Below are positions 1 to 62,334 of a stretch of DNA of 62,334 nt, in pieces. Position 1 is the first letter of the stretch. Every line of letters starts with the position of its first letter. The notes under the pieces are model-generated. The model saw only the letters and a list, made by a program, of their open reading frames with translations. It did not search any database and was not told where the DNA came from. The position numbers and the translations under genes were made by a program. Source of the DNA: Treponema sp. (GTDB lineage: Bacteria > Spirochaetota > Spirochaetia > Treponematales > Breznakiellaceae); assembly GCA_031254315.1 (NCBI GenBank), contig JAIRUQ010000115.1, positions 1 through 62,334 on the forward strand, given 5' to 3'.

Positions 1-2075
1 GGAATATTGTTGATAAATTCATCTGCACCTAAAAAAGATTTTATTACTTCTTTTATATCCGGTTCTTTTTCAATCAGATTGTCCCTTTCATCTTTATTCA
101 AAAAGAAAAATCCACCATCATTAGGCATATTGCCAAAAATCATTTCCGGTACTTCTCCTAATGAGGTGTTTCTTTTTTGGATAAATAACATGGGAGCATC
201 AATTAAATATGCATTAATCTGATTTACAGTTATTTCCACAGGTTTACTTGTTACAGTTGCATAATGGAATAATTTTTTTGTTTTTCTGTCAGAAAGAGCA
301 AAGCCAACAATAACACAATACACCGCCGCTTTTCCTCGTGCTTCGTTGCTCCATTTGAATGTCTGATGGGCGAAGTTGATTTTTATGCTGTGCTTGTTTA
401 TCAATTCAGGCCAGAGAATCGGAACTTGTTCACCTTGACAAATACTGTTAGTTGAAACAAAAGCAACTTCAATTTCAGTACCCTGAATATACTGCGCCGC
501 TTTTTTATACCAACAGGTAACATAATCAAGATTGCTGTTATCTTTCATTCCGTCAAAAACATTATTAACTTCCGCTTTTTGATCTTTACTCATTATCCGT
601 GCGCCCAAAAACGGCGGATTACCCAAAATATAATTCAACTCCGTTTTCTGAATAACGCTTTCCCAATCGATTGTCAGAGCGTTGGCATGTTGAATCGAAG
701 CGGCGGCGGTAAGCGGTATACGGATATAATAAGTCCCGAAACGTTCACGGACTAACATATTCATCTGATGATCTACAAGCCACAAAGCGACTTGCGCTAT
801 CTGCGCCGGAAATTCTTCAATCTCTATGCCGTAAAATTGATTCACATTAACTTTGATTTCGTTATGTACGTCAAGGACTTGATCTTTCCCCAGCAGTATT
901 TCCAACACGTCAATTTCCAAAAGGCGCAATTCACGATAACTGATAACTAAAAAGTTTCCGCATCCGCAGGCAGGGTCAAAAAATTTAAGTGAAGCCAATT
1001 TATCGTGAAACTTGATTAACCGCTCACGGCGTGATGACGGAGACAGATTTTTTATTTTTTCAAATTCCTCGCGCAAACTGTCAAGAAACAGGGGGCGTAT
1101 CAGCTTGAGTATATTTTCTTCGCTGGTGTAATGCGCTCCGATGTCGTGCCGTTCCTCATCATTCATTACGCTCTGGAACATTGCGCCGAAAATGGCGGGG
1201 GAGATTTTACTCCAGTCAAGGGTAAAACATTCAATGAGAGTATCACGCATGGGGCAGTCAAAGTCGGCGGTTTCTATAGTTTCTTCAAACAAATGACCGT
1301 TGACGTAGGGGAATTGGTTTAACTGCTCGTCTATGGTTTTCAGTCGTTTATCTTTCGGTTTATTGAGCACTTCAAAAATTTTCTGGATATGCAGGGCAAG
1401 GTCACTGCCGTCTCCCTGGGTACGTTCAAAGATGTATTTGTTAAACAAATTGGGAGGCTCGAAAATTCCGGTGTCATCGGCGAACAGACAGAACATGAGG
1501 CGGACAAGGAACAGTTCAAGCTGATGACCCGAATAGCCGATTTCCTTCAGGCGGTTGTGAAGTTCCCCCATTTTTTCGGCGGCTTCGATGTTCACCGGGT
1601 CCCAATGTTTGAATTGGTCGATTTCTTTATATCCTGCAAGATGACCAAACAGTTCCACATGGGCAGGAAGTTCCTCAAGCCGGAATGAGTGGACTGAGGC
1701 ATCATTCTCCAAATCGTAATATTGGAAATTGAGAAAATCGCAAGTCAATATACCTCTGGGAATTTCTTTTTGGGGAAGACTCAATGCGTATGCCTTCGCT
1801 TGCTCATAGGCTTTGTTCAAGTCCTTGCCGGGGGTTTTCATCTCAATGATGATATGACCTTTCCAGAAAAGGTCGATGTACCCACGTTCGTTACTGCCTT
1901 CAAAATGGACTTCATATTCAAAGAGGGCGACTTTTTTCCGTTCTATGCCAAAGATTTTGAGGAATTCGGTCTCGAAGGTTTGCGCCTCGGCTTTTTCCCT
2001 AACGGTCCGGCTGTCCTTCCATTCCAGTACAAAAGAGGCGGCTCTGGTTTTTATCTCGTTCCACGACAGGGGCAT
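1..2075 (-). CDS. MmeI-like (type IIL) restriction-modification enzyme, 3' end beyond window
   Basis: The reverse strand is open from an ATG at 2075 to the window edge (691 codons visible; MmeI has about 919). Near the N-terminus is a PD-(D/E)xK-type nuclease motif: Asp68 in GYIDLF, then Glu78-x-Lys80 in IIIEMK, almost at the positions of MmeI Asp70/Glu80/Lys82. A helical linker follows, then an N6-adenine methyltransferase core with motif I FDPACGCGNF (366-375) and motif IV NPPF (486-489). This matches single-chain enzymes that both cut and methylate DNA, using SAM. The C-terminal target-recognition part lies off the left edge, so the recognition sequence cannot be guessed. No clear Shine-Dalgarno precedes the start, so the start is tentative. 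Confidence 0.88.
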   Translation of the reverse strand, partial: MPLSWNEIKTRAASFVLEWKDSRTVREKAEAQTFETEFLKIFGIERKKVALFEYEVHFEGSNERGYIDLFWKGHIIIEMKTPGKDLNKAYEQAKAYALSLPQKEIPRGILTCDFLNFQYYDLENDASVHSFRLEELPAHVELFGHLAGYKEIDQFKHWDPVNIEAAEKMGELHNRLKEIGYSGHQLELFLVRLMFCLFADDTGIFEPPNLFNKYIFERTQGDGSDLALHIQKIFEVLNKPKDKRLKTIDEQLNQFPYVNGHLFEETIETADFDCPMRDTLIECFTLDWSKISPAIFGAMFQSVMNDEERHDIGAHYTSEENILKLIRPLFLDSLREEFEKIKNLSPSSRRERLIKFHDKLASLKFFDPACGCGNFLVISYRELRLLEIDVLEILLGKDQVLDVHNEIKVNVNQFYGIEIEEFPAQIAQVALWLVDHQMNMLVRERFGTYYIRIPLTAAASIQHANALTIDWESVIQKTELNYILGNPPFLGARIMSKDQKAEVNNVFDGMKDNSNLDYVTCWYKKAAQYIQGTEIEVAFVSTNSICQGEQVPILWPELINKHSIKINFAHQTFKWSNEARGKAAVYCVIVGFALSDRKTKKLFHYATVTSKPVEITVNQINAYLIDAPMLFIQKRNTSLGEVPEMIFGNMPNDGGFFFLNKDERDNLIEKEPDIKEVIKSFLGADEFINNI

Positions 2076-2149
2076 AGTTAGTTATACCATATTTTTACCA
2101 ATTCGGCTATTCTTTCAAAAACAACAAACTAGAAGACCTGCTTGCCCCT

Positions 2150-2256
2150 CACCCCAACAAACACATTCTCAGCTAACTTCAAACTATCCAAAAACATCTC
2201 GCTCAGCGATGACAAATTACGCGCTTTTCCCTCTTTTATAACATTTTCTTCTTTTA
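2150..2256 (-). pseudogene. Remnant of a second ABC-ATPase gene (3' end only)
   Basis: About 105 bp here align at roughly 88 percent with 2821-2927, the 3' end of the intact ABC ATPase gene. Read on the minus strand the remnant gives KEENVIKEGKARNLSSLSEM and onward, against LKEGNVIKEGEARNLSSLSE in the intact protein. Many differences are silent or conservative, so it was probably once a translated paralogue. Nothing else of that gene is seen between here and 2389. The rest of 2076-2388 holds only this remnant and the promoter of the next gene. Confidence 0.7.
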
Positions 2257-2307
2257 TATATCATACTGCATGGTAAATAAAAAATTGCTAATCCGGCACA
2301 AATAGGT

Positions 2308-2336
2308 TTGACAAAAATAAACAACCGGTATATAAT
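2308..2336 (+). promoter_or_regulatory. Sigma70-type promoter for the 131-aa gene
   Basis: TTGACA at 2308-2313, a 17-base spacer and TATAAT at 2331-2336 form a perfect consensus promoter about 50 bases before the ATG at 2389. The leader ends in a strong AAAGGAG ribosome-binding site. Confidence 0.8.
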
Positions 2337-2388
2337 TAACTTATAACCTGTTTTTGAGGTTACGACTCGATGGAGTAAAGGAGTAAGT

Positions 2389-2784
2389 ATGGGCAAGAAA
2401 GTTAGCATGATAAATAAAGTCGATAACAAATTGGTCAGTAAATTTAATGATATGAGTATTCAAAATCATATAGCTACTAAATTAGAATTTACTATTAATA
2501 TAGCCGGCACTGATTTTAATGATATTGAAGAAGCTATAGTTTACGCATATAGATGTGGGTTAGCAAACGCGAGTTCTGATCAAGCTAAAAAAATTAAAGA
2601 AGATGGCAGTGTTGATCAAGATGAACTTTATAAAGTACTAAGGAAAGGGCAATCTATAACACATAAAGCTGATTTTTTAAGAGAAATAGCAAAAGAATGG
2701 TTTCCAATAGAATCACGTAGTGAAAAGAAAATTAAAACTGTTCATCTTGAATTAAATGAACTAGCTGATTATTTAGAGAAATAA
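2389..2784 (+). CDS. Hypothetical protein, 131 aa, strongly expressed cassette-like gene
   Basis: I do not recognise this protein. It is soluble, charged and mostly helical in appearance, with no signal peptide or membrane segment. It starts at an ATG with a good AAAGGAG site 5 bases upstream, and its own perfect-consensus promoter sits just ahead. Its AT-rich codon use differs from housekeeping genes in the window. It lies between a partial duplicate of an ABC-ATPase 3' end (2150-2256) and the intact gene (2826-3548), which suggests it arrived by insertion or by duplication and deletion. Such isolated, well-promoted small genes are often defence or immunity genes, but nothing in the sequence proves that here. 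Confidence 0.6.
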   Translation: MGKKVSMINKVDNKLVSKFNDMSIQNHIATKLEFTINIAGTDFNDIEEAIVYAYRCGLANASSDQAKKIKEDGSVDQDELYKVLRKGQSITHKADFLREIAKEWFPIESRSEKKIKTVHLELNELADYLEK

Positions 2785-2825
2785 ATCTTTAGTAGTGTCT
2801 TAGTATTAAAATCGAATCTCTCTCC

Positions 2826-3548
2826 TCACTCAACAAACACACTCTCAGCTAACTTTAGACTATCCGAAAACAACTCACTCAGCGACGACAAATTACGCGC
2901 TTCTCCCTCTTTTATAACATTTCCTTCTTTAAGCAAAATGTAGTAATCAATAAAGTTGTCCAGAAATTCAATTACATGAGATGAAAACAAAATGGTAACA
3001 TTTTTACTTTTAAGGTTATTCAAAAGACTTTTAATTTTCGCGTTTGTGATTATGTCAAGACCGTCATTTGGTTCGTCCCAAATAACCGTATCTATTTCTC
3101 CTATTAAACTGATGATGATTTGCGCCTTCTTTTTCATGCCGGTTGAACAATCACTAAAACGCTTGTGTAAAAAATCGGAGGCGTCAAAATATTTTATCAG
3201 CTCCTGTGTTTCAGGCAGAAGTTTGTTTTTTCCTGTCCGTAGAATTGTCGCAAGTTCGATGTTTTCCATGCAAGTCATTTTTGGGTATAAATAATCGTCC
3301 GATGGGAGAAATGCTATTTTTCTTCTGTAAGGCAAAAAATCATTCTCGTTTGTTGTTTTTATGTTGTTATGGGAAACGCTCCCGGAAGTTGGGATGTGTA
3401 AACCCTCGATGCAGTTAAGCAGAGTTGTTTTTCCGGCTCCGTTGTAACCGATAATGCCGTAAATAATTCCCGGCGAAAATCGCAAATTGATATTATTGAT
3501 GCCGGATTTAGCGTCAAATAATTTAGAAAGGTTCTCGCAGATAATCAT
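2826..3548 (-). CDS. ABC transporter ATP-binding protein
   Basis: A 240-residue ABC ATPase. Walker A is GYNGAGKTT (34-42), the signature region reads CSTGMKKKAQ, Walker B is DTVIWDEPNDG, and the H-loop is FSSH. The STGMKKK form is usual in ABC-2-type exporters of peptides, bacteriocins or unknown substrates rather than importers. It is the second gene of a two-gene operon: its ATG overlaps the stop of the membrane gene (ATGA, 3545-3548), so the two are translationally coupled. The substrate is not evident. The 3' end has a decayed duplicate at 2150-2256. Confidence 0.9.
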   Translation of the reverse strand: MIICENLSKLFDAKSGINNINLRFSPGIIYGIIGYNGAGKTTLLNCIEGLHIPTSGSVSHNNIKTTNENDFLPYRRKIAFLPSDDYLYPKMTCMENIELATILRTGKNKLLPETQELIKYFDASDFLHKRFSDCSTGMKKKAQIIISLIGEIDTVIWDEPNDGLDIITNAKIKSLLNNLKSKNVTILFSSHVIEFLDNFIDYYILLKEGNVIKEGEARNLSSLSELFSDSLKLAESVFVE

Positions 3549-4615
3549 AAATAATACCGTTCCTTATATTCATTTTTTGCTTTGAGCGTAGTTAAAAACG
3601 TGAAAAATACGGATAATAATAAAAAATAAACAGATAACCTGATAAGCTGTAATGTCAATACTGCCGCCGCTATTAAAACTATTGCTTTTATAAGCATATT
3701 TCCGTTTGTAAATCCAACGCTGATCGAAAGACACAAAATTATTGCCATGTAAAATAAAAAATTGTTCAATGCCATTATATTAGTAAACGATGAAAACACT
3801 AAAAGAACAAACGCCGCAATCGGCAAACAAAAAACAGAGAGCAGAAAAAGCAAGGTTCTCTTATAATGGTACTTAAAACTGTTTGGCGAAATGACGGCGT
3901 AGAACTTCCAGTTTGCCCGTGGTATTGAGTCAATAATTCCCATAAAACCAATAGATAAAACAGCAACGAAGCTAAGTGAAAATAAATGTAGAAATGACAT
4001 TTCACGCAGTTGACTTGTGTCTTTCAATAGTTCCATTACAAAAATAACACATAATGTATAAACTGCAGAAGTTGTCAGGAAAAAATCAGAGGAAAAATAG
4101 TCTTGGAATGTGCTTTTGATAACAGAATTTGTTTTCATCATAGTAGTTTTTGTTTTAATTATTTTTTTACTTGTGTACTTATTTTTTGCAAGCATTACCA
4201 AAAAAGAAAGTACGATTGAAAATACAGTGATTATAGGCAGATAAATGATGTTTTCAATTTTTATAATACCTTTTAGCGCGATTATATTAAATATCAATAA
4301 AAGGATATTATTGATAAATGCCCTGCCCAGAAAAAACCGTCCGCGAATTGTTTTGTTTATCAATTTGCTTTTTGAATATAAAACAAGGTTTGAATGTAAA
4401 TTATAATTTTTTAATGAGAGACTTAAGGGTAAAATGATAAAGGCAGACGCTACGATAATAAATTTTTGCGTATCTAATGTTAGAGTCAAATCTATGCGTG
4501 CAGAAATCAATACGGTGATAATTATAATCGAGCCAATGACAATCACGGGAGAAATTTTAACAAGCTGTACTATTCTTTTAACCGCTATTTTAAGCCAAAA
4601 AAATACCAATGCCAT
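3545..4615 (-). CDS. ABC transporter membrane protein, ABC-2-like
   Basis: About 356 residues, dominated by hydrophobic stretches (at least eight likely membrane helices) separated by short basic loops. There is no ATP-binding motif, so it is the membrane partner of the overlapping ATPase. An in-frame GTG at 4630 gives a version five residues longer; the ATG at 4615 is preferred because GGGATG stands a few bases upstream. It is AT-rich and its sequence is not conserved enough for me to name a subfamily or substrate. The two-gene unit most likely exports a small molecule or peptide, or gives immunity to one; that is inference from the class of ATPase. Confidence 0.75.
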   Translation of the reverse strand: MALVFFWLKIAVKRIVQLVKISPVIVIGSIIIITVLISARIDLTLTLDTQKFIIVASAFIILPLSLSLKNYNLHSNLVLYSKSKLINKTIRGRFFLGRAFINNILLLIFNIIALKGIIKIENIIYLPIITVFSIVLSFLVMLAKNKYTSKKIIKTKTTMMKTNSVIKSTFQDYFSSDFFLTTSAVYTLCVIFVMELLKDTSQLREMSFLHLFSLSFVAVLSIGFMGIIDSIPRANWKFYAVISPNSFKYHYKRTLLFLLSVFCLPIAAFVLLVFSSFTNIMALNNFLFYMAIILCLSISVGFTNGNMLIKAIVLIAAAVLTLQLIRLSVYFLLLSVFFTFLTTLKAKNEYKERYYL

Positions 4616-4659
4616 ACTTTCATCCCACACATCAATTTATCTATAAATAAAAAAAACCG

Positions 4660-5037
4660 CTATTTGTCCGTCTCCGCTATCGCTTCAATTTCAACTAACA
4701 CGCCTTTTGGCAGGGCTGATACTTCTACGCAGGAACGTGCCGGTTTCGAGCTAAAGTGCTTTTCATATACGGCGTTAAATTCGGCAAAACTTTTCATGCT
4801 GGTTATAAAACAAGTCGTTTTAATTACCTTATCTATGGAAGTGCCTGCCGCGAGTAAAATCTCTTTCAGGTTTTGGATGAGCGCTTCCGTCTGCTCCGTA
4901 ACCGTACTGCCGACAACTTCCCCCGAACTTGGTGAAAGCGGAATCTGCCCCGATGTGTACACCAGATTTCCGCTAACAACCGCTTGCGAATAGGGACCAA
5001 TCGCGGCTGGCGCTTTTTCAGTCTGAATCTTCTTCAT
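4660..5037 (-). CDS. ridA: RidA family enamine/imine deaminase
   Basis: 125 residues, the usual length. RidA hydrolyses reactive enamine/imine intermediates such as 2-aminoacrylate, which PLP enzymes release from serine, cysteine and related substrates, and so protects other PLP enzymes in the cytoplasm. Visible hallmarks are IGPYSQAV near the N-terminus, the substrate-binding Arg101 in KPARSCVEVSALPKG and the acidic EIEAIA end. An AAGGAG-like site (aaggagat) precedes the ATG. It is divergent from metY, and cysK lies 3.6 kb away: both encode PLP enzymes of sulfur amino-acid metabolism, which makes functional sense. Confidence 0.93.
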   Translation of the reverse strand: MKKIQTEKAPAAIGPYSQAVVSGNLVYTSGQIPLSPSSGEVVGSTVTEQTEALIQNLKEILLAAGTSIDKVIKTTCFITSMKSFAEFNAVYEKHFSSKPARSCVEVSALPKGVLVEIEAIAETDK

Positions 5038-5115
5038 AATATCTCCTTATGGCTGAGCTTTTTATAACAGAATTTATATATTATATTGAAGATACTTGTC
5101 AATGAAAACCTATAA

Positions 5116-5132
5116 AATATGAATTTCATATT
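5116..5132. promoter_or_regulatory. 17-bp perfect palindrome between ridA and metY
   Basis: AATATGAA-T-TTCATATT is a perfect inverted repeat touching the -35 box of metY. A related sequence AATATGATTTACTTATT occupies the same place, 8618-8634, before the cysK -35 box. It is a likely regulator-binding site or an AT-rich UP-like element. Confidence 0.55.
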
Positions 5133-5180
5133 GACAAACTTAAAATTGTAGGATATTCTATTGCATAGTAAAAATATATG
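5131..5180 (+). promoter_or_regulatory. metY promoter and CATA-N9-TATG operator
   Basis: TTGACA (5131-5136), a 17-base spacer and TATTCT (5154-5159) form the promoter. Five bases after the -10 box lies CATAGTAAAAATATATG (5164-5180). The same 17-mer, consensus CATAKTAAAHATATATG, occurs with the identical offset at cysK (8666-8682) and over the -10 box of the Rrf2 repressor gene (8560-8576). Binding there would block initiation, so repression by the Rrf2 protein is the natural reading. Confidence 0.7.
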
Positions 5181-5209
5181 TTTACAAAATATAGATAAAG
5201 GAGTTTATC

Positions 5210-6496
5210 ATGGCTACAAACAATTACCGGTTCGAGACAATTCAGGTTCATGCGGGGCAAGAAAAGCCTGACCCTGCGACGGACGCGCGCGCAGTGCCAA
5301 TTTATCAAACTACGTCTTATGTGTTTCCAAGCGCGAAAAGCGCGGCGGATCGTTTCGCGCTGACCGAGGCTGGCAATATTTACACGAGGATCATGAATCC
5401 AACGTGGGACGTATTTGAACAGCGTGTCGCCGCTCTTGAAAAAGGCGTTGCCGCTTTGGCGGTTTCGTCGGGAGCCGCCGCGACCGCTTACGCGATTCAG
5501 AACATTACCCGTTCAGGGGATCACATCGTTGCTGATACGCAAATCTACGGCGGAACTTACAATCTTTTTGCGAATACTTTTAAGGATATGGGCGTTGAAA
5601 CCACGTTTGTTGACGGAAGCGACCCTGCCAATTTTGAAAAGGCGATAAAGCAAAACACAAAAGCGGTTTTCTTTGAAACTCTTGGCAATCCCAATTCTTC
5701 CATTGTCGATATTGAAGCTGTCGCCGCCATCGCGCATAAGCACGGTATTCCCGTTATAGCTGACAATACTTTCGCCACTCCGTATCTCTTAACACCCATC
5801 GATCTTGGCGCGGACATTGTTGTCCATTCGGCGACTAAATTTATCGGCGGACACGGCACTTCCATTGGCGGTGTGATTGTGGACAGCGGAAAATTCGACT
5901 GGGCGCAGAACGACAAGTTCCCCGGTCTTTCAAAGCCAAATCCGAGCTATCACGGCGTTGTCTTTACCGATGCTGTAAAAAATCTCGCTTTTATAATTAA
6001 GGCGCGTACAACTTTGTTACGCGACACCGGTTCCGCCTTATCGCCTTTTAACGCCTTCCTTTTGTTGCAAGGGCTTGAGACTCTATCCCTGCGTGTAGAG
6101 CGTCATGTAGAAAATGCGCTCAAAATCGTAGACTTCCTTAAAAAGCATCCTCAGGTTGAAAGAGTGAATCACCCTGTGTTAGCTGAACACCGCGATCATA
6201 AGCTCTATCAGCGTTACTTTCCAAAGGGAGCGAGTTCTATTTTTACCTTTGAAATCAAGGGCGGTGCTGAAAAAGCAAAACAGTTTACAGAAAAGCTCAA
6301 ACTTTTTTCGCTGTTGGCAAATGTCGCGGATGTAAAATCGCTGGTTATTCATCCCGCGTCCACAACTCATTCGCAGATGAGTGAAGCGGAACTGCTTGAA
6401 AGCGGAATCAAGCCGACAACGATCAGGCTGTCGATAGGGACTGAGCATATTGATGATATTATCGATGATCTCAAGCAGGGCTTTGACGCGGTGTAG
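5210..6496 (+). CDS. metY: O-acetylhomoserine sulfhydrylase (aminocarboxypropyltransferase)
   Basis: 428 residues, the full length of the family. This PLP enzyme makes homocysteine from O-acetyl-L-homoserine and sulfide in the cytoplasm, feeding methionine synthesis. The PLP lysine is Lys210 in HSATKFIGGHG, the pyridine-binding Asp185 is in VIADNTF, and YTRIMNPTWDVFEQR is the family N-terminal signature. The long form with FDWAQNDKFPGLSKPNPSYHG is typical of sulfhydrylases rather than cystathionine synthases. The start has AAGGAG 8 bases upstream. Promoter and operator show it shares control with cysK. It ends at a bidirectional terminator (6551-6587). Confidence 0.95.
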   Translation: MATNNYRFETIQVHAGQEKPDPATDARAVPIYQTTSYVFPSAKSAADRFALTEAGNIYTRIMNPTWDVFEQRVAALEKGVAALAVSSGAAATAYAIQNITRSGDHIVADTQIYGGTYNLFANTFKDMGVETTFVDGSDPANFEKAIKQNTKAVFFETLGNPNSSIVDIEAVAAIAHKHGIPVIADNTFATPYLLTPIDLGADIVVHSATKFIGGHGTSIGGVIVDSGKFDWAQNDKFPGLSKPNPSYHGVVFTDAVKNLAFIIKARTTLLRDTGSALSPFNAFLLLQGLETLSLRVERHVENALKIVDFLKKHPQVERVNHPVLAEHRDHKLYQRYFPKGASSIFTFEIKGGAEKAKQFTEKLKLFSLLANVADVKSLVIHPASTTHSQMSEAELLESGIKPTTIRLSIGTEHIDDIIDDLKQGFDAV

Positions 6497-6550
6497 TAGT
6501 CAACGAATTACACGAATAGAACGAATTAAGACGAATGAAGAGCAGGGGGC

Positions 6551-6587
6551 AAAGGAAGACAGGCTATTTTTCAGCCGTCTTTTCTTT
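6551..6587. terminator. Rho-independent terminator after metY
   Basis: AAAG(g)AAGAC(a)GGCT, a 7-base loop and AGCC(g)TCTT(t)TCTTT form a long hairpin with T-rich right arm. It is preceded at about 6500-6535 by one copy of the dispersed ACGAATT repeat. Its arms would serve transcripts from both sides. Confidence 0.6.
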
Positions 6588-6603
6588 GCTCATAGTTTGG
6601 TTA

Positions 6604-7188
6604 TCAGCTGCTGTTGCGTCCCCTAGAAATTATTTTATCATATATTTTTTCTGCAATAATATATGAATCACCAAAATGAAACATTTGTTGATTTCCACTT
6701 TTAATTTGTTCCGGTATTTTTTCAAAATAATACTTTATTCCATTTGTCTCTAATATTTTTATAAATTTATCAGCAATAAATTTTGGTCCTTCGTATATTT
6801 TATAATATTTTAATTCTTTTGATATTTTGTTCTTGATAAAATATTTTTCAAATGGAATACTAAATTTAAAATATTCTTTATGAATCTTTTTAAATTCTTT
6901 AAATATTTTTGAATAGAATGGTTTGTATTCAATTAATTTTATTGAATACGTTTCGGTAATATTTTCTAACCATATTCCATGTTTTTTATTATGTTCAAAA
7001 TTTATCATATCATTATTAATAGTGACAATAGAATGCCTTGTAATATTTTCACATATAATTTCATATACTTCAATAAAATTATTAATTTTTAATTGAATTT
7101 CTAAAATTATATTATTATCGAACGATATTTTATTTGAAAAGACAGAATATTCCGCATTAATTTTATTTAATCTTTCAATTAATTCCAT
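6604..7188 (-). CDS. Hypothetical protein, 194 aa, very AT-rich
   Basis: I do not recognise this protein. It is rich in Ile, Lys, Asn, Phe and Tyr, with no signal peptide, no membrane helix and only two Cys (residues 45 area). Its base composition is far more AT-rich than the sulfur-metabolism genes around it, which points to horizontal gain. No clear ribosome-binding site precedes the ATG. It lies 52 bases downstream of the lipoprotein gene 7241-7948 on the same strand and may be co-transcribed. Together the two interrupt the metY-Rrf2-cysK locus. Confidence 0.55.
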   Translation of the reverse strand: MELIERLNKINAEYSVFSNKISFDNNIILEIQLKINNFIEVYEIICENITRHSIVTINNDMINFEHNKKHGIWLENITETYSIKLIEYKPFYSKIFKEFKKIHKEYFKFSIPFEKYFIKNKISKELKYYKIYEGPKFIADKFIKILETNGIKYYFEKIPEQIKSGNQQMFHFGDSYIIAEKIYDKIISRGRNSS

Positions 7189-7240
7189 AATATATTTATA
7201 CCATTATACTAACATATTGTTATGTGCAGTTTGACACATT

Positions 7241-7948
7241 TTAAAAACTAGATTGAAATAAACCAAATTTTTCAACAGGATTTAATTCAAAAACAAGAAT
7301 ACCCATTTCTGTTCCATCAACACTATTAATTTCTAAAACAAATTCAATTATAATTGTTTCCTTTTTCAGTTTAAATAATTCTTCAGATCTATAATATCCG
7401 CGCACAAGCATTTCTTCTGATGATGATTCATTATGTAATTCTATTGTTACCGGCAACTCATTATCCGCTAAATGTGATAAATTATTTCCACTACGAGAAT
7501 CAACATTAATTTTTTTTATTGTGTATGAAATATGTTTATTTGGAAATCCATAAACTGATAAGCCAATACTATATGGATTTCTTGAATAATTTGTGGTCTC
7601 GTTTTTTGCTCTTATACTGGCATAACACAATGCCCCATTCAAATAATATTTATTTATAATATCCATATCTCTTTTTTTTGCTTGAAGACCGAATAATTTT
7701 TCTCTTTCTTCTAACAATGAATTATGAAATTCATTTAACATAGGATCATTTAAACGACGCATAAACCACTTTTCATCATCATAAGACCAAACACCGGAAG
7801 AATCAGTCCATACCGGTAATTCCATATTTTCATAGAAAATTGTATGATATGGCGCAAAAAATATTCCACAAGACGAAAAAAATAAAATAGCAGACACCAA
7901 TATAATAACTCTTACGATAAGAAAAATATTGCATTTTATATTCTTCAT
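7241..7948 (-). CDS. Hypothetical lipoprotein, about 235 aa
   Basis: The N-terminus has a basic start, a hydrophobic core and a lipobox ILFFSSCG, so it should be exported and lipidated. An in-frame ATG at 7963 exists, but the ATG at 7948 is preferred because GGAG stands 8 bases before it (gagatagaat spacing) and it gives the classical MKNIK signal start. The mature part is mixed alpha/beta with no motif I know. It is AT-rich, like the downstream 194-aa gene, and resembles the other orphan lipoproteins of this window in style. Confidence 0.7.
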   Translation of the reverse strand: MKNIKCNIFLIVRVIILVSAILFFSSCGIFFAPYHTIFYENMELPVWTDSSGVWSYDDEKWFMRRLNDPMLNEFHNSLLEEREKLFGLQAKKRDMDIINKYYLNGALCYASIRAKNETTNYSRNPYSIGLSVYGFPNKHISYTIKKINVDSRSGNNLSHLADNELPVTIELHNESSSEEMLVRGYYRSEELFKLKKETIIIEFVLEINSVDGTEMGILVFELNPVEKFGLFQSSF

Positions 7949-8098
7949 ATATTCTATCTCCATTTAGCTAAGTTATTTGGATGCTTTTATAATATACCAT
8001 AATTCCGTAATTAATGTCAAGACCGTAATTCCATTTTATACATATTTGCTTAATACAATTACATAATAAATAATGTGTTTTGTGTCAAATACACCTAA

Positions 8099-8545
8099 CT
8101 AAATATAAAACATCATCTTGTCATCTGTTCTGTGCGTTTCTGCCGCTAACACCAGCGACTCAAGGGTGATGCTTTCCAGCGTGGCTTTTATTTTTTCGTC
8201 TAACACATCAAAGACCGACAGGCGGATTGCTTTGTCAATTTCGGGGGCGTTTTCAGAGACGGTGTCTTTTGTTTCTTCAAAGAGAGAGAGTTCAACGGCG
8301 GATAAAATATCGGAGGCGGTGATTTGCCGGGGCAGGCGAGCGAGCTGGTAGCCGCCCTGTGCGCCTTTTACCGAATTGAGAAGCCCGCCCCTTTTTAAGA
8401 GAGAAAAAATTTGCTCAAGATATATTTTGGAACTTCCAAGTCTTTCCGCTATTCTAATAACGGTGATGTTTTCACGGCTGTCGTAGTTCGCCGCCATGTA
8501 GATCATAGCGGCAAGCGCGTAGCGCCCTTTTACGGAAATCCTCAT
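8099..8545 (-). CDS. Rrf2-family transcriptional repressor, CymR-like
   Basis: 148 residues from the ATG at 8545, which follows AGGAGG; a longer frame to 8584 exists but lacks the family start MRISVKGRYAL. Residues about 26-52 form the winged helix-turn-helix and GAQGGYQL is the wing. There is no cysteine in the protein, so it cannot bind an Fe-S cluster as IscR or NsrR do; this fits CymR, the cysteine-metabolism repressor, which in Bacillus subtilis works in a complex with CysK. It is divergent from cysK, and a 17-bp motif found over its own -10 box also occurs at the cysK and metY promoters. Regulation of that small regulon and of itself is a strong inference. Confidence 0.85.
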   Translation of the reverse strand: MRISVKGRYALAAMIYMAANYDSRENITVIRIAERLGSSKIYLEQIFSLLKRGGLLNSVKGAQGGYQLARLPRQITASDILSAVELSLFEETKDTVSENAPEIDKAIRLSVFDVLDEKIKATLESITLESLVLAAETHRTDDKMMFYI

Positions 8546-8559
8546 AAAACCTCCTAAAA

Positions 8560-8601
8560 CATAGTAAATATATATGTATTCCATTGGGGGAAATTTGTCA
8601 A
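8560..8601 (-). promoter_or_regulatory. Rrf2 gene promoter with overlapping operator
   Basis: On the minus strand TTGACA (8601-8596), a 17-base spacer and TACATA (8578-8573) form the promoter. The motif CATAGTAAATATATATG (8560-8576 read on the plus strand) overlaps the -10 box and start region. This placement suits negative autoregulation. Confidence 0.65.
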
Positions 8602-8617
8602 TATAAATTTTTCAAAA

Positions 8618-8682
8618 AATATGATTTACTTATTGACAAATCGGGAAAAATAGGGTATTTTAATACATATTAAACATATATG
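8618..8682 (+). promoter_or_regulatory. cysK promoter with upstream and downstream control motifs
   Basis: TTGACA (8633-8638), 17 bases, TATTTT (8656-8661), then CATATTAAACATATATG (8666-8682) starting five bases after the -10 box exactly as at metY. The AT-rich element AATATGATTTACTTATT (8618-8634) matches the metY palindrome at 11 or more of 17 positions. The architecture of the two promoters is the same throughout. Confidence 0.7.
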
Positions 8683-8709
8683 AATATATAATATTCTAAG
8701 GAGAAAATT

Positions 8710-9633
8710 ATGGCGAGAGTAGAAAAAATTACAGACCTTATCGGGAACACGCCGCTGGTCAAGCTCAACAAAATTAACGAGGGCGGGGCGACTGTTTATG
8801 TCAAGCTGGAGAGTTTTAACCCTCTGCACAGTGTCAAGGATCGCATCGCGCTTGCGATGATCGAAGCCGCTGAAAAAGAGGGCAAGCTGAAAAAGGACTC
8901 AGTTATCATTGAGCCTACGAGCGGCAATACCGGCATCGGGCTGGCTTATGTCGCGGCGGTTAAGGGGTATCGCATTATTTTGACGATGCCGGAAACGATG
9001 AGCATTGAACGGCGCAAACTGCTCAAGGCTCTTGGCGCGGAGTTGGTTCTCACCGAGGGGGCAAAGGGCATGAAGGGAGCGATTGCCAAGGCTGAAGAAA
9101 TCGCCGCGGAAACTGCCAACTCATTTATTCCCCAGCAGTTTAACAATCCGGCAAATCCGGCGATTCACGAAAAGACAACCGGTCCGGAAATCTGGAACGA
9201 TACCGATGGTCAGATCGACATTCTTGTCGGCGGAGTAGGGACGGGCGGAACTTTGACAGGAGCGGGCAAGTATCTCAAGTCGAAGAAAGCGTCGGTTAAA
9301 GTTGTCGCGGTTGAGCCGTCGGCGTCTCCGGTACTTTCCGGCGGACAGCCCGGTCCTCACAAGATTCAGGGTATTGGCGCGGGATTTCAACCGGCGATTT
9401 ACGATCCGTCAGTCATTGACGAAATTTATCAGACTGATGATGTAAAAGCCGGAACCACGGCTCGTCAGCTTGCGAAAGAAGAGGGAATCCTCGTTGGCAT
9501 TTCCTCCGGCTCCGCGCTTGAAGCGGCTTTGAGCGTTTCCAAAAGAGCGGAAAACAAAGGCAAGACGATTGTCGCTGTTCTGCCCGACACCGGAGAGCGT
9601 TATCTGTCAACGTGGCTGTGGGAGCAAGAATAA
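8710..9633 (+). CDS. cysK: Cysteine synthase (O-acetylserine sulfhydrylase A)
   Basis: 307 residues, the usual length. It makes L-cysteine from O-acetylserine and sulfide. The PLP lysine is Lys43 in [11 protein letters not shown], the substrate loop is [11 protein letters not shown], and [11 protein letters not shown] binds the PLP phosphate. [10 protein letters not shown] near the end is also typical. AAGGAG precedes the ATG by 7 bases. The divergent neighbour is a CymR-like repressor; in firmicutes CysK itself serves as sensor partner of CymR, which gives this pairing a possible regulatory meaning. There is no serine acetyltransferase gene nearby. Confidence 0.96.
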
Positions 9634-9645
9634 TTAACAATTAAA

Positions 9646-9806
9646 GAGATCAACGAATTGCGCGAATAGAACGAATTACACTAATAAGAGAATTAAAATT
9701 TGGATTTATTCGTGTTCATTCGTTTAATTCGTGTTCATTCGTTGATCTTTCTTCCTCTTTATTAGTATGCAATTCGATGTCATTCGTTGAATTGTCTCTT
9801 TCGTTG
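9646..9806. repeat. Dispersed ACGAAT palindromic repeat, longest copy
   Basis: The stretch is built of ACGAATT and AATTCGT words in opposite orientations; GATCAACGAAT (9648-9658) pairs perfectly with ATTCGTTGATC (9737-9747). Other pieces of the same family lie at about 6500-6535, 34508-34582, 34738-34790 and 48700-48716. It is intergenic everywhere and may act as terminator or mRNA-end structure. Confidence 0.65.
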
Positions 9807-9908
9807 CCTTCTTTCCCTCCTTGAAACAAATCGCTATCCCTAATACCATTAATTACTTACAGGAGTTTTTGTGCGAATAGAAAATGATCTTACTCAGGGG
9901 AAAGTTTT

Positions 9909-10862
9909 TCATTCATCAATGTTACGAATAAAATTTACTATATCATTTCTAAATCTTACCCATTGAGAATAATAATCAAATGCCCATGGATTGGGGCTAT
10001 GTTCCATATTCCTATAATAAATATATTCAAACGGTTTGTCAGGTAAATTTTCCTGAATGTACCGCGTGGATTCTACAGCCACATTATAATCCCTTTCGCC
10101 ATGAATAAATAATACCGGAATATTTATATTTCTATATTCTTCAAATGCACGAATATGCAATAAACTTGTCAGCCAAAGGGGAATAGTACCATATCTATCT
10201 GCCTCTATTGGATCCTGCCCCTCAGGTATACCTTCACCATAAGTGTCTAAAATATAGCTATATGCTTCTCTGTGTAATCTCGGAGTTCTTCTTGAATTGA
10301 TTAATATTTGATAAGATTCATAGACAGAAAGTCCGCCTCCCGCAACAGAAACCAAACATTTTATTTTATCTTTCTCAATAATTTTTTCATATACAAACGG
10401 CAGAATGAGCGCTCCTTCGGAAGAGCCAACCAAATAAATTGATGAATAATTATGTGATGATAAATATGTATTTATACTTTCTGCATACATTTCAATAAGA
10501 TTTTCCATTGTATATAGTAATCTTGCATCAATGCTTTCGTAATATTCCTTTTCCCAGTTTTTATCCGGTTCCCGCCTCCACTTCTCAGGGACAACGACCG
10601 TATAATCGTCTCCTGACGCCTGAACAATCTGAGCGCCTAATGTTACATAATGCCACATAATTGTTCCTCGTTGTCCCAATGTTGACATCCACCCCGATCC
10701 TTCAATGCTAATTATCAGTTTATCTGCTGATAAATTCCCGAATTTATACAAAAACGCATTTTGATAATCGTTAGTCTGAATGTTGGGATAGGGGTTGAAC
10801 GGATTTGTTACGCAGGCGTTCAAAAATACAAAACAAATAAAAAGACCTAAGACTTTTTTCAT
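9909..10862 (-). CDS. Alpha/beta-hydrolase lipoprotein
   Basis: 317 residues from the ATG at 10862 (AAAGGA 8 bases upstream); the longer frame to 10913 would destroy the signal peptide. The lipobox FVFLNAC puts the lipid-anchored Cys at 17. The fold is shown by the nucleophile elbow GSSEG (146-150, Ser148), a later VLFIHGERDYN with the acid residue, and MEHSP with the likely catalytic His. It therefore looks like an intact serine hydrolase (esterase or peptidase type) on the cell surface or in the periplasm. The substrate is unknown. It lies downstream of a GNAT gene on the same strand. Confidence 0.8.
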   Translation of the reverse strand: MKKVLGLFICFVFLNACVTNPFNPYPNIQTNDYQNAFLYKFGNLSADKLIISIEGSGWMSTLGQRGTIMWHYVTLGAQIVQASGDDYTVVVPEKWRREPDKNWEKEYYESIDARLLYTMENLIEMYAESINTYLSSHNYSSIYLVGSSEGALILPFVYEKIIEKDKIKCLVSVAGGGLSVYESYQILINSRRTPRLHREAYSYILDTYGEGIPEGQDPIEADRYGTIPLWLTSLLHIRAFEEYRNINIPVLFIHGERDYNVAVESTRYIQENLPDKPFEYIYYRNMEHSPNPWAFDYYSQWVRFRNDIVNFIRNIDE

Positions 10863-10931
10863 TTGAGAATCCTTTTGGAATAAAATATGATAATACCCAT
10901 ATAACAACATCATAATAAAAAAGTTACAATT

Positions 10932-11435
10932 TTACGTCTCAAAAACAAATACATGCCCTAACGCTCCGCCTACACATACCGCAGTCGGAACATTTTCTGT
11001 AAATTCATAATTTCCGTTTGTATATTCATCTATTATCTTTCTCCAAAAATGCTCTGAAATTTTATTTTTGGGATGAACCTTTACCTGCCATTTTCCCTTA
11101 AATTTATTCAGAATGTATTTTGCGGCATATTTCCCCACCCCATGCTTTCTGTATTTATATACAACAAAAAATTCAGCGACAGAATAATTTGTTTCTATTT
11201 TGATTTCGGGGTGATCGTTTATTAGTACAAATCCCGCTAATTTACCGTCAACCTTTATAAAAAATGGGTATCTGTTTTCTTCTGTCCAATAGCTGTCAAG
11301 ATAATCATAACCGAATAGTCCCAAATTATTTACATCGATATCGTCATATTGAGAAAATTCATAATTATATTTTTCCAGCAAATTTTTTAGTATTTCTTTT
11401 TCTTCTTTTTGAATTGGCTCTATTGTAATATACAT
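10932..11435 (-). CDS. GNAT-family N-acetyltransferase
   Basis: 167 residues. The central part shows the GNAT fold: FFIKVDGKLAGFVLI (strand 4), then VAEFFVVYKYRKHGVGKYAA, where YRKHGVGK is the acetyl-CoA pyrophosphate-binding loop, and a final VHPKNKISEHFWRK helix. It should transfer an acetyl group to an amine of unknown identity in the cytoplasm. The 5' end of a second, decayed copy lies at 12302-12343, on the far side of mazEF, so the locus was partly duplicated. Confidence 0.82.
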   Translation of the reverse strand: MYITIEPIQKEEKEILKNLLEKYNYEFSQYDDIDVNNLGLFGYDYLDSYWTEENRYPFFIKVDGKLAGFVLINDHPEIKIETNYSVAEFFVVYKYRKHGVGKYAAKYILNKFKGKWQVKVHPKNKISEHFWRKIIDEYTNGNYEFTENVPTAVCVGGALGHVFVFET

Positions 11436-11520
11436 GTATTTTTCTTAATCCTCTTATGTTAATTATTATCATGAAATCGAAACCTATGCAATTTATTCCA
11501 CGCGAACTAACGTCTGGGTA

Positions 11521-11549
11521 TTGACTGAAAGGCGTAAATGATATATAAT
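11521..11549 (+). promoter_or_regulatory. mazEF promoter
   Basis: TTGACT (11521-11526), a 17-base spacer and TATAAT (11544-11549) stand about 30 bases before the mazE start. Positioning and match are both good. Confidence 0.75.
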
Positions 11550-11580
11550 GTATTATAAACTGCGAAATTATGGAGGAAAT

Positions 11581-11832
11581 ATGGTTTTAGACGTAATACA
11601 AATAACAGGCGGGAAAGGAATATGTTTTCCTGATTCCGTCATTAACGCTTTGGGAATAAATGATAAAATTGTCATGGAAACCCGTACAAACGAAATCGTG
11701 ATAACCCCCGTTGAGCAGGAAAACCAAAACCCTAGAAAAGGCTGGAGCGAAGCATTTAAACAGATGCACGAGTTGGGAGAAGACAAACTGTATTTTCCCG
11801 ACAATAATTACGATTTTGAATGGGAGTGGTAA
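11581..11832 (+). CDS. mazE: MazE-like antitoxin (AbrB-type DNA-binding)
   Basis: 83 residues from the ATG at 11581, which follows TGGAGGAA; the frame open from 11548 lacks this site and the family start. The N-terminal half has the AbrB/MazE swapped-hairpin pattern: VIQITGGKGICFPDSVINALGINDKIVMETRTNEIVITP in outline, i.e. a strand, a PxxVxxxLG turn and a second strand. The acidic C-terminus (NNYDFEWEW) is the part that usually binds and blocks MazF. A MazF gene follows 124 bases downstream. Confidence 0.85.
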   Translation: MVLDVIQITGGKGICFPDSVINALGINDKIVMETRTNEIVITPVEQENQNPRKGWSEAFKQMHELGEDKLYFPDNNYDFEWEW

Positions 11833-11840
11833 CCAGAAAA

Positions 11841-11939
11841 AGCGCCCCTTGCCGGGGCGCTGACGGACTAACGGCAACTCGTTACTGCGGCACAATACAA
11901 GCCGCCGTTAAGAATAAAAGTAGACCGCCTTTAGGCGGT
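11841..11939 (+). promoter_or_regulatory. Two GC-rich hairpins between mazE and mazF
   Basis: AGCGCCCC-TTGCC-GGGGCGCT (11841-11861) starts just after the mazE stop; ACCGCC-TTTA-GGCGGT (11924-11939) stands just before the mazF start. Neither is followed by a U-tract of terminator quality. The second could limit ribosome access to the weak mazF site, and the first could reduce read-through. Confidence 0.6.
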
Positions 11940-11956
11940 TGTGTGTGCGGCGGAAA

Positions 11957-12280
11957 ATGATGGTAAAACAATATGAAATTTATTGGGTAAAACTTGATCC
12001 AACCGTAGGAAGCGAAATACAAAAAACACGCCCATGCGTTGTAATCACTCCCAATGAAATGAACAACAGCATAGACACCATAATAATAGCACCCCTTACA
12101 ACCAAATCGCATAATTTCCCCACAAGATTAAGAACAACCGTTGAGAAAAAGGATTGCTGGATCGTCCTCGATCAAATAAGAGCGATAGACAAAAGCCGGT
12201 TAAATGAAAAAATCGGCGAGTTAGATAGGAAAGATGTTTTAAAATTAAAAAATATAATAAACGAAATGTTGGTAGAATAA
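11957..12280 (+). CDS. mazF: MazF/PemK-type endoribonuclease toxin
   Basis: About 107 residues from the ATG at 11957 (ATGATG; 11960 also possible), preceded by GGCGGA. The family core is plain: KQYEIYWVKLDPTVGSE, then KTRPCVVITPNEMNN, the IIAPLTTK strand, and DQIRAIDKSRL. The Arg in KTRP and the Thr in PLTT are the residues used for RNA cleavage in MazF. It should cut mRNA at short sequence motifs unless bound by MazE. The unusually long gap from mazE (124 bases, two hairpins) differs from the overlapping arrangement common in mazEF operons. Confidence 0.9.
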   Translation: MMVKQYEIYWVKLDPTVGSEIQKTRPCVVITPNEMNNSIDTIIIAPLTTKSHNFPTRLRTTVEKKDCWIVLDQIRAIDKSRLNEKIGELDRKDVLKLKNIINEMLVE

Positions 12281-12301
12281 CTTTTTAGGTAGCGTAAAGG
12301 C

Positions 12302-12343
12302 AATTTTTTCTTCCTTTTGAATTGGCTCTATTGTTATATCCAT
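12302..12343 (-). pseudogene. 5' remnant of a second GNAT gene
   Basis: Read from 12343 the frame gives MDITIEPIQKEEKI, against MYITIEPIQKEEKEIL at the start of the intact GNAT gene (11435 downward). About 42 bases match with four differences, and the remainder of that gene is missing. It abuts the MATE remnant. Confidence 0.65.
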
Positions 12344-12347
12344 GTAT

Positions 12348-12650
12348 TTATATCCCTGTTTTAACAATAACATTTTCAAATGGTTTAAGGGAAAAGAATT
12401 CCCGTCCTTTCCAAAATCTCATTATGTTAATTATTCCGCGTATTCCAAGACCAATTACATTGTTGATCGCTTTTGGAAACATTGTAATAGACACAATTAA
12501 TAAAAATGACGCGGCATAGCTGATATAAGATGCGTCATTGGTAAATATTCCAAGTATTCCTTTGCAAAAAAACTGCTGAATAATTAGAGGGAGCGTAATT
12601 GCGAATATTTTTTTGACGTTGACTTTTTCTTCTGCTGAAACATTAATCAT
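12348..12650 (-). pseudogene. Internally deleted MATE-family efflux pump
   Basis: The 100-residue frame still has a good ribosome site (GGAGATATAG before ATG at 12650). It begins like a MATE N-terminus (NVKKIFAITLPLIIQQFF), then jumps to ILGIFTNDASYISYAASFL and ALNNVIGLGIRG-like sequence, which belong to the C-terminal half of such pumps. About 300 residues that should lie between are gone, and the last 25 residues are unrelated. It cannot make the 12-helix antiporter, so it is called a pseudogene; a short membrane peptide could still be made. Confidence 0.7.
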
Positions 12651-12686
12651 CTATATCTCCAAATAACCGGCTATCTTTGCTTACCA

Positions 12687-13766
12687 TTACTTTTTCCGTT
12701 TCATAACAAATAGCGCTACGCCGCCTACTACAACAGTACCGCCGATAATCGCAATTAACGCCAACAACGGCAGGGCTTGTGTACCTTTTCTGGTTTCAAA
12801 AATTTCGTCGGTTTGGCTTATTCCAGCGGCGGTATCATCGGTATTCAGAAAAGGTAGGGGTTTTTCAATAATAGGGAAGATGTCTGTGTAAGTTCTTGTC
12901 ATATCAATACCAATAGGAGGCGGATAGTCCATACTGCCGTCCATGCGACGAGGCCAGACAACACGGGTTAAATCGACAGGTTCTCCTTTAACAATTCCCA
13001 CAATTACATTTACAAAATATTCATCAACACCTATAAGCGTACATATTTTTTCCGGGTTGTCATCAAGAAAAACATCTATGTAATCCCCGTCAGTCTTAAA
13101 AATAAACTGATATGTTTCTCCCTCATTGAATGTTGTATACCAATAGTTTTGAGGATAAAAATTATGATGTGTACAAATACATTGTATTACTATAGCGATA
13201 TTATTCTGCTCTTGTTTTATTGATGCAAAATAAATAAGATCAGTACCCAATATATAGCTAATTTCAATCAAGTTGTCTCGTATATAGAAATCTGTCGGAG
13301 AAGAATAATACCACCACCATGGATCACCACCTATACCAGTATTTTTTACAGTATCATCGTATTGATCGTGCCAGAACGGCTCATATTTATATAAGGGCTC
13401 CCTACGACTTTCGAAAATAATATCCTGATAATAACTGAATATCCAACGTCTTGCGACAACCGAATCAGATAACGGCTGGTTGTCTTGTAATAAAATATGG
13501 TTTGATTGTATCCAGCCCTCTTGCCGTTGTTCTGTTCTTACTAAAATTTCATGGACACGATTAATACCAATACCCCTATTACGCTGAGATCCCCTGATTC
13601 TTCCTTGATAAAAGACCTGTTCCCCTTCTGATACTTTTGCTATTTCCCTCCCAGTCATACGGTGATCTAACACACTGTTTTGTGTTGCCACATAAGCAAT
13701 TTCATCGCAGAAGATGGCGCTACAAAACATAGGCATAATCAAAGCAAATAAAAACACCTGTTTCAT
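12687..13766 (-). CDS. Exported protein with SH3-like N-terminal part and C-terminal membrane anchor
   Basis: 359 residues. The N-terminus MKQVFLFALIMPMFCSAIFC is a signal sequence. Residues about 25-100 (VLDHRMTGREIAKVSEGEQVFYQG up to EGWIQSNHILL) read like a bacterial SH3 domain as found in envelope proteins. The middle is rich in Trp and Tyr with no motif I know. The end LPLLALIAIIGGTVVVGGVALF followed by MKRKK is a single membrane anchor with a cytoplasmic basic tail. It should sit in the inner membrane facing the periplasm. No functional partner is evident; murC is divergent. Confidence 0.65.
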   Translation of the reverse strand: MKQVFLFALIMPMFCSAIFCDEIAYVATQNSVLDHRMTGREIAKVSEGEQVFYQGRIRGSQRNRGIGINRVHEILVRTEQRQEGWIQSNHILLQDNQPLSDSVVARRWIFSYYQDIIFESRREPLYKYEPFWHDQYDDTVKNTGIGGDPWWWYYSSPTDFYIRDNLIEISYILGTDLIYFASIKQEQNNIAIVIQCICTHHNFYPQNYWYTTFNEGETYQFIFKTDGDYIDVFLDDNPEKICTLIGVDEYFVNVIVGIVKGEPVDLTRVVWPRRMDGSMDYPPPIGIDMTRTYTDIFPIIEKPLPFLNTDDTAAGISQTDEIFETRKGTQALPLLALIAIIGGTVVVGGVALFVMKRKK

Positions 13767-13879
13767 AATTACCTTAAATCATTATACCATATTTATTATT
13801 TCTATACCATGTTTTTAATTATTTAACTATGCGCATAAAATACCCCTTGAAAAAGAACCGTTTTAGGGTAAAATGAGAT

Positions 13880-15346
13880 ATGGAGATAGGAGTCTTCAAA
13901 CCGGGTGCGAATATTTATTTTGTCGGAATAAAAGGGACGGGCGTTTGCGCTCTGGCGGAATTGATGTATAACGCAGGGATGAAAGTTTCAGGCAGTGACA
14001 CGAGCGAAGTTTTTTATACAGACGCGATTCTTAAAGAGCTTAACATTCCCTACTATGAAAATTTTGACACAGCGCATATCGGTGAAAATATCGACATGGT
14101 TATTTATTCCGCCGCCTATAGCGCGGATTCAAATGCTGAACTGGCGAGGGCGCAGGAGCTTGGTATTCCCTCTCTTAAATACACCGATGCTCTTGGCGCG
14201 TGGTCGCAAAAATTTGATTCGACGGGCGTTTGCGGCGTTCACGGAAAAACAACTACCACGGCGATTTGCGGAGCGCTGATGAGGGCGGCAGATATTCCTG
14301 CGCAAATTCTTGTCGGGAGCGCGGCTATTGATTTTGGCGGAAGGTCAACTCTCAGTCTTGGGAATAAATATTTTATAGCGGAAACTTGCGAGTACCGAAA
14401 ACATTTTCTTTCTTTCCGTCCACGGCGGATAATACTAACCGCTGTAGAAAGCGATCATCAGGATTACTTCCCCGATTACGATTCAATCCGTGATGCGTTT
14501 GTTGAATACTGCCGCCTGCTTCCAAAAGGCGGACAGCTTATTTATTGCGCCGATGACATGGGAGCGTCTGAAGTTGCGTGTATTATAAAAAATGATAATC
14601 GTGGAATTGAAATTATTCCTTATGGTTTTAACGCCGAAGGAGATTATAAAATAAATTATTATAAAGTTGAAAATGAAAGAGCGTTTTTTTCTGTTGCCGG
14701 AATTTCCTGCGATTTTGTGATGCGCATTCCGGGCAGACATGAAGCGTTAAACGTAGCGGCTGGTTTGGCTCTTACTCAAATGCTGGCAAAAAGCGAAGGT
14801 GCGGATTTGAGTGGAGAGCAAATTCAATCGATAAAAAACGCGCTTGAAAGTTTTAGAAGCACAAAACGGCGAAGCGAAATTATCGGCGAAACGGATGATA
14901 TTATCTTTATGGATGATTACGGTCATCATCCAACGGCGATTAAAACAACACTTGAGGGGATTAAAAGTTTCTATCCTAAACGAAGACTGATTGTCAGTTT
15001 TATGTCGCATACATATACACGAACATCCAGTTTGCTTGATGAATTTGCCGCCTGTTTTAATGACGCTGATGTTCTTTTTCTGCACAAAATTTACGCTTCC
15101 GCAAGAGAGGATTACAAAGGCGGCGTAAACGGACGCACCCTTTATGAAAAAGCCGCAGAAATTCGCGCTACTTGTAAAAAGGGAGAAACTTACTATGTTG
15201 ACGAGCCAGACGACTCTTTTGAACCGTTATGCAAAATGTTAAAAAGCGGTGATATATTTGTTACTTTAGGAGCCGGAAACAACTGGCCACTTGGAGAAAA
15301 ATTATTTACTCATTTTAAGAGCAAAGGTGAGGTGAAGAATGGTTAG
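13880..15346 (+). CDS. murC: UDP-N-acetylmuramate--L-alanine ligase
   Basis: 488 residues. It adds L-Ala to UDP-MurNAc using ATP, the first peptide step of peptidoglycan synthesis. YFVGIKGTGVCALAELM (13-30) is the UDP-binding glycine loop, GKTTTT (122-127) the ATP loop, then ETCEYRKHF and the DDYGHHPTAIKTT stretch typical of MurC. SMSHTYTRT-like FMSHTYTRT marks the C-terminal domain. The start ATGGAGATAGG has only a weak site. It overlaps yicC by 8 bases and heads a run of tightly packed plus-strand genes to 18044. Confidence 0.93.
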   Translation: MEIGVFKPGANIYFVGIKGTGVCALAELMYNAGMKVSGSDTSEVFYTDAILKELNIPYYENFDTAHIGENIDMVIYSAAYSADSNAELARAQELGIPSLKYTDALGAWSQKFDSTGVCGVHGKTTTTAICGALMRAADIPAQILVGSAAIDFGGRSTLSLGNKYFIAETCEYRKHFLSFRPRRIILTAVESDHQDYFPDYDSIRDAFVEYCRLLPKGGQLIYCADDMGASEVACIIKNDNRGIEIIPYGFNAEGDYKINYYKVENERAFFSVAGISCDFVMRIPGRHEALNVAAGLALTQMLAKSEGADLSGEQIQSIKNALESFRSTKRRSEIIGETDDIIFMDDYGHHPTAIKTTLEGIKSFYPKRRLIVSFMSHTYTRTSSLLDEFAACFNDADVLFLHKIYASAREDYKGGVNGRTLYEKAAEIRATCKKGETYYVDEPDDSFEPLCKMLKSGDIFVTLGAGNNWPLGEKLFTHFKSKGEVKNG

Positions 15347-16205
15347 CATGACAGGTTACGCATACCGTGAAAAACAGGGACAGGATTTGTCGGTTTCGGT
15401 GGAAATAAAGGGCTGTAACAGCCGTTATTTGGAAATATTTGTTACATTTCCGCCGTGGCTGTCAATGTTTGAGGCGAAAATTAAAGAAAAGATTTCTTCT
15501 TGTTGCGGCAGGGGAAAGGTCGAAGTTTATATCCGTGTACGAGAATTTAATCTGCCTGTTAGTATCAATATAAATAAAAATACGGCAAAGGCGTATTATG
15601 ACGCGATTAATAATATCGCTAAAGAACTTGGCATAAAAGAAAAACCGTCGCTTTCAACTATTTTGAAAATGGAAAATATTTTTGAAATTGAAAAAAACCG
15701 TGATAATGAACATTACTGGCAGGAAATAGAGCCGCTGTTAGATGAAACGGTGCGGGCTTTCTGCCTTGAACGTGAAAGGGAAGGGAAGCACACGGAGGAT
15801 GATATACTTTCTCACCTTGGAATGATTGAATCGTCATTAAAAACTGTCTCTTCATTTGTCCCTGTAATAGAACAAACCTTAAAAGAAAATATAAAAACAC
15901 GTTTTACGGAAATGCTTGGCAATCAGATTGATGAAAACAGGGTGCTTGCCGAAACGGCGTCGCTGTTGTTAAAGTATACAATTTCTGAAGAAATCTCTCG
16001 TCTTACCTCGCACCTTGGGGAGTTCAGAAATGAGGCTGAAAAAAACAGCCGTCCCGGAAAAAAACTTGATTTTTTGTGTCAGGAAATAAACAGAGAAATA
16101 AACACAATCGGCTCAAAAAGCGCTATAATAGAAGTAAGCAGTGAAGTTGTAAAAATGAAAGAAACGCTTGAGAACATCAGGGAGCAGTTAAGGAATATTG
16201 AATGA
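15339..16205 (+). CDS. yicC: YicC-family endoribonuclease
   Basis: 288 residues, the usual length. The N-terminal MVSMTGYAYRE is the family hallmark (MTGYG-type), and the C-terminal DUF1732 part reads KKLDFLCQEINREINTIGSKS...EIREQLRNIE in outline, with conserved QEx2RExNTxxSK. YicC proteins have recently been shown to be endoribonucleases acting in RNA turnover. The start (or the ATG three codons later) lies inside murC, giving translational coupling. Confidence 0.93.
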   Translation: MVSMTGYAYREKQGQDLSVSVEIKGCNSRYLEIFVTFPPWLSMFEAKIKEKISSCCGRGKVEVYIRVREFNLPVSININKNTAKAYYDAINNIAKELGIKEKPSLSTILKMENIFEIEKNRDNEHYWQEIEPLLDETVRAFCLEREREGKHTEDDILSHLGMIESSLKTVSSFVPVIEQTLKENIKTRFTEMLGNQIDENRVLAETASLLLKYTISEEISRLTSHLGEFRNEAEKNSRPGKKLDFLCQEINREINTIGSKSAIIEVSSEVVKMKETLENIREQLRNIE

Positions 16206-16235
16206 TACTCCACATCGGAGATGGAGAGGGAGCGG

Positions 16236-16766
16236 ATGAAAAAGGATATTAAAATCGCTATTTCAGGAAGAAGCGGTTGCGGCAATACGACTGTCAGCAG
16301 AATGATTGCGGACAGTCTTGGATTGCGCTTTATCAATTTTACTTTTCGTTCTCTTGCGGAAGAACGTGGAGTAGCATTTAAGGAAATACTTGAGCTAGCC
16401 GCGAAAGATGATTCTGTGGACAGGGAAGTTGATACACGTCAGGTTCAGCTTGCCCGTGACAGCGGCGGCTGTGTGCTTGGCTCTCGCCTTGCGATCTGGC
16501 TCCTTAAAGACGCGGACTTAAAGGTCTACCTTGATGCAAGTCCGCAGACAAGGGCGGGGCGGATCGTAAACAGGGAAGGCGGCAGTCTTGAAGAAGTAGC
16601 CGCTTTTACAGCGGAGCGGGACAGGCAGGATCACGGGCGCTATCTGCGCATTTACGGTATTGATACCGATGAATTTAGTTTTGCGGATATTGTTATTGAG
16701 ACTGATAATTTATTGCCTCAGCAGATTACGGATTTGATTTTAGAAATTGTAAAAAAGATAGAGTAA
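16236..16766 (+). CDS. Cytidylate-kinase-like protein with altered P-loop
   Basis: 176 residues from the ATG at 16236, which has GGAGAGGGAG just upstream; the ATG at 16221 is five codons earlier and has no proper spacing. The protein matches short CMP-kinase-like proteins of spirochaetes: ISGRSGCGNTTVSRMIA is the P-loop region, GGCVLGSRLAIWLL and DASPQTRAGRI the NMP and Arg-rich lid parts. The P-loop Lys is replaced by Asn (GCGNTT), which is notable for a kinase. I recall the same GCGNTT form in other spirochaetes, so it is probably conserved rather than broken. Actual CMP kinase activity is uncertain. Confidence 0.8.
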   Translation: MKKDIKIAISGRSGCGNTTVSRMIADSLGLRFINFTFRSLAEERGVAFKEILELAAKDDSVDREVDTRQVQLARDSGGCVLGSRLAIWLLKDADLKVYLDASPQTRAGRIVNREGGSLEEVAAFTAERDRQDHGRYLRIYGIDTDEFSFADIVIETDNLLPQQITDLILEIVKKIE

Positions 16767-16767
16767 C

Positions 16768-17790
16768 ATGCAGATTCAAAAACCTGACGGCATACCCTCT
16801 GTAAAAGAGTCCGGCAAGAATACGCAGTCTTTAGCAAAAACAGCCTCGCAAACACAAACGGCAAAACCGTCAGTTTCCGCGCCTTCTGCCGTTTTACGCT
16901 CTGCCGCTGGGCTTGCCTCAGCCGCAGGGCTTCCTGCGGATAAACTGTCATCTTCGATAGTTTCATTCGCGCGCTTTTTTTCCCTTCCCGTAAAACCGCA
17001 GGTGTTAGCTGATATACGCCGTCAGGCTTTTTCCCTGCCTGTGCCTCAGTCTTCAAATGCTGGACACCCTGCTCAAACGCAATCTGCCGCCGCCAATCCA
17101 TCCGCTGTTTTAACAGCCGAAAAAATAAGGCAGACTCTTTCGCTATCCGCCGCCGCCGCAGAAAGCAAGGGGGTAGAGATGAATCCCAAAGGTCTTGAAT
17201 CATACGCCGAAGCAGTTGACCCCGAATTGCGGCGGCGGCAGGACGGTGAACGTGAGCGCAGGCGGCGGAACAGGGAACAAAATGAACAGGCTGAAAAAGT
17301 TTTATTAAAAGCAAAACCTCTCACCGCTGACATTCTTAAAAACATGGCTTTTGAATACGCACAAAATAATTCTCTTCTTGATATTCTTAACAGACTGCCG
17401 GGGAAAAACGGTCAACGCTGGATTGTGCTTCCGTTTGATTTTATAGAAGACAATAGCGAGTTTCGGGTTTCGATGAGAGTCTTGGTTGATGACGAACATT
17501 CTTCAAACCGCGCGGTCTGCATGGCTTTAGATGTCGCAGAGTTCAAGCAAGGGAATGATTGCGCTCTTGAGCGCAGATGGCTTTTTGTAATGGAAAGCGC
17601 GAATGAAAAGCCGGTAAGAGTTTCGGCATATCTTCAACCTGAATTACCTCAAAATGATCATTCACGTTTCAAAAACGAATTGTCCGTACTTTTGGCTCTT
17701 CCACTTGAGCGTGTTTCAATTAAAACGTCTGAGGAATCTTTCCCCGAAGTGAACACGGAAAGTTTCCCCCCTATTGATGAGGCGGTATGA
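16768..17790 (+). CDS. Hypothetical protein, FliK/YlqG-like by position
   Basis: 340 residues. The first 150 are low-complexity, rich in Ala, Ser, Pro and Gln; a charged RRRQDGERERRRRNREQNEQ linker follows; residues about 190-330 form a folded domain (GQRWIVLPFDFIEDNSEFRVSMRVL... in outline) like the C-terminal domains of FliK-type proteins. The next gene encodes a free FlhB-like C-terminal domain. In Bacillus the pair ylqG-ylqH has the same plan, so a role with flagellar or other type III export is plausible but inferred. Its start follows the kinase stop by one base. Confidence 0.6.
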   Translation: MQIQKPDGIPSVKESGKNTQSLAKTASQTQTAKPSVSAPSAVLRSAAGLASAAGLPADKLSSSIVSFARFFSLPVKPQVLADIRRQAFSLPVPQSSNAGHPAQTQSAAANPSAVLTAEKIRQTLSLSAAAAESKGVEMNPKGLESYAEAVDPELRRRQDGERERRRRNREQNEQAEKVLLKAKPLTADILKNMAFEYAQNNSLLDILNRLPGKNGQRWIVLPFDFIEDNSEFRVSMRVLVDDEHSSNRAVCMALDVAEFKQGNDCALERRWLFVMESANEKPVRVSAYLQPELPQNDHSRFKNELSVLLALPLERVSIKTSEESFPEVNTESFPPIDEAV

Positions 17791-18044
17791 AAAACAGAAA
17801 ATTAGCGTCCGCCATAAAATATTCGTCAGGCGATCCCGCGCCTGAACTTTTAGCGTCGGGCAGGGGAAGAGAAGCGGAGCGAATGATTGCCATTGCCGAG
17901 AAAGTAGGCGTTACTGTTGTAGAAGACGCGGCTCTTGCCGCCCTCCTTGATACAAGCGCGAAACCCGGCGACTTTATCCCCACATGGTGTTGGGAAGCCG
18001 CGGCGAAAGCACTTGCCTTTGTAATGAAGACGGAAGGGAAGTGA
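17787..18044 (+). CDS. Stand-alone FlhB C-terminal-domain protein (YlqH-like)
   Basis: 85 residues that match the cytoplasmic end of FlhB/YscU export-switch proteins: KLASAIKYSSGDPAPELLASGRG, then AERMIAIAEKVGVTVVEDAALAALL. The NPTH self-cleavage motif is absent and the protein begins just after where it would be, as in Bacillus YlqH. The ATG overlaps the preceding stop (ATGA), so the two are coupled. Such proteins are thought to substitute for or modulate the FlhB C-terminus in export. Confidence 0.85.
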   Translation: MKNRKLASAIKYSSGDPAPELLASGRGREAERMIAIAEKVGVTVVEDAALAALLDTSAKPGDFIPTWCWEAAAKALAFVMKTEGK

Positions 18045-18058
18045 GGAACTCTTCTCTC

Positions 18059-18250
18059 TTAGGCGGTAACGTGTTCCGTTACTAGAACTGAAGGTTCGCC
18101 GGACTTTTTGGTTTTATAGTTTGGTTTGCTTTCCTTAACAAGGCACATCTCATCATACTCTTTCATTCTTTCTTCAGAAATAGCGCCAATCTCATACATT
18201 GATACTGCATCCTCATGTATCGCTTCAAAAGCATCGCTTTTATATTTCAT
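18059..18250 (-). CDS. HigA-type antitoxin without HTH domain
   Basis: 63 residues. The N-terminal YKSDAFEAIHEDAVSMYEIGAISEERMKEYDEMCL pattern (outline) is the start of antitoxins that pair with HigB/RelE toxins of the COG4737 type. Those usually continue into an Xre-type HTH domain of about 50 residues; here the frame ends after 25 more polar residues and no HTH follows in any frame. It lies 9 bases downstream of the toxin gene. Either the pair uses a different repressor or this is a shortened form. Confidence 0.7.
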   Translation of the reverse strand: MKYKSDAFEAIHEDAVSMYEIGAISEERMKEYDEMCLVKESKPNYKTKKSGEPSVLVTEHVTA

Positions 18251-18259
18251 ATTCGCCTC

Positions 18260-18625
18260 CTAAAAAACCTCTGTCAATCTTTTGCTTTTTAACCAAGCTG
18301 TAATTTTCTCATCAGTTAAGGATAATTGATCCTTGGCATCCTTCTTAAAACCTCGTAACTCCTTTTCGTCTATATTAGCCCTTCGGGATTTCGCAAAACC
18401 ATAGACAAAAAAAGTCCGTTCTTCACTCCTGAAAAACACAATTACCCGGTAACCGCCCGCTTTACTCTTGCCGGGTTGGGCTACCCGTACCTTATACACG
18501 CCGCCGCCCAAATCGGCATCGGCTTGTCCCATCTCAAGCTGATCGACCATTTCCCGCAGTTCGTCGTCCGTAATACCCTCTTTAAAGGCAAATCGGGCAA
18601 ACCACGAAGACTTGAATATTCTCAC
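18260..18625 (-). CDS. RelE/HigB-like toxin
   Basis: 121 residues starting at a GTG. MRIFKSSWFARFAFKEGITDDELREM at the front, then GGGVYKVRVAQPGKSKAGGYRVIVFFR in the middle and FFVYGFAKSRRANIDEKELRGFKK (outline) are the hallmarks of the RelE-type toxins of PF06296/COG4737. They cleave mRNA on the ribosome. The toxin precedes the antitoxin, the HigBA order. Confidence 0.82.
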   Translation of the reverse strand: MRIFKSSWFARFAFKEGITDDELREMVDQLEMGQADADLGGGVYKVRVAQPGKSKAGGYRVIVFFRSEERTFFVYGFAKSRRANIDEKELRGFKKDAKDQLSLTDEKITAWLKSKRLTEVF

Positions 18626-18878
18626 TTATAAACAATACCGTAAAACAGTGATAATTTCAAGGTAAAAGCGAAACCCCAACAAGCGCATATTCCCCGTGTT
18701 ATTTCCCCTAAAAAGCCCCATTCCCCTCCACTTGACATTTTTTGTCTTTTTTGTAAGTATCAATTTTATAGGGAAATTGCTCTGAAATTGAAGTTTCCGA
18801 TCAATTCTTTTGTAGTTTTATCTTGAAAGAAGGTATCTACCATATAAAACGGCAGATACCTCCACGATAAAATCCCGT

Positions 18879-18950
18879 GCGGCTGTCGTATAACGGCTAT
18901 TACCCCAGCCTTCCAAGCTGGAGACGTGGGTTCGACTCCCATCAGCCGCT
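18879..18950 (+). tRNA. tRNA-Gly (anticodon UCC)
   Basis: Acceptor GCGGCTG (18879-18885) pairs with CAGCCGC (18943-18949); discriminator T. The anticodon arm is CCAGC-CTTCCAA-GCTGG with anticodon TCC, and the T arm GTGGG-TTCGACT-CCCAT is normal. CCA is not encoded. An 8-bp inverted repeat AGGTATCT/AGATACCT lies about 20-50 bases upstream; 18626-18878 holds nothing else certain. Confidence 0.95.
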
Positions 18951-18958
18951 TCTCGGTG

Positions 18959-19191
18959 ATGTTTTTTGATTGGAATCAAAACATGCTAGCGTCTGCTATC
19001 GGCAGCCGCTTAATCGGGATGTTTTTTGGTGAAACCAAAAACAAGATAGCGTCTGCCTTCGGTCAGCCGCTTGAATGGCATGTTTTTTGATTGGAATCAA
19101 AACATGCTAGCGTCTGCTATCGGCAGCCGCTTAATCGGGTATGTTTTGATGGGATCAAAATATGCTAGCGTCTGCCGTTGGGCGGAGGTTA
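18959..19191 (+). repeat. Four tandem 60-61-bp structured repeats derived from the tRNA-Gly 3' end
   Basis: Units begin at 18959, 19019, 19080 and 19141. Each holds an A/T hairpin (for example ATGTTTT-TTGATTGGAATC-AAAACAT) and a second hairpin GCGtCTGC-loop-GCAGcCGC followed by TT, which imitates the acceptor stem and 3' end of the neighbouring tRNA-Gly. Units 1 and 3 are nearly identical; unit 2 keeps the pairing with different bases (GGT-GAA-ACC in place of GATT-GG-AATC). The last unit has changed at its 3' half. The array fills the space between two tRNAs and has no convincing ORF. Confidence 0.85.
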
Positions 19192-19199
19192 CCTGTATC

Positions 19200-19273
19200 G
19201 GGCGCATAACTCAGCTGGTTAGAGTGCTTGCTTTACACGCAAGATGTCCGCGGTTCGAATCCGTGTGTGCCCA
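19200..19273 (+). tRNA. tRNA-Val (anticodon UAC)
   Basis: Acceptor GGGCGCA pairs with TGTGCCC (one G-T pair), discriminator A at 19273. D arm ACTCAGCTGGTTAGAGT, anticodon arm CTTGC-TTTACAC-GCAAG with anticodon TAC, and T arm with GGTTCGAATCC are normal. CCA is not encoded. The lipoprotein gene start follows within 25 bases, so they may share a transcript. Confidence 0.95.
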
Positions 19274-19295
19274 AAGAATTTTTAAGGAGGAAAAT

Positions 19296-20402
19296 GTGAA
19301 AAAGTTACTTTGTGTGGGTTTAATTCTTCTCTCGATTATTTCGATGTCTTGTCAGAAGAAATCCGCGAATCAGGGAGCGATTGTCGATATGGGCGTTACA
19401 GTCTGCTTGCTTACTGATTCAAGTGGAGTTGATGATAAGTCCTTTAACGCCGCCGCATGGAGAGGCATTCTGGAATTTTACGGCGATACTTCGGCAAACC
19501 AAAGACAGTTGGGAACGGCTTATCGCTGGCTCTCCGCTTCGGATGACAGTATGTATGTCTCTACCCTCAGGCAGGCAACTGACGAGGGCTATGATTTGAT
19601 TATTGTAAATGGGTTTTCATGGGCTGACGCCTTGGCTGAAGTTTCCGCAGATAACCCCGAACAAAAATATTTAATTGTTGATGTTGACTGGGTCGAAGCC
19701 GGAAAAATATTGCAGGCGGCTTATGCTGAGCATGAAGGCTCTTATCTTGTCGGTGTTATTGCCGCGTTAAAAGCCCAAGAGGACGGCATTGTTAATCCGC
19801 GCTTTGGTTTTATCGGCGGAGAGGCTGGCGCTGTTATTACAAAGTTTGAGGTTGGTTATGTGCAGGGTATTCATTCTGTAATTCCCGGTGCGCAAATTAT
19901 TGATTTTTATGTAAACGATTGGAATGATGCGGGAAAGGCAAAGACCCAAGCTATGAACTGGTACGATTCAGGCGTTTATGCGATTTTTTCAGCGGCAGGG
20001 AACAGCGGGAACGGAACTATCGCGCAGGCAAAAGAATACCGTGTTGCAGGCAGAAATGTTTGGGCTATCGGAGTAGATTCTGATCAATATGAAGAAGGAT
20101 TGTATAATGCCACAGAATCAGCGGTGCTTACATCCATGTTAAAACGTGTAGAGAACAGCGTTCTTTACGCGCTTAATGCGGTTAAAAATGATACATTTAA
20201 CAGTGAAGTAATTGTTTTTGATTTAAAAGCTGAAGGCGTTGGCTATTCCGCCGCAAATTCGGCTCTTAGCAAAAACATTATCGACAGGCTGGAGGTTGTT
20301 AAATCGCAAATCTCAAGCGGTCAGATTACAATTGCGGCGACTCTTGCGGATGCAATGAGGCTTCCGGGTTTTCCGCGAAACTTGAATGCTATTGACGATT
20401 AA
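19296..20402 (+). CDS. BMP/PnrA-family nucleoside-binding lipoprotein
   Basis: 368 residues from a GTG at 19296, which follows AAGGAGG; longer ATG frames upstream run through the tRNA and are not real. The signal ends at a lipobox-like SMSC with Cys19. The mature protein has the Med/BMP pattern: VCLLTDSSGVDDKSFNAAAWRGI, YDLIIVNGF, GFIGGEAGAVITKFEVGY and SAAGNSGNGTIAQAKE. In Treponema pallidum the relative TmpC/PnrA binds purine nucleosides. It should feed the two permeases that follow, the first of which overlaps its 3' end by 17 bases. Confidence 0.9.
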   Translation: MKKLLCVGLILLSIISMSCQKKSANQGAIVDMGVTVCLLTDSSGVDDKSFNAAAWRGILEFYGDTSANQRQLGTAYRWLSASDDSMYVSTLRQATDEGYDLIIVNGFSWADALAEVSADNPEQKYLIVDVDWVEAGKILQAAYAEHEGSYLVGVIAALKAQEDGIVNPRFGFIGGEAGAVITKFEVGYVQGIHSVIPGAQIIDFYVNDWNDAGKAKTQAMNWYDSGVYAIFSAAGNSGNGTIAQAKEYRVAGRNVWAIGVDSDQYEEGLYNATESAVLTSMLKRVENSVLYALNAVKNDTFNSEVIVFDLKAEGVGYSAANSALSKNIIDRLEVVKSQISSGQITIAATLADAMRLPGFPRNLNAIDD

Positions 20403-21513
20403 ACTAAATAAAATAGAAAATCGTCTCCTTGAAATTTTTACCGGCTCAAATGGCGCTGTTTCAGCGTTAGCTGTATTTCTCGGCTTCGTTGTCGCTACAT
20501 TGCTCCTCCTTGTGATTGGAAGAAATCCATCCGGTATGTATCAGGCGATTTTTCAAGTAGTCAGCGGATTTGATTCGCGCCGCTCTACATGGAACGTGCG
20601 CTATGTAGGTGAATGGATTGTCGTTTCTCTTCCGCTTATTCTATGCGGTTTAAGCATGGGGTTTTCCGCCCGTTCGGGATTATTTAACATCGGCGCGGAA
20701 GGGCAGTACATTGCGGGATTAACGGCGGCGCAGTTTATCGCTGTTTCTTTTGCGCCGGTCCCTGTCATTCACCTGACTGTCGCTGTGTTAGGTGCAATAT
20801 TAGCCGGAGCGGTGTGGGGAGGCATTGCCGGTTTCCTTAAAGCGCGGTATAAAGTTTCTGAAGTTGTAACAACTATCATGATGAATTATATCGCACTTTA
20901 TGTTCACCGTATTATCACATTAGGAATTCCGGGAAGTAATACTTTCAAAACCGTAGATTTTCCCGCTACAGTATCTCTTTCAAACCCTGTACTGTCGTCC
21001 ATTACAAACAATTCAAGATTAAATAACGGACTTTGGTTAACTATCATAGTAATTTTTATTTATTGGCTCATCATGGAAAAAAGCACATTCGGGTTTTCTC
21101 TTCGTGCCGCCGGTTTTAACAAGGAAGCCGCTTTGTACGCCGGCATTCGTGTTAAAACAAATATAACTATTGCTATGGCGATTTCCGGGGCGTTTGCCGG
21201 TCTTGCCGGCGCTGTCGTTTCATTGGGTGTGTTCACTTATGGTCGTGTGCTGACGACGTTTGAAAACTACGGTTTTGACGGAATAGCGGTCGCTCTTGGC
21301 GGCAGTTGTTCAGCGATAGGAATTGGGATTGTCGGATTGCTTTTTGGAATGTTAAAATCCGCACAGCCATTAATGCAGTCCCGTCAGATTCCCAGAGAGA
21401 TTGCTTCAATTATCATGGGACTTGTTGTAGTTTTTATTTCATTGCGATCAGGCATACAGATGTTTGTGGAGTGGCGCAGAAAAGAAAATACACGCAAGAA
21501 GGAAGAAGATTAA
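20386..21513 (+). CDS. Nucleoside ABC transporter permease 1
   Basis: 375 residues with about ten hydrophobic segments. The regions LFNIGAEGQYIAGLTAAQF, GFLKARYKVSEVVTTIMMNYIALY and GFSLRAAGFNKEAALYAGI are the conserved loops of the BPD_transp_2 family used by BMP-type nucleoside importers. It overlaps the end of the binding-lipoprotein gene and runs directly into permease 2 (TAATG). No ATPase gene lies in the operon. Confidence 0.9.
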   Translation: MLLTIKLNKIENRLLEIFTGSNGAVSALAVFLGFVVATLLLLVIGRNPSGMYQAIFQVVSGFDSRRSTWNVRYVGEWIVVSLPLILCGLSMGFSARSGLFNIGAEGQYIAGLTAAQFIAVSFAPVPVIHLTVAVLGAILAGAVWGGIAGFLKARYKVSEVVTTIMMNYIALYVHRIITLGIPGSNTFKTVDFPATVSLSNPVLSSITNNSRLNNGLWLTIIVIFIYWLIMEKSTFGFSLRAAGFNKEAALYAGIRVKTNITIAMAISGAFAGLAGAVVSLGVFTYGRVLTTFENYGFDGIAVALGGSCSAIGIGIVGLLFGMLKSAQPLMQSRQIPREIASIIMGLVVVFISLRSGIQMFVEWRRKENTRKKEED

Positions 21514-22421
21514 TGGAATTTATTTCTTTATCCGCGATGATTCCGTCAACCTTAATGATCGTAGCTCCTATTTTAATCGCCGCTACAGGGGGCATGATCT
21601 GTGAACGCGCCGGAGTTGTAAATATCGCCCTTGAAGGACTTATGTCTATAGGAGCTATGACTGCGGCTCTTACCCATGTTCTGCTTGAAAAAAAGATTGG
21701 CTTTTCAATTCCGCTTGCTCTGCTCTTTGCCTCTCTTTCGGGCTGTTTATTTTCACTTATTCACGCATTCGCTTCTATTACGCTAAATGCGGATCAGATT
21801 ATTTCCGGCACAGGCATAAATCTTCTTGCCAATGGGCTGACGGTTTTTGTCTGCCAGCTTGTTTTCCGCATGGATCGCAGTGTCAGTTACCAGCTTGGAA
21901 TACTCCGAGATTTTTTGGGAGTTTATCCTACTATATGGATCGCGCTTGTTATTCTTGCAATCTCATGGTTTGTTTTGTACAAACGTCCGGCAGGTCTTAG
22001 ATTGCGCGCCGCAGGAGAATATCCTCAGGCTCTTGCCGCCGCAGGAGGGAATGTAATCAAAATTCGATATATAGCGGTTTTGGTTTCCGGGCTTCTTGCC
22101 GGTCTTGCCGGGGCGTGTATTGTGCTAACGCAGGAAATTCAATTTACAGTAAACACAATTAACGGAAAAGGTTTTATCGCTCTTGCCGCTGTTTCTTTTG
22201 GAAGGTGGTTACCGTTGGGTATTCTTGGCGCAAGTTTTCTGTTTGGGCTTTCTTCGAGCCTTGCGGTAAATGTTGTAAACATAAGAAGCCTTAACTTCAT
22301 GCCGTCCGAAGTATTCAATATACTTCCGTATCTTATCACGCTGATTACCCTTGTCGTTTTCTCCGGGAAAGAATACGCCCCTAAAGCGGCAGGTCAGCCC
22401 TACGATAAAACAAGTAATTGA
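21513..22421 (+). CDS. Nucleoside ABC transporter permease 2
   Basis: 302 residues starting at the ATG that shares one base with the upstream stop; a longer frame to 21306 lies inside permease 1 and is not used. It is a second BPD_transp_2 permease: GGMICERAGVVNIALEGLM, NADQIISGTGINLLANGLT and LRLRAAGEYPQALAAAGGNV are characteristic. It should form the heterodimeric channel with permease 1. Confidence 0.9.
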   Translation: MEFISLSAMIPSTLMIVAPILIAATGGMICERAGVVNIALEGLMSIGAMTAALTHVLLEKKIGFSIPLALLFASLSGCLFSLIHAFASITLNADQIISGTGINLLANGLTVFVCQLVFRMDRSVSYQLGILRDFLGVYPTIWIALVILAISWFVLYKRPAGLRLRAAGEYPQALAAAGGNVIKIRYIAVLVSGLLAGLAGACIVLTQEIQFTVNTINGKGFIALAAVSFGRWLPLGILGASFLFGLSSSLAVNVVNIRSLNFMPSEVFNILPYLITLITLVVFSGKEYAPKAAGQPYDKTSN

Positions 22422-22452
22422 CGGCAATGTTAATTAGATGTAATCTATACTT

Positions 22453-22956
22453 ATGTACAGTACATTAATCGCGTATTTACTCTGGCTATTCTCCGGTTGC
22501 GGTGCGCTGGGTTTTCATCGTTTTTATCTTGGAAAAATACCCACAGGATTGTTGTGGATGTTTACCGGCGGGCTTGGGATGATTGGTTCAATTTATGATT
22601 TTTTTACTCTGCCGCGCCAAGTAGATGAAGCGAATATCCGCAGAGCCATTTCAGACGGCAGTATAAGGCGCGATATAGGTGGTCAACGTTGGCGCAATGT
22701 CAGCGATGGTACAACTCGTATTGTCAATGAAAAAGAACCTGTAGAGCGTGTTATTTTAAGACTCGCAAAAGAAAACAAGGGTATTCTTACCGCAAGTGAA
22801 TTGGCGCTTTCCGCAAATATTTCTATGGAGATCGCAAAACGCGATCTTGACGCAATGGTTACCAAAGGTTTCGCCGAACTGCGTGTGCGCCAGTCGGGTG
22901 CGCTGGTTTATGCGATTCCTGATCTTATGGATAGCGATGAACCGCTGGTGGATTAA
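22453..22956 (+). CDS. TM2-domain protein with C-terminal winged helix
   Basis: 167 residues. The first 60 form a TM2 domain: two membrane helices joined by the GFHRFYLGK loop (LGALGFHRFYLGKIPTGLL in outline) and ending in IGSIYDFFTLPRQV. Residues about 100-165 (RLAKENKGILTASELALSAN...) look like a winged-helix module that could bind DNA or protein. The combination suggests a small membrane sensor, but its role is unknown. It follows the transporter genes by 31 bases and could be co-transcribed. Confidence 0.78.
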   Translation: MYSTLIAYLLWLFSGCGALGFHRFYLGKIPTGLLWMFTGGLGMIGSIYDFFTLPRQVDEANIRRAISDGSIRRDIGGQRWRNVSDGTTRIVNEKEPVERVILRLAKENKGILTASELALSANISMEIAKRDLDAMVTKGFAELRVRQSGALVYAIPDLMDSDEPLVD

Positions 22957-22991
22957 TTGGAAGGGATTGTCTAAAGAAGAACCGTACACCA

Positions 22992-23465
22992 TTATTTTTC
23001 CCAATATTTTATAATTTTGTATGCTTTAACATCCATTTTCCTTTTTCCTTCGTACAATTCTGCTTTGATTATATTATCGCTTTCATTAAAATATATTTTT
23101 AAATATGCTATTGGTTTGAAATCAAAATCGATATTCCGCCTTTCCATAAATTCATTTGAATATTTTAAATCAAATAATAAAATATTTTCATCTTCTATAT
23201 TTTTACTATTTTCATTATAAAAATATATTATATGATTAATTTTATTATTTTGCAATAATTCATCCGATATTATTTCTTTTGTTTTTCCATTAAACCAATT
23301 TTCATTAAAAAACCATATTGCCATATTGTATCTACTTTCATCAAACATAATATCCCATGAATTCCATATTGTTTTATTAAATTGCATAGGACGAGTTGTA
23401 TAATTATTACAAGATATTATTCCTAAAGAGATGAATAATAACACAAGTAATTTTATTATTTTCAT
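22992..23465 (-). CDS. Hypothetical lipoprotein, 157 aa, AT-rich
   Basis: A short basic start, hydrophobic LLVLLFISL core and lipobox LGIISCNN place it as a lipoprotein with Cys19 or so. The mature part is rich in Asn, Ile, Lys, Trp and Tyr and has no motif I recognise. It is much more AT-rich than its neighbours. It is the sole gene on this strand before mutS2, and 23466-23725 holds nothing I can identify. Confidence 0.65.
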   Translation of the reverse strand: MKIIKLLVLLFISLGIISCNNYTTRPMQFNKTIWNSWDIMFDESRYNMAIWFFNENWFNGKTKEIISDELLQNNKINHIIYFYNENSKNIEDENILLFDLKYSNEFMERRNIDFDFKPIAYLKIYFNESDNIIKAELYEGKRKMDVKAYKIIKYWEK

Positions 23466-23725
23466 ATTTCTTTACCTCTAAATTTAATCATATAATATTG
23501 ATTCCTATTTGTCAACAATTTTTTATGCTATTTTACAAAATATTTAAGTTCTATTTCGCCTAACTATATGTCATGATACGCTGTTCAGGTGAAAATCTTT
23601 ACGCATACATCGCGGCGTTAGCTTTAATTGTACTGAGCCATGTTTATTTTTTCATCTTAACATTGTTATGTTTGGGTGTGTGGTGAAATTATTACTTCTT
23701 AGATTTCTCCAACTTTCTTAAAAAA

Positions 23726-26164
23726 TCACTTTAACACAACTTCCGTTTTGCCATAGCCGCCATTTTCAGGGCGTGCGAAAAAATAATCCGCTACGGCAGG
23801 ATTGCTCTTTAATATGTCATGAACGCCTTTTCGTAGAATTCCATCGCCCTTGCCGTGGATAACAGAAAAAGTTTTTAATCCCGAAAGAATAGCGGCTTCA
23901 AGCTGGCGGCGGACTAACTCCATTGCCTCTTCAAACCTCATTCCGCGAATTCTTAACTCAAGCTCCGCTTCTTTTGATGTGGTGTACTCCGCCGTCCATG
24001 ACGTGCCTTTTGTCTGCTTTACAGGGGATGCGGGGAGCAAATCGCTCTGCGGGAAACTTATTTTTAGTGAGCCGACTTTTACCAGCCATGTTTGATTGTC
24101 CTCATCTTTTTTACCTGCGCGGATAATTACGCCGCGCTGTTTTGTAGGACCGGCGAAAACTTCCATGCCGGGAGCAAAGGCAGAGCCTGAATGAGAATCT
24201 TTTTCGTTTTTTAATAATTGCTTGCGAATAGCGCGTTCTTCCGCCGCAAGAGCCTCGCTTTCTGCTTCTGCGTTATGTGCAAGCTCATTAAGGAAGTTCT
24301 TTACCTTTAGTGTTTTTTCGCGGCTTATCTCGCCCTCTTTTAGCTCGCGCACAAGGTTTTCAAGGGTTTTTCCGCTGTCTTTTAGGAACTGCTGGAGCTT
24401 TCCTACAGATTCCCGTTTTAATTCCGCTTCTTTTTGACGTAACTGCAATTCTTTTAAATCGGCTCTTCGTTTTTCTTCTTTTAACTTGTCTTGTTCAATC
24501 GCGCTCTTTTTTTCAATTCCCGCAAGCTCCCTCTGTTTCTGTTCAAGCCCTTTGATCATTTCAGAAACATCGGTTTTTTCATCGTCTATGTATTCTCTTG
24601 CTTTATTGACGATTATGTTATTAAGACCGTTAGCTGAAGCGATTTCAATCGCCCTGCTTTCACCGGGAAGCCCGTTAATTATTTTGTAAGTAGGCGAAAG
24701 AGTTTGCGCGTCAAACTCAACGGAGGCGTTTTCTACGCCGGCTCTTGTATAGCCGTAGTGTTTTAAAATTCCGTGATGGGTAGTAACGATCATCCGCGCG
24801 TTTTTTTCTATTAAATAGTCAAGGACAGCCATCGCTATCGCGCCGCCTTCCTGTGGGTCTGTTCCTGAGCCAAGTTCGTCAAGGAGGACGAGAGACTTTT
24901 CCGTAGCATGAGCGGTAATTGCCGACACATTTGTAATATGAGCGGAAAATGTTGAAAGGGACTGATTGATCGATTGTTCATCACCGATGTCGGCGTATAT
25001 TCCGTCGAATACGGGAAGGACACTTCCCTCATCAAGGGGAAGGGCAAGCGCGCTCTGGTTCATCATGGCAAAAAGCCCAAGAGTTTTTAACGCGACAGTT
25101 TTTCCGCCGGTGTTAGGACCGGTTATAATTAATGTGCGTGTATCGCCGCCCATCTCTATATTAATTGGAACAGCTTTTTTTAGAATGGGGTGGCGCGCTT
25201 GTTTTAATAAAAGACTTTTTCCGCTACCCGTACTCGTTACAAAATTTCCTTTTGTGGCGGCGGAATACTTCGCCTTTGCTCTTAAACATTCAAGTTCAAT
25301 AATTATTAGGTGAAAGTGTTTAAGATTTTCGGCATGGATAGAAATATTTTCTGTTAATTCGCGCAGAATTTTTTGTATTTCCGCGTCTAAATTGCGTTTT
25401 TCCAGAAGAAGTTCGTTGTTTTTTTCTACCACATCCAGCGGCTCTACAAAGACGGTCTGTCCGCTTGAAGATACTTCATGCACAATTCCGGGAATCTTTC
25501 CGCGAAAATTTACCTTTATCGCAAGTACAGCCCTTCCGTCCCTCTGCGAAGGTAACGGCGATTGTAACATTCGCTTATAATCATCGCTTGAAGAGTAGCG
25601 GGAAACCGCGCTATTTAGCTCCTTTTCCAGCGAACTTATTCGCTTTTTAATGGCGCGTAACACAGGAAGATCGCGTAAATTGCCGTCCCTGTCAATTATT
25701 TTAAATATTTCCGCTGAAACAGGTTTGCAATCAGGAAGTTTTTCCAGTATCAAAGAAAGCTCCTGTTTACCATCTGTTTGCGGATACTTAAAATCATCGC
25801 TTTCTTTGGAGAGCCAATTAACAAATTCGATGCTACGTTCAACAAAAAGCCCTATAGCGAGTATTTCATCAATGTCCAAAACAGAGCCTTCTGTTTCAAT
25901 TTTTGGTATGAGAAAGCCGATAGAAGGCAGTCCTGTTCGCGGTTCATCGTTACGCGATTTTATCAATGTATAAATAGCTTTAACCGTGTTTTTTATTTTT
26001 TCCGCTGAATCATCATAAATGGGGTGAGAGCCTTTTATAATAGCGGCGGCTTCTTCACTTACCGAGTAAGACGCGACATTTTCCATAATTTGCGGATAAT
26101 CAAGGAGTATTTGTGTTTTTTCCGCAAGAGTACTTTTTTCTATCGTTGTTTTGTTAGTCGTCAC
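23726..26164 (-). CDS. mutS2: MutS2 endonuclease/ribosome-rescue ATPase
   Basis: 812 residues from a GTG at 26164 (GAAGG upstream); the frame is open further to 26236, but that would overlap rsgA by about 80 bases. ATPase Walker A is ITGPNTGGKTVALKTLG and Walker B LVLLDELGSGTDPQEGG. A long coiled-coil KOW-linker region follows and the last 80 residues are an Smr domain (LRIRGMRFEEAMELVR, then VIHGKGDGILRKGV). MutS2 proteins act in recombination control and, as shown in firmicutes, in splitting collided ribosomes, for which the Smr nuclease and neighbouring rsgA give a fitting setting. Confidence 0.94.
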   Translation of the reverse strand: MTTNKTTIEKSTLAEKTQILLDYPQIMENVASYSVSEEAAAIIKGSHPIYDDSAEKIKNTVKAIYTLIKSRNDEPRTGLPSIGFLIPKIETEGSVLDIDEILAIGLFVERSIEFVNWLSKESDDFKYPQTDGKQELSLILEKLPDCKPVSAEIFKIIDRDGNLRDLPVLRAIKKRISSLEKELNSAVSRYSSSDDYKRMLQSPLPSQRDGRAVLAIKVNFRGKIPGIVHEVSSSGQTVFVEPLDVVEKNNELLLEKRNLDAEIQKILRELTENISIHAENLKHFHLIIIELECLRAKAKYSAATKGNFVTSTGSGKSLLLKQARHPILKKAVPINIEMGGDTRTLIITGPNTGGKTVALKTLGLFAMMNQSALALPLDEGSVLPVFDGIYADIGDEQSINQSLSTFSAHITNVSAITAHATEKSLVLLDELGSGTDPQEGGAIAMAVLDYLIEKNARMIVTTHHGILKHYGYTRAGVENASVEFDAQTLSPTYKIINGLPGESRAIEIASANGLNNIIVNKAREYIDDEKTDVSEMIKGLEQKQRELAGIEKKSAIEQDKLKEEKRRADLKELQLRQKEAELKRESVGKLQQFLKDSGKTLENLVRELKEGEISREKTLKVKNFLNELAHNAEAESEALAAEERAIRKQLLKNEKDSHSGSAFAPGMEVFAGPTKQRGVIIRAGKKDEDNQTWLVKVGSLKISFPQSDLLPASPVKQTKGTSWTAEYTTSKEAELELRIRGMRFEEAMELVRRQLEAAILSGLKTFSVIHGKGDGILRKGVHDILKSNPAVADYFFARPENGGYGKTEVVLK

Positions 26165-27107
26165 TGCCTTTACCTTCAAGATCGTCGCAGATACGCAGAA
26201 GACTTTCGTATCTGTCCTCGTGGATAACTCCGGCATGAACCGCTTCCATTATCTTACAGCCGCGCTCGGTTCTGTGGGAACATGAAAGCCCAAAACTGCA
26301 CTTCCCGGCAAGAGGAGCGAACTCGCGCATGTGCAGTATCACTTCGCTTGAGTCTATTCCATCGGGAATAAATCTGCGGACTCCCGGAGTATCAATTAAT
26401 TTTGTTCCGTCATTAAGTTCAAACATAATTGACATTGTTGTTGTGTGAACGCCGCGATCATATTTTTCGTTAAGTTCCCCCTCTCTTATATCAAGCCCCG
26501 GTTGTAATGCGTTTATGATGCTTGATTTCCCAACCCCCGACTGTCCCGCGAGTACGCAAATTTTTCCCGTAATCTCTCTGCGAAGTTCTTCAAGACCCTC
26601 GCCTGTTTTTGCTGAAATGTACAGAACTTTATAACCTATGCGGCTATATTCTTCAAGCCGCTCGTCAACATCAATGTCATCGTACTCAATATCAACCTTA
26701 TTGCAGATAACAAGCGAAGGAATCCCGGCAATGTCAGCTTGAAGAAGAACCCTGTCAAGGAAGCGCGGTCTAAAAGGAGGAGATGCAGGCGTACAAATGC
26801 AGAGCGCGAGATCGACATTTGCCGCAAGAAGCTGGCTTGCCGCTCCTTTCTGGTTAAAGCGGCTGAACAGATTGCGTCTTTTTTCTACGGAAAGAATCAT
26901 TGCGGACGCTGAATTTTTTTCGCGCTCTGCGACAACCCAGTCTCCGGGAGCTATAGGGTTATACAAATTTATACTATCCTTTAACACTTTTCCTTTTATT
27001 CTACATTCAAGCTCCTGCTGACCGTCATCCGTATCAATGCGTACGGTCATTATGTTGCGGGAGGCGCGAATAACAAATCCTTTTATAATTTCTGTGTCGT
27101 TTTTCAT
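26154..27107 (-). CDS. rsgA: Ribosome small-subunit-dependent GTPase A
   Basis: 317 residues. The G motifs occur in the permuted order typical of RsgA: CNKVDI (G4), then AGQSGVGKSSIINAL (G1) and DTPGVRRF (G3). An OB fold lies at the front and a zinc-binding C-terminal motif at the end (CSFGLSCSHRTERGC). It helps mature the 30S subunit. It overlaps murI by 4 bases upstream and mutS2 downstream, so all are in one operon. Confidence 0.95.
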   Translation of the reverse strand: MKNDTEIIKGFVIRASRNIMTVRIDTDDGQQELECRIKGKVLKDSINLYNPIAPGDWVVAEREKNSASAMILSVEKRRNLFSRFNQKGAASQLLAANVDLALCICTPASPPFRPRFLDRVLLQADIAGIPSLVICNKVDIEYDDIDVDERLEEYSRIGYKVLYISAKTGEGLEELRREITGKICVLAGQSGVGKSSIINALQPGLDIREGELNEKYDRGVHTTTMSIMFELNDGTKLIDTPGVRRFIPDGIDSSEVILHMREFAPLAGKCSFGLSCSHRTERGCKIMEAVHAGVIHEDRYESLLRICDDLEGKGSDD

Positions 27108-27931
27108 AGTTTTCCGTTTTCAAGTTTATCAAGCAGACATAGGGCAAAGTCCAGTTTTTGCGCACGCTCGTGCCATGAAGAGTCCGCCGTTTCCATTCCT
27201 GTCAGCAACAGCCAATGAACAGGTTCAAAATCAATGTCCGTGCGCAGAGCGCCGCTATTTTCGTCTAACAAGAACTCAATGCGTTTTGTGATACCGTCAA
27301 GCGAATCAAAAACTTTTATTGAAGGGGCGGCTTCCTGCTTGAATTCTTCCAGCAGATACAAAAAATGTGTGCATCCAAGAACGAGAGTATCAACTCCTTT
27401 TTCACGGAAAATATCGATATATTTTTTTACGATTTTTTTCTTTTCATTTTTGTCCGCTTTTTCAAAATGCTGTTCGATAAATTCTACAAGTTCAGAGGCG
27501 GCAATACCGATGATTTCGCATTTTTTTTCACAGCCTTCCGCGAGGCTTTGGTTGTAAGGGTCTTCTATAGTCCGCGCTGTTCCAAGTACGCCGACCTTTC
27601 CGCTGACAGAAGCGTTTGCCGCAGGTTTTATCGCAGGAACAGTTCCCACAAAAGGAATCTGCGGAAATTTTCGCCTTAATTGCTCCAGCGCGGAAACTGT
27701 CGCCGTATTACACGCTAACACTATAATTTTTGGGTCAATCGTTTTTATAAGTTTTTCTGTTAGCGCGATCAAAATATTTGACAATTCTTCTTTTCCGCGC
27801 TGACCATAGGGGAAATTTTCCCTATCCGCGAGATAGCAGACTTCCTCCTGCGGATTTTTTTCGATAAAATCCGCGCAATACAGGAGTCCGCCAATGCCTG
27901 AATCAATAAATAGTACCGGTCTATTGTCCAT
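27104..27931 (-). CDS. murI: Glutamate racemase
   Basis: 275 residues. DSGIGGL, ACNTATVSAL and VLGCTHFLYL carry the two catalytic Cys residues and substrate-binding Asp and Ser of the family. It supplies D-glutamate for peptidoglycan. Its start lies two bases after the zinc-ribbon gene stop and its end overlaps rsgA by ATGA. Confidence 0.95.
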   Translation of the reverse strand: MDNRPVLFIDSGIGGLLYCADFIEKNPQEEVCYLADRENFPYGQRGKEELSNILIALTEKLIKTIDPKIIVLACNTATVSALEQLRRKFPQIPFVGTVPAIKPAANASVSGKVGVLGTARTIEDPYNQSLAEGCEKKCEIIGIAASELVEFIEQHFEKADKNEKKKIVKKYIDIFREKGVDTLVLGCTHFLYLLEEFKQEAAPSIKVFDSLDGITKRIEFLLDENSGALRTDIDFEPVHWLLLTGMETADSSWHERAQKLDFALCLLDKLENGKL

Positions 27932-27933
27932 AG

Positions 27934-28227
27934 TTACTTGAATAAATTATCAAACGCTGTTTTTGAGGCAGATGCTTTTCCCCTATCTGCCTGCTGTCCA
28001 TCGCTTTTTGCGCGGTACTTTTCGTCAAGGGAAAACCAATCGCAAAAATTGCCGCGCTCTTTGTCTGATTGCGGCTCCGCGCCGCTTTCCCGGCAGTCGC
28101 CCCGTGTGCCGGGAAGGAAAAAACGGCAATTTTTACATGAGCGCAGGTCTTTGCCGCAAGCAGTACACCTTTGAGATCGCCCGATTGGGTTGGGGTCAGT
28201 AATTGGCTCTCCGCAATACCAGCACAT
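27934..28227 (-). CDS. Zinc-ribbon protein, 97 aa
   Basis: The N-terminal half has CWYC, CTAC and CKNCRFF, i.e. two CxxC pairs for one zinc plus a third pair, followed by CRE and CDWF. The C-terminal third is polar and probably unfolded. I know similar small proteins near murI/rsgA in treponemes but no function. It is the first gene of this operon, with AAGGT before its ATG. Confidence 0.7.
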   Translation of the reverse strand: MCWYCGEPITDPNPIGRSQRCTACGKDLRSCKNCRFFLPGTRGDCRESGAEPQSDKERGNFCDWFSLDEKYRAKSDGQQADRGKASASKTAFDNLFK

Positions 28228-28287
28228 ACAGTTATTTTACCTTCTGTAAGACTGGTTGTAAAGACAAAAACGTGTTATGATTGAAAT

Positions 28288-28878
28288 ATGTTCACAATAA
28301 ACCCGTGCGCCGCAGGATGCGGAAGACCGGCAATTACAGGATATAATCTGTGTTTCATACATCAGGCGAACCCTGAGCAGGAGTATAACCGCATTTGTGA
28401 ATATATCAATAATAGCAGGACAATAAAAGACCTGTGCGTTTCGGGCATGCGCTTTGAAAAAGTCGATTTTTCAGGGCATCATTTTTACGGCTGTAATTTT
28501 AAGGACACCACATTTTCAAATTGTAATTTTTCCGGCATTAAAACAAGCATGAGTTTTTTTGATTTTGCCGATTTTATTAGTTGTGATTTTTCAAATTCAG
28601 ATCTTCAATTTATATCATTTGCCGGAGCCGGTATTCATGACTGTAATTTTGTGGACAGTGAAATAGTTCATGTTAATTTTGAAGGCGCATCTATCGATAA
28701 AACGTCATTTAACAATTCTAATTTATACAACAGCAGATTTATCAGTGCGGATATAGCAAAAACTTCTTTTATTAATTGCAACTTAAAACATGTGCATTTT
28801 GTGGGTGCTAAGCAAAACGATGTTTTGTTTAAATCATCAAACACGGCGGAAGCTATTTTTGAGATGGAAGAGCGATGA
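28288..28878 (+). CDS. Pentapeptide-repeat protein with Cys-rich N-terminus
   Basis: 196 residues. The first 30 contain C-x3-C-x9-C-x2-H, a likely small zinc site. Residues about 55-190 are repeats of the A(D/N)LxF kind (VDFSG, CNFKD, TTFSN, CNFSG, CDFSN, SDLQF), which fold as a square right-handed helix. Some such proteins protect DNA gyrase; most have no known role. It overlaps the next gene by ATGA. Confidence 0.88.
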   Translation: MFTINPCAAGCGRPAITGYNLCFIHQANPEQEYNRICEYINNSRTIKDLCVSGMRFEKVDFSGHHFYGCNFKDTTFSNCNFSGIKTSMSFFDFADFISCDFSNSDLQFISFAGAGIHDCNFVDSEIVHVNFEGASIDKTSFNNSNLYNSRFISADIAKTSFINCNLKHVHFVGAKQNDVLFKSSNTAEAIFEMEER

Positions 28879-29498
28879 AACTTTTTTTTCAGTACTGTTC
28901 TTATGGTTTCAGTAATTGTTACATACTCGGAGCGGAAAATTTAAACAAGGAGCAGACTAATGCGGCGATTATTATCGATCCCGGAAGTATGGAAAATGTT
29001 ACGCTTAAAACAATAGAGAATAACAACTTTGAACCAAAAGCCGTGCTGGTAACCCATGATCATAAAAACCATGTGCAGGGTTTGCGCACCTTAAAACGAA
29101 TATACAATGTCGATGTAATCGCGGTAAATCAAACTATTATGGATCACAAGGCTACAATCGTAAAAGACGGAGACAAACTTGTCATTGGCGGTTTTACAAT
29201 CGATATTATTTCTATACCCGGTCATTCTTCCGATTCGGTAGTATACAGAATTGGAAACCTTCTTTTTACAGGTGATGTTCTTACCGCAGGTCTTGTCGGT
29301 AATACAGCGAGCGCGTACGGAGCCGCTACCCAAATGAATAAACTGCGAACCAGGCTTATTTCACTTCCCGGCGATTACATTGTACTGCCGGGACACGGAC
29401 CGCCTTCAACTTTGGAAGCTGAACGCCGCTTTAATACGGACATCTTCTATTACGAACAAAATCGTAATAGAAGACCCGTACTTAACATCGGGCTTTAA
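28875..29498 (+). CDS. Metallo-beta-lactamase-fold hydrolase
   Basis: 207 residues. The metal site is HDHKNH (His61, His63, His66), then IPGHSSDS and LPGHGPPS, with TGDVL between. The usual HxHxDH motif has Asn in place of Asp65, so the second metal or general acid may differ. The family resembles glyoxalase II-like hydrolases. The gene is coupled to the pentapeptide gene. Its 3' end holds a perfect 12-bp inverted repeat (29444-29473). Confidence 0.88.
   Translation: MKLFFQYCSYGFSNCYILGAENLNKEQTNAAIIIDPGSMENVTLKTIENNNFEPKAVLVTHDHKNHVQGLRTLKRIYNVDVIAVNQTIMDHKATIVKDGDKLVIGGFTIDIISIPGHSSDSVVYRIGNLLFTGDVLTAGLVGNTASAYGAATQMNKLRTRLISLPGDYIVLPGHGPPSTLEAERRFNTDIFYYEQNRNRRPVLNIGL
29444..29473. terminator. 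Perfect 12-bp hairpin inside the 3' end of the MBL gene
   Basis: CTTCTATTACGA, loop ACAAAA, TCGTAATAGAAG. It lies about 25 bases before the stop, in the coding frame. No U-tract follows, so it may stabilise the mRNA end or serve as half of a convergent terminator with the gene on the other strand. Confidence 0.5.
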
Positions 29499-29529
29499 CG
29501 TTCTGGTTTTAGGCGCTGGTTTTCTCATT

Positions 29530-30273
29530 TTAAAATGGATAAATGTAATCACTTTCTCTCCAACCCCATGCTTGTATTAATGAACGTAGGTCATTTCTCC
29601 TATACCAATGTCTGCTACTACTCCTAGAATCAGGATAAGCGCCAAAAAAATCACAAGTCTGATATAGCCTGCCATTAAGTTCAAAAACAATAATTCTTAA
29701 ATTTTCAACAGTTCCTAATTGTCCTAAACCTGGAGGAAGTCCAATATAATCAGTATTTACACGTCTTGTATTGAAAGTTGTTCCCTCTAAAGACCATAAA
29801 CCATTCAAAAAACCTCCAATAGTACCGTCTGAATTTATTTGCAAGTCCATGAATCCGATATATTCAACACTTGCAGGAACGGCTATTGTCCAAAAACCTA
29901 TAATATCATTTGGAGAGGGTGGATTTACCTGTTCCATTGCTAAAATGACTCTTATTAATCTTCTTTCTTTTTCATTTAATTCATTTTCAACAGTATCTTT
30001 TGTTCCATTATACCATGAGAATTTATTAAAATGTTCCTGTAAATCCCTTGACCTAAATCTATATCCATGCATTGCATATATCGTATTTCTCAAAAGCCTT
30101 AAATCAATATTATTTGAAAAATATTCATGTTCTTGTGAACTATTATTAAAATTATTAATATAAAGCCGTATATAATTAATATCTCCATTATAAACGGCTC
30201 TATATAAATTGTTTTGTGCAAATAAATATAATGGGTTTAAAATTAAAAAACATAAAATAACATATTTTTTCAT
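29530..30273 (-). CDS. Exported YARHG-domain protein
   Basis: 247 residues with a signal peptide ending at LFAQ. Residues about 58-92 (LRLLRNTIYAMHGYRFRSRDLQEHFNKF outline, then WY) match the YARHG domain found in exported proteins of many bacteria, whose role is unknown. The remainder has a GFWTIAVPASVEYIGFMDLQI stretch and ends in Trp- and Tyr-rich sequence. AT-rich. AGGAAA-like site before the ATG. Confidence 0.8.
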   Translation of the reverse strand: MKKYVILCFLILNPLYLFAQNNLYRAVYNGDINYIRLYINNFNNSSQEHEYFSNNIDLRLLRNTIYAMHGYRFRSRDLQEHFNKFSWYNGTKDTVENELNEKERRLIRVILAMEQVNPPSPNDIIGFWTIAVPASVEYIGFMDLQINSDGTIGGFLNGLWSLEGTTFNTRRVNTDYIGLPPGLGQLGTVENLRIIVFELNGRLYQTCDFFGAYPDSRSSSRHWYRRNDLRSLIQAWGWRESDYIYPF

Positions 30274-30344
30274 TTTTCCTCCATAACATTATATCTATAC
30301 TCAATTATAGGAATCTCTAAAACTCCCAAGTTTATTTTATTATC

Positions 30345-31844
30345 CTAACGTGTAAATCTAAGAGACTCAATAGAAGAGTTGCCGCGAATCATACCAAACC
30401 AGAGTTCTGTAGAAGCTCTTTCGCGTAACACCCTGTAGAATGAGGCTAAATCAGTTACGGTCTGCCCGTTCACTGAAGATATTCTGTCACCCTGTCTGAG
30501 TCCTACAATATCCGCAGGGCTTCCTTGAATTACCTGCGCCACAAGAAGTCCCCTTGCATTACTGTCAAGCTGAAGATTTTCCCTGATTTGATCTGTCAGA
30601 GGAACAACTGTAACACCAGGCCATAATTTTCTGTTATCTGACGCAATGGTATCTGTACGCGCTTCTATGCGGACTCGAATGTCTCTGGATTGCCTGTCTC
30701 TGATTATTGTAAGCGTTGCGTTTTCACCGGCTCTTAGTTCGCCGACAAACATTTGTAACTGTTGAACGCTACGGGCTTCCTTGCCGTTTACATGCGTAAT
30801 AAAGTCTCCCGCTCTGATGCCGCCATTGTCGGCGGGGGAGCCGAGGAACACTTGAGACGCAAGAGCGCCGCGTCTGTTTTCAAGACCGAGGTCTCTTATA
30901 AAGTCTCTGTCCGGTTCTATTAATGATACTCCAAGCCAGCCGTAACTTATTGAGCCTGTCTGGATAAACTCGTCGATAGAGCGTTTAACGTTGTTGATCG
31001 GGATAGCGAATCCAAGTCCAAGAAAGCCGCCGCCTGTAGCGTTACTCGCAATCCATGTGTTGATACCGATGACTTCTCCTCTGATGTTTACAAGCGGACC
31101 GCCTGAGTTTCCCATGTTAATGGGAGCATCCGTCTGAATAAAATCATTTATGTTTCCGCCCGGTCCCCCTGTGCGTCCAAGTGCGCTTACAATTCCCATA
31201 GTTACAGAAAAAGAAAATTGTTCGCCAAGAGGATTGCCCATCGCTATTGCCCAGTCCCCGACTGCTACGGTGTCAGAATCGCCGAGGGTGGCAAGCGGAT
31301 AAACATCGTTTGTTCTGAAAGAAACCATCGCAAGGTCTTTGCGCGCATCATGACCGACAATCTCGGCAGGATATTCTTTGCCGTCCTTTGTCGCTACCGT
31401 GATTTCAGTCGCTTCATCTATAACATGATGGTTGGTAAGAGCATAATAAACTCCGTTCCTGTTCCTTACAATGATCCCTGAGCCAAGTCCCTGAGAGCGG
31501 AATTCACGCTCCTGATTGGGGGCTCTGTCGCGCGGTCCAAAAAAGAATTCCCAGGGGATTCCGTTGAAGTTGGGCATTTGCTGGCGTCTGACAGAAACGG
31601 TTTTTATTTCTATTACCGAAGGTAGCGCCTTTTCGGCTACCGCGCGGACGGCAGTTTGCAAACCTTCCGCCACGGCGAGAGCGTCTTCGGGAATGACGAC
31701 TTGGCTTTCCTGCGCCCTTGCCCTTGAGCCGGGCGTAGAACAGGAAAACGATAAAAAAGCCAAAGAAAATCCAAAAATAGCCCCAATAAGAACTAAATTG
31801 AAGATAAACAAATTCTTTGATGAAAGTTTTTTTATAAATTTCAT
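30345..31844 (-). CDS. degP: DegP/HtrA-type periplasmic serine protease
   Basis: 499 residues with an N-terminal membrane segment (11-34) that has a possible lipobox SFSC. The catalytic triad is His140 (TNHHV), Asp170 (ARKDLAMV) and Ser247 (GNSGGP). Two PDZ domains follow (about 295-390 and 405-495). It should degrade or refold damaged envelope proteins. AGGAG precedes the ATG by 7 bases. It stands alone; 31845-31990 holds nothing I can identify. Confidence 0.95.
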   Translation of the reverse strand: MKFIKKLSSKNLFIFNLVLIGAIFGFSLAFLSFSCSTPGSRARAQESQVVIPEDALAVAEGLQTAVRAVAEKALPSVIEIKTVSVRRQQMPNFNGIPWEFFFGPRDRAPNQEREFRSQGLGSGIIVRNRNGVYYALTNHHVIDEATEITVATKDGKEYPAEIVGHDARKDLAMVSFRTNDVYPLATLGDSDTVAVGDWAIAMGNPLGEQFSFSVTMGIVSALGRTGGPGGNINDFIQTDAPINMGNSGGPLVNIRGEVIGINTWIASNATGGGFLGLGFAIPINNVKRSIDEFIQTGSISYGWLGVSLIEPDRDFIRDLGLENRRGALASQVFLGSPADNGGIRAGDFITHVNGKEARSVQQLQMFVGELRAGENATLTIIRDRQSRDIRVRIEARTDTIASDNRKLWPGVTVVPLTDQIRENLQLDSNARGLLVAQVIQGSPADIVGLRQGDRISSVNGQTVTDLASFYRVLRERASTELWFGMIRGNSSIESLRFTR

Positions 31845-31990
31845 TAAATACTCCTGATATTAATTTCTATTTCTCTACTATATTATAACAATTCACAAAT
31901 ATAGTCGATAGTTACAGATTTTAAGAAAGTTATTTTTAAGGATGAGGTTTCCTGACAATGTTCATGCTGTCTGAGGGGTTCTTTTGGCTC

Positions 31991-33253
31991 TCAGTTCCCA
32001 TTGTGCTGTTCAAGCGCCTCATAAGCCTCTGTCAATTTACTTTGCAACAATTGGGGATCGTTTGCGAACTCACGCACAAGCGCCGCGACTTTTTCATACC
32101 CCAGTTTTTCTACATAATCGAAAGCAAGGGCGTTGCTGTTTGCAAGAAGCTGTTCGCACATTTCTTTATTAATCACAATCAAATCAATGCACTTTTCGCG
32201 GAACAAGCGCACGGCGTTTATCAGTAGTTCAAGCATTTCGAGCAGACTGTCCGCGATAAGCGGCATAAAAGCGTTAAGCTCAAGCTCACCATGAGATGCC
32301 GCGTTAGTGAGCGCCGTGTCATCAGCGATTATCCGAATAGCGGTTTGCATGACCATTTCGGGAATAACTGGATTGACTTTGCCGGGCATTATCGTGCTTC
32401 CCGCTTGAAGAGGAGCCAGTTTGATCTCGCCGAGCAGTTGTTGAAGCCGCAGATCATTTGATATTTTCATTAAATTGACAGCAAGGGCTTTAAGCAAACC
32501 GGACACTTCAACAAACACGTCATTATTTTGCGTCAGATCAGCGGGATATTCGGCGTAGGCAAAACCGATTCCACTAAGCCCCCTCAAATTCTCGATGACG
32601 AGATAACGGTACTGGCGTTTCGCTCCGTCACCTCCGCCAATCATAGTGCCGCCGAGATTAACCTGACGGAGCCGTTCCTCTATTTTGTATAACCGCCAAC
32701 GGTCACGAGAAATTGCCTGCGCCCATGCGCCAAAAACATCGCCCATCGTCGTGGCGAGTGCAGGCACAAGTTCGGTTCTTGCAAGTTTACGAATGCCGCC
32801 GTAACTGTTTTCGCTTTTCTGCAGAGCTTCTTGCAATTTCGCGCATTCTTCGCTTAATACCCGCAAAAGTTTAATGGCGGCGACACGCAGAGCCGTAGGA
32901 TAAACATCGTTGGTAGACTGCCCCTTATTTACATCGTCAAGCGGATGCACGGACTTACCGAGCTTTTCAGTAGCAAGCGCAGACAACACTTCGCACACGT
33001 TCATGTGCGTTGATGTTCCCGCTCCCCCCTGCAACGCATCGGTAATAAACTGATCGTCGTGTTTTCCGGCAAGCACATCATCGCAGGCGCTGACCACAGC
33101 CGGAAATATTTCGCCGCCCTCGACTTCAGCAAGGCTCATCGCCGCAGATTTTTTTACAAGAACAAGAGCGTGGATAAGTTTTATATTCACCCGCCTGAAC
33201 TCAAGCGCGAAATTTTGTGAGGCTTTTTTTGTTTCTTCGCCGTAATATGTCAT
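31991..33253 (-). CDS. aspA: Aspartate ammonia-lyase-like enzyme, coupled to hydF
   Basis: 420 residues from the ATG at 33253; the fumarase/aspartase signature GSTIMPGKVNPVIPE is intact, and the DALQGGAGTSTHMNVCEVL and GKSVHPLDDVNKGQSTNDVYPT regions bind substrate. It should convert aspartate to fumarate and ammonia. It is about 45 residues shorter than enteric AspA (468), mainly at the ends. Its start overlaps the hydF stop (ATGA). An AspA-like gene next to hydEFG genes is a recurrent arrangement in anaerobes, which suggests a link to H-cluster assembly rather than general catabolism. Confidence 0.9.
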   Translation of the reverse strand: MTYYGEETKKASQNFALEFRRVNIKLIHALVLVKKSAAMSLAEVEGGEIFPAVVSACDDVLAGKHDDQFITDALQGGAGTSTHMNVCEVLSALATEKLGKSVHPLDDVNKGQSTNDVYPTALRVAAIKLLRVLSEECAKLQEALQKSENSYGGIRKLARTELVPALATTMGDVFGAWAQAISRDRWRLYKIEERLRQVNLGGTMIGGGDGAKRQYRYLVIENLRGLSGIGFAYAEYPADLTQNNDVFVEVSGLLKALAVNLMKISNDLRLQQLLGEIKLAPLQAGSTIMPGKVNPVIPEMVMQTAIRIIADDTALTNAASHGELELNAFMPLIADSLLEMLELLINAVRLFREKCIDLIVINKEMCEQLLANSNALAFDYVEKLGYEKVAALVREFANDPQLLQSKLTEAYEALEQHNGN

Positions 33254-34449
33254 AATCCAAACACCTTCACACAACGTTCAAGAATTCCCTGCATATACGC
33301 AATAAGTACGCCGTAGTTTGTTATCTTTGCACCGGCATCTTTAACGCAATTCAATCTGTTTTTTAGAATACGGTCGGTGAGCATACAGCCACCGCAATGC
33401 ACAATGAGTGAATACCCCGACAGATTCTCCGCGAAATCGCCGCCGCTGGTGAAATCAAATGTCAAATCTTTTTTTGTGTACTCCCTGAGCCAGCGCGGTA
33501 TTTTTACCGTACCTATGTCATCGCATTGACGGTGGTGCGTGCAACCTTCGCTAATTAAAATTTTGTCGCCGTCTTTTAAGGAATCAATGCTTTTCGCGCC
33601 TTGCACGGAGTCAAACAGCAGTCCTTTTTGACGGGCGAATAAAATGGAAAACGAAGTCAGCGGAATATCCTGCGGCGTATCGGCGGCGACTTTCGCAAAA
33701 ACTTGGCTATCGGTAATAACGATTGCCGGCTTTTTTGCGAGGGATGCCAGTGTTTCCCGCAACTCATATTCTTTGGTAACCACGCACATAGCGTCGGCTT
33801 CAAGAATGTCGCGTATCGTTTGCTGTTGCGGCAGAATCAGCCTGCCCTTGGGCGCGGCTTTATCTATCGGCACGACAAGCACGGCTATATCGGCGGGTTT
33901 GAGCAAATCACCCACCAGCCGCAGTTTGCCGTCGTCGGCTTTGACAAGATTGCCGACAAGTTCTTTAAGTTCGTGTATGTTATTGCCATGCAATGCGCTA
34001 ACGCAAATTTCATTGGCGGCGGTTGTAAGCAGGGCGGACAGCAAATCGCTCTTGTTGTAAGCGACCACAAACGGCAAATCCCGTTTTTTGAACAAAGCTA
34101 AAAGTTCGTTGTCGGCTGAGGTAAGTCCGGTGTCCGCTTCCGCCACAAGTACGGCTATGTCACATTCGCTTAAAACTTTTAATGTGCGTTTAACGCGCAG
34201 TTCGCCCAGCGTACCTTCATCGTCGAAGCCCGGCGTGTCGATTATGACGACGCTCCCCAGCGGCAGAAGTTCCATCGCTTTGCGCACAGGGTCGGTAGTC
34301 GTACCTTTGACATCGGACACAACTGACAATTCCTGCCCGGCAACAGCGTTTACCAAAGTGGACTTCCCGGCATTGCGCCTGCCAAAAAAACCGATGTGTA
34401 TTCTTTTTGAAGACGGCGTGCTGTTCATATCGCTCATAACAGTTTTCAT
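33250..34449 (-). CDS. hydF: [FeFe]-hydrogenase H-cluster maturation GTPase HydF
   Basis: 399 residues from the ATG at 34449; the frame extends to 34692 but there runs through dispersed repeats. GTPase motifs are GRRNAGKS (23-30), DTPG (71-74) and NKSD (132-135). The Fe-S ligands are Cys303-x-His305 and HCGGC (Cys352, Cys355), the HydF signature. HydF is the scaffold that carries the 2Fe subcluster to the hydrogenase. No strong Shine-Dalgarno is visible and two ATGs soon after (34434, 34425) are alternatives. hydE, hydG and hydA are not in the window. Confidence 0.95.
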   Translation of the reverse strand: MKTVMSDMNSTPSSKRIHIGFFGRRNAGKSTLVNAVAGQELSVVSDVKGTTTDPVRKAMELLPLGSVVIIDTPGFDDEGTLGELRVKRTLKVLSECDIAVLVAEADTGLTSADNELLALFKKRDLPFVVAYNKSDLLSALLTTAANEICVSALHGNNIHELKELVGNLVKADDGKLRLVGDLLKPADIAVLVVPIDKAAPKGRLILPQQQTIRDILEADAMCVVTKEYELRETLASLAKKPAIVITDSQVFAKVAADTPQDIPLTSFSILFARQKGLLFDSVQGAKSIDSLKDGDKILISEGCTHHRQCDDIGTVKIPRWLREYTKKDLTFDFTSGGDFAENLSGYSLIVHCGGCMLTDRILKNRLNCVKDAGAKITNYGVLIAYMQGILERCVKVFGL

Positions 34450-34499
34450 ATTACCAATATCTTTTTGTCTTAGCAAGGCAGGGAATGAGTCAATGAGCA

Positions 34500-34795
34500 A
34501 AGGAAGAGGATCAACGAATTGAACGAATTGAAACGAATGAAGACTTAAGGGAGATAATTCTCTATTAGTGTAATTCGTTGACTCTTCTTCCTCCGTGCTC
34601 TCCATGTCCGGTGCGCTACTCGGACTAAAGTCCTCGCGCATTATTGGTCGCCTTGACCTTAATTGTGCACCTCGCCGTGCTAACTTATTCATCTACACCG
34701 CTTGACGCGGTGCATACTTCGGCGTGTGGTAAAATTTCTTCTCTTTCGTGTAATTCGTCCTATTCGCGTTCATTCGTTGATCTCTTCCTTCTTTC
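34500..34795. repeat. Intergenic cluster of three repeat families
   Basis: It holds two blocks of the ACGAATT family (about 34508-34582 and 34738-34790), a trace of the CTCCGTG family, and between them (34606-34735) a structured repeat with GGACT-AA-AGTCC (34622-34633) and ACACCGC/GCGGTGC hairpins. The last resembles 48717-48842 at about 80 percent and, in plan, the hairpin module of the 37-39 kb array. No gene is seen in 34450-34803. Confidence 0.7.
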
Positions 34796-34803
34796 TTTTC
34801 TCA

Positions 34804-35568
34804 TTACTCCAACCTATCCGTCAAAATTTCTGTCTTGCCGTCAAAAATGGCGATAGTGTGCTCCCAATGCGCTGACACTTTTTTGTCGGCGGTAACGACC
34901 GTCCAGTGGTCATCAAGAACATTAATTTTGCCGGTGCCAATGTTGATCATCGGCTCTATTGCCAAAACCATGCCGTTGCTCATTTTTGGGTTTGCTCCGT
35001 GCGGAGTGTTAGGCACACTAGGGTCTTCGTGCAAAGCAAGCCCGACCCCATGACCGCAGTATTCATGAACTATTCCAAACTTAAAAGGTTTTATGTGGTT
35101 TTCTACAGCGCGTGAAATCTGTAAAAGCCTGTCTCCTGATTTTGCCGCTGAAATCCCTTTGTATAAACTTTCGTTTGTTGCCTTGTTCAGTTTTTTTACT
35201 TCTTCGCTTACCTTTCCCGCTTCTATGCTGACAGCCTGATCGCTGATAAAACCGCCAAGGTCTATGCCGCAATCCAGAGAAACCAAATCCCCTTCATGTA
35301 TGCGCCGTTTTGAAGGAATACCGTGAATTACTTCATCGTTGATAGAAATACAGATTGCGGCAGGGTAGGGGGGAGTTCCCTTTAAGCTGTAGCCAAGAAA
35401 GACGGGTTTGCCTCCCGCTTTTTTTATCCAGCTTTGCACCCATTGATCGATCTCTATGGTTTGAATACCGGGTTTTACAAGTGGGATCAATTCACGGTAC
35501 ATTGCTGATAACAGCTTACATGATTTTCTGATGCCGTCAATTTGTTTTTCATTTTTTAAACGTATCAT
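34804..35568 (-). CDS. map: Methionine aminopeptidase
   Basis: 254 residues, type I length. The metal ligands are in DCGID and FISDQAV (two Asp), EYCGHGVG (His), AIEPM and HWEHTIAI (two Glu). It removes the initiator Met. It follows the J-domain gene with a 4-base overlap (ATGA). Confidence 0.96.
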   Translation of the reverse strand: MIRLKNEKQIDGIRKSCKLLSAMYRELIPLVKPGIQTIEIDQWVQSWIKKAGGKPVFLGYSLKGTPPYPAAICISINDEVIHGIPSKRRIHEGDLVSLDCGIDLGGFISDQAVSIEAGKVSEEVKKLNKATNESLYKGISAAKSGDRLLQISRAVENHIKPFKFGIVHEYCGHGVGLALHEDPSVPNTPHGANPKMSNGMVLAIEPMINIGTGKINVLDDHWTVVTADKKVSAHWEHTIAIFDGKTEILTDRLE

Positions 35569-36254
35569 TTCTGCGTCCTTATTTTTAGTGATGTTTGCGC
35601 GATGGATTCCTTAAATGTGTTTTCTTCTTTTTTTGAAAATCCAATCCCTATTAAAGATTCCATGCAGTCAACCCATGTTTCCATGTCAACCACAGCTTTA
35701 AGTTTTTTTCTTATTAAGGCTTTTACATAACTTTTTATTTCCGGCGTAAAAAGATTGAAGTACGGACGGCGGTGTTCTTCCGCCAGAAGAGCGGCTAACA
35801 ATTTGAACGCTTCAAAATAAAACTCTCTTTTGTCCAATTCTTCGGCGAGAATATACTGACAGTCCATCCAGTCTCCTCTTTCAAGATATTCTTCCATGCG
35901 GAAATTAAGTCCGCCGTTTTCGCGCCAAACTTCAATTGCCCTGTCTTCTTCCAAACGCATCAACTCATAAAAAACAAGTTTTGCCTTGCTTTCAGGGGTG
36001 TCCTGTTCATTCAGCCAAGTACGGTAATCAAATCCGGTTTTTTTTACATAAACCGAATATGCCTTATCGTACTCAAACCTGCGCTCAATATCGGAAAGCG
36101 CTTCATAAGCCGCAATAAGTTTCCGCATTGCCTCGGCATGAACGACACCTGCAATGTCGGGGTGAAGCTGTTTTGCCTTTTGGCGAAACGCTTTTTTTAT
36201 TTCAATTGTGTTCGCGCCGGGCTTAATGCCAAGCAGTTCGTAGTGGTTTTCCAC
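35565..36254 (-). CDS. J-domain (DnaJ-like) protein
   Basis: 229 residues. Residues 1-70 are a J domain with the HPD tripeptide in KAKQLHPDIAG and the preceding AFRQKAK helix. There is no Gly/Phe region or zinc centre, and the C-terminal 150 residues are helical and unassigned. It should stimulate DnaK ATPase for a special client set. It is in one operon with map and the upstream 135-residue gene. Confidence 0.88.
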   Translation of the reverse strand: MENHYELLGIKPGANTIEIKKAFRQKAKQLHPDIAGVVHAEAMRKLIAAYEALSDIERRFEYDKAYSVYVKKTGFDYRTWLNEQDTPESKAKLVFYELMRLEEDRAIEVWRENGGLNFRMEEYLERGDWMDCQYILAEELDKREFYFEAFKLLAALLAEEHRRPYFNLFTPEIKSYVKALIRKKLKAVVDMETWVDCMESLIGIGFSKKEENTFKESIAQTSLKIRTQK

Positions 36255-36259
36255 TTTCG

Positions 36260-36667
36260 TTATGCGCCAATTCTCTTACCCATCGCCTCGGCGTGGGGAG
36301 GATTAAATAATACGTCGCTCCAGTTGACCCGCATTCCTTCTTTTTCCATAGCATTCATTAAATTGGAAAGCGCCTTTAAAGTGAAAAGCCCCGTCTTTTT
36401 TACAAACGCCGCGCTTTTTTTCCCGACAAGCGAACTTCCGGCGGCAAGAACCTTTGAAATCACAGGCGGAATCTTCCCGGAAAAAGCTGAAACCGGTTCT
36501 ACCGCAACCGCTATATATTCATAGCCCGGAAGTTTAAGCCCATCTTCTGTCCATGCGTCAACAATATCTACACGATGTCCCATCAACGACATTCCTTTTG
36601 CCAATGCCGTTACATAGTCAGGCGGCTGTTTTCTTACCGCCGGCGCGCTTACAATCGCTATTCTCAT
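36260..36667 (-). CDS. Hypothetical protein, 135 aa, possibly flavodoxin-like
   Basis: It begins MRIAIVSAPAVRKQPPDYVTA, a strand-loop-helix like a Rossmann or flavodoxin fold, and continues with GMSLMGHRVDIVDAW and YEYIAVAVEPVSAFSGKIPPVI. No nucleotide motif can be confirmed. It has AAAGGCAGG before the ATG and is the first gene of the operon with the J-domain gene and map. Confidence 0.6.
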   Translation of the reverse strand: MRIAIVSAPAVRKQPPDYVTALAKGMSLMGHRVDIVDAWTEDGLKLPGYEYIAVAVEPVSAFSGKIPPVISKVLAAGSSLVGKKSAAFVKKTGLFTLKALSNLMNAMEKEGMRVNWSDVLFNPPHAEAMGKRIGA

Positions 36668-36950
36668 AAATTACCTGCCTTTATTATAGTAGAAATGTTC
36701 GGGAATTTCAGTCCCAGATTAAAGCAAAATCGAATAAATTCCCAATATTTTGTGCCAATCTTTCATAATTCTACTATATAAGGAACTAGCGCTACAAATC
36801 AAGTATACAAAAAACAGGGGAATTTTGGCGCTAAAGCAAGGCATCATTTATGATGCCGACAGTGCGTTATCTAATGTCCCTCTGATTGAAGGGTACACTA
36901 TATTTAGCGGTATTGGTTTACTAACCAGAAGAAGGAGCGAGTAAGAATAT

Positions 36951-37029
36951 TTGACGAGACGGGAGGCATGGGGTATAATTACGCTATATGTAGCGTAGGT
37001 TGGTTATCATTGGCACTAGGCAACGCACT
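36951..37029 (+). promoter_or_regulatory. Repeated promoter-leader module, copy P1
   Basis: TTGACG (36951-36956), 17 bases, TATAAT (36974-36979), then a conserved leader with the palindrome ACGCTATATGTAGCGT and GGTTGGTTATCATTGGCAC. The same block recurs at 38051, 38967 and 40341 with few changes. It is upstream of the micro-operon 37180-37449. The bases 36668-36950 hold another short hairpin (36694-36715 area) and the front part of this repeat. Confidence 0.75.
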
Positions 37030-37126
37030 GACGGCATACTAAAGTATGCCTTGCTTTAAACCACGCTGTAGCTTTTACTTGTGCTACGGCGTGTTGCATT
37101 TTTCATCCACACGGTTGAACCGTGCG
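37030..37126 (+). repeat. Three-hairpin repeat module B, copy 1
   Basis: GGCATACT-AA-AGTATGCC (37033-37050), CACGCTGTAGC/GCTACGGCGTG (37062-37093, one G-T pair) and CACGGTT-G-AACCGTG (37110-37124). Further copies are at 39046-39141 and 39154-39278. It sits inside the leader that follows the P1 promoter, between GCAC and GTGC. Confidence 0.8.
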
Positions 37127-37179
37127 TTTTTCTGCCGAGGTAGCTGATACCATTGCGTATACGTATACAAAAGGAAGAT

Positions 37180-37269
37180 ATGGATATATATTATAGCCGT
37201 CCAAATAATGGAGAATTTAACGAATTGAGAGAAGAATTGCGCATTCTTAGGACATCAATGGGTGAATAA
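37180..37269 (+). CDS. Micro-ORF, 29 aa
   Basis: ATG at 37180 after AAAAGGAAG; the peptide is hydrophilic (MDIYYSRPNNGEFNELREEL start). Its stop is immediately followed by the ATG of the 59-residue membrane ORF. It may be a true small protein or a leader peptide. It was probably too short for routine calling. Confidence 0.45.
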   Translation: MDIYYSRPNNGEFNELREELRILRTSMGE

Positions 37270-37449
37270 ATGTTTGCTCAAATTCTAAATATTATTATTG
37301 TGTTTATAATTTTTGGAATCGCATTTATATCACGAATGCTTGTTTTTGAAAATTCCGGTTGGAAGTTGAAAACAAGAATTATTATACCAACTATTATAAC
37401 TCTTGTTTTAATGATTTGGACAATAATATCCGTAGTGATAAATAATTAG
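37270..37449 (+). CDS. Small membrane protein, 59 aa, two helices
   Basis: Starts directly after the stop of the 29-residue ORF. It has two hydrophobic segments (ILNIIIVFIIFGIAFI, then IIIPTIITLVLMIWTII) joined by a short basic loop (ENSGWKLKTR). Such small two-helix proteins include toxins, holin-like and immunity proteins; no motif decides. AT-rich. A repeat (module D) follows its stop by 11 bases. Confidence 0.6.
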   Translation: MFAQILNIIIVFIIFGIAFISRMLVFENSGWKLKTRIIIPTIITLVLMIWTIISVVINN

Positions 37450-37459
37450 TAACGCGCGT

Positions 37460-37521
37460 AGTGTAAAGAAATAGAGTAGGCAGAATAAAAACAGCTTTTA
37501 AGCATACTTCTACAATATTTT
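37460..37521 (+). repeat. Module D, copy 1 (downstream flank)
   Basis: AGTGTAAAGAAATAGAGTA and following bases to 37521 match 40942-41003 with about 85 percent identity. Each copy starts shortly after the stop of an accessory gene, so it marks the 3' side of a cassette. Confidence 0.75.
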
Positions 37522-37641
37522 TACAGCAACGTTCAAGTTTGAGACAAAAAAATAGACAAAGAAAAAGAAAAATCCCTGTAATGAACGCATAACTTTCCCA
37601 AAAGAAAAATGAGAAAGTAACAGAGTTGTAAGAAAATCCCG

Positions 37642-37797
37642 TCAGGCGGCGGTGCGGAAATAATGATTATGCAATCCGCCAAGTACAGGCGTTTTGTGAA
37701 TACTTCCCGATACCTTCGGAGGAGATTGTTGTTGCGGAATCTGCCCGTCAATGCCCATGTGCGGACGTTGACTGTTGTAGTAATGAATAAATTTCCT
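37642..37797 (-). pseudogene. C-terminal remnant of an integrase-core transposase
   Basis: On the minus strand the frame ending at 37642 reads FIHYYNSQRPHMGIDGQIP, then PPKVSG and PVLGGLHNHYFRTAA. YNxxRPHxGI is the end of an rve integrase core and GGLHHHYxRxA is a common C-terminus of one transposase group. Only about 50 residues remain; the rest is cut off where the promoter-like sequence at 37799 begins. 37522-37641 shows nothing else. Confidence 0.75.
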
Positions 37798-37798
37798 A

Positions 37799-37827
37799 TT
37801 GACGAAACAGAAACAATAGAGTATAAT
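37799..37827 (+). promoter_or_regulatory. Promoter-like sequence P2, diverged relative of the module
   Basis: TTGACG, 17 bases and TATAAT as in the repeated module, but the spacer and flanks differ (TTGACGAAACAG...GAGTATAATTACG). It abuts the transposase remnant. ATGCATGGACAG after it recurs at 38827. Confidence 0.55.
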
Positions 37828-38050
37828 TACGACATGCATGGACAGATAGTAACAAAAAGGGTACCGCAAATAAACAAGTGGGGGTACTGGAATAAAAAGG
37901 CTTGAGCAACAAGCCTTTTTATGGAAGTAGGGGGAGCAGCGTAGACAATGGTTATAAGAATGTCTAATAACAATAACACATCCGATAAATGTGCTTCCCC
38001 TCTTAAAAAAATAAAGGAAAATAACTCCGCAGGAAGAGTAACAAGAATAA

Positions 38051-38125
38051 TTGACGAGACGGGCGACATGGGGTATAATTACGCTATATATAGCGTAGGT
38101 TGGTTATCATTGGCACTAGGCGACG
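38051..38125 (+). promoter_or_regulatory. Repeated promoter-leader module, copy P3
   Basis: TTGACG (38051-38056), 17 bases, TATAAT (38074-38079), palindrome CGCTATATATAGCG and the GGTTGGTTATCATTGGCAC leader. No module B is inserted here. It lies about 110 bases upstream of the lipoprotein gene 38191. Confidence 0.75.
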
Positions 38126-38190
38126 CCGTGCGTTTTTCTGCTGCGGGAAATGATACCGTTGTGTATACAAGTGCCTAGATGGAGACCTTG

Positions 38191-38811
38191 GTGAAAATAA
38201 AATATTTATTATTAGTTTTGTTATTTTTATTTTCCTGTTCATCTGAAAATAAGAAAATAAATGAGGTAGAAATAATACAGGGAGAGTTTTTTAAGGTAGA
38301 TGACCAGCTATTAATTTTAAATTTACCTTATAAAATTGATAAAAATATCAAGTTAGTATTTGATGAAGACACTCCATATGCAATAGATATAATTGAAATA
38401 TATGCAGATGCTAAAAAATTATCATATAGTGATTATGTCTATAACGGTCATCGAGAACGATCTTACTTTCGTATAAATCCAGTTTCGGATATTAAAAATG
38501 AATATTATATATCTATGTTTTGGTATGCTGAATATGATCCTAAATATCGCGATTGGCTTTGTTGGAATGATGGCAGAGGACTTATATATAGGGGAAGACA
38601 ACCTAATGGTTTGCCTGATTTTACGGAACCTGCAGTTAAAGCTAATACATATGAGTTAACAAAAGGTATGAAACATTTAGTTATAAGGTATAGAATATTA
38701 TTACCGTATTCGTCTTTGACGATAGATGATCTGTATAATAAAACATACGAAAATAATTTTTCAGATGAAAGAATCATGGTAGTTGATATAAGTGATGTTT
38801 TTAATTTATAA
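38191..38811 (+). CDS. Hypothetical lipoprotein, about 206 aa
   Basis: The GTG at 38191 is preferred (GGAG 6 bases upstream, giving the signal start MKIKYLLLVLLFLFSC); the ATG at 38179 adds four residues. The lipobox LFLFSC shows lipidation. The mature part has many Tyr, Asp and Asn and no motif I know. It is very AT-rich, lies in the repeat array and is served by promoter copy P3. Confidence 0.7.
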   Translation: MKIKYLLLVLLFLFSCSSENKKINEVEIIQGEFFKVDDQLLILNLPYKIDKNIKLVFDEDTPYAIDIIEIYADAKKLSYSDYVYNGHRERSYFRINPVSDIKNEYYISMFWYAEYDPKYRDWLCWNDGRGLIYRGRQPNGLPDFTEPAVKANTYELTKGMKHLVIRYRILLPYSSLTIDDLYNKTYENNFSDERIMVVDISDVFNL

Positions 38812-38852
38812 GGAAAGATATTTTAAAATGCATGGACAGATGGTAACAGAAA

Positions 38853-38893
38853 GGACACGCAACAGTAGTAGCTACCGAATTTGTCTAGTGTCC
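38853..38893. repeat. Palindrome E, short form without insert
   Basis: GGACACGCAAC, then GTAGCTACC, then a right arm ending GTGTCC. The same outer arms enclose module C at 40162-40281 and 41006-41120. This copy looks like the empty state. Confidence 0.65.
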
Positions 38894-38966
38894 CTCTGCT
38901 TACAGGGTACACTATATATAGCGGTATTGGTTACCCACCGTAGGAAGGAGCGGGTAACAAGAATAT

Positions 38967-39045
38967 TTGACGAGACGGGCGACATGGGGTATAATTGCGC
39001 TATATATAGCGTAGGTTGGTTATCATTGGCACTAGGCGACGCACT
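38967..39045 (+). promoter_or_regulatory. Repeated promoter-leader module, copy P4
   Basis: TTGACG (38967-38972), 17 bases, TATAAT (38990-38995), CGCTATATATAGCG and the common leader. Two copies of module B follow before the VapBC-like genes, which also have their own promoter. Confidence 0.75.
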
Positions 39046-39278
39046 GTCGGCATACTAAAGTATGCCTTGCTTTAATCCACGCTGTAGCTTTCACTTGTGC
39101 TACGGCGTGTTGCATTTTTCATCCACACGGTTGAACCGTGCGTTTTTCTGCCGCACTGTCGGCATACTAAAGTATGCCTTATTTTAACCCACGCTGTAGC
39201 TTTTACTTGTGCTACGGCGTGTTGCATTTTTCATCCACACGGCAAGGTAGACCGCTATCGCGGTCAATCAAGAGTGCG
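39046..39278 (+). repeat. Module B, two tandem copies
   Basis: 39046-39141 and 39154-39278 each repeat the three hairpins seen at 37030-37126. In the second copy the third hairpin is replaced by an insert with GACCGC-TATC-GCGGTC. Both end in GTGCGTTTTTCTGCC. Confidence 0.8.
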
Positions 39279-39404
39279 TTTTTCTGCCGAGGTAGCTGAT
39301 ACCGTTGCGTAATCAAAATTTGCCGAATTTTCGTTGGGTGCCGGTTTTATGCGTGGGATGGAAATGAGGAGGTTAGGGACGGGAACACGGGTTCTGTTCG
39401 CCCC

Positions 39405-39438
39405 TTGACATTAGTTAAAAGCTATTGTATTGTACAAT
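39405..39438 (+). promoter_or_regulatory. VapBC-like promoter with palindromic operator
   Basis: TTGACA (39405-39410), 17 bases, TATTGT (39428-39433). The perfect palindrome ATTGTACAAT (39429-39438) overlaps the -10 box, as expected for autorepression by the toxin-antitoxin complex. Confidence 0.7.
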
Positions 39439-39462
39439 TAAATTATTTCACGGAGGATTGAT

Positions 39463-39711
39463 GTGTTACTGACATTTGAGGGTTTTTTTAAGGGAGGGCA
39501 TTTTGTCGCTGATTCGCCAATCCAAATTCCCGAAGGCAGAAAAACCATTGTAACGGTGTTGGACGAAAAGGCTGACGAAAGTGCCGAAGAAGCCCGGCAG
39601 TCAAAACTTTGGGATGAAATATTTGAGGAAATCAGAAATTGTGATGAAGTTCTTTTAGGCGAGCCTGAACGCATACATTTGCGAACCCCTGAAGAAATAG
39701 ACGTATTATGA
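39463..39711 (+). CDS. VapB-like antitoxin
   Basis: 82 residues from a GTG preceded by CGGAGGA. The N-terminal FEGFFKGGHFVADSPIQIPEG, then KTIVTVLDE, is a known antitoxin N-terminus paired with PIN toxins; the acidic C-terminus would wrap the toxin. It overlaps vapC by 4 bases (ATGA). Confidence 0.78.
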   Translation: MLLTFEGFFKGGHFVADSPIQIPEGRKTIVTVLDEKADESAEEARQSKLWDEIFEEIRNCDEVLLGEPERIHLRTPEEIDVL

Positions 39712-40109
39712 TATTCTATGCGCTTGATACCGACATAGTTTCATATTTTCTCAAAGGGGATATAACAATCATTGAAAGAATGGAACTGGAAAAGAAAAAC
39801 GGAAATAAGTTTATCGTTCCGCCAATGGTATATTTTGAAATTCAAAACTGGTTGTTGGTAAACAATTCAAAAAAGAAAATGTTGATTTTTGAAAAGATGT
39901 ATTCTTCTCATGGGATTGGTGTCATTGACAAAAGCATTCTGGATATTGCGTCAAAAATAACATTAAGACTGCAAAGCAAAGGCATTAAAATTGGTGATGA
40001 TGTTCTTATAGCGGCTTATTGCATAAAACATAATTTACCGCTTGTTACCAACAATACCAAACATTTTAAAGATATTGAAAATTTACAGGCGATAAACTGG
40101 AAAGAGTAA
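39708..40109 (+). CDS. VapC-like PIN-domain toxin
   Basis: 133 residues. The acidic residues of the PIN nuclease are in FYALDTDIVSYFLKG (Asp7), IGDDVLIAAYC and LVTNNTKHFKDI. It should be a metal-dependent RNase, commonly aimed at tRNA or rRNA. It is coupled to the antitoxin gene. Palindrome E with module C begins 52 bases after its stop. Confidence 0.86.
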   Translation: MIFYALDTDIVSYFLKGDITIIERMELEKKNGNKFIVPPMVYFEIQNWLLVNNSKKKMLIFEKMYSSHGIGVIDKSILDIASKITLRLQSKGIKIGDDVLIAAYCIKHNLPLVTNNTKHFKDIENLQAINWKE

Positions 40110-40161
40110 TACGAAATTTTATCGAAAAATCGCCCAAAAATAAAAGAATTGACTTTAATGC

Positions 40162-40281
40162 GGACACACAACGGTAGCTGACCCGTCCGTCCGACCACAT
40201 GAACCATGTGGTCGGACAGTTAATCCATACCTTAAAAGAGCCAAGCCCCTGCGGGGCTTGATACCGAATTTGCCTAGTGTC
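40162..40281. repeat. Palindrome E with inserted module C, copy 2
   Basis: Outer arms GGACACACAAC-GGTA and TACC-...GTGTC enclose two perfect hairpins: GTCCGACCACATG-AAC-CATGTGGTCGGAC (40189-40217) and CAAGCCCC-TGC-GGGGCTTG (40242-40260). It follows vapC. Confidence 0.8.
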
Positions 40282-40340
40282 TCTCTATATGTAGCGGTAG
40301 TGGTTTACTAACCAGAGGAAGGAGTGTGTGACAAGAATAT

Positions 40341-40411
40341 TTGACGAGACTGGAGGCATGGGGTATAATTACGCTATATGTAGCGTAGGTTGGGTTATCA
40401 TCGACACTAGG
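40341..40411 (+). promoter_or_regulatory. Repeated promoter-leader module, copy P5
   Basis: TTGACG (40341-40346), 17 bases, TATAAT (40364-40369), ACGCTATATGTAGCGT. The leader has a one-base insertion (GGTTGGGTTATC) compared with the others. It stands about 120 bases before the lipoprotein gene 40491. Confidence 0.75.
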
Positions 40412-40490
40412 TGAATCTGGTAGCTGATACCATTGCGTATACGATTACCACCAATAGAATACCAATTAGTACAATAAGTGGAGGAGTAGC

Positions 40491-40922
40491 ATGAAAAGAA
40501 TAATTAAGAGAATGTTGTTTACCTTAAGTATTTTGTTTTTACTGACATTTGTATCTAATTGTATAACGAGCTCAAATATGTCGATTGGAATGCTGTCTCA
40601 CAAAACTATAGGAAAATATATTATAAGAAATACACCTGTAGGAAGTTCCAGAAATGATGTTAGGACATTCATAGAGAAAAAAGGTTATGAAATTGAGTGG
40701 GATGAAGATTATCCTCATCAGTTAGGTGGAGGTGTAACAGTTCCGAAACAGTCGCCGCCGATAGGGAATTATTATAGACCGGAAAACGCAAGGGGAGCTA
40801 AAAATATTCGTGCTCTTATAGCGTATGTTGATGAGATTATATGTATTGAGTGTACGTGGGTATTTGACGAGGATGAAAAATTACTTTTTGTTGAAATATA
40901 TAAAGACTTGAATTTACCTTAA
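40491..40922 (+). CDS. Hypothetical lipoprotein, 143 aa
   Basis: ATG after GGAGGAG. Signal core LFTLSILFLLTF and lipobox FVSNC. The mature part includes GKYIIRNTPVGSSRNDVRTFIEKKGYEI in outline, like small lipoproteins of the BamE/SmpA-type fold (a VGSSRxDV turn), but the match is weak. Module D begins 19 bases after the stop. Confidence 0.7.
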   Translation: MKRIIKRMLFTLSILFLLTFVSNCITSSNMSIGMLSHKTIGKYIIRNTPVGSSRNDVRTFIEKKGYEIEWDEDYPHQLGGGVTVPKQSPPIGNYYRPENARGAKNIRALIAYVDEIICIECTWVFDEDEKLLFVEIYKDLNLP

Positions 40923-40941
40923 GAATTGAACACGAAGGCGA

Positions 40942-41003
40942 AGTGTAAAGAAATAGAGTAAGTAGAATAAAAACAACTTTCCTGCATACTTACACAATAT
41001 TTT
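40942..41003 (+). repeat. Module D, copy 2
   Basis: Matches 37460-37521. It lies between the 143-residue lipoprotein and palindrome E, again on the 3' side of an accessory gene. Confidence 0.75.
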
Positions 41004-41005
41004 CT

Positions 41006-41120
41006 GGACACGCAAAGGTAGCTGACCCGTCCGTCCGACCACATGAACCATGTGGTCGGACAGTTAATCCATACCTTAAAAGAGCCAAGCCCCACAGGGG
41101 CTTGATACCGTTGCGTGTCC
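41006..41120. repeat. Palindrome E with inserted module C, copy 3
   Basis: Perfect outer arms: GGACACGCAA-a-GGTA (41006-41020) and TACC-g-TTGCGTGTCC (41106-41120). Inside are the same two hairpins as in copy 2, with loop ACA in place of TGC in the second. It closes the array. Confidence 0.85.
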
Positions 41121-41198
41121 TACACACTTACCGACTGCTGGATCGCATCTTCATAATACCCCAATCGCATTAAAATGTAACTGTTTTTTTACAATAGA

Positions 41199-41282
41199 GT
41201 TGTTCGGAAACTTCAGTTTCTGAACAACTTCCTTACAAAATGCAGGACTTGTGAGAGAACCAACCGGGTTCTCGAACAAGTC
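41199..41282. terminator. Two strong hairpins at the end of the array
   Basis: GTTGTTCGGAAACT-TC-AGTTTCTGAACAAC (41199-41228, one mismatch) and GACTTGT-GA-GAGAACC...GGTTCTC-GA-ACAAGTC (41246-41282), where the GA/GA internal loop would form tandem sheared G-A pairs. They lie between converging transcripts and probably end them. Confidence 0.6.
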
Positions 41283-41298
41283 AAATTATTGGAACCAG

Positions 41299-41760
41299 CT
41301 AACTTTGTAATGCATCCCTCTTTGTAAAATCTATTCTGTTTTTAAATGGCGGTATAGCAAATGAAAATTGAGTTTGACTTCCTCCATTGGTAATAGCAAT
41401 ATCCATTTGCGTAATTACATCCATCCCGATTATCATCTCATTTTCGGGGGACATATTACAAATTGCAACACGCACATCTTCAATAACAGCGTCGTTTGGA
41501 AAATAAATAGATACAATGGCAACACCTGCCAGGCTTTCTCCGTTTATACCGGTAATTTGAATGGCATCGACAATATCAAGATTCAATTTTGATACAATTT
41601 CCGGGGATATTACAGATACCATAGCTCCGGTATCCCAAAGGGCATTAGTCAAATAACTGTTAGTTTCATCATAGACATCAGAAAACAATTTTACCGGTGT
41701 TAGAATAGTAGCAACCAGTTCTTTATGCGTGTAGGTAAGAGAGGCTTGTTTTTTATCCAT
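41299..41760 (-). CDS. Retropepsin-like aspartic protease
   Basis: 153 residues from the ATG at 41760; a TTG at 41778 is the other choice. The active-site motif is ALWDTGAMVSVIS (DTGA), and IIGMDVITQMDIAITN is the typical second motif of bacterial retropepsin-like proteins. As in retroviral proteases it should act as a dimer. The ATG overlaps the stop of the upstream 82-residue gene (ATGGATAA), so the two are coupled. Their substrate is unknown. Confidence 0.82.
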   Translation of the reverse strand: MDKKQASLTYTHKELVATILTPVKLFSDVYDETNSYLTNALWDTGAMVSVISPEIVSKLNLDIVDAIQITGINGESLAGVAIVSIYFPNDAVIEDVRVAICNMSPENEMIIGMDVITQMDIAITNGGSQTQFSFAIPPFKNRIDFTKRDALQS

Positions 41761-42001
41761 ATGCAACAATATTGCCAACAGGGGAAAGGCGTATTTTTTC
41801 TTTTTGTGGGTTTTCAGGGATATATTTTACCATGAAAGAACCGCGAGGCAAAGTCTTTGCTGTTTCTTGCATTGCTTCCCTATCGGAATCGTACACGCCG
41901 AGAATCTTGTTACTGGCAATGACAACGCGCTTTCCGGCATATTTTGATCGCAATTCGACCTTATTTGCTTCGTAAAAAGCCTGTTCTTTTTCAAGGTTCA
42001 T
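41753..42001 (-). CDS. DUF5678-like small protein, partner of the protease
   Basis: 82 residues: EKEQAFYEANKVELRSKYAGKRVVIASNKILGVYDSDREAM in outline, the pattern of DUF5678 proteins, which often stand before retropepsin-like genes. No catalytic residues are seen. It may be a chaperone, inhibitor or substrate of the protease; that is inference from pairing. Confidence 0.7.
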   Translation of the reverse strand: MNLEKEQAFYEANKVELRSKYAGKRVVIASNKILGVYDSDREAMQETAKTLPRGSFMVKYIPENPQKEKIRLSPVGNIVAYG

Positions 42002-42057
42002 AATACGCTCCTGTCTTTATAATAACAAATACACCCCCAAAAACACAAGAAATTAAG

Positions 42058-42096
42058 TAAAATTCCTTCCCATTTTGCCGAAATTTATGGTATAAT
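42058..42096 (+). promoter_or_regulatory. Sigma28-type and extended -10 promoters of the flagellar operon
   Basis: TAAA (42058-42061), exactly 15 bases, then GCCGAAAT (42077-42084) matches the FliA consensus TAAA-N15-GCCGATAA at 10 of 12 positions. A few bases on, TGGTATAAT (42088-42096) is a good extended -10 box for sigma70 without a clear -35. Either could drive flbB and the genes behind it. Confidence 0.65.
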
Positions 42097-42118
42097 ACGA
42101 TGATTTGGGAGATTTAAG

Positions 42119-42733
42119 ATGATTGGAAGAGTAATAGTCCTTTTACTGCTCATTGCCGTTCTGGCTGTGGGCGGTATTGTCTGGTTTGACTACCTTAACG
42201 TTATCGACGCTAAAACTGTACTTGCCCCTATTTATAAGCACATCCCCTTTGCCCCGGGAGGGGGCAGAACCCAGCCAAAAGCCGAGGCGGACGAGGTTAT
42301 CAACCTTGACAGAGAGCGGCTCGAAATTCGGCTGATAGCCCTTCAACTAAAAGAAATGGAAATGGACACCCAAAAGAAGGATTTGGACAACCGCTATGGG
42401 GAAATGGAGCAAATGGCGCAGGAGTTGGAAGACCGGCAAAGTATGCTTGAAGAAATTGAAAAATCACTCAGAGGTACGGCTTTAGATGCCGAAAATAAGG
42501 ACAGGAATGTCGAGCAGAATGCCCGGTATCTGGTTGGTATGCCTCCGCAGAGCGCGGTAGGCATTATTGCCGCACTGGATGATCAGCTTGCTATCGACGT
42601 TATTCGGAAGACCGAGGAAATTGCGAGGGCTGAGGGAACCACGTCTATTGTGGCGTATTGGTTCTCCCTGATGGAGCCGGCGCGCGCCGCTGAACTGCAA
42701 AGGAAAATGGCGAGTCGCCCGCCCAGTCTGTAA
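42119..42733 (+). CDS. flbB: Periplasmic flagellar collar protein FlbB (MotE-like)
   Basis: 204 residues. One membrane helix (5-25), a coiled coil (about 65-120), then a MotE-type C-terminal domain (YLVGMPPQSAVGIIAALDDQLAIDVI in outline). In Borrelia FlbB builds the collar around the periplasmic flagellar motor that positions stators. GGGAG precedes the ATG by about 8 bases. It is the first gene of the operon here. Confidence 0.88.
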   Translation: MIGRVIVLLLLIAVLAVGGIVWFDYLNVIDAKTVLAPIYKHIPFAPGGGRTQPKAEADEVINLDRERLEIRLIALQLKEMEMDTQKKDLDNRYGEMEQMAQELEDRQSMLEEIEKSLRGTALDAENKDRNVEQNARYLVGMPPQSAVGIIAALDDQLAIDVIRKTEEIARAEGTTSIVAYWFSLMEPARAAELQRKMASRPPSL

Positions 42734-42804
42734 CCTCAAGCCAATTGGCTCTCCTTCCGAAACCTGCTTAAAACGCAGGCATCTTCAACTAAGGAGGCTG
42801 GTTG

Positions 42805-44163
42805 GTGATAGCCATTACCGCCTATACAGAACCTGCATTAGCGCTTGTTGTAAACGAGCCACAGCAGACACACGAAAACGAAGAAAATGAAGAAAGCTCA
42901 AGTTTCGCGGAACTTCTTGCCGGATTGTTGCAAAAGACACAGTCCGAGAATGTAGCAGTTTCAGAAATTGAACTTGACGCGGAATCCGTTGATAAAGACG
43001 CGATTATGCAGAACCTCTTTATAAACGAGATTGAAGACGGGGTTGACCTTGAAAGTTCCGAACTTGAACTTTCGCAAGAATACCAAGACATTCTTTTAAG
43101 CGCGGAGCATCTATTTAACAGCTCCTTAGAAACAGAGGTTCCCGTCGAAGATCAGGACGCTCTTTCGCCGGATTATCTTGCAGAAAGAAAGCAGAGCCGT
43201 CTTAATGAATTGGCGCAGAAAGAACAATCCCCAATTACAGAAAAGGCGGACACAAATTCCGCAGAGTTATACGCCGCATCTGAAGCCGCCGCGAAAAAAA
43301 GCGCGGAAGAAGCTCTTTCTACTACAGCGGATAAACGCAAGCGCGCCTCAAGTGAAGCCCAGTCTTTGGCGGATTCACTTTCTAAAAGAGAAGACGCACA
43401 CGCTCTTTCCGCTAAAAATAAATTAGGTGAAGAAAACTCAGCTCTGCTTAACAAAAAGCAGGAAGCTCCCGGAAAGCTTGAAGAATTGCGCAATCGCCGC
43501 AGGGACAGAGTCAGTTTTGAAGTCCGCGATTTACGGACCGATAATACGAAGGTGTCAAATGGCGCGGAAATGCGCACTGTTTCGCTTGATGTTTCAGGCG
43601 GACGTGTTCAGGGACAGTTGCCGGTTCAGGAAATGACCTTGGATTTGCGAATGTCTGATCAGGGACAAAGTTCCGCCCAGACTACATGGGAAACAAAGGC
43701 AAGTAGCGCTCTTGAAAATATGCTCGCAAGGGAATTGCATCAAAACTTTAACGGCGACATTGTACGCCACGCTTCCATGATTCTCCGAGACGGAGGGTCG
43801 GGAATAATCAAGATTGCCCTTCACCCTGAGACTCTTGGAAATGTAAAGATTCGCCTTGAAATGACCGAAAACAAGATTACAGGGCATATATTTGTTGATA
43901 GCCAAGAAGCATTGAACGCTTTCCGCAAGGAAATTGCTTCTTTGGAGCAGGCTTTCAAGAATTCGGGCTTTGAAGATGCAAACCTGAATTTGTCATTGAC
44001 TGCGGACGGGTTTGGTGAGCAACAGGAGCAAGAGCTTGATGAAAGATTTCTTGACCAGCGTTTAGCGGCATCAAATTATGAAAATTCCTTTGAACAGGAA
44101 ACAGCGCCCATTATCGATGTCTTTTTTGGACGGAATACGGGCTCAGTAAATATGTTTGCATAG
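42805..44163 (+). CDS. fliK: Flagellar hook-length control protein FliK (FlbC)
   Basis: 452 residues from the GTG at 42805 (AAGGAGG 7 bases before). The front 300 residues are Glu-, Ser- and Ala-rich low-complexity sequence, as is usual. The C-terminal domain (about 325-410) has IIKIALHPETLGNVKIRLEM outline, the LxPxxLGxVxVxL motif of FliK. It measures hook length and switches export specificity. Confidence 0.9.
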   Translation: MIAITAYTEPALALVVNEPQQTHENEENEESSSFAELLAGLLQKTQSENVAVSEIELDAESVDKDAIMQNLFINEIEDGVDLESSELELSQEYQDILLSAEHLFNSSLETEVPVEDQDALSPDYLAERKQSRLNELAQKEQSPITEKADTNSAELYAASEAAAKKSAEEALSTTADKRKRASSEAQSLADSLSKREDAHALSAKNKLGEENSALLNKKQEAPGKLEELRNRRRDRVSFEVRDLRTDNTKVSNGAEMRTVSLDVSGGRVQGQLPVQEMTLDLRMSDQGQSSAQTTWETKASSALENMLARELHQNFNGDIVRHASMILRDGGSGIIKIALHPETLGNVKIRLEMTENKITGHIFVDSQEALNAFRKEIASLEQAFKNSGFEDANLNLSLTADGFGEQQEQELDERFLDQRLAASNYENSFEQETAPIIDVFFGRNTGSVNMFA

Positions 44164-44172
44164 GAGAAAGGT

Positions 44173-44616
44173 ATGGAAGTTGCTTTTACGCCAACGTTAA
44201 GTTCACAAGAAAAAACACAGAATGATCTGTTTGTTCAAGAGTACAATCGTACTTTGAATGATGGAAAGAAGCCAAAACAGGAATTGGGCAGAGATGATTT
44301 TCTGAAAATCCTCATTACCCAGCTTTCGTATCAGGATCCGTCTTCACCTATGGAAGATAAACAGTTCATCGCGCAGATGGCTCAGTTTTCAACATTGGAA
44401 CAAATGACAGCTATGGCTCAGGATTTTTCCAAACTTACATCTATGCTCATGGGAAATGAAGCATCTACGGCGTTGGGGAAAAATGTTCAAATTACGGAAG
44501 GGGAACGCGACATAAATGGTGTTGTGCAGGCGGTTACCAAGGGAGGAGCGCCACAGGTGCTGGTAAACGGAAGATTTTATGCTTGGGAACAGGTAACCAA
44601 GGTTTTTGCGGACTAA
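44173..44616 (+). CDS. flgD: Flagellar hook-capping protein FlgD
   Basis: 147 residues, the short spirochaetal form without the C-terminal FlgD tudor/FnIII part. LGRDDFLKILITQLSYQDPSSPMEDKQFIAQMAQFSTLEQM in outline is the family signature. GGAGAAAGGT precedes the ATG. Confidence 0.95.
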   Translation: MEVAFTPTLSSQEKTQNDLFVQEYNRTLNDGKKPKQELGRDDFLKILITQLSYQDPSSPMEDKQFIAQMAQFSTLEQMTAMAQDFSKLTSMLMGNEASTALGKNVQITEGERDINGVVQAVTKGGAPQVLVNGRFYAWEQVTKVFAD

Positions 44617-44634
44617 TAAAGGAGAGATAAGTTT

Positions 44635-46035
44635 ATGATGCGATCATTATTTTCCGGAGTTTCGGGACTTCAGAATCATCAGACAAGAATGGATGTTATT
44701 GGTAATAATATTGCCAATATCAATACAACAGGTTTTAAACGTAACCGTGTTAATTTTCAGGACATGCTTTACCAGCAGTTGCAGGGCGCGGCTCGTCCTA
44801 CCGAAGACCTTGGCGGTGTAAACCCGAAGGAAGTCGGTCTTGGAATGTCAGTTGCGTCAATTGACACACTTCACATTCAAGGAGCGCTTCAAACTACGGC
44901 GAATCCTACAGACCTCGCAATTACGGGGCAGGGCTTTTTTGTTCTTGATGACCGCGGAACACAGTTGTTTACAAGAGCAGGCGCGTTTTCCATTGACTCT
45001 GACGGAATAATGGTTAACCCTGCAAACGGAATGAAGGTCATGGGTTGGATGGCAAGAGAAATTGAAGGCTACACAATACTGGATAATTCACGCCCTGTTG
45101 AAGAACTTGTAATTCCGGTCGGCGGCAAAGACCCGGCAAAAGCGACCACGTTGGTCAATTTTGCGTGTAACCTTGACAAGAGAACACCTGAATTGGGTGA
45201 GGATCCGACGCTGGCTCAGATTGTTGAAGGAACATGGACAGCAAGCCAGAAAATATATGACTCATTCGGCGATGTACATATTCTTCAGGTTGAATTTACA
45301 AGAGTGCCGGGAACGGCGAACAGCTGGAACGCAAATGTTACGGTTGATCCTCAGAATGAACTTCCTACCAACGCGACAATCGGGCTGGGCGAAGAAGCCC
45401 CTGAAGCAGGCGGACCTACTACCTTTATCGTGAACTTTTCCAATAATGGAACATTGCTTTCCGCCGAAGACGGAGCAGGCAATGTATCCGGCGCTTCAGG
45501 ACGGGTGCAGATGTTTGTCGCTTTTGATGTACAGACCGCCGCTCCAAATGAAGACGGTACTCCGGTAAGGCAGGAATTTACTCTTAACCTTGGCAATGTA
45601 GGCGGATTTACCAATTCAATTACCCAGTATGCGGAAGCAAGCTCTTCCAAAGCGGTAGAGCAGGACGGTCGCACAATGGGTTATCTTGATAATTTTAAAA
45701 TCGATCAATCAGGAGTAATTACCGGTATTTATTCCAACGGAACCACAAGGTCTATTGGACAGGTGGCTATGGCGAGCTTCCCAAATCAGGGAGGTCTTGA
45801 AAAAGCCGGAGATAATACATACCGTGTTTCTAATAACTCTGGGCTTGCGAATATCGGACCTTCAGGTATTGCCGGGAAAGGCAAAATTAACGCGGGAATG
45901 TTGGAAATGTCCAATGTTGATATGGCGGATCAGTTTGTAGATATGATTGTTACCCAGCGCGGGTTTCAAGCGAACTCCAGAACGATCCAAACCGCAGATC
46001 AGTTACTGCAAGAGTTACTGACGCTAAAGCGGTAA
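44635..46035 (+). CDS. flgE: Flagellar hook protein FlgE
   Basis: 466 residues. The N-terminal [32 protein letters not shown] (outline) and C-terminal [24 protein letters not shown] (outline) are the rod/hook coil regions. Lys165 (PVGGKDPA) and Cys178 (VNFACNLDK) are at the same numbers as the residues joined by lysinoalanine in T. denticola hooks. AAGGAGA precedes the ATG. Confidence 0.96.
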
Positions 46036-46048
46036 TAAAATAGGGGAT

Positions 46049-46080
46049 AGAAATAAGGGAGGGTAAACCTCCCTATTTCT
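46049..46080 (+). terminator. Intra-operon hairpin between flgE and flbD
   Basis: AGAAATA(a)GGGAGG, loop GTAAA, CCTCCCTATTTCT: 13 base pairs with one bulged A. No strong U-tract follows, so it may reduce but not end transcription, or protect flgE mRNA. It would lower flbD-motA-motB relative to flgE. Confidence 0.6.
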
Positions 46081-46093
46081 GTATATTTGTGTT

Positions 46094-46291
46094 ATGATTA
46101 AAGTAACAAGGCTGGATGGTATGATGTATTACATAAACCCTCATCAGATTGAATGTATCGAAATTAACCCCGATACGACGCTGGTGATGCTGTCCGGCAG
46201 ACGTCATGTTGTAAAGGAAGAAGCAGACGATGTTTTAGGCGAGATCGAAACGTATCGTAATAGATTAAGCCCGTCTGTTGTACAGGAGTGA
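46094..46291 (+). CDS. flbD: FlbD/SwrD family protein
   Basis: 65 residues: MIKVTRLDGMMYYINPHQIECIEINPDTTLVMLSGRR outline is diagnostic of the FlbD family. In Bacillus SwrD supports flagellar torque through the stator. Its stop lies 4 bases before the motA start. Confidence 0.92.
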   Translation: MIKVTRLDGMMYYINPHQIECIEINPDTTLVMLSGRRHVVKEEADDVLGEIETYRNRLSPSVVQE

Positions 46292-46295
46292 AGTT

Positions 46296-47090
46296 ATGGA
46301 TCTAGCAACCGTTGTAGGTTTGATTGGCGCTTTTGGCATGATTGTTTTTACCGCTATAAATACTGCAGGCAGTATGATAGGTCTTATCCGTCTTTTAAAT
46401 CTGCCTTCATTCGCGCTCGTTATTCTTGGTTCTTATTTTGCCGTTATGATTTCCAATAATTGGGCAACAGCGATTGGCTGTTTTGGCGCGATTAAACGTA
46501 CTTTCAGCGTACCGGCATACAACGAACAGGCAATCATACAAAAACTGGTTGCTTTTTCCGAAAAAGCGCGCCGCGAAGGTTTGCTCGCGTTGGAAGACGA
46601 ACTTGAAGACCTTGAAGATGAATTTATGAAGAAGGGATTGCGCCTTGTTGTTGACGGCACGGATCAGACAATCATCCGCGATCTTCTGGAACTTGAATTA
46701 AGCCAGGTACAGACCAGACATGCTGTGAATATTAACTTGTTAATGGCGTGGTCAGCCCTTGCTCCCGGATTCGGGATGATGGGAACGGTTATCGGTCTTG
46801 TAAACATGTTATCAAACCTTGAAGATAAATCCTCCATTGGTCCTAACATGGCTATGGCTCTTATAACAACTCTTTACGGCTCTATTGTAGCGAACACGAC
46901 AATTATGCCCTGGGGCAATAAGCTGAGAGGTCAGGATACTTATGAAGCTTCGGTTAAGGAAATGATAATAGAAGGAGTCCTTTCAATTCAGGCAGGCGAT
47001 AATACGCGCATCCTTGCGATGAAACTGCTTGCATATCTTACTCCTACTCTTCGCAAGAGCATGGAAGCGGAACTTCTCAAGGACGGATAA
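46296..47090 (+). CDS. motA: Flagellar stator protein MotA
   Basis: 264 residues from the ATG at 46296 (AGGAG 8 bases upstream); a TTG frame to 46278 is ignored. Four membrane helices, the cytoplasmic loop with RREGLLALEDEL and the conserved ALAPGFGMMGTVIGLVNML region are present. It overlaps motB by one base (TAATG). Confidence 0.95.
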   Translation: MDLATVVGLIGAFGMIVFTAINTAGSMIGLIRLLNLPSFALVILGSYFAVMISNNWATAIGCFGAIKRTFSVPAYNEQAIIQKLVAFSEKARREGLLALEDELEDLEDEFMKKGLRLVVDGTDQTIIRDLLELELSQVQTRHAVNINLLMAWSALAPGFGMMGTVIGLVNMLSNLEDKSSIGPNMAMALITTLYGSIVANTTIMPWGNKLRGQDTYEASVKEMIIEGVLSIQAGDNTRILAMKLLAYLTPTLRKSMEAELLKDG

Positions 47091-47821
47091 TGGCGAAGAA
47101 AAAAAAGCCTGGTGTAAATGCAGGTTCTGACTGGCTGGCAACTTACTCAGACATGGTTACACTCTGTCTTTGCTTCTTTATAATTATGTTTAACCCTGAT
47201 GATGTTACTCAGGCTCAGTTAGACGCCATTTCTTCATCCATGCGGCAGGGCGGTATTGGCGCGATGCCGGGAGGATTCACTGTTTCTGCAGGACGTAATG
47301 CCGATTTGGGAAATACGATTATGGCTCTACCTTCTATGGAACGCGGCAGAGTTATGGGAACAGCGATGCGCAAAGCGATTTCTCTTTTTCAACCGGAGAT
47401 ACGTTCCAATAAAGTAATAGTAGATCACCACAATGAACGCGGACTTGTAATAACCCTTGCAGGAGATGCGTTTTTTTATCCCGCAAGTGCGCAAATAAAT
47501 ATTGAAGCGACAAGAGATATACTCCTGCGTCTTGGAACATATCTGGACTCTCCTGAATTACGGGGCAGGCGTTTCAAGATTGAAGGGCACACCGACTCAG
47601 TTGATGTAGACCCCAACGGTCCATGGGAAGATAACTGGCAATTATCGTCAGAGCGTTCAAGGGCAGTCTTGCGTTATCTTTCCGCTCTTGGAATAAATGA
47701 AAACAACTTTGAAATTGCAGGGCTAGCCGCCACAATGCCCGTCTCATCAAACGAGACCGAAGAAGGTCGCGCTAATAACCGCCGCGTAGATGTGATCATT
47801 CTTGATGAGGGACATCTGTAG
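47090..47821 (+). CDS. motB: Flagellar stator protein MotB
   Basis: 243 residues. One membrane helix with the proton-carrying Asp in WLATYSDMVTLCLCFF, then an OmpA-like peptidoglycan-binding domain (EGHTDSV, NWQLSSERSRAVLRYL). It ends the operon in this window: fliL and fliM, which follow motB in other spirochaetes, are absent. Confidence 0.95.
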   Translation: MAKKKKPGVNAGSDWLATYSDMVTLCLCFFIIMFNPDDVTQAQLDAISSSMRQGGIGAMPGGFTVSAGRNADLGNTIMALPSMERGRVMGTAMRKAISLFQPEIRSNKVIVDHHNERGLVITLAGDAFFYPASAQINIEATRDILLRLGTYLDSPELRGRRFKIEGHTDSVDVDPNGPWEDNWQLSSERSRAVLRYLSALGINENNFEIAGLAATMPVSSNETEEGRANNRRVDVIILDEGHL

Positions 47822-47847
47822 TCAATTAGCAAATTAAGAGTTGCGTT

Positions 47848-48120
47848 TTAAGCTATTTCCAGAACTGTTTCCAGCGATGCTTTTACCGACGGGTTTTCTG
47901 TATTGATACATTGTACTGTGTTTGTAAATTCATTTTTTGTTCCACAAACAAATTCGTCTGCCCATGAAGGAGCCAGAACTTTTATTCCGTCAAAATCAAG
48001 GATAATAGTTTCATCTGCTTTTAATCCTTTGAAAACATACGCCTTTGCCATTAAGAAGGCTTCCCGGCCAGCAGGACGTGACATCAAAATATCTCCAAAA
48101 TTGCTTACTTTTATTACCAT
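47848..48120 (-). CDS. STAS-like (DUF4325) protein
   Basis: 90 residues. GREAFLMAKAYVFKGLKADETIILDFDGIKVLAPSWADEF (outline) matches STAS-like proteins of the DUF4325 group, which regularly pair with a GHKL ATPase. It follows the ATPase gene by 2 bases. The pair resembles anti-sigma factor/antagonist couples in plan. Confidence 0.8.
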   Translation of the reverse strand: MVIKVSNFGDILMSRPAGREAFLMAKAYVFKGLKADETIILDFDGIKVLAPSWADEFVCGTKNEFTNTVQCINTENPSVKASLETVLEIA

Positions 48121-48122
48121 GA

Positions 48123-48677
48123 TTAATTTTCTCCGCTAAAATCAAGGATTACCAAACAACCTGTTACTACAGGAGTTTTTTCAGAAAACATAATTCCATG
48201 TTTGTCTATTGAGCAGGAACCGGAACCTGATTGAAAATACAAATGCCAGCCGTTTTGCCGGATTGTTTCACAGACAAACTTTAACCCGTTACCTCTTTGT
48301 TCGGGAGACCTGCCGGAAATCCTTTTGGTAAACGCAATTTCCACCGCTTCAAAATCGGAGATGATAGATGGTAGAACAGAAAGCAATGACCGCCTTACAC
48401 CCACCCCATAATCCGCAAGCGTTATATATTTTCCCTTGTATGATAAATTACAATAGACACCCCATGGAAAGTTTTCTTCAAAAATAAAATTATGATCAAA
48501 AGTGTTATTACCTATCTCGCCGATAACAGCCGCCTCCAGATACTTTTTTGTCTCTATAATATAATTTTGCAGTCTTGCCGTAAAAACATCACGGGTACTT
48601 AAAAAATATTTATTAGCTTCATTAAAACCCTTGAGATATTCGGTAACTGCTTCTTCAACAACTGTCTCTGTAATCAT
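48123..48677 (-). CDS. GHKL-type ATP-binding protein, partner of the STAS-like protein
   Basis: 184 residues. AAVIGEIGNNTFDHN is an N-box, ITLADYGVGVRRSL a G1-like D-x-G-x-G motif and EQRGNGLKFVCETI the G2 region. There is no His-phosphorylation domain, so it is a kinase/anti-sigma type or sensor ATPase. Its place beside motAB may be chance: it is on the other strand. Confidence 0.78.
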   Translation of the reverse strand: MITETVVEEAVTEYLKGFNEANKYFLSTRDVFTARLQNYIIETKKYLEAAVIGEIGNNTFDHNFIFEENFPWGVYCNLSYKGKYITLADYGVGVRRSLLSVLPSIISDFEAVEIAFTKRISGRSPEQRGNGLKFVCETIRQNGWHLYFQSGSGSCSIDKHGIMFSEKTPVVTGCLVILDFSGEN

Positions 48678-48699
48678 ATATTATTTGTCCTTATAAATC

Positions 48700-48890
48700 T
48701 TCATTCGTCTTAATTCGCTTCAGGTGCGCAACTCAGGCTAAAGCCTTCGCGCATTATTGGTCGCGCTGACCTTATTTAGCGCCACGCCGTGTTAGCATAA
48801 TTCATCTACACCGCTTAAACGCGGTGCAGACTTGGGCGTGTTGATCCTCTTCTCTTCTTCCTCCGTGTCCTCCGTGGTTATTTCTCTTCT
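48700..48890. repeat. Intergenic repeat cluster
   Basis: A fragment of the ACGAAT family, then 48717-48842 matching 34606-34735 at about 80 percent, with AGGCT-AA-AGCCT (48735-48746) in place of GGACT-AA-AGTCC, and an ACGGAGG-family copy (CTCCGTGTCCTCCGTGG). No gene is seen in 48678-48911. Confidence 0.7.
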
Positions 48891-48911
48891 TTCTTCATTC
48901 CCTCTTTGCTC

Positions 48912-49514
48912 TTATACCCTCTCAAAGAATTTCGCTCCATGGTTGCATAACGGGCAGACGAAGTCCTCGGGTAAGGTGTCGCTGTCGTGGATGTAGCCGC
49001 AAACGGTACAGCGATAGCCGCGCTTTTGTTCGCCCGGTTTTGGCTTTATATGCTGATGATAATACGCATAAGTAAGACTTTCGGCGTTTGAAAGAACTTC
49101 TCCGTCGGTAATCTCCGCCCTGAACATGCTGTGTGAACCTAAGTCAATGGTGTCCGTTATCTTAAATGATAAATAGGCGTTGCTGTGATCGGGCAGATAG
49201 GCAATATTGTTTTTAGTACGTTTTATACTAGCATTATCTAAAAATTTGTTAATATTACGTCCCGATTTAAAACCAAAATTGTTAAATACATCAAAAGGCG
49301 TCTCTGTGGTTAAAATAGAAATATTAAACTCTTTTGTTTTAACAATCATGTCATGAGTATAGTTACGCTTATTAACGGCAATTACGCCCGATAAGGGTGA
49401 GTCTGTAACCTGCAATAGCGTATTGATAATACAGCCGTTGTCTTTTTCTCCGTCCTTTGCGGTTAAAACATAGAGACCGTATCCAATCTTAAACAATGCC
49501 TTGTTGTCCATCAT
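48912..49514 (-). CDS. Flavin reductase-rubredoxin fusion (Hrb-like)
   Basis: 200 residues. Residues 1-155 are an FMN-binding split-barrel flavin reductase ([24 protein letters not shown] outline; [10 protein letters not shown] is typical). Residues 160-200 are rubredoxin: [11 protein letters not shown] and [12 protein letters not shown] give the four Cys iron ligands. High-molecular-weight rubredoxins of anaerobes pass electrons from NAD(P)H to flavodiiron or peroxide reductases. AAGGAG before the ATG lies inside the end of murA, giving coupling. Confidence 0.92.
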
Positions 49515-50788
49515 TCACTCCTTGTTATTTCCGCTCCAAGTGAGGACAGCCGCACCGCAAGTTGTTCGTAGCCGCGCTCAATCTGGTAAACGTTGCGTAT
49601 AACGCTCTTGCCTTCGGCGCACATTGCGGCGATTAGCATTGCCATTCCTGCGCGCACGTCGGGGCTGACCATCTCGGAGCCTGTCAGTTTTGAGGGTCCT
49701 GAAATAACGGCGCGGTGCGGATCGCATAACACGATTCTCGCGCCCATGCCAATTAATTTGTCAACAAAGAACATACGCGACTCGTACATTTTTTCGTGAA
49801 TTAAAACCGTCCCTTTTATTTGCGTTGCGACAACAATTACAATGCTTATAAGATCGGGAGGAAATCCGGGCCAAGGGGCGTCGTCTATTTTTGGAATCAT
49901 TCCGCCGAGGTCGTGATTTACTTCCATGCTTTGATTTTTTGGCACATGGATGATCGTTCCCTCATGTGCCCAGACAATGCCCAATTTCCCAAAGGCGATT
50001 TTCGCGGGGCGCATGTCCTGAATACGCGCGCCTTCTATATGAAGATCACCGCCTGTTACGGCGGCAAGACCGATAAAAGAGCCGACTTCCATAAAGTCCG
50101 CACCAATTTCAAAATCACAGCCGGAAAGTTTTTCTACCCCTGTAATCGTAAGTATGTTAGAGCCAATTCCTTCTATCTGCGCGCCCATTGCAACTAACAT
50201 TCTGCACAAATCCTGTACATGAGGTTCGCTTGCGGCGTTTGTCAAAATTGTTTTTCCCTTCGCGAGAACAGCCGCCATGATTGCGTTTTCTGTCGCTGTA
50301 ACCGACGCTTCATCAAGAAAAATATCCGCGCCGACAAGAGTCTTCGCGCTAAAGGTAAATGTATCGCTGACTTTTACCTTTGAGCCTAATTCTGTTAGCG
50401 CCAAAAAGTGAGTGTCGAGCCGTCTCCTTCCAATCACATCGCCGCCGGGAGGGGGAAGAACGACCTTCCCTGTCCGCGCGAGAAGCGGTCCCGCGAAAAG
50501 GATCGAAGCTCTTATTCTTTTTGCCTGTTCCGCCGGTATTTCAGAAGACTTTATGTCGCCAAGAGAAAGTTTGCGGACATTTTGCCCAAGGACTTCAACC
50601 TCTCCTCCAAGGGAAATAAAAACATCAAGCATTACCCGTACATCTTCAATGTCTGGAATGTTCCGCAGAATCACAGGCTCATCGGTTAAAAGGGCGGCGG
50701 CAATGCAGGGCAGGGCGGCGTTTTTGTTTCCGCTTACTTTGATTGTTCCGTTCAGGGGAATTCCGCCGTTAATCAGATACTCACTCAT
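49511..50788 (-). CDS. murA: UDP-N-acetylglucosamine 1-carboxyvinyltransferase with Asp active site
   Basis: 425 residues from the ATG at 50788, the family start MSEYLINGG; the open frame to 50947 is ignored. NKNAALP and the PEP-binding [15 protein letters not shown] are intact. The catalytic loop reads GGDVIGRRR: Asp117 replaces the usual Cys. This change, also found in Borrelia, T. pallidum and mycobacteria, keeps activity and makes the enzyme insensitive to fosfomycin. It catalyses the first committed step of peptidoglycan synthesis. Confidence 0.95.
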
Positions 50789-50864
50789 ATATTCAATGTA
50801 ACTGCTAAACCGCGCGATTGTCAATGTTACAGTACACAGTTTTTCGTGAACTTTGGTATGTCTA

Positions 50865-50925
50865 AAGAGTAAGAATTTAACCACGGAGGACACGGAGAAC
50901 ACGGAGAAAGAAGAAAAAACATTAA
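50865..50925. repeat. ACGGAGG-family intergenic repeat
   Basis: ACCACGGAGGACACGGAG and following bases; related pieces are near 34590 and 48850. The rest of 50789-51028 has no gene. TAAGGATG before the next start is its ribosome site. Confidence 0.6.
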
Positions 50926-51028
50926 AACCCCATGGTTTATCCTTCATATTAGTTAACCTGAAGTTTCATAATTTTTGCTATTTGACATATATAATAAATA
51001 TATGTAATAATTTTTATGTAAGGATGTT

Positions 51029-54000
51029 ATGATAAAATTTGCTTTTCGATATATTATGAAAAAAACTGCTATGTTTTTACCGTTAATTTTGGTATGTCTC
51101 TTTTCTTTTGTCAGCTTTGGAGACAGTGAGCTAGGCGAAATTCCGCCAATGCCCGTTAATGTTTCAGCCTATACAAGAGCCGATTCTTCTAATTCAGCAG
51201 ATAATGGGAAAAAATACGCAAATGACGCGGCTCTTTCAGCCGCCTTCACTTTGGATTACCGTCCATTGAAAGCGGAGCCTGTTAGCGAAGCCGAGACATT
51301 AAGCGCCGAGGAGCTTGCGGGAGCGGCAGGAACAAGCGGTTCGCAGGGTTCGGTTACAGGCGGCGGTCTTCGCAGGTTGTCAGATTATCAAACTGTATAT
51401 TTTGATCCGGCGAGAGAAGCCGTGCGTATTCAGGCAATTCGCGCCGCTCAGGAAGCAGGGCGTGAGGGACAGCTTCAAGGCGCGGCAAATGAGCCGCTTA
51501 CTGTAATTGACTGGGGACCAAGAGGGGATTATTCTTCCGCGATACAGCGTCCTTCTATATATGTTATTTTTTCACAACCGATGATTGCCCTTGCAAGTCT
51601 TGGAGAGCCAAGCGCTCTCTCGCCTTTTGTTACGATTACTCCCGCGCTAAAGGGAACGTTTCGCTGGTACGGAACAAATTTTTTAAGTTTTGAAGGAGAG
51701 GAGCCTTGCCAAAGTCAGCAGACTTACACGATTACGGTTGCAAGTGACGCTGTGTCGCTCAGCGGAAACAGAATTTCAGGTGACAAGATTTTTTCTTTTC
51801 ATACGGAGGCTCTCAGCATAAAAAGCGTTACTCCCGGCGTTGATTTCAGGGCAAGATCAGCTTTTTACTTTGATAACGATAGCGTGCCTCCCCAAGCCGC
51901 AAAACAGGTTACAATACAGTTTAATTATCCCGTACAATTCCTTGATATACTTCAATATTTGGAGATTTTGACAAATGATGTTCCAAGAAGGTTTCATCTT
52001 AAACAGGATGATGAATATAAAATTACCGCCGAATTGGTTGGTACTGTAGATTTTGATACACAGGTAAAAGTTATATTGAAGGCAGGCGCTAAATCCCGTG
52101 GCGGAACGCGCGGAACCGCAGAGGATCAAACTTACAGCTACAGAACGCCCGTACCGTTCAGTGTTATAGCGCATAACGTAAGGGCAGGTTACGGCAAATA
52201 CAGTAATTTGGTAGCTATAACTTTTAGCCATAGACTGAATGAAAGAACCGTACTAGGCGCAATAAGAACTGAACCTGTTATGGATATAAGTAATAGTAAT
52301 ATCGAAGTATACGGAAATGTACTAAGGTTATTCAATTTACCTTTAAATTACAAAGATATATTCACTGTTTTTATTTCAGATAACATAGAAGATGTGTACG
52401 GCAGGAAATTAAGCTCTCCGTATTCATGCGAGATTGTAATGCCGGATGAACCGCCTCCGGTTGGTTCGACGCGTTTTTTGTACAGTCAAAATCTTATGAT
52501 GGAAGCTCAATTTCCGCCGCGTTATGTTTTTGAATATCAGAATATTACTGAAGATTCTTATTATTTACTGACCTCTGATAAAAATCCTCTTCAGGAAAGG
52601 CGTCCCATTGCGGATTACAGAAACAGTAATTTAGTTAATGTTCCTAAAATTCAATTGAACGCAGGAACGATCAATACAAGATATTTTGAGGAAATTGATC
52701 TGTCGCCTTATCTGAATAGCCGGGGCAGGGGTTTTGTATTTTTTGACAGCGACATAATGCTGATGACCAGTGAAAGAGTGGATAATACAACCTTCCGCCC
52801 GGGAACTCCCAGAAAATTTTCAACTCATTTTAGTATACAAGTTACCGATCTTGGTTTGACCGTGCGTTATGGTTTTAACAGGGTAACAGTCCTTGTTACA
52901 AGTCTTTCAACAGGAATGCCGGTGGAAGGCGCAAGAGTTAAACTGCTGTCTAATCGTGATGTTACTCTAAGCGCGGACTTAGATTTACTTGCGAGTTACG
53001 GCTCTGCTGTAACTGATAGAAACGGTCTTGCGATAATTAACATGAATGCTAATACTTTGAGGAGCAATACTATTACTGAATATCTCCGTTCTCTGTTTGT
53101 AATTGCCGAAAAAGATGGAGATAGGGCGATATTCAATCCCCATTTTCATTTCATGTGGCGTCAGGACATCCAGACAAATCAGCCTCAGGATGCGGAAGAA
53201 ATAAAACCGGTTGCATTTATTTTTTCTGACAGAGGTCTTTACAAACCCGGAGAAACTGTTAAATTTCGCGGTGTTGACCGTTCAAAGGTGCTTGGAATGT
53301 ACACCCTCTACAACGGGGGCTATATTATTACATTGGAAGAAAATTCGTACAGACCTTCAAGAATTGTATCGCTTGAGGGAACAACAACAAGTACAGGAAG
53401 TTTCTTTGGGCAGGTAGAGTTACCTGAAGATTTAGCGCCGGGTTCCTACAGGCTTGTATACAGACGCGCAGACAGCAATTCCGTTGAAATAAATGAAACT
53501 GTCGCTTCTATTCCCATAACGGTTGCCTTCTTTGAAAGATTAAGATTTCAAGCTACTCTTTCAACTCCGCCTGAAACTATCATATTAGGTGACGATATAA
53601 ATTTAACTCTCAGAGCGAGTTATCTTTCAGGCGGCAGTCTTTCGAGCGCGTCATGGGAAGCCGTATGGTACGAAGAGATAGCTTCTTTCCGTCCGTCAGG
53701 AGAGCAGTTAAGAGGGTTTTCTTTTGGACCGATCAATCCATGGGACAGAAAGCGTAATATTGGTTCTGAAAGCGGAACATTAAGCGGACAGGGCAGTGCG
53801 TCTCTTAGCAGGGAAACAGGCGGCGGCGATAAAGTTACAGGTGCGCCGTATATGTATCAGGCGCAAGCGAGAGTTACGGAGCTCGGCAATCAAATGGTTA
53901 CAGCCTACCGTTCAGTGATGGCGCATCCTGCGAGTTTTTATATCGGTCTTAAAAAAAGCGCTTCCGGTTTTGTCCGCTCAGGACAGGAGTTTTCCTGTAA

Positions 54001-57000
54001 TTTCATTACAGTTGATATTTCCGGCGAAATAGCGTCTAACACAAATGCGCGTAACAGCCTTTTCCTGCAAAACGGAGAAGGAGCGGGACAGCTAAAGGTT
54101 GAGCTTATCCGTGAAGAATGGCAGCGTGTTCAGCAGAGGGACGCAAACGGTTATATGAGGGATGAATACACGTCCACTAAGGCTGTTGATAGCGTACAAA
54201 TGATTGATGTGCAAGACGGAAGCGGTGTTATAAGGGTAAGACCGTCATCCGCCGGTTATCATATTCTGCGTGTTTCGTCCAAGGACAGGGAAGGCAGAAC
54301 CGCGCTGACAGAGATGGGTTTTTATGTTACAGGCTCAGGCGGAGGCTACTGGAACAGTAATAATCCGACAGAACTGCGCCTTGTGCCGGATCAGGATGTT
54401 TATGAACCCGGCGACACGGCGAAAGTTTTACTGCAAAGCGCTCTCCCTCAAGGGTATTATTTAATTACTGTTGAAAGAGAGGGTATTTTTACGGAAGAAG
54501 TCCGTCATTTTACTGAATCCGTCAATGTGATTGATATTCCCATTGCGCGTAACTTTGTGCCTGTGGTTTATGTTTCTGTTTCTTCCTACTCTGTACGCTC
54601 AGGCGCTCCCTCACATGAATACGGAGAGCCCGATTTAGATAAACCAAAAGGATATTACGGCGTAGCGCGGCTCAATGTAAATCCGCGCGTTAAAGCTTTT
54701 TCTGTTAATATTCAAACAGACAAAAGAACATACTCACCCGGTGAAGAAGTTACCGTAACATTGACTGCGACCAGAAACGGCAGACCTCTGCCGCAAGCGG
54801 AACTTTCCCTTATGGCGATAGATCGCGGCGTGTTAGACCTTATTAATTACCATGTTCCCGATCCTGTAGATCATTTTTATTCCGAACGGCAATTTCCGCT
54901 TTTTGTAGGTGGAGGTGATTCCCGTTCCCTGTTGATTGACCCTGCAACTTATGTTGAGATGAGAAATGTTCTTCCCAGAGTGGAAATGGAAGTAATGGAA
55001 ATGAGAGGTATGGCATTAACGGAATCTACAACTTGGTCCGGTACGGGTTTTAATTCAGAAAAAACCGATGATGAAAGTGTTATATATGAAGAACGCAGTG
55101 ATTTTAACGCCACCGCTGTTTTTGAACCAATGCTTGTTACAGACGAGAACGGCAGGGTAACGTGCAAATTTACACTCCCCGATAATTTAACCACATATCG
55201 TGTAACGGCATTTGGCGTAAGAGGAGACCTTTTCGCTCTTAAAGAAAGCGAGATCGCCGCTCAGAATAAAATCAATGTGAGGGAAGTTGTTCCCCGCCGT
55301 TTGCGCGAGCGTGATACTGCCGAAGCCGGAGTGTTGATAACAAACCTTGATTCGTCTTCGCATACAATTACGGTTAAACTTGATGTCGGCGCTCCTCTGC
55401 CGAATGATGAGTCAAGCGGCTTGACAAAAGTTGCAGGTCGGGCTTTTGTTGACGGAACTTCGGAAAGGCGCATAACGGTAAGGAGCGGCGAGAACGCCGT
55501 TGCCTATTTTGATGTAGCCGCTGTCAGACAGGGAAATATTACCCTAAACTTTACGATAAATTCAAATGTTCTAAATGAGAGGCTAGTCCGTGAAATGATA
55601 ATAGAGCATCCGCTTGTTATGGAGACGGTTACAACTACAGGAACAATTTCCGGCAGTTCCGCAAGTGAAGGCTTGGTAATACCGTCATTTGCAGATAACG
55701 GGGTGGGAAGCCTCACGCTTACTTTGGACGCTACACGGTTAAGTTTATTAGATACGGCGATTAGTTATCTTTTCCGTTATCCTTATGGCTGTCTTGAGCA
55801 GAGAAGCTCGGCGGTGATGCCCCTTGTAGTCTTCGGCGAATACCTTGACGCTTTGGAAATTAGCTCAGAAGTTTCAGACCCGCGTCTAGTAGTGGAGAAT
55901 GAATTAGGGGCATGGGCGCAGATTCAGCTTCCAAACGGAGGTTTTCCGTATTGGTCGTCAAGTACAAGAACTGATTTTTATGTTAGTCTTAGGATAGCGC
56001 ATATTATTGCCATCGCAAAGGCAAAAAACTTTAATATACCGTCATCGCTAAATGTCGCTAACCTTGTTTCCTATCTAAACAGCGAATATCAGACCATACA
56101 AAGCTGGCGGAATAATACTGCTAATTATTATTATCAATCTTATTTGCAGTCATATATGTTGTATGTGTCGGCTCTTCTTGGCGAGAGTGTAGACCAGGCG
56201 AAGTTAGCTGAAATTTTAAGCCGTAACAATGTTGACCCGTCTGTGCTTGCGTTTGTAGGAATGACCTACCGCGCTTTGGGGCGCAATAGCGATGCCGCAA
56301 GTACAGCACAGCGTCTGCGTAACCTTACCCGTATGACAACAAGGGGTGTGGACATTACCGATCCGCTGGAGAGAAACCGTTATGGTTATTATTACGGAAC
56401 CCCTGTTGAACAGCTTGCGCTTACTTTGCAATTTTTCGCGGAACAATTTCCGGGAGACGAAATAAATACGCGGCTCCTTTTCTCACTGCTGGAAAATCAG
56501 CGTTCAAGAAAGGGGTATTGGCAAAGCACGGCGGTAACGGTGCGTGTTCTTTCTGCGGTAGACGCTTTAATAAGAGCGGAAAACCTTACCAATATTGATG
56601 TGTCGGGAACTGTTTCACTGGGAGCGGCGCAGTTGTTGCAGGGAACGTTCAAGGGTCTTGGCGCTAAGCCTGTTACAAGCACAGTTGAATTTAACAGTTC
56701 TGTTATGAGCGGTATTGAAAGGGATCGCTTACAACAGCTTAATTTTTCGCGGAGCGGAAGGGGGAGCCTTTATTACACCGCATCCCTGCGTTACGCGATA
56801 CCGTCGGAGCTTCAGTCTTTCCGCGACGAAGGGGTTGGAGTTTTCATGAGCATACACGATGTGAACACAAACGCGGAAATCAGCGGCACTGCCTTACAGA
56901 GCGGGAAAACATACCGCGCAAGAATACGGGTTTCTTCAACCAGAGACAGAACATATCTCGCTCTTCGAGTGCCTGTTCCGTCAGGCGCGGAAATATTGGA

Positions 57001-57295
57001 CATGGCTTTTGTTACGACCGCTTCTTATGATGATGTAGGCGGTGTTAGCGGAAATGAAAATAACCGCAGAGGCTCATGGGGCTGGGGTTGGGGATCATGG
57101 CTCAGTCATCAGGTAATTATGGATAACGAGATTCAATACTTCTGGGACAGGTTTTACAAGGGCGAGTCCACAGTCAGTTTCCTTTTCCGTACGGCGAGAA
57201 GGGGAGTGTACCCAACGCCGCCTGCTCAAGCTGAATGTATGTATGAGCCTGAAATCTTTGGCAGGTCGCAAGGGTTGCTCTATACAATTGAATAA
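51029..57295 (+). CDS. Alpha-2-macroglobulin family protein with thioester
   Basis: 2088 residues with an N-terminal signal segment (about 10-31). Long beta-rich MG domains fill the first 1450 residues, for example KPGETVKFRGV in the MG2-like part and FTLPDNLTTYRVTAFG before the thioester domain. The thioester motif CLEQ (Cys1588-Gln1591) is intact in YPYGCLEQRSS. Bacterial relatives (YfhM type) trap proteases in the periplasm through covalent capture. It is longer than the E. coli protein (1653). The usual partner pbpC is not adjacent. Confidence 0.92.
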   Translation: MIKFAFRYIMKKTAMFLPLILVCLFSFVSFGDSELGEIPPMPVNVSAYTRADSSNSADNGKKYANDAALSAAFTLDYRPLKAEPVSEAETLSAEELAGAAGTSGSQGSVTGGGLRRLSDYQTVYFDPAREAVRIQAIRAAQEAGREGQLQGAANEPLTVIDWGPRGDYSSAIQRPSIYVIFSQPMIALASLGEPSALSPFVTITPALKGTFRWYGTNFLSFEGEEPCQSQQTYTITVASDAVSLSGNRISGDKIFSFHTEALSIKSVTPGVDFRARSAFYFDNDSVPPQAAKQVTIQFNYPVQFLDILQYLEILTNDVPRRFHLKQDDEYKITAELVGTVDFDTQVKVILKAGAKSRGGTRGTAEDQTYSYRTPVPFSVIAHNVRAGYGKYSNLVAITFSHRLNERTVLGAIRTEPVMDISNSNIEVYGNVLRLFNLPLNYKDIFTVFISDNIEDVYGRKLSSPYSCEIVMPDEPPPVGSTRFLYSQNLMMEAQFPPRYVFEYQNITEDSYYLLTSDKNPLQERRPIADYRNSNLVNVPKIQLNAGTINTRYFEEIDLSPYLNSRGRGFVFFDSDIMLMTSERVDNTTFRPGTPRKFSTHFSIQVTDLGLTVRYGFNRVTVLVTSLSTGMPVEGARVKLLSNRDVTLSADLDLLASYGSAVTDRNGLAIINMNANTLRSNTITEYLRSLFVIAEKDGDRAIFNPHFHFMWRQDIQTNQPQDAEEIKPVAFIFSDRGLYKPGETVKFRGVDRSKVLGMYTLYNGGYIITLEENSYRPSRIVSLEGTTTSTGSFFGQVELPEDLAPGSYRLVYRRADSNSVEINETVASIPITVAFFERLRFQATLSTPPETIILGDDINLTLRASYLSGGSLSSASWEAVWYEEIASFRPSGEQLRGFSFGPINPWDRKRNIGSESGTLSGQGSASLSRETGGGDKVTGAPYMYQAQARVTELGNQMVTAYRSVMAHPASFYIGLKKSASGFVRSGQEFSCNFITVDISGEIASNTNARNSLFLQNGEGAGQLKVELIREEWQRVQQRDANGYMRDEYTSTKAVDSVQMIDVQDGSGVIRVRPSSAGYHILRVSSKDREGRTALTEMGFYVTGSGGGYWNSNNPTELRLVPDQDVYEPGDTAKVLLQSALPQGYYLITVEREGIFTEEVRHFTESVNVIDIPIARNFVPVVYVSVSSYSVRSGAPSHEYGEPDLDKPKGYYGVARLNVNPRVKAFSVNIQTDKRTYSPGEEVTVTLTATRNGRPLPQAELSLMAIDRGVLDLINYHVPDPVDHFYSERQFPLFVGGGDSRSLLIDPATYVEMRNVLPRVEMEVMEMRGMALTESTTWSGTGFNSEKTDDESVIYEERSDFNATAVFEPMLVTDENGRVTCKFTLPDNLTTYRVTAFGVRGDLFALKESEIAAQNKINVREVVPRRLRERDTAEAGVLITNLDSSSHTITVKLDVGAPLPNDESSGLTKVAGRAFVDGTSERRITVRSGENAVAYFDVAAVRQGNITLNFTINSNVLNERLVREMIIEHPLVMETVTTTGTISGSSASEGLVIPSFADNGVGSLTLTLDATRLSLLDTAISYLFRYPYGCLEQRSSAVMPLVVFGEYLDALEISSEVSDPRLVVENELGAWAQIQLPNGGFPYWSSSTRTDFYVSLRIAHIIAIAKAKNFNIPSSLNVANLVSYLNSEYQTIQSWRNNTANYYYQSYLQSYMLYVSALLGESVDQAKLAEILSRNNVDPSVLAFVGMTYRALGRNSDAASTAQRLRNLTRMTTRGVDITDPLERNRYGYYYGTPVEQLALTLQFFAEQFPGDEINTRLLFSLLENQRSRKGYWQSTAVTVRVLSAVDALIRAENLTNIDVSGTVSLGAAQLLQGTFKGLGAKPVTSTVEFNSSVMSGIERDRLQQLNFSRSGRGSLYYTASLRYAIPSELQSFRDEGVGVFMSIHDVNTNAEISGTALQSGKTYRARIRVSSTRDRTYLALRVPVPSGAEILDMAFVTTASYDDVGGVSGNENNRRGSWGWGWGSWLSHQVIMDNEIQYFWDRFYKGESTVSFLFRTARRGVYPTPPAQAECMYEPEIFGRSQGLLYTIE

Positions 57296-57357
57296 CTTTT
57301 TTGATAATTGGCTTTTAGGGACTAGCCAATATTCTGAAAATATGTTATAAATATATT

Positions 57358-58398
57358 ATGAAAAATATCAAAGTAACAATATTTTTATTGATGGGAGTTT
57401 TTTTTATTTTGAGTGCTACAGAAACAGTTGATGCCCAAAATCTGGGCGATGGGCTTTTTGCGAGAATTACGACAAATAGGGGAGATATAATTGTGCGCCT
57501 TGAATATGAGCGCGCCCCCCTTACAGTCTGTAATTTTGTCGCCCTGGCGGAGGGCAGAATGAACGCCGCCAGGGGAAGGGGCTATTATAATGGGCTGACT
57601 TTTCACCGTGTCATTTCCAGGGCGAATGGGGACAGCTCTGATTTTATGATTCAGGGCGGCTGTCCTCAGGGGAACGGAACCGGCGGACCGGGCTATCGCT
57701 TTCCCGATGAATTTGATCCGGCATTAAAGCATGACAAACCGGGCGTTCTTTCCATGGCGAACTCAGGACCGGGTACTAATGGCAGTCAATTTTTTATTAC
57801 CATTGTCCCTACGCCGCATTTAGACGGACGGCATACAGTATTCGGTTATGTTGTTCAGGGGCAGAATATTGTAAATACAACCAGACAGGGAGACCGGATT
57901 GAACGGATTACCATAATCCGTAACGGAACAGCCGCTAACGCATTCACGGCTGATCAGGCAAATTTTGACAGACTGCTTGCGCAGGCATCGGCGGCAAGTA
58001 CGAACAGGGCGCAATCTCAGCGTCAGGCGGACATTGCCCGCATTAACAGCGATTATCCTAATATGCAACAAACGCCTTCGGGGGTTCGCTATACAATTCA
58101 AAGGCAGGGAACGGGAGAAAAACCCGGACGCGGCAGAAATGTCAGAGTAAGCTATACCGGCAGATTGCTTGACGGTACGGTCTTTGACGATTCCAGTCAG
58201 AGGGGTCCGATAGAATTTGCCGTTGGGGCGGGTAGAGTTATTCCGGGATGGGATGAAATGGTTTTAGATATGAGGGTTGGCGAGAAACGGCTTGTTGTAA
58301 TACCGCCGGAACTTGCTTATGGGGACCGGGCAGTTGGCGGCGTTATTCCCGCAAACAGTTTTTTGGTTTTTGAAATGGAACTTGTGAGTTTTAGATAA
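57358..58398 (+). CDS. Dual-family peptidyl-prolyl isomerase, cyclophilin-FKBP fusion
   Basis: 346 residues with a signal peptide ending near VDAQ. Residues about 30-195 are a cyclophilin ([39 protein letters not shown]), 240-346 an FKBP domain ([40 protein letters not shown]). A helical linker joins them. Both active sites look complete. It should fold periplasmic proteins. This rare CFBP order is known from treponemes and a few other bacteria. It follows the macroglobulin by 62 bases. Confidence 0.93.
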
Positions 58399-58410
58399 AC
58401 AGGAAAAATT

Positions 58411-59181
58411 ATGAGTGACGAAAATAATCAATCTGAAATTACGGGAAAGAAAATTTTCTTTTTATATCCTACAAAGTCATTGCAGGATCAGGTTATCGCG
58501 GAATTAATACAACAGGAATATGAAGTATATCTGGCAAAAGATCATGTTCAATTGTCGTATGCGTTAAAAAAATATCCTGATTCCGTTGTTTTTGTAAATG
58601 TTGATGATCGTATATCGAAACCTGACTGGGAAAAATGGATTAACGGTCTTTTGACTGCTTTGCCAACTATAAAAATAGGAGTTTTTTCTTCCATTTCCGG
58701 TGAAGAATTGAAAGCCGAACATTTTTCCATGGTGCAAATTGCCTGTGGATATATCCCCTTAAAACTGGATATGAGCCATACCGTAGATAAAATTGTAAAA
58801 ATCCTTGAAGCTATAAATGTGAAAGGTCGCCGTAAATATCTTCGCGCCAACACCGAAACTGAAACTACCGCGACTCTGAATATGCCCGGAGGCAGTGGTT
58901 TTATTAACGCCTCTATCAAGGATATCAGTGTGGTAGGCGTTTCATGCGCTTTTGACAATGATCCAGAGTTTAAGAAAAATTCTCTTAATAAGGACATCCA
59001 AATCAAACTTCAATCAATGCTTGTTAAAGTAGACGCGATTGTCTTTGGTTTTCGGGAGAACCTAGGTCAAAAAATCTATGTGCTTTTATTTACCCAGCGA
59101 ATCGCCCCTGATGTCAAAGTTAAAATCCGCAAGTATATTCAACAAAACCTGCAATCTAAGATGGATAAAGAGATACATTAA
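58411..59181 (+). CDS. PilZ-domain protein with receiver-like N-terminal part
   Basis: 256 residues. The first 125 look like a CheY-type fold without clear phosphorylation residues. The PilZ domain has RRKYLR (140-145) and DISVVG (171-176), the RxxxR and (D/N)xSxxG motifs that bind cyclic di-GMP. It is close behind the PPIase gene (12 bases) and probably co-transcribed. It could link c-di-GMP to motility, though no partner is shown. Confidence 0.85.
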   Translation: MSDENNQSEITGKKIFFLYPTKSLQDQVIAELIQQEYEVYLAKDHVQLSYALKKYPDSVVFVNVDDRISKPDWEKWINGLLTALPTIKIGVFSSISGEELKAEHFSMVQIACGYIPLKLDMSHTVDKIVKILEAINVKGRRKYLRANTETETTATLNMPGGSGFINASIKDISVVGVSCAFDNDPEFKKNSLNKDIQIKLQSMLVKVDAIVFGFRENLGQKIYVLLFTQRIAPDVKVKIRKYIQQNLQSKMDKEIH

Positions 59182-59200
59182 AATATTTTATACTAATTCC

Positions 59201-60583
59201 TCATTTCCTGCTTTTAACCCTAACCAAAAGTTCTGTCCTACCCTCAATCCCCAATTTGGCGTACAGGTTTTGAACGTGGAAATGTGCCCCCGAATAGCCC
59301 GTTCCCAAAACAGAGGCGATTTCTTTCAAAGGCAGATCCGACAAAAGCAGTTCGCATAAGTCTTTTTCACGGTTGGACAGCCCAATGTGTTCAAGATCAA
59401 TATACGGCGTAGTGTCAGCCGCTTCCTGTACAATCCTCGCCAGTTTTTTTACATATCTTTTCCAGAAAACCAGAAACACGCCGACAACAAGCGCAAGGGA
59501 CGGAAGGATAATGGCAAACAGCATACGCCTGAAAGCCTTAGCGTGGGTATCCCACTTTTCCCCTTCCCCAAAAACACCGCTTATTAGTACGTTACCGAAA
59601 TAACTAAGGTTATCGTTTTCGCCAACCGTATCATCTCTGAACCCCAGAAATATCTCAGAAAGTTTGATAATAGCAATCGCGTGTCCATAGCATGGAGGTA
59701 TACCTAGCCCTGCCAATGCGGTATTCCGGTATTCGGCAGGAGCGTTAGCGCCGTAAATGATGCCGCCGGTCTTTTTGAACGAACCCATGCCGTCTGTATA
59801 AAAGCCCCCGCCGTTGTGCTGAACGGTATTATTCATGATGACCCCGCCTTCCATGGTAAAAATACCAAAATGGCGAAGGAACACTCCGCCGCCGCAGGGG
59901 TGCGGATTGCGTGTATCGTTTATGTTTCCCCTAATGGTTCCGCCTTTCATAATAAATTCTGCCTGCCTGTCAACAATGTCCCCTTGTGTAAAAATATATA
60001 CGCCTGTGCCGTTCTGATAATAGTTAGTTGTCATAGCGTCGCCGATGTTTTTATTATTTTGAAGAGTAACCCTGTTGTACATTATCAGTTTCGAGTCCGG
60101 TCCGCTTAACGCAATCAGTGGAGAATGAGCTTCTATTGGCGTGCTATTCAAGTACCCGCCGTCAATGATTAGTTCATGCAGAGGGGAACCGCGCATCGTT
60201 GATTCGACGCCGCTAAGCGGCTCGGTGCGGGTTCGCTCCATATCCGGCTTCCCCAGGCTCAGGCTTGCGCCCTCTCCCCTTACCCATATAACCGGAAATT
60301 CAATAAGATTGCCGCTTCTTTGTATGGTTCGGTTGCCGTTTGCCACAAGCCTGATATGCACACCGTCCTCAATTAACAAAGGCTCGTCCAAAACAATATC
60401 CGCAAGCACCGTGATTTCATCGCTCTGGTCAACAGAGGTCCCGGCGGCATCGGCAAAGGCTTCATGGAGGCTGTCATAGTAAAATACATTAACGCCGTCA
60501 AACCGGCTTGCGACTTGAGCCGAAAGAACGGTAGCACAAAGTAAAAAAATTGCCACAAAGGATAAAATTTGCTTCTTCCCCAT
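59201..60583 (-). CDS. Membrane-spanning LuxR-type regulator with beta-helix sensor, copy 1
   Basis: 460 residues in this order: signal peptide ending at LSAQ (1-22); exported region (about 23-345) with right-handed beta-helix repeats such as GGTIRGN, GIFTMEGGVIMNN and KKTGGIIYGANA; one membrane helix (354-374); cytoplasmic LuxR/GerE helix-turn-helix (401-455: GLSNREKDLCELLL, KEIASVLG, HFHVQNLYAKLGI). The beta-helix resembles surface proteins of treponemes. It reads as a one-component receptor: outside ligand, inside DNA binding. The ATG follows a run of GGAG words, and the gene starts 3 bases after the copy 2 stop. Confidence 0.88.
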   Translation of the reverse strand: MGKKQILSFVAIFLLCATVLSAQVASRFDGVNVFYYDSLHEAFADAAGTSVDQSDEITVLADIVLDEPLLIEDGVHIRLVANGNRTIQRSGNLIEFPVIWVRGEGASLSLGKPDMERTRTEPLSGVESTMRGSPLHELIIDGGYLNSTPIEAHSPLIALSGPDSKLIMYNRVTLQNNKNIGDAMTTNYYQNGTGVYIFTQGDIVDRQAEFIMKGGTIRGNINDTRNPHPCGGGVFLRHFGIFTMEGGVIMNNTVQHNGGGFYTDGMGSFKKTGGIIYGANAPAEYRNTALAGLGIPPCYGHAIAIIKLSEIFLGFRDDTVGENDNLSYFGNVLISGVFGEGEKWDTHAKAFRRMLFAIILPSLALVVGVFLVFWKRYVKKLARIVQEAADTTPYIDLEHIGLSNREKDLCELLLSDLPLKEIASVLGTGYSGAHFHVQNLYAKLGIEGRTELLVRVKSRK

Positions 60584-60586
60584 TCC

Positions 60587-61939
60587 CTACTCCCCACTCC
60601 CCATTCCCTTTCTCTTTAATAACAGTTCCGTCCGCCCCTTTATACCCATTTTGCGGTATAACTTTTTGGCGTGGTAATCAGCCGTTGCATAGGTTAATTT
60701 CATAACCGAGGAAATCTGACTCATAGAGAGCTCCGTCAGAAGCAACGAACCTACTTCTTTTTCACGGGCGGTCAAATTCAGATTTTCAAAAATAGATTCC
60801 AGTGCCGTGTCCGCCGCTTCCTTCGCTATCCTCATCAGTCTTTGTAATGCCCTTTTCCGGAGAAGCAAAAAGACGCCAATGATGAGTGGCAGAACAGGCA
60901 GGATAATAGAAAGTAATATACGCCGGAAAGCCTTGTCAGGATTATCCCATTTATCCCCGTCACCAAAAACACCGCTTCCACGAGGGACTCCGGTATAACT
61001 TATATTCTCGTTTTCGCCAACCGTATCATTTCTATATTGTGCCAAAGGCTTCAAAGCAACAAACACCCAAACCGCGTGTCCGTATTTTTTTGGCTGTCCG
61101 TTTCCGATTAGGACGGTATTCCGGTATCCGGTAGGGGCGTTGGAGCCGTAAATAATACCGCCTGTTTTATAAAATGAAGCCCTGCTACCCATACCAAGAC
61201 CTCCGCCGACGAATAGGGCGGTATTGTTCATTATAACCCCGCCTTCCATGGTAAATATACCAAAAGCTGCCATATACACCCCGCCGCCGAAAGCCAGCGA
61301 AGTTTGTAAATTATTAATGTTTCCCCTAATGGTTCCGCCTTTCATGACAAATTCCGCCTTGCGGCTTTGAACGTCTCCTCGTGTGCGGATAAATACGCCC
61401 GCGCCGTTCTCATAGTAACTGGTGTCCAAAGGAGCGCCTGAGTTTTTATTGTTTTGAAGCGAAACCTTGTCATACATTATCAGCTTTGCGCCCGGTCCGC
61501 AAACCGAAACCAGAGGACAATGTGCCTCTATAGACGGAGAGTCCAAATAGCCCCCGTCAATGACAAGTTCGTGCTCCATACCCGGCTTGCCGAGGGTGAG
61601 GCTTGAGCTGTCTCCGTTTACCCATAAGACCGGAAATTCGATAAGATCGGGGCTTCGGTGTATAGCCCTATCGGAGCCGCCGGCAACCAGCCTGATATGC
61701 TGACCGTCCTCGACCGTCAACGGGGCGTCTGAAACAATGTCAACTAACAGAATGATTTCATCGGGCTGTTCGATAGAGGTTCCGGTTGTTGCGGCAAAGG
61801 CTTCATGGAGGCTGTCATAGTAAGACACCGTAACGCCGTCCGTCCGGCTTGCGACTTGTGCATAACAAATGAAGAGTGAAAAGTGAAAAAAGAAAAATGT
61901 GAAGATGACTTTTAGATAGCTTTGTCTTTCATTTTTCAT
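60587..61939 (-). CDS. Membrane-spanning LuxR-type regulator with beta-helix sensor, copy 2
   Basis: 450 residues with the same plan: signal ending at CYAQ, beta-helix (GGTIRGN, GIFTMEGGVIMNN, YKTGGIIYGSNA, GHAVWVF), membrane helix near 343-363 and LuxR HTH (NLTAREKEVGSLLL, MSQISSVM, YHAKKLYRKMGI). It is about 60 percent like copy 1 outside, but the HTH recognition helix differs clearly (LTYATADYHAKKLYR against TGYSGAHFHVQNLYA). Copy 1 has an insert of about 20 residues after LGKPDME. The stop of copy 3 lies 10 bases upstream. Confidence 0.88.
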   Translation of the reverse strand: MKNERQSYLKVIFTFFFFHFSLFICYAQVASRTDGVTVSYYDSLHEAFAATTGTSIEQPDEIILLVDIVSDAPLTVEDGQHIRLVAGGSDRAIHRSPDLIEFPVLWVNGDSSSLTLGKPGMEHELVIDGGYLDSPSIEAHCPLVSVCGPGAKLIMYDKVSLQNNKNSGAPLDTSYYENGAGVFIRTRGDVQSRKAEFVMKGGTIRGNINNLQTSLAFGGGVYMAAFGIFTMEGGVIMNNTALFVGGGLGMGSRASFYKTGGIIYGSNAPTGYRNTVLIGNGQPKKYGHAVWVFVALKPLAQYRNDTVGENENISYTGVPRGSGVFGDGDKWDNPDKAFRRILLSIILPVLPLIIGVFLLLRKRALQRLMRIAKEAADTALESIFENLNLTAREKEVGSLLLTELSMSQISSVMKLTYATADYHAKKLYRKMGIKGRTELLLKRKGMGSGE

Positions 61940-61949
61940 TCTTCATTTC

Positions 61950-62334
61950 TCATTTGCCACTCTTGATTCTAACCAGCAGTTCTGTCCTACCCTCAATCCC
62001 CAATTTGGCGTACAGGTTTTGGGCGTGAAAATTAGCCCCCGAATACGTTAAATTCAAAATTTGACCGATTTCCTTCAAAGTACGGTTTGATAGTAGCAAT
62101 TCGCATATTACTTTTTCACGGTCGGACAGACCCATATTTTCAAGATCAATATACGGCGTAGTGTCCGCCGCTTCCTGAATTATCTTCGCCAGTTTCATTA
62201 AGTATCTTTTCCTGAGAAACAAAATAGTACAAACGGCGAGCGTAAGAACCGGCAGGATAATGAAAAACACCAAACGCAGGAAAGCTTTATCGTGGTTATC
62301 CCATTTATCCCCTTTCCCAAAAATACCGATTTCC
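61950..62334 (-). CDS. Membrane-spanning LuxR-type regulator, copy 3, partial
   Basis: Only the C-terminal 127 or so residues are in the window: GIFGKGDKWDNHDKAFLR before the membrane helix matches copies 1 and 2, then VFFIILPVLTLAVCTILFL, then LuxR HTH GLSDREKVICELLL, KEIGQILN and NFHAQNLYAKLGI. The HTH is close to copy 1. The sensor domain lies beyond the right edge, and more copies may follow there. Confidence 0.85.
   Translation of the reverse strand, partial: EIGIFGKGDKWDNHDKAFLRLVFFIILPVLTLAVCTILFLRKRYLMKLAKIIQEAADTTPYIDLENMGLSDREKVICELLLSNRTLKEIGQILNLTYSGANFHAQNLYAKLGIEGRTELLVRIKSGK

Follow-up and report, generated by a model that had tools for sequence, protein, structure and literature searches.

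ToxR, CadC and TcpP are single-pass, membrane-bound one-component regulators with an N-terminal winged helix-turn-helix (HTH) and no signal peptide. The Y_Y_Y/propeller regulators of the Bacteroidota combine a large exported sensor, of a fold unlike the beta-helix, with a C-terminal HTH. Transmembrane transcription regulators (TTRs) are enriched in Spirochaetota, approximately 56% of them being single-pass and 7.7% containing Y_Y_Y (PMC10269533). Neither LuxR nor beta-helix occurs in the main text of that paper. LuxR regulators with 10-12 transmembrane (TM) segments and a C-terminal HTH have been characterised in Eggerthella lenta (PMC9734109). DadR is made without its TM part but is inactive, and the molecular mechanism of the Eggerthella members is described by the authors as unclear. 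In that article 'inverted repeat' and 'palindrom' are absent, with passages on 'operator' that deal with cumate and lac parts. A search of the open-licence PMC literature found no membrane LuxR regulator reported to carry a beta-helix sensor.

The DNA analysed here (the window, 62334 bases) is the entire contig G000:C123 of a Treponema sp. It contains three adjoining genes on the reverse strand (-), separated by 3 and 10 bases, as the initial annotation had described. Receptor copy 1 (59201..60583) is an open reading frame (ORF) of 460 aa and copy 2 (60587..61939) an ORF of 450 aa with the same layout of signal peptide, beta-helix, TM segment and LuxR HTH. As the window ends with the contig, the copy 3 ORF (61950..62333) is limited to the C-terminal 127 residues, comprising the end of the stalk, the TM segment and the HTH. 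The annotation's claim of a signal peptide and beta-helix in each gene thus stands for copies 1 and 2, but not for copy 3, the N-terminal part of which lies off the contig. A C-terminal GerE HTH and a hydrophobic membrane segment ahead of it are present in all three, with GerE scores of 28.5, 32.9 and 34.9 bits for copies 1, 2 and 3 (Pfam gathering score 23.5). Extension of the contig to the right, proposed as a way to count copies, was unsuccessful: the missing part of copy 3 did not turn up in its own genome. No further receptor was present elsewhere in the assembly, where the other 25 matches are beta-helix-only or HTH-only. A convergent PilZ-like gene (58411..59181, +) lies next to the array and outside it; its PilZ score of 19.8 bits is below the cut-off of 22.5. 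On the gene maps, a PPIase-like and PilZ-like gene pair is likewise seen by eye ahead of a receptor at G029:C56.

An N-terminal hydrophobic stretch was found in copies 1 and 2 by a simple hydropathy scan. In copy 1 the putative signal peptide (approximately residues 1-22; 60518..60583) includes a hydrophobic stretch at 6-24, is modelled as a helix at 3-19 and has a signal-peptidase-I-like end, ...LSAQ, judged by eye. No lipobox was visible by eye at the signal ends of either copy, and GG-x-I-x-GN stretches are visible by eye in both. The AlphaFold2 model, made for copy 1 with copy 2 present in its alignment only, contains the signal helix, a right-handed beta-helix, a single long membrane helix (347-391) and a LuxR/GerE HTH. 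The sensor (residues 25-345; 59549..60511) has the fold of a right-handed parallel beta-helix, and no Pfam beta-helix model matched the window copies at E<=1. The copy 1 TM segment (residues 355-373; 59465..59521) is placed by hydropathy and flanking charge, and those of copy 2 (residues 341-359; 60863..60919) and copy 3 (62217..62273) by hydropathy scan. The copy 1 HTH (residues 402-457; 59213..59380; Pfam PF00196) matched DosR/LiaR/GerE/NarL HTHs in Foldseek with a probability of 1.00 but E values of at least 0.025. The HTHs of copies 2 (residues 388-440; 60620..60778) and 3 (61971..62132) were assigned by GerE.

Topology was scored for 22 of the 23 family sequences (all except G006_83c), and a TM segment precedes the HTH in 22/22. 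The 15 residues that follow the TM segment carry a higher net charge than the 15 before it in 21/22 and an equal one in 1/22; by K+R count alone the inside is higher in 17, equal in 3 and lower in 2. Weak extra hydrophobic segments lie within the sensor in four sequences, and three complete sequences have no N-terminal segment over the cut of the simple scan. The flanking charge fits a polarity in which the sensor would lie outside and the HTH inside. Sequence and model together support the annotation's proposal of a membrane-anchored one-component regulator, and the receptors are best labelled transmembrane LuxR one-component regulators with a beta-helix sensor. They resemble ToxR, CadC and TcpP in being single-pass and one-component, but the domain order is opposite: the window copies have an N-terminal hydrophobic helix and a C-terminal HTH. 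The annotation's contrast in HTH order is correct, but the reverse order was already known from E. lenta (PMC9734109). In common with DadR, CadR and HcdR of the Coriobacteriia, the receptors have an N-terminal membrane part and a C-terminal LuxR HTH; they differ from the 10-12 TM DadR class in having one TM segment, a signal peptide and a large beta-helix, often in tandem (PMC9734109). The TTRs described in PMC10269533 are likewise one-component proteins with TM and DNA-binding domains. With the Y_Y_Y/propeller regulators the receptors share a large exported sensor and a C-terminal HTH, but not the sensor fold.

The sensors of copies 1 and 2 are 61% identical (57% over the whole protein). HTH identity is 73% between copies 1 and 3 and 46% between copy 2 and each of these, in agreement with the annotation's view of similar sensors and a divergent copy 2 HTH. 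The recognition region of the latter, ATADYHAKKLYRK, is unlike those of copies 1 and 3. In a weakly resolved tree of 56 HTH columns the HTHs of the window group together as a single clade (95/81), so the copy 2 HTH appears to have diverged in place; a foreign swap is unsupported. A possible HTH link between the G025 receptors and the Cache protein of G036 (95/83) was also observed. The proposed search for the architecture across genomes found receptors in 12/195 genomes of the taxonomic family. In overlapping order- and phylum-level samples they occur in 11/390 and 3/392 genomes, respectively, all within the same family; a twelfth match in the order sample, G097, has the beta-helix part only.

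The lux box and NarL-type sites are dyads ending in ACCT...AGGT. A 20-bp lux-box-like dyad, ACCTA-N10-TAGGT, with an AT-rich centre, was first noticed upstream of lipoprotein genes next to receptors. Such dyads are mostly paired, 42-44 or 53 bp apart (approximately 4 or 5 turns), and close to envelope-type genes. Sites above background are present at 18/37 loci chosen by protein, the dyad matrix beating the best background position at 8/17 receptor loci and 10/20 other LuxR loci. The tested genome, or its near-identical group, was left out of the matrix, and the background of approximately 300,000 positions consisted mostly of regions selected by G+C-rich pattern match, plus the window. No site above background was found at 9/17 and 10/20 loci, several of which have their upstream region off the contig; at G025:C178 and G029:C149 the upstream region is present with no clear dyad. 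The Cache locus has two sites 67 bp apart, out of phase, and G010, G191 and G192 have one strong site each. The search for operators in promoters near such arrays, suggested by the annotation, yielded a candidate beside some relatives' receptors.

A pair-pattern scan of the 195 genomes gave 67 pairs, every one of which was fetched. With an AT cut of 0.55, chosen after the list was seen, 16/67 are AT-rich, and 16/16 of these are intergenic, with spacings of 42 (4), 43 (7), 44 (1) and 53 (4). A family-type HTH gene lies within 1.5 kb of 13/16 AT-rich pairs vs 0/51 others, the latter including the AT-rich tandem repeat of G088. The partners at the 13 are beta-helix (6), polytopic (6) and Sel1 (1) proteins. 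The loci share ancestry, so the dyad counts are not independent; for this reason and because of the post-hoc AT cut, the values for uniform spacing (6e-15) and the Fisher test (2e-11) are not used as probabilities. In the 166 kb of the 17 receptor loci retrieved by protein, a spacer of 10 gave six pairs and spacers of 6-9 and 11-14 gave none. Over 80 fetched loci a spacer of 10 gave 17 pairs, other spacers from 5 to 16 none and control half-sites one pair in four sets; this control is biased by the many loci fetched for the spacer-10 pattern, and the 17-locus count is fairer.

Exact ACCTAN10TAGGT sites number 12, none of them in G000, the window's genome. Single CCTRN10YAGG sites in G000 number 73, vs 100 for the reversed control, and its one pair (C5, spacing 52) is within coding sequence with an AT of 0.54, just below the cut. 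No operator was found in the window, the promoter of the array lying beyond the contig, nor a convincing pair in G000; in relatives, dyads lie upstream of receptor neighbours. The dyads beside some relatives' genes are probably the sites their HTHs use, and the window HTHs may use a version of the same dyad.

The Treponema polytopic LuxR proteins (approximately 470 aa; a simple scan gives 5-10 hydrophobic segments) have the HTH type and operator of the beta-helix receptors; they are placed beside the DadR class by layout rather than sequence comparison. Over 168-187 bases, the DNA encoding the G042 receptor HTH shares 94-97% identity with polytopic LuxR genes from other genera. Its operator follows the HTH in the same order as at the polytopic loci, and its sensor is a beta-helix. 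G042 is a natural sensor swap, in which HTH and operator are retained and the sensor differs. Unlike sensors on one HTH and operator are the converse of the annotation's idea that similar signals may drive different promoters.

The receptors are likely to be membrane-anchored one-component regulators in which a beta-helix signal sets HTH dimers on dyads and switches the adjacent gene. The observations behind this model are the layout, the topology as read from sequence, the family, a conserved motif of regular spacing and placement, and the sensor swap. The exported beta-helix would be periplasmic, with one helix through the inner membrane and the LuxR-type HTH in the cytoplasm. A ligand or envelope state sensed by the beta-helix would alter how the HTHs associate or are oriented. 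These would bind as dimers, from the membrane, to the 20-bp dyads, mostly two in helical phase, and would switch the adjoining envelope-type gene, perhaps also the receptor, by activation rather than repression. The sensor is exchangeable, as the same HTH-operator block also occurs under a polytopic sensor. DadR, CadR and HcdR control a neighbouring locus (PMC9734109), and for the receptors of relatives the candidate dyads lie upstream of neighbours.

For the membrane-action step alone, it is conceivable, if unlikely, that regulated intramembrane proteolysis, cutting at the membrane or close to it, frees the HTH to act in solution. TcpP undergoes proteolysis (PMC11323476), and in the model the helix ends at 391 and the HTH starts at 404, a linker of approximately 12 residues with little reach from the membrane; against this, DadR, a 12-TM relative, requires its TM part (PMC9734109). 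Binding of the dyads by another regulator, controlling receptors and neighbours alike, is less probable still. Such a regulator would account for the 3/16 AT-rich pairs that lack a family HTH gene within 1.5 kb (at G006:C26 and G182:C41 the fetched region has none; at G035:C149 it is 6.2 kb away) and for a single site at G006:C26 flanked by a lipoprotein gene and a receiver-like gene, but the other 13 pairs adjoin a LuxR gene of receptor-HTH type, and HTH and operator stay together through the sensor change.

The beta-helix could also be an adhesin or enzyme with a vestigial HTH-like tail or structural anchor. The fold resembles polysaccharide enzymes (lyases), phage tailspikes and adhesins (PfbA) alike, the VIA-align list being full of beta-helix matches and other folds possible beyond it, and the sensor also matches portions of larger beta-helix repeat proteins from the same bacteria. 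However, the HTH core residues are conserved throughout the family, GerE exceeds its cut-off in all three copies, operator-like sites accompany 8/17 receptor loci and the G042 HTH and operator arrived together, making a vestigial tail very improbable. Pfam and NCBIfam searches at E<=1 matched no polysaccharide lyase or epimerase profile, with HMMER filters discarding most matches above E 0.1. A phage origin was also considered; no phage record matched.

The membrane-anchored regulator adds the beta-helix to the sensor types found on such transcription factors, and the lux-box-like dyad is new here. The host spirochetes are known here chiefly through metagenome assemblies, and the candidate operator offers a direct handle, with HTH, DNA site and target gene testable in E. 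coli without host culture. The G042 locus serves as a natural experiment, the sensor changed with output head and operator constant. A wider, rather doubtful extension is a plug-and-play system in which one LuxR head and phased operator are recombined with unrelated sensors, the beta-helix version reads the cell's own envelope or surface-repeat proteins from the membrane, and adjacent receptors on adjacent dyads pull DNA to the membrane. Its operator would consist of dyads in twos or threes, spaced by 3, 4 or 5 helical turns, and its coupled sensors beta-helix, polytopic, Cache and Sel1.

No carbohydrate enzyme was detected by Pfam among the subset of receptor neighbours run. The small lipoprotein is all-beta in a single-sequence model (pLDDT 58.7). 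The lipoprotein downstream of the G025:C143 receptor appears cellulase-like by eye, which would favour the annotation's idea of carbohydrate sensing at that locus.

The receptors, which consist of an exported beta-helix sensor, one transmembrane helix and a C-terminal LuxR/GerE helix-turn-helix (HTH), are filed as transmembrane LuxR one-component regulators in a new beta-helix form. A search of open-licence PMC papers found no beta-helix LuxR receptor. The 12-TM LuxRs of E. lenta have the layout direction and the control of neighbouring genes in common with the receptors, this control being putative here (PMC9734109). A TTR survey records enrichment in Spirochaetota (PMC10269533).

The window array partly confirms the initial annotation: three same-strand genes lie at the window end (59201-62333, minus strand), with 3 and 10 bases between them. 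Full-length genes are present for copies 1 and 2; copy 3 is cut by the contig end, the window being the entire contig, and only its C-terminal 127 residues remain. Pfam GerE was found in all three copies, and the sensor part had no Pfam match above the cut-offs. In NCBIfam, LuxR- or sigma-type HTH tails were matched, every one below cut-off. Unlike copy 2 (ATADYHAKK), copies 1 (SGAHFHVQN) and 3 (SGANFHAQN) retain much of the family recognition pattern. Elsewhere in the genome of the window (G000), a 2088-aa protein at window 51029-57295, alpha-2-macroglobulin-like by eye, lies upstream of PPIase-like and PilZ-like genes, and locus L011 (G000:C18:1-852) has by eye the reversed order of HTH, hydrophobic segment and outer part.

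Copy 1 was matched in 13 of 39 genomes of the genus at 1e-10, in some via the beta-helix or HTH alone, and a family profile matched in 93 of 195 genomes at 1e-12, mostly to one half only. The architecture itself recurs: 12 of the 195 (G000, G006-G010, G019, G025, G027, G029, G042 and G111) carry a receptor or a fragment in which sensor and HTH are connected. Four named receptor loci belong to Treponema MAGs bearing ‘Emb289’ isolate names, which we take to denote a termite-gut origin. Receptors occur in tandem as two in G007, G008, G009:C32 and G010 and as three in the window, and sensor orthologues are recognized across species (G008_a/G010_a/G009_64; G008_b/G010_b/G009_12; G007_a/G009_32a; G007_b/G009_32b). 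A contig end lies within 300 nt at 11 of 18 receptor loci, and copies are therefore probably under-counted. Homopolymer G or C runs near contig ends (L094:257-300, L086:34-80, L097 and L134), some within receptor genes and translated as PPPPPP or GGGGGG, look like sequencing or assembly artefacts. Tandem HTHs also occur: a receptor fragment in G006:C83 (L046/L095:1121-2230) has two LuxR HTHs at its end, and in G025:C178 (L088, ~685-870) a receptor is adjoined by a loose HTH.

Comparison of promoters beside the receptors was proposed initially as a route to their operators; alignment of upstream regions of the lipoprotein genes next to receptors revealed 20-bp dyads, ACCTA-N10-TAGGT, as putative operators. 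Twelve exact copies of the pattern were found in 14 genomes, and 33 of the reversed pattern. Eight of the 12 lie within ~3 kb of a family-type LuxR gene (two each in G009, G111 and G191, one each in G008 and G042). The remaining four are not known to lie near one: those in G029:C84, G042:C8 and G049, and that in G006:C26, around which no such gene was found.

The pair pattern (two dyads) gave 67 pairs across 195 genomes, all of which were retrieved. The 16 AT-rich pairs (AT ≥0.55) are all intergenic, with dyads spaced by 42 (four), 43 (seven), 44 (one) or 53 bp (four). A family-type HTH gene lies within 1.5 kb of 13 of these, against none of the 51 others, which include G088 (an AT-rich tandem repeat) and the sole G000 pair. 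Among 17 receptor loci fetched by protein, six pairs have the 10-base spacer and none has spacers of 6-9 or 11-14. Scored with a dyad matrix from which the tested genome was left out, 8 of the 17 receptor loci exceeded the background maximum (11.5-12.9), as did 10 of 20 further LuxR loci, a set including L047 and L114, which overlap receptor loci. Two sites are present in 15 of these 18, the second sometimes under the background maximum, and a single strong site in G010, G191 and G192. Spacing in the 15 is 42-44 or 53 bp in 13, 32 bp in G019 and 67 bp in the Cache locus L072; 32, 42-44 and 53 bp approximate three, four and five helical turns, and 67 bp a non-whole number. Two loci narrowly miss the background maximum: G006:C83 scores 10.9 and has a weak additional site at a distance of 43 bp, and G009:C67 has two sites, separated by 43 bp, that score 9.6 and 8.8.

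The promoter of the window array lies beyond the contig. The sole DNA adjoining the array, a short stretch between it and the convergent PilZ-like gene, holds no dyad. The rest of the window has a single near-match, at 46300 with one mismatch. The genome-wide pair search found no AT-rich intergenic pair in G000, its only pair being coding (AT 0.54). From the relatives, we infer that the window HTHs use the same site.

A small lipoprotein gene adjoins four receptor loci (G009:C12, G009:C64, G006:C63 and G006:C83), with coordinates L084:1689-2021, L086:1659-1967, L094:2212-2547 and L095:2395-2757. At 1e-5 in five genomes, this family has three matches each in G006 and G009, two in G029 and none in G000 and G010, so that the receptor neighbours are four of eight, or four of six within G006 and G009. 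The L084 protein has DUF5640 and lipocalin-like matches, below cut-off. L084, L086, L094 and L098 share a similar leader from operator to start codon, a GC-rich inverted stretch followed by GGAGAAC and ATG, before unlike target genes.

Small lipoproteins are also among the neighbours of pairs or sites. A zinc-ribbon-like protein with the motif FxFSFxCDxCGxEW (L087:9521-9856, L089:4819-5142, L092:2836-3225, L185:3023-3313 and L186:2007-2369) adjoins sites in G022, G189 and G111 and receptors in G019 and G029:C149; neither of the two scanned, from L087 and L185, had a Pfam match that passed the cut-off. The G182:C41 pair neighbours a Band-7/SPFH protein with zinc ribbons, the G035 pair has a BOF protein on one side and an M23-LysM endopeptidase on the other, and a CsgG/LpoB-like lipoprotein is near the G021 site. 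LRR_5 proteins lie one or two genes further away in G189 and G019, and several site neighbours had no match in a Pfam scan. By our own grouping, the common theme is the cell envelope. The nearest site is 34-124 bases from the start codon in the 11 cases examined, and gene activation through the sites is plausible. Three pairs have no family HTH gene within 1.5 kb and are candidate targets in trans: L179:4859-4931 (G006:C26), L177:4160-4222 (G182:C41) and L178:3522-3583 (G035:C149).

The same HTH type also terminates polytopic proteins of ~470 aa, a dCache_1 protein and a Sel1 protein, and one further protein carries it first in order. In a poorly resolved HTH tree (46 rows, 56 columns), three labels require 8 changes, the minimum possible being 2 and the shuffled average 18.7. 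The G042 beta-helix receptor is placed among the polytopic proteins. The end of its gene has 94-97% DNA identity over 168-187 bases to polytopic genes in other genera, starting at the first HTH codon or, in one comparison with G182, three codons in; the upstream sensors are unrelated. Downstream blocks of 76, 69, 74 and 114 bases are collinear with G182:C153. The third of these is the operator pair; the fourth has a further match elsewhere in the G182 contig and is therefore repeated sequence. Across L091:8822-9263 (G042:C3), the HTH, 3′ flank and operator are collinear with the polytopic LuxR locus G182:C153, from another genus, and the sensor is not. This is read from the sequence as a natural sensor swap, in which one sensor would have replaced another on a kept HTH-operator block. 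The 3′ flank in L091 resembles, by eye, a toxin-antitoxin remnant.
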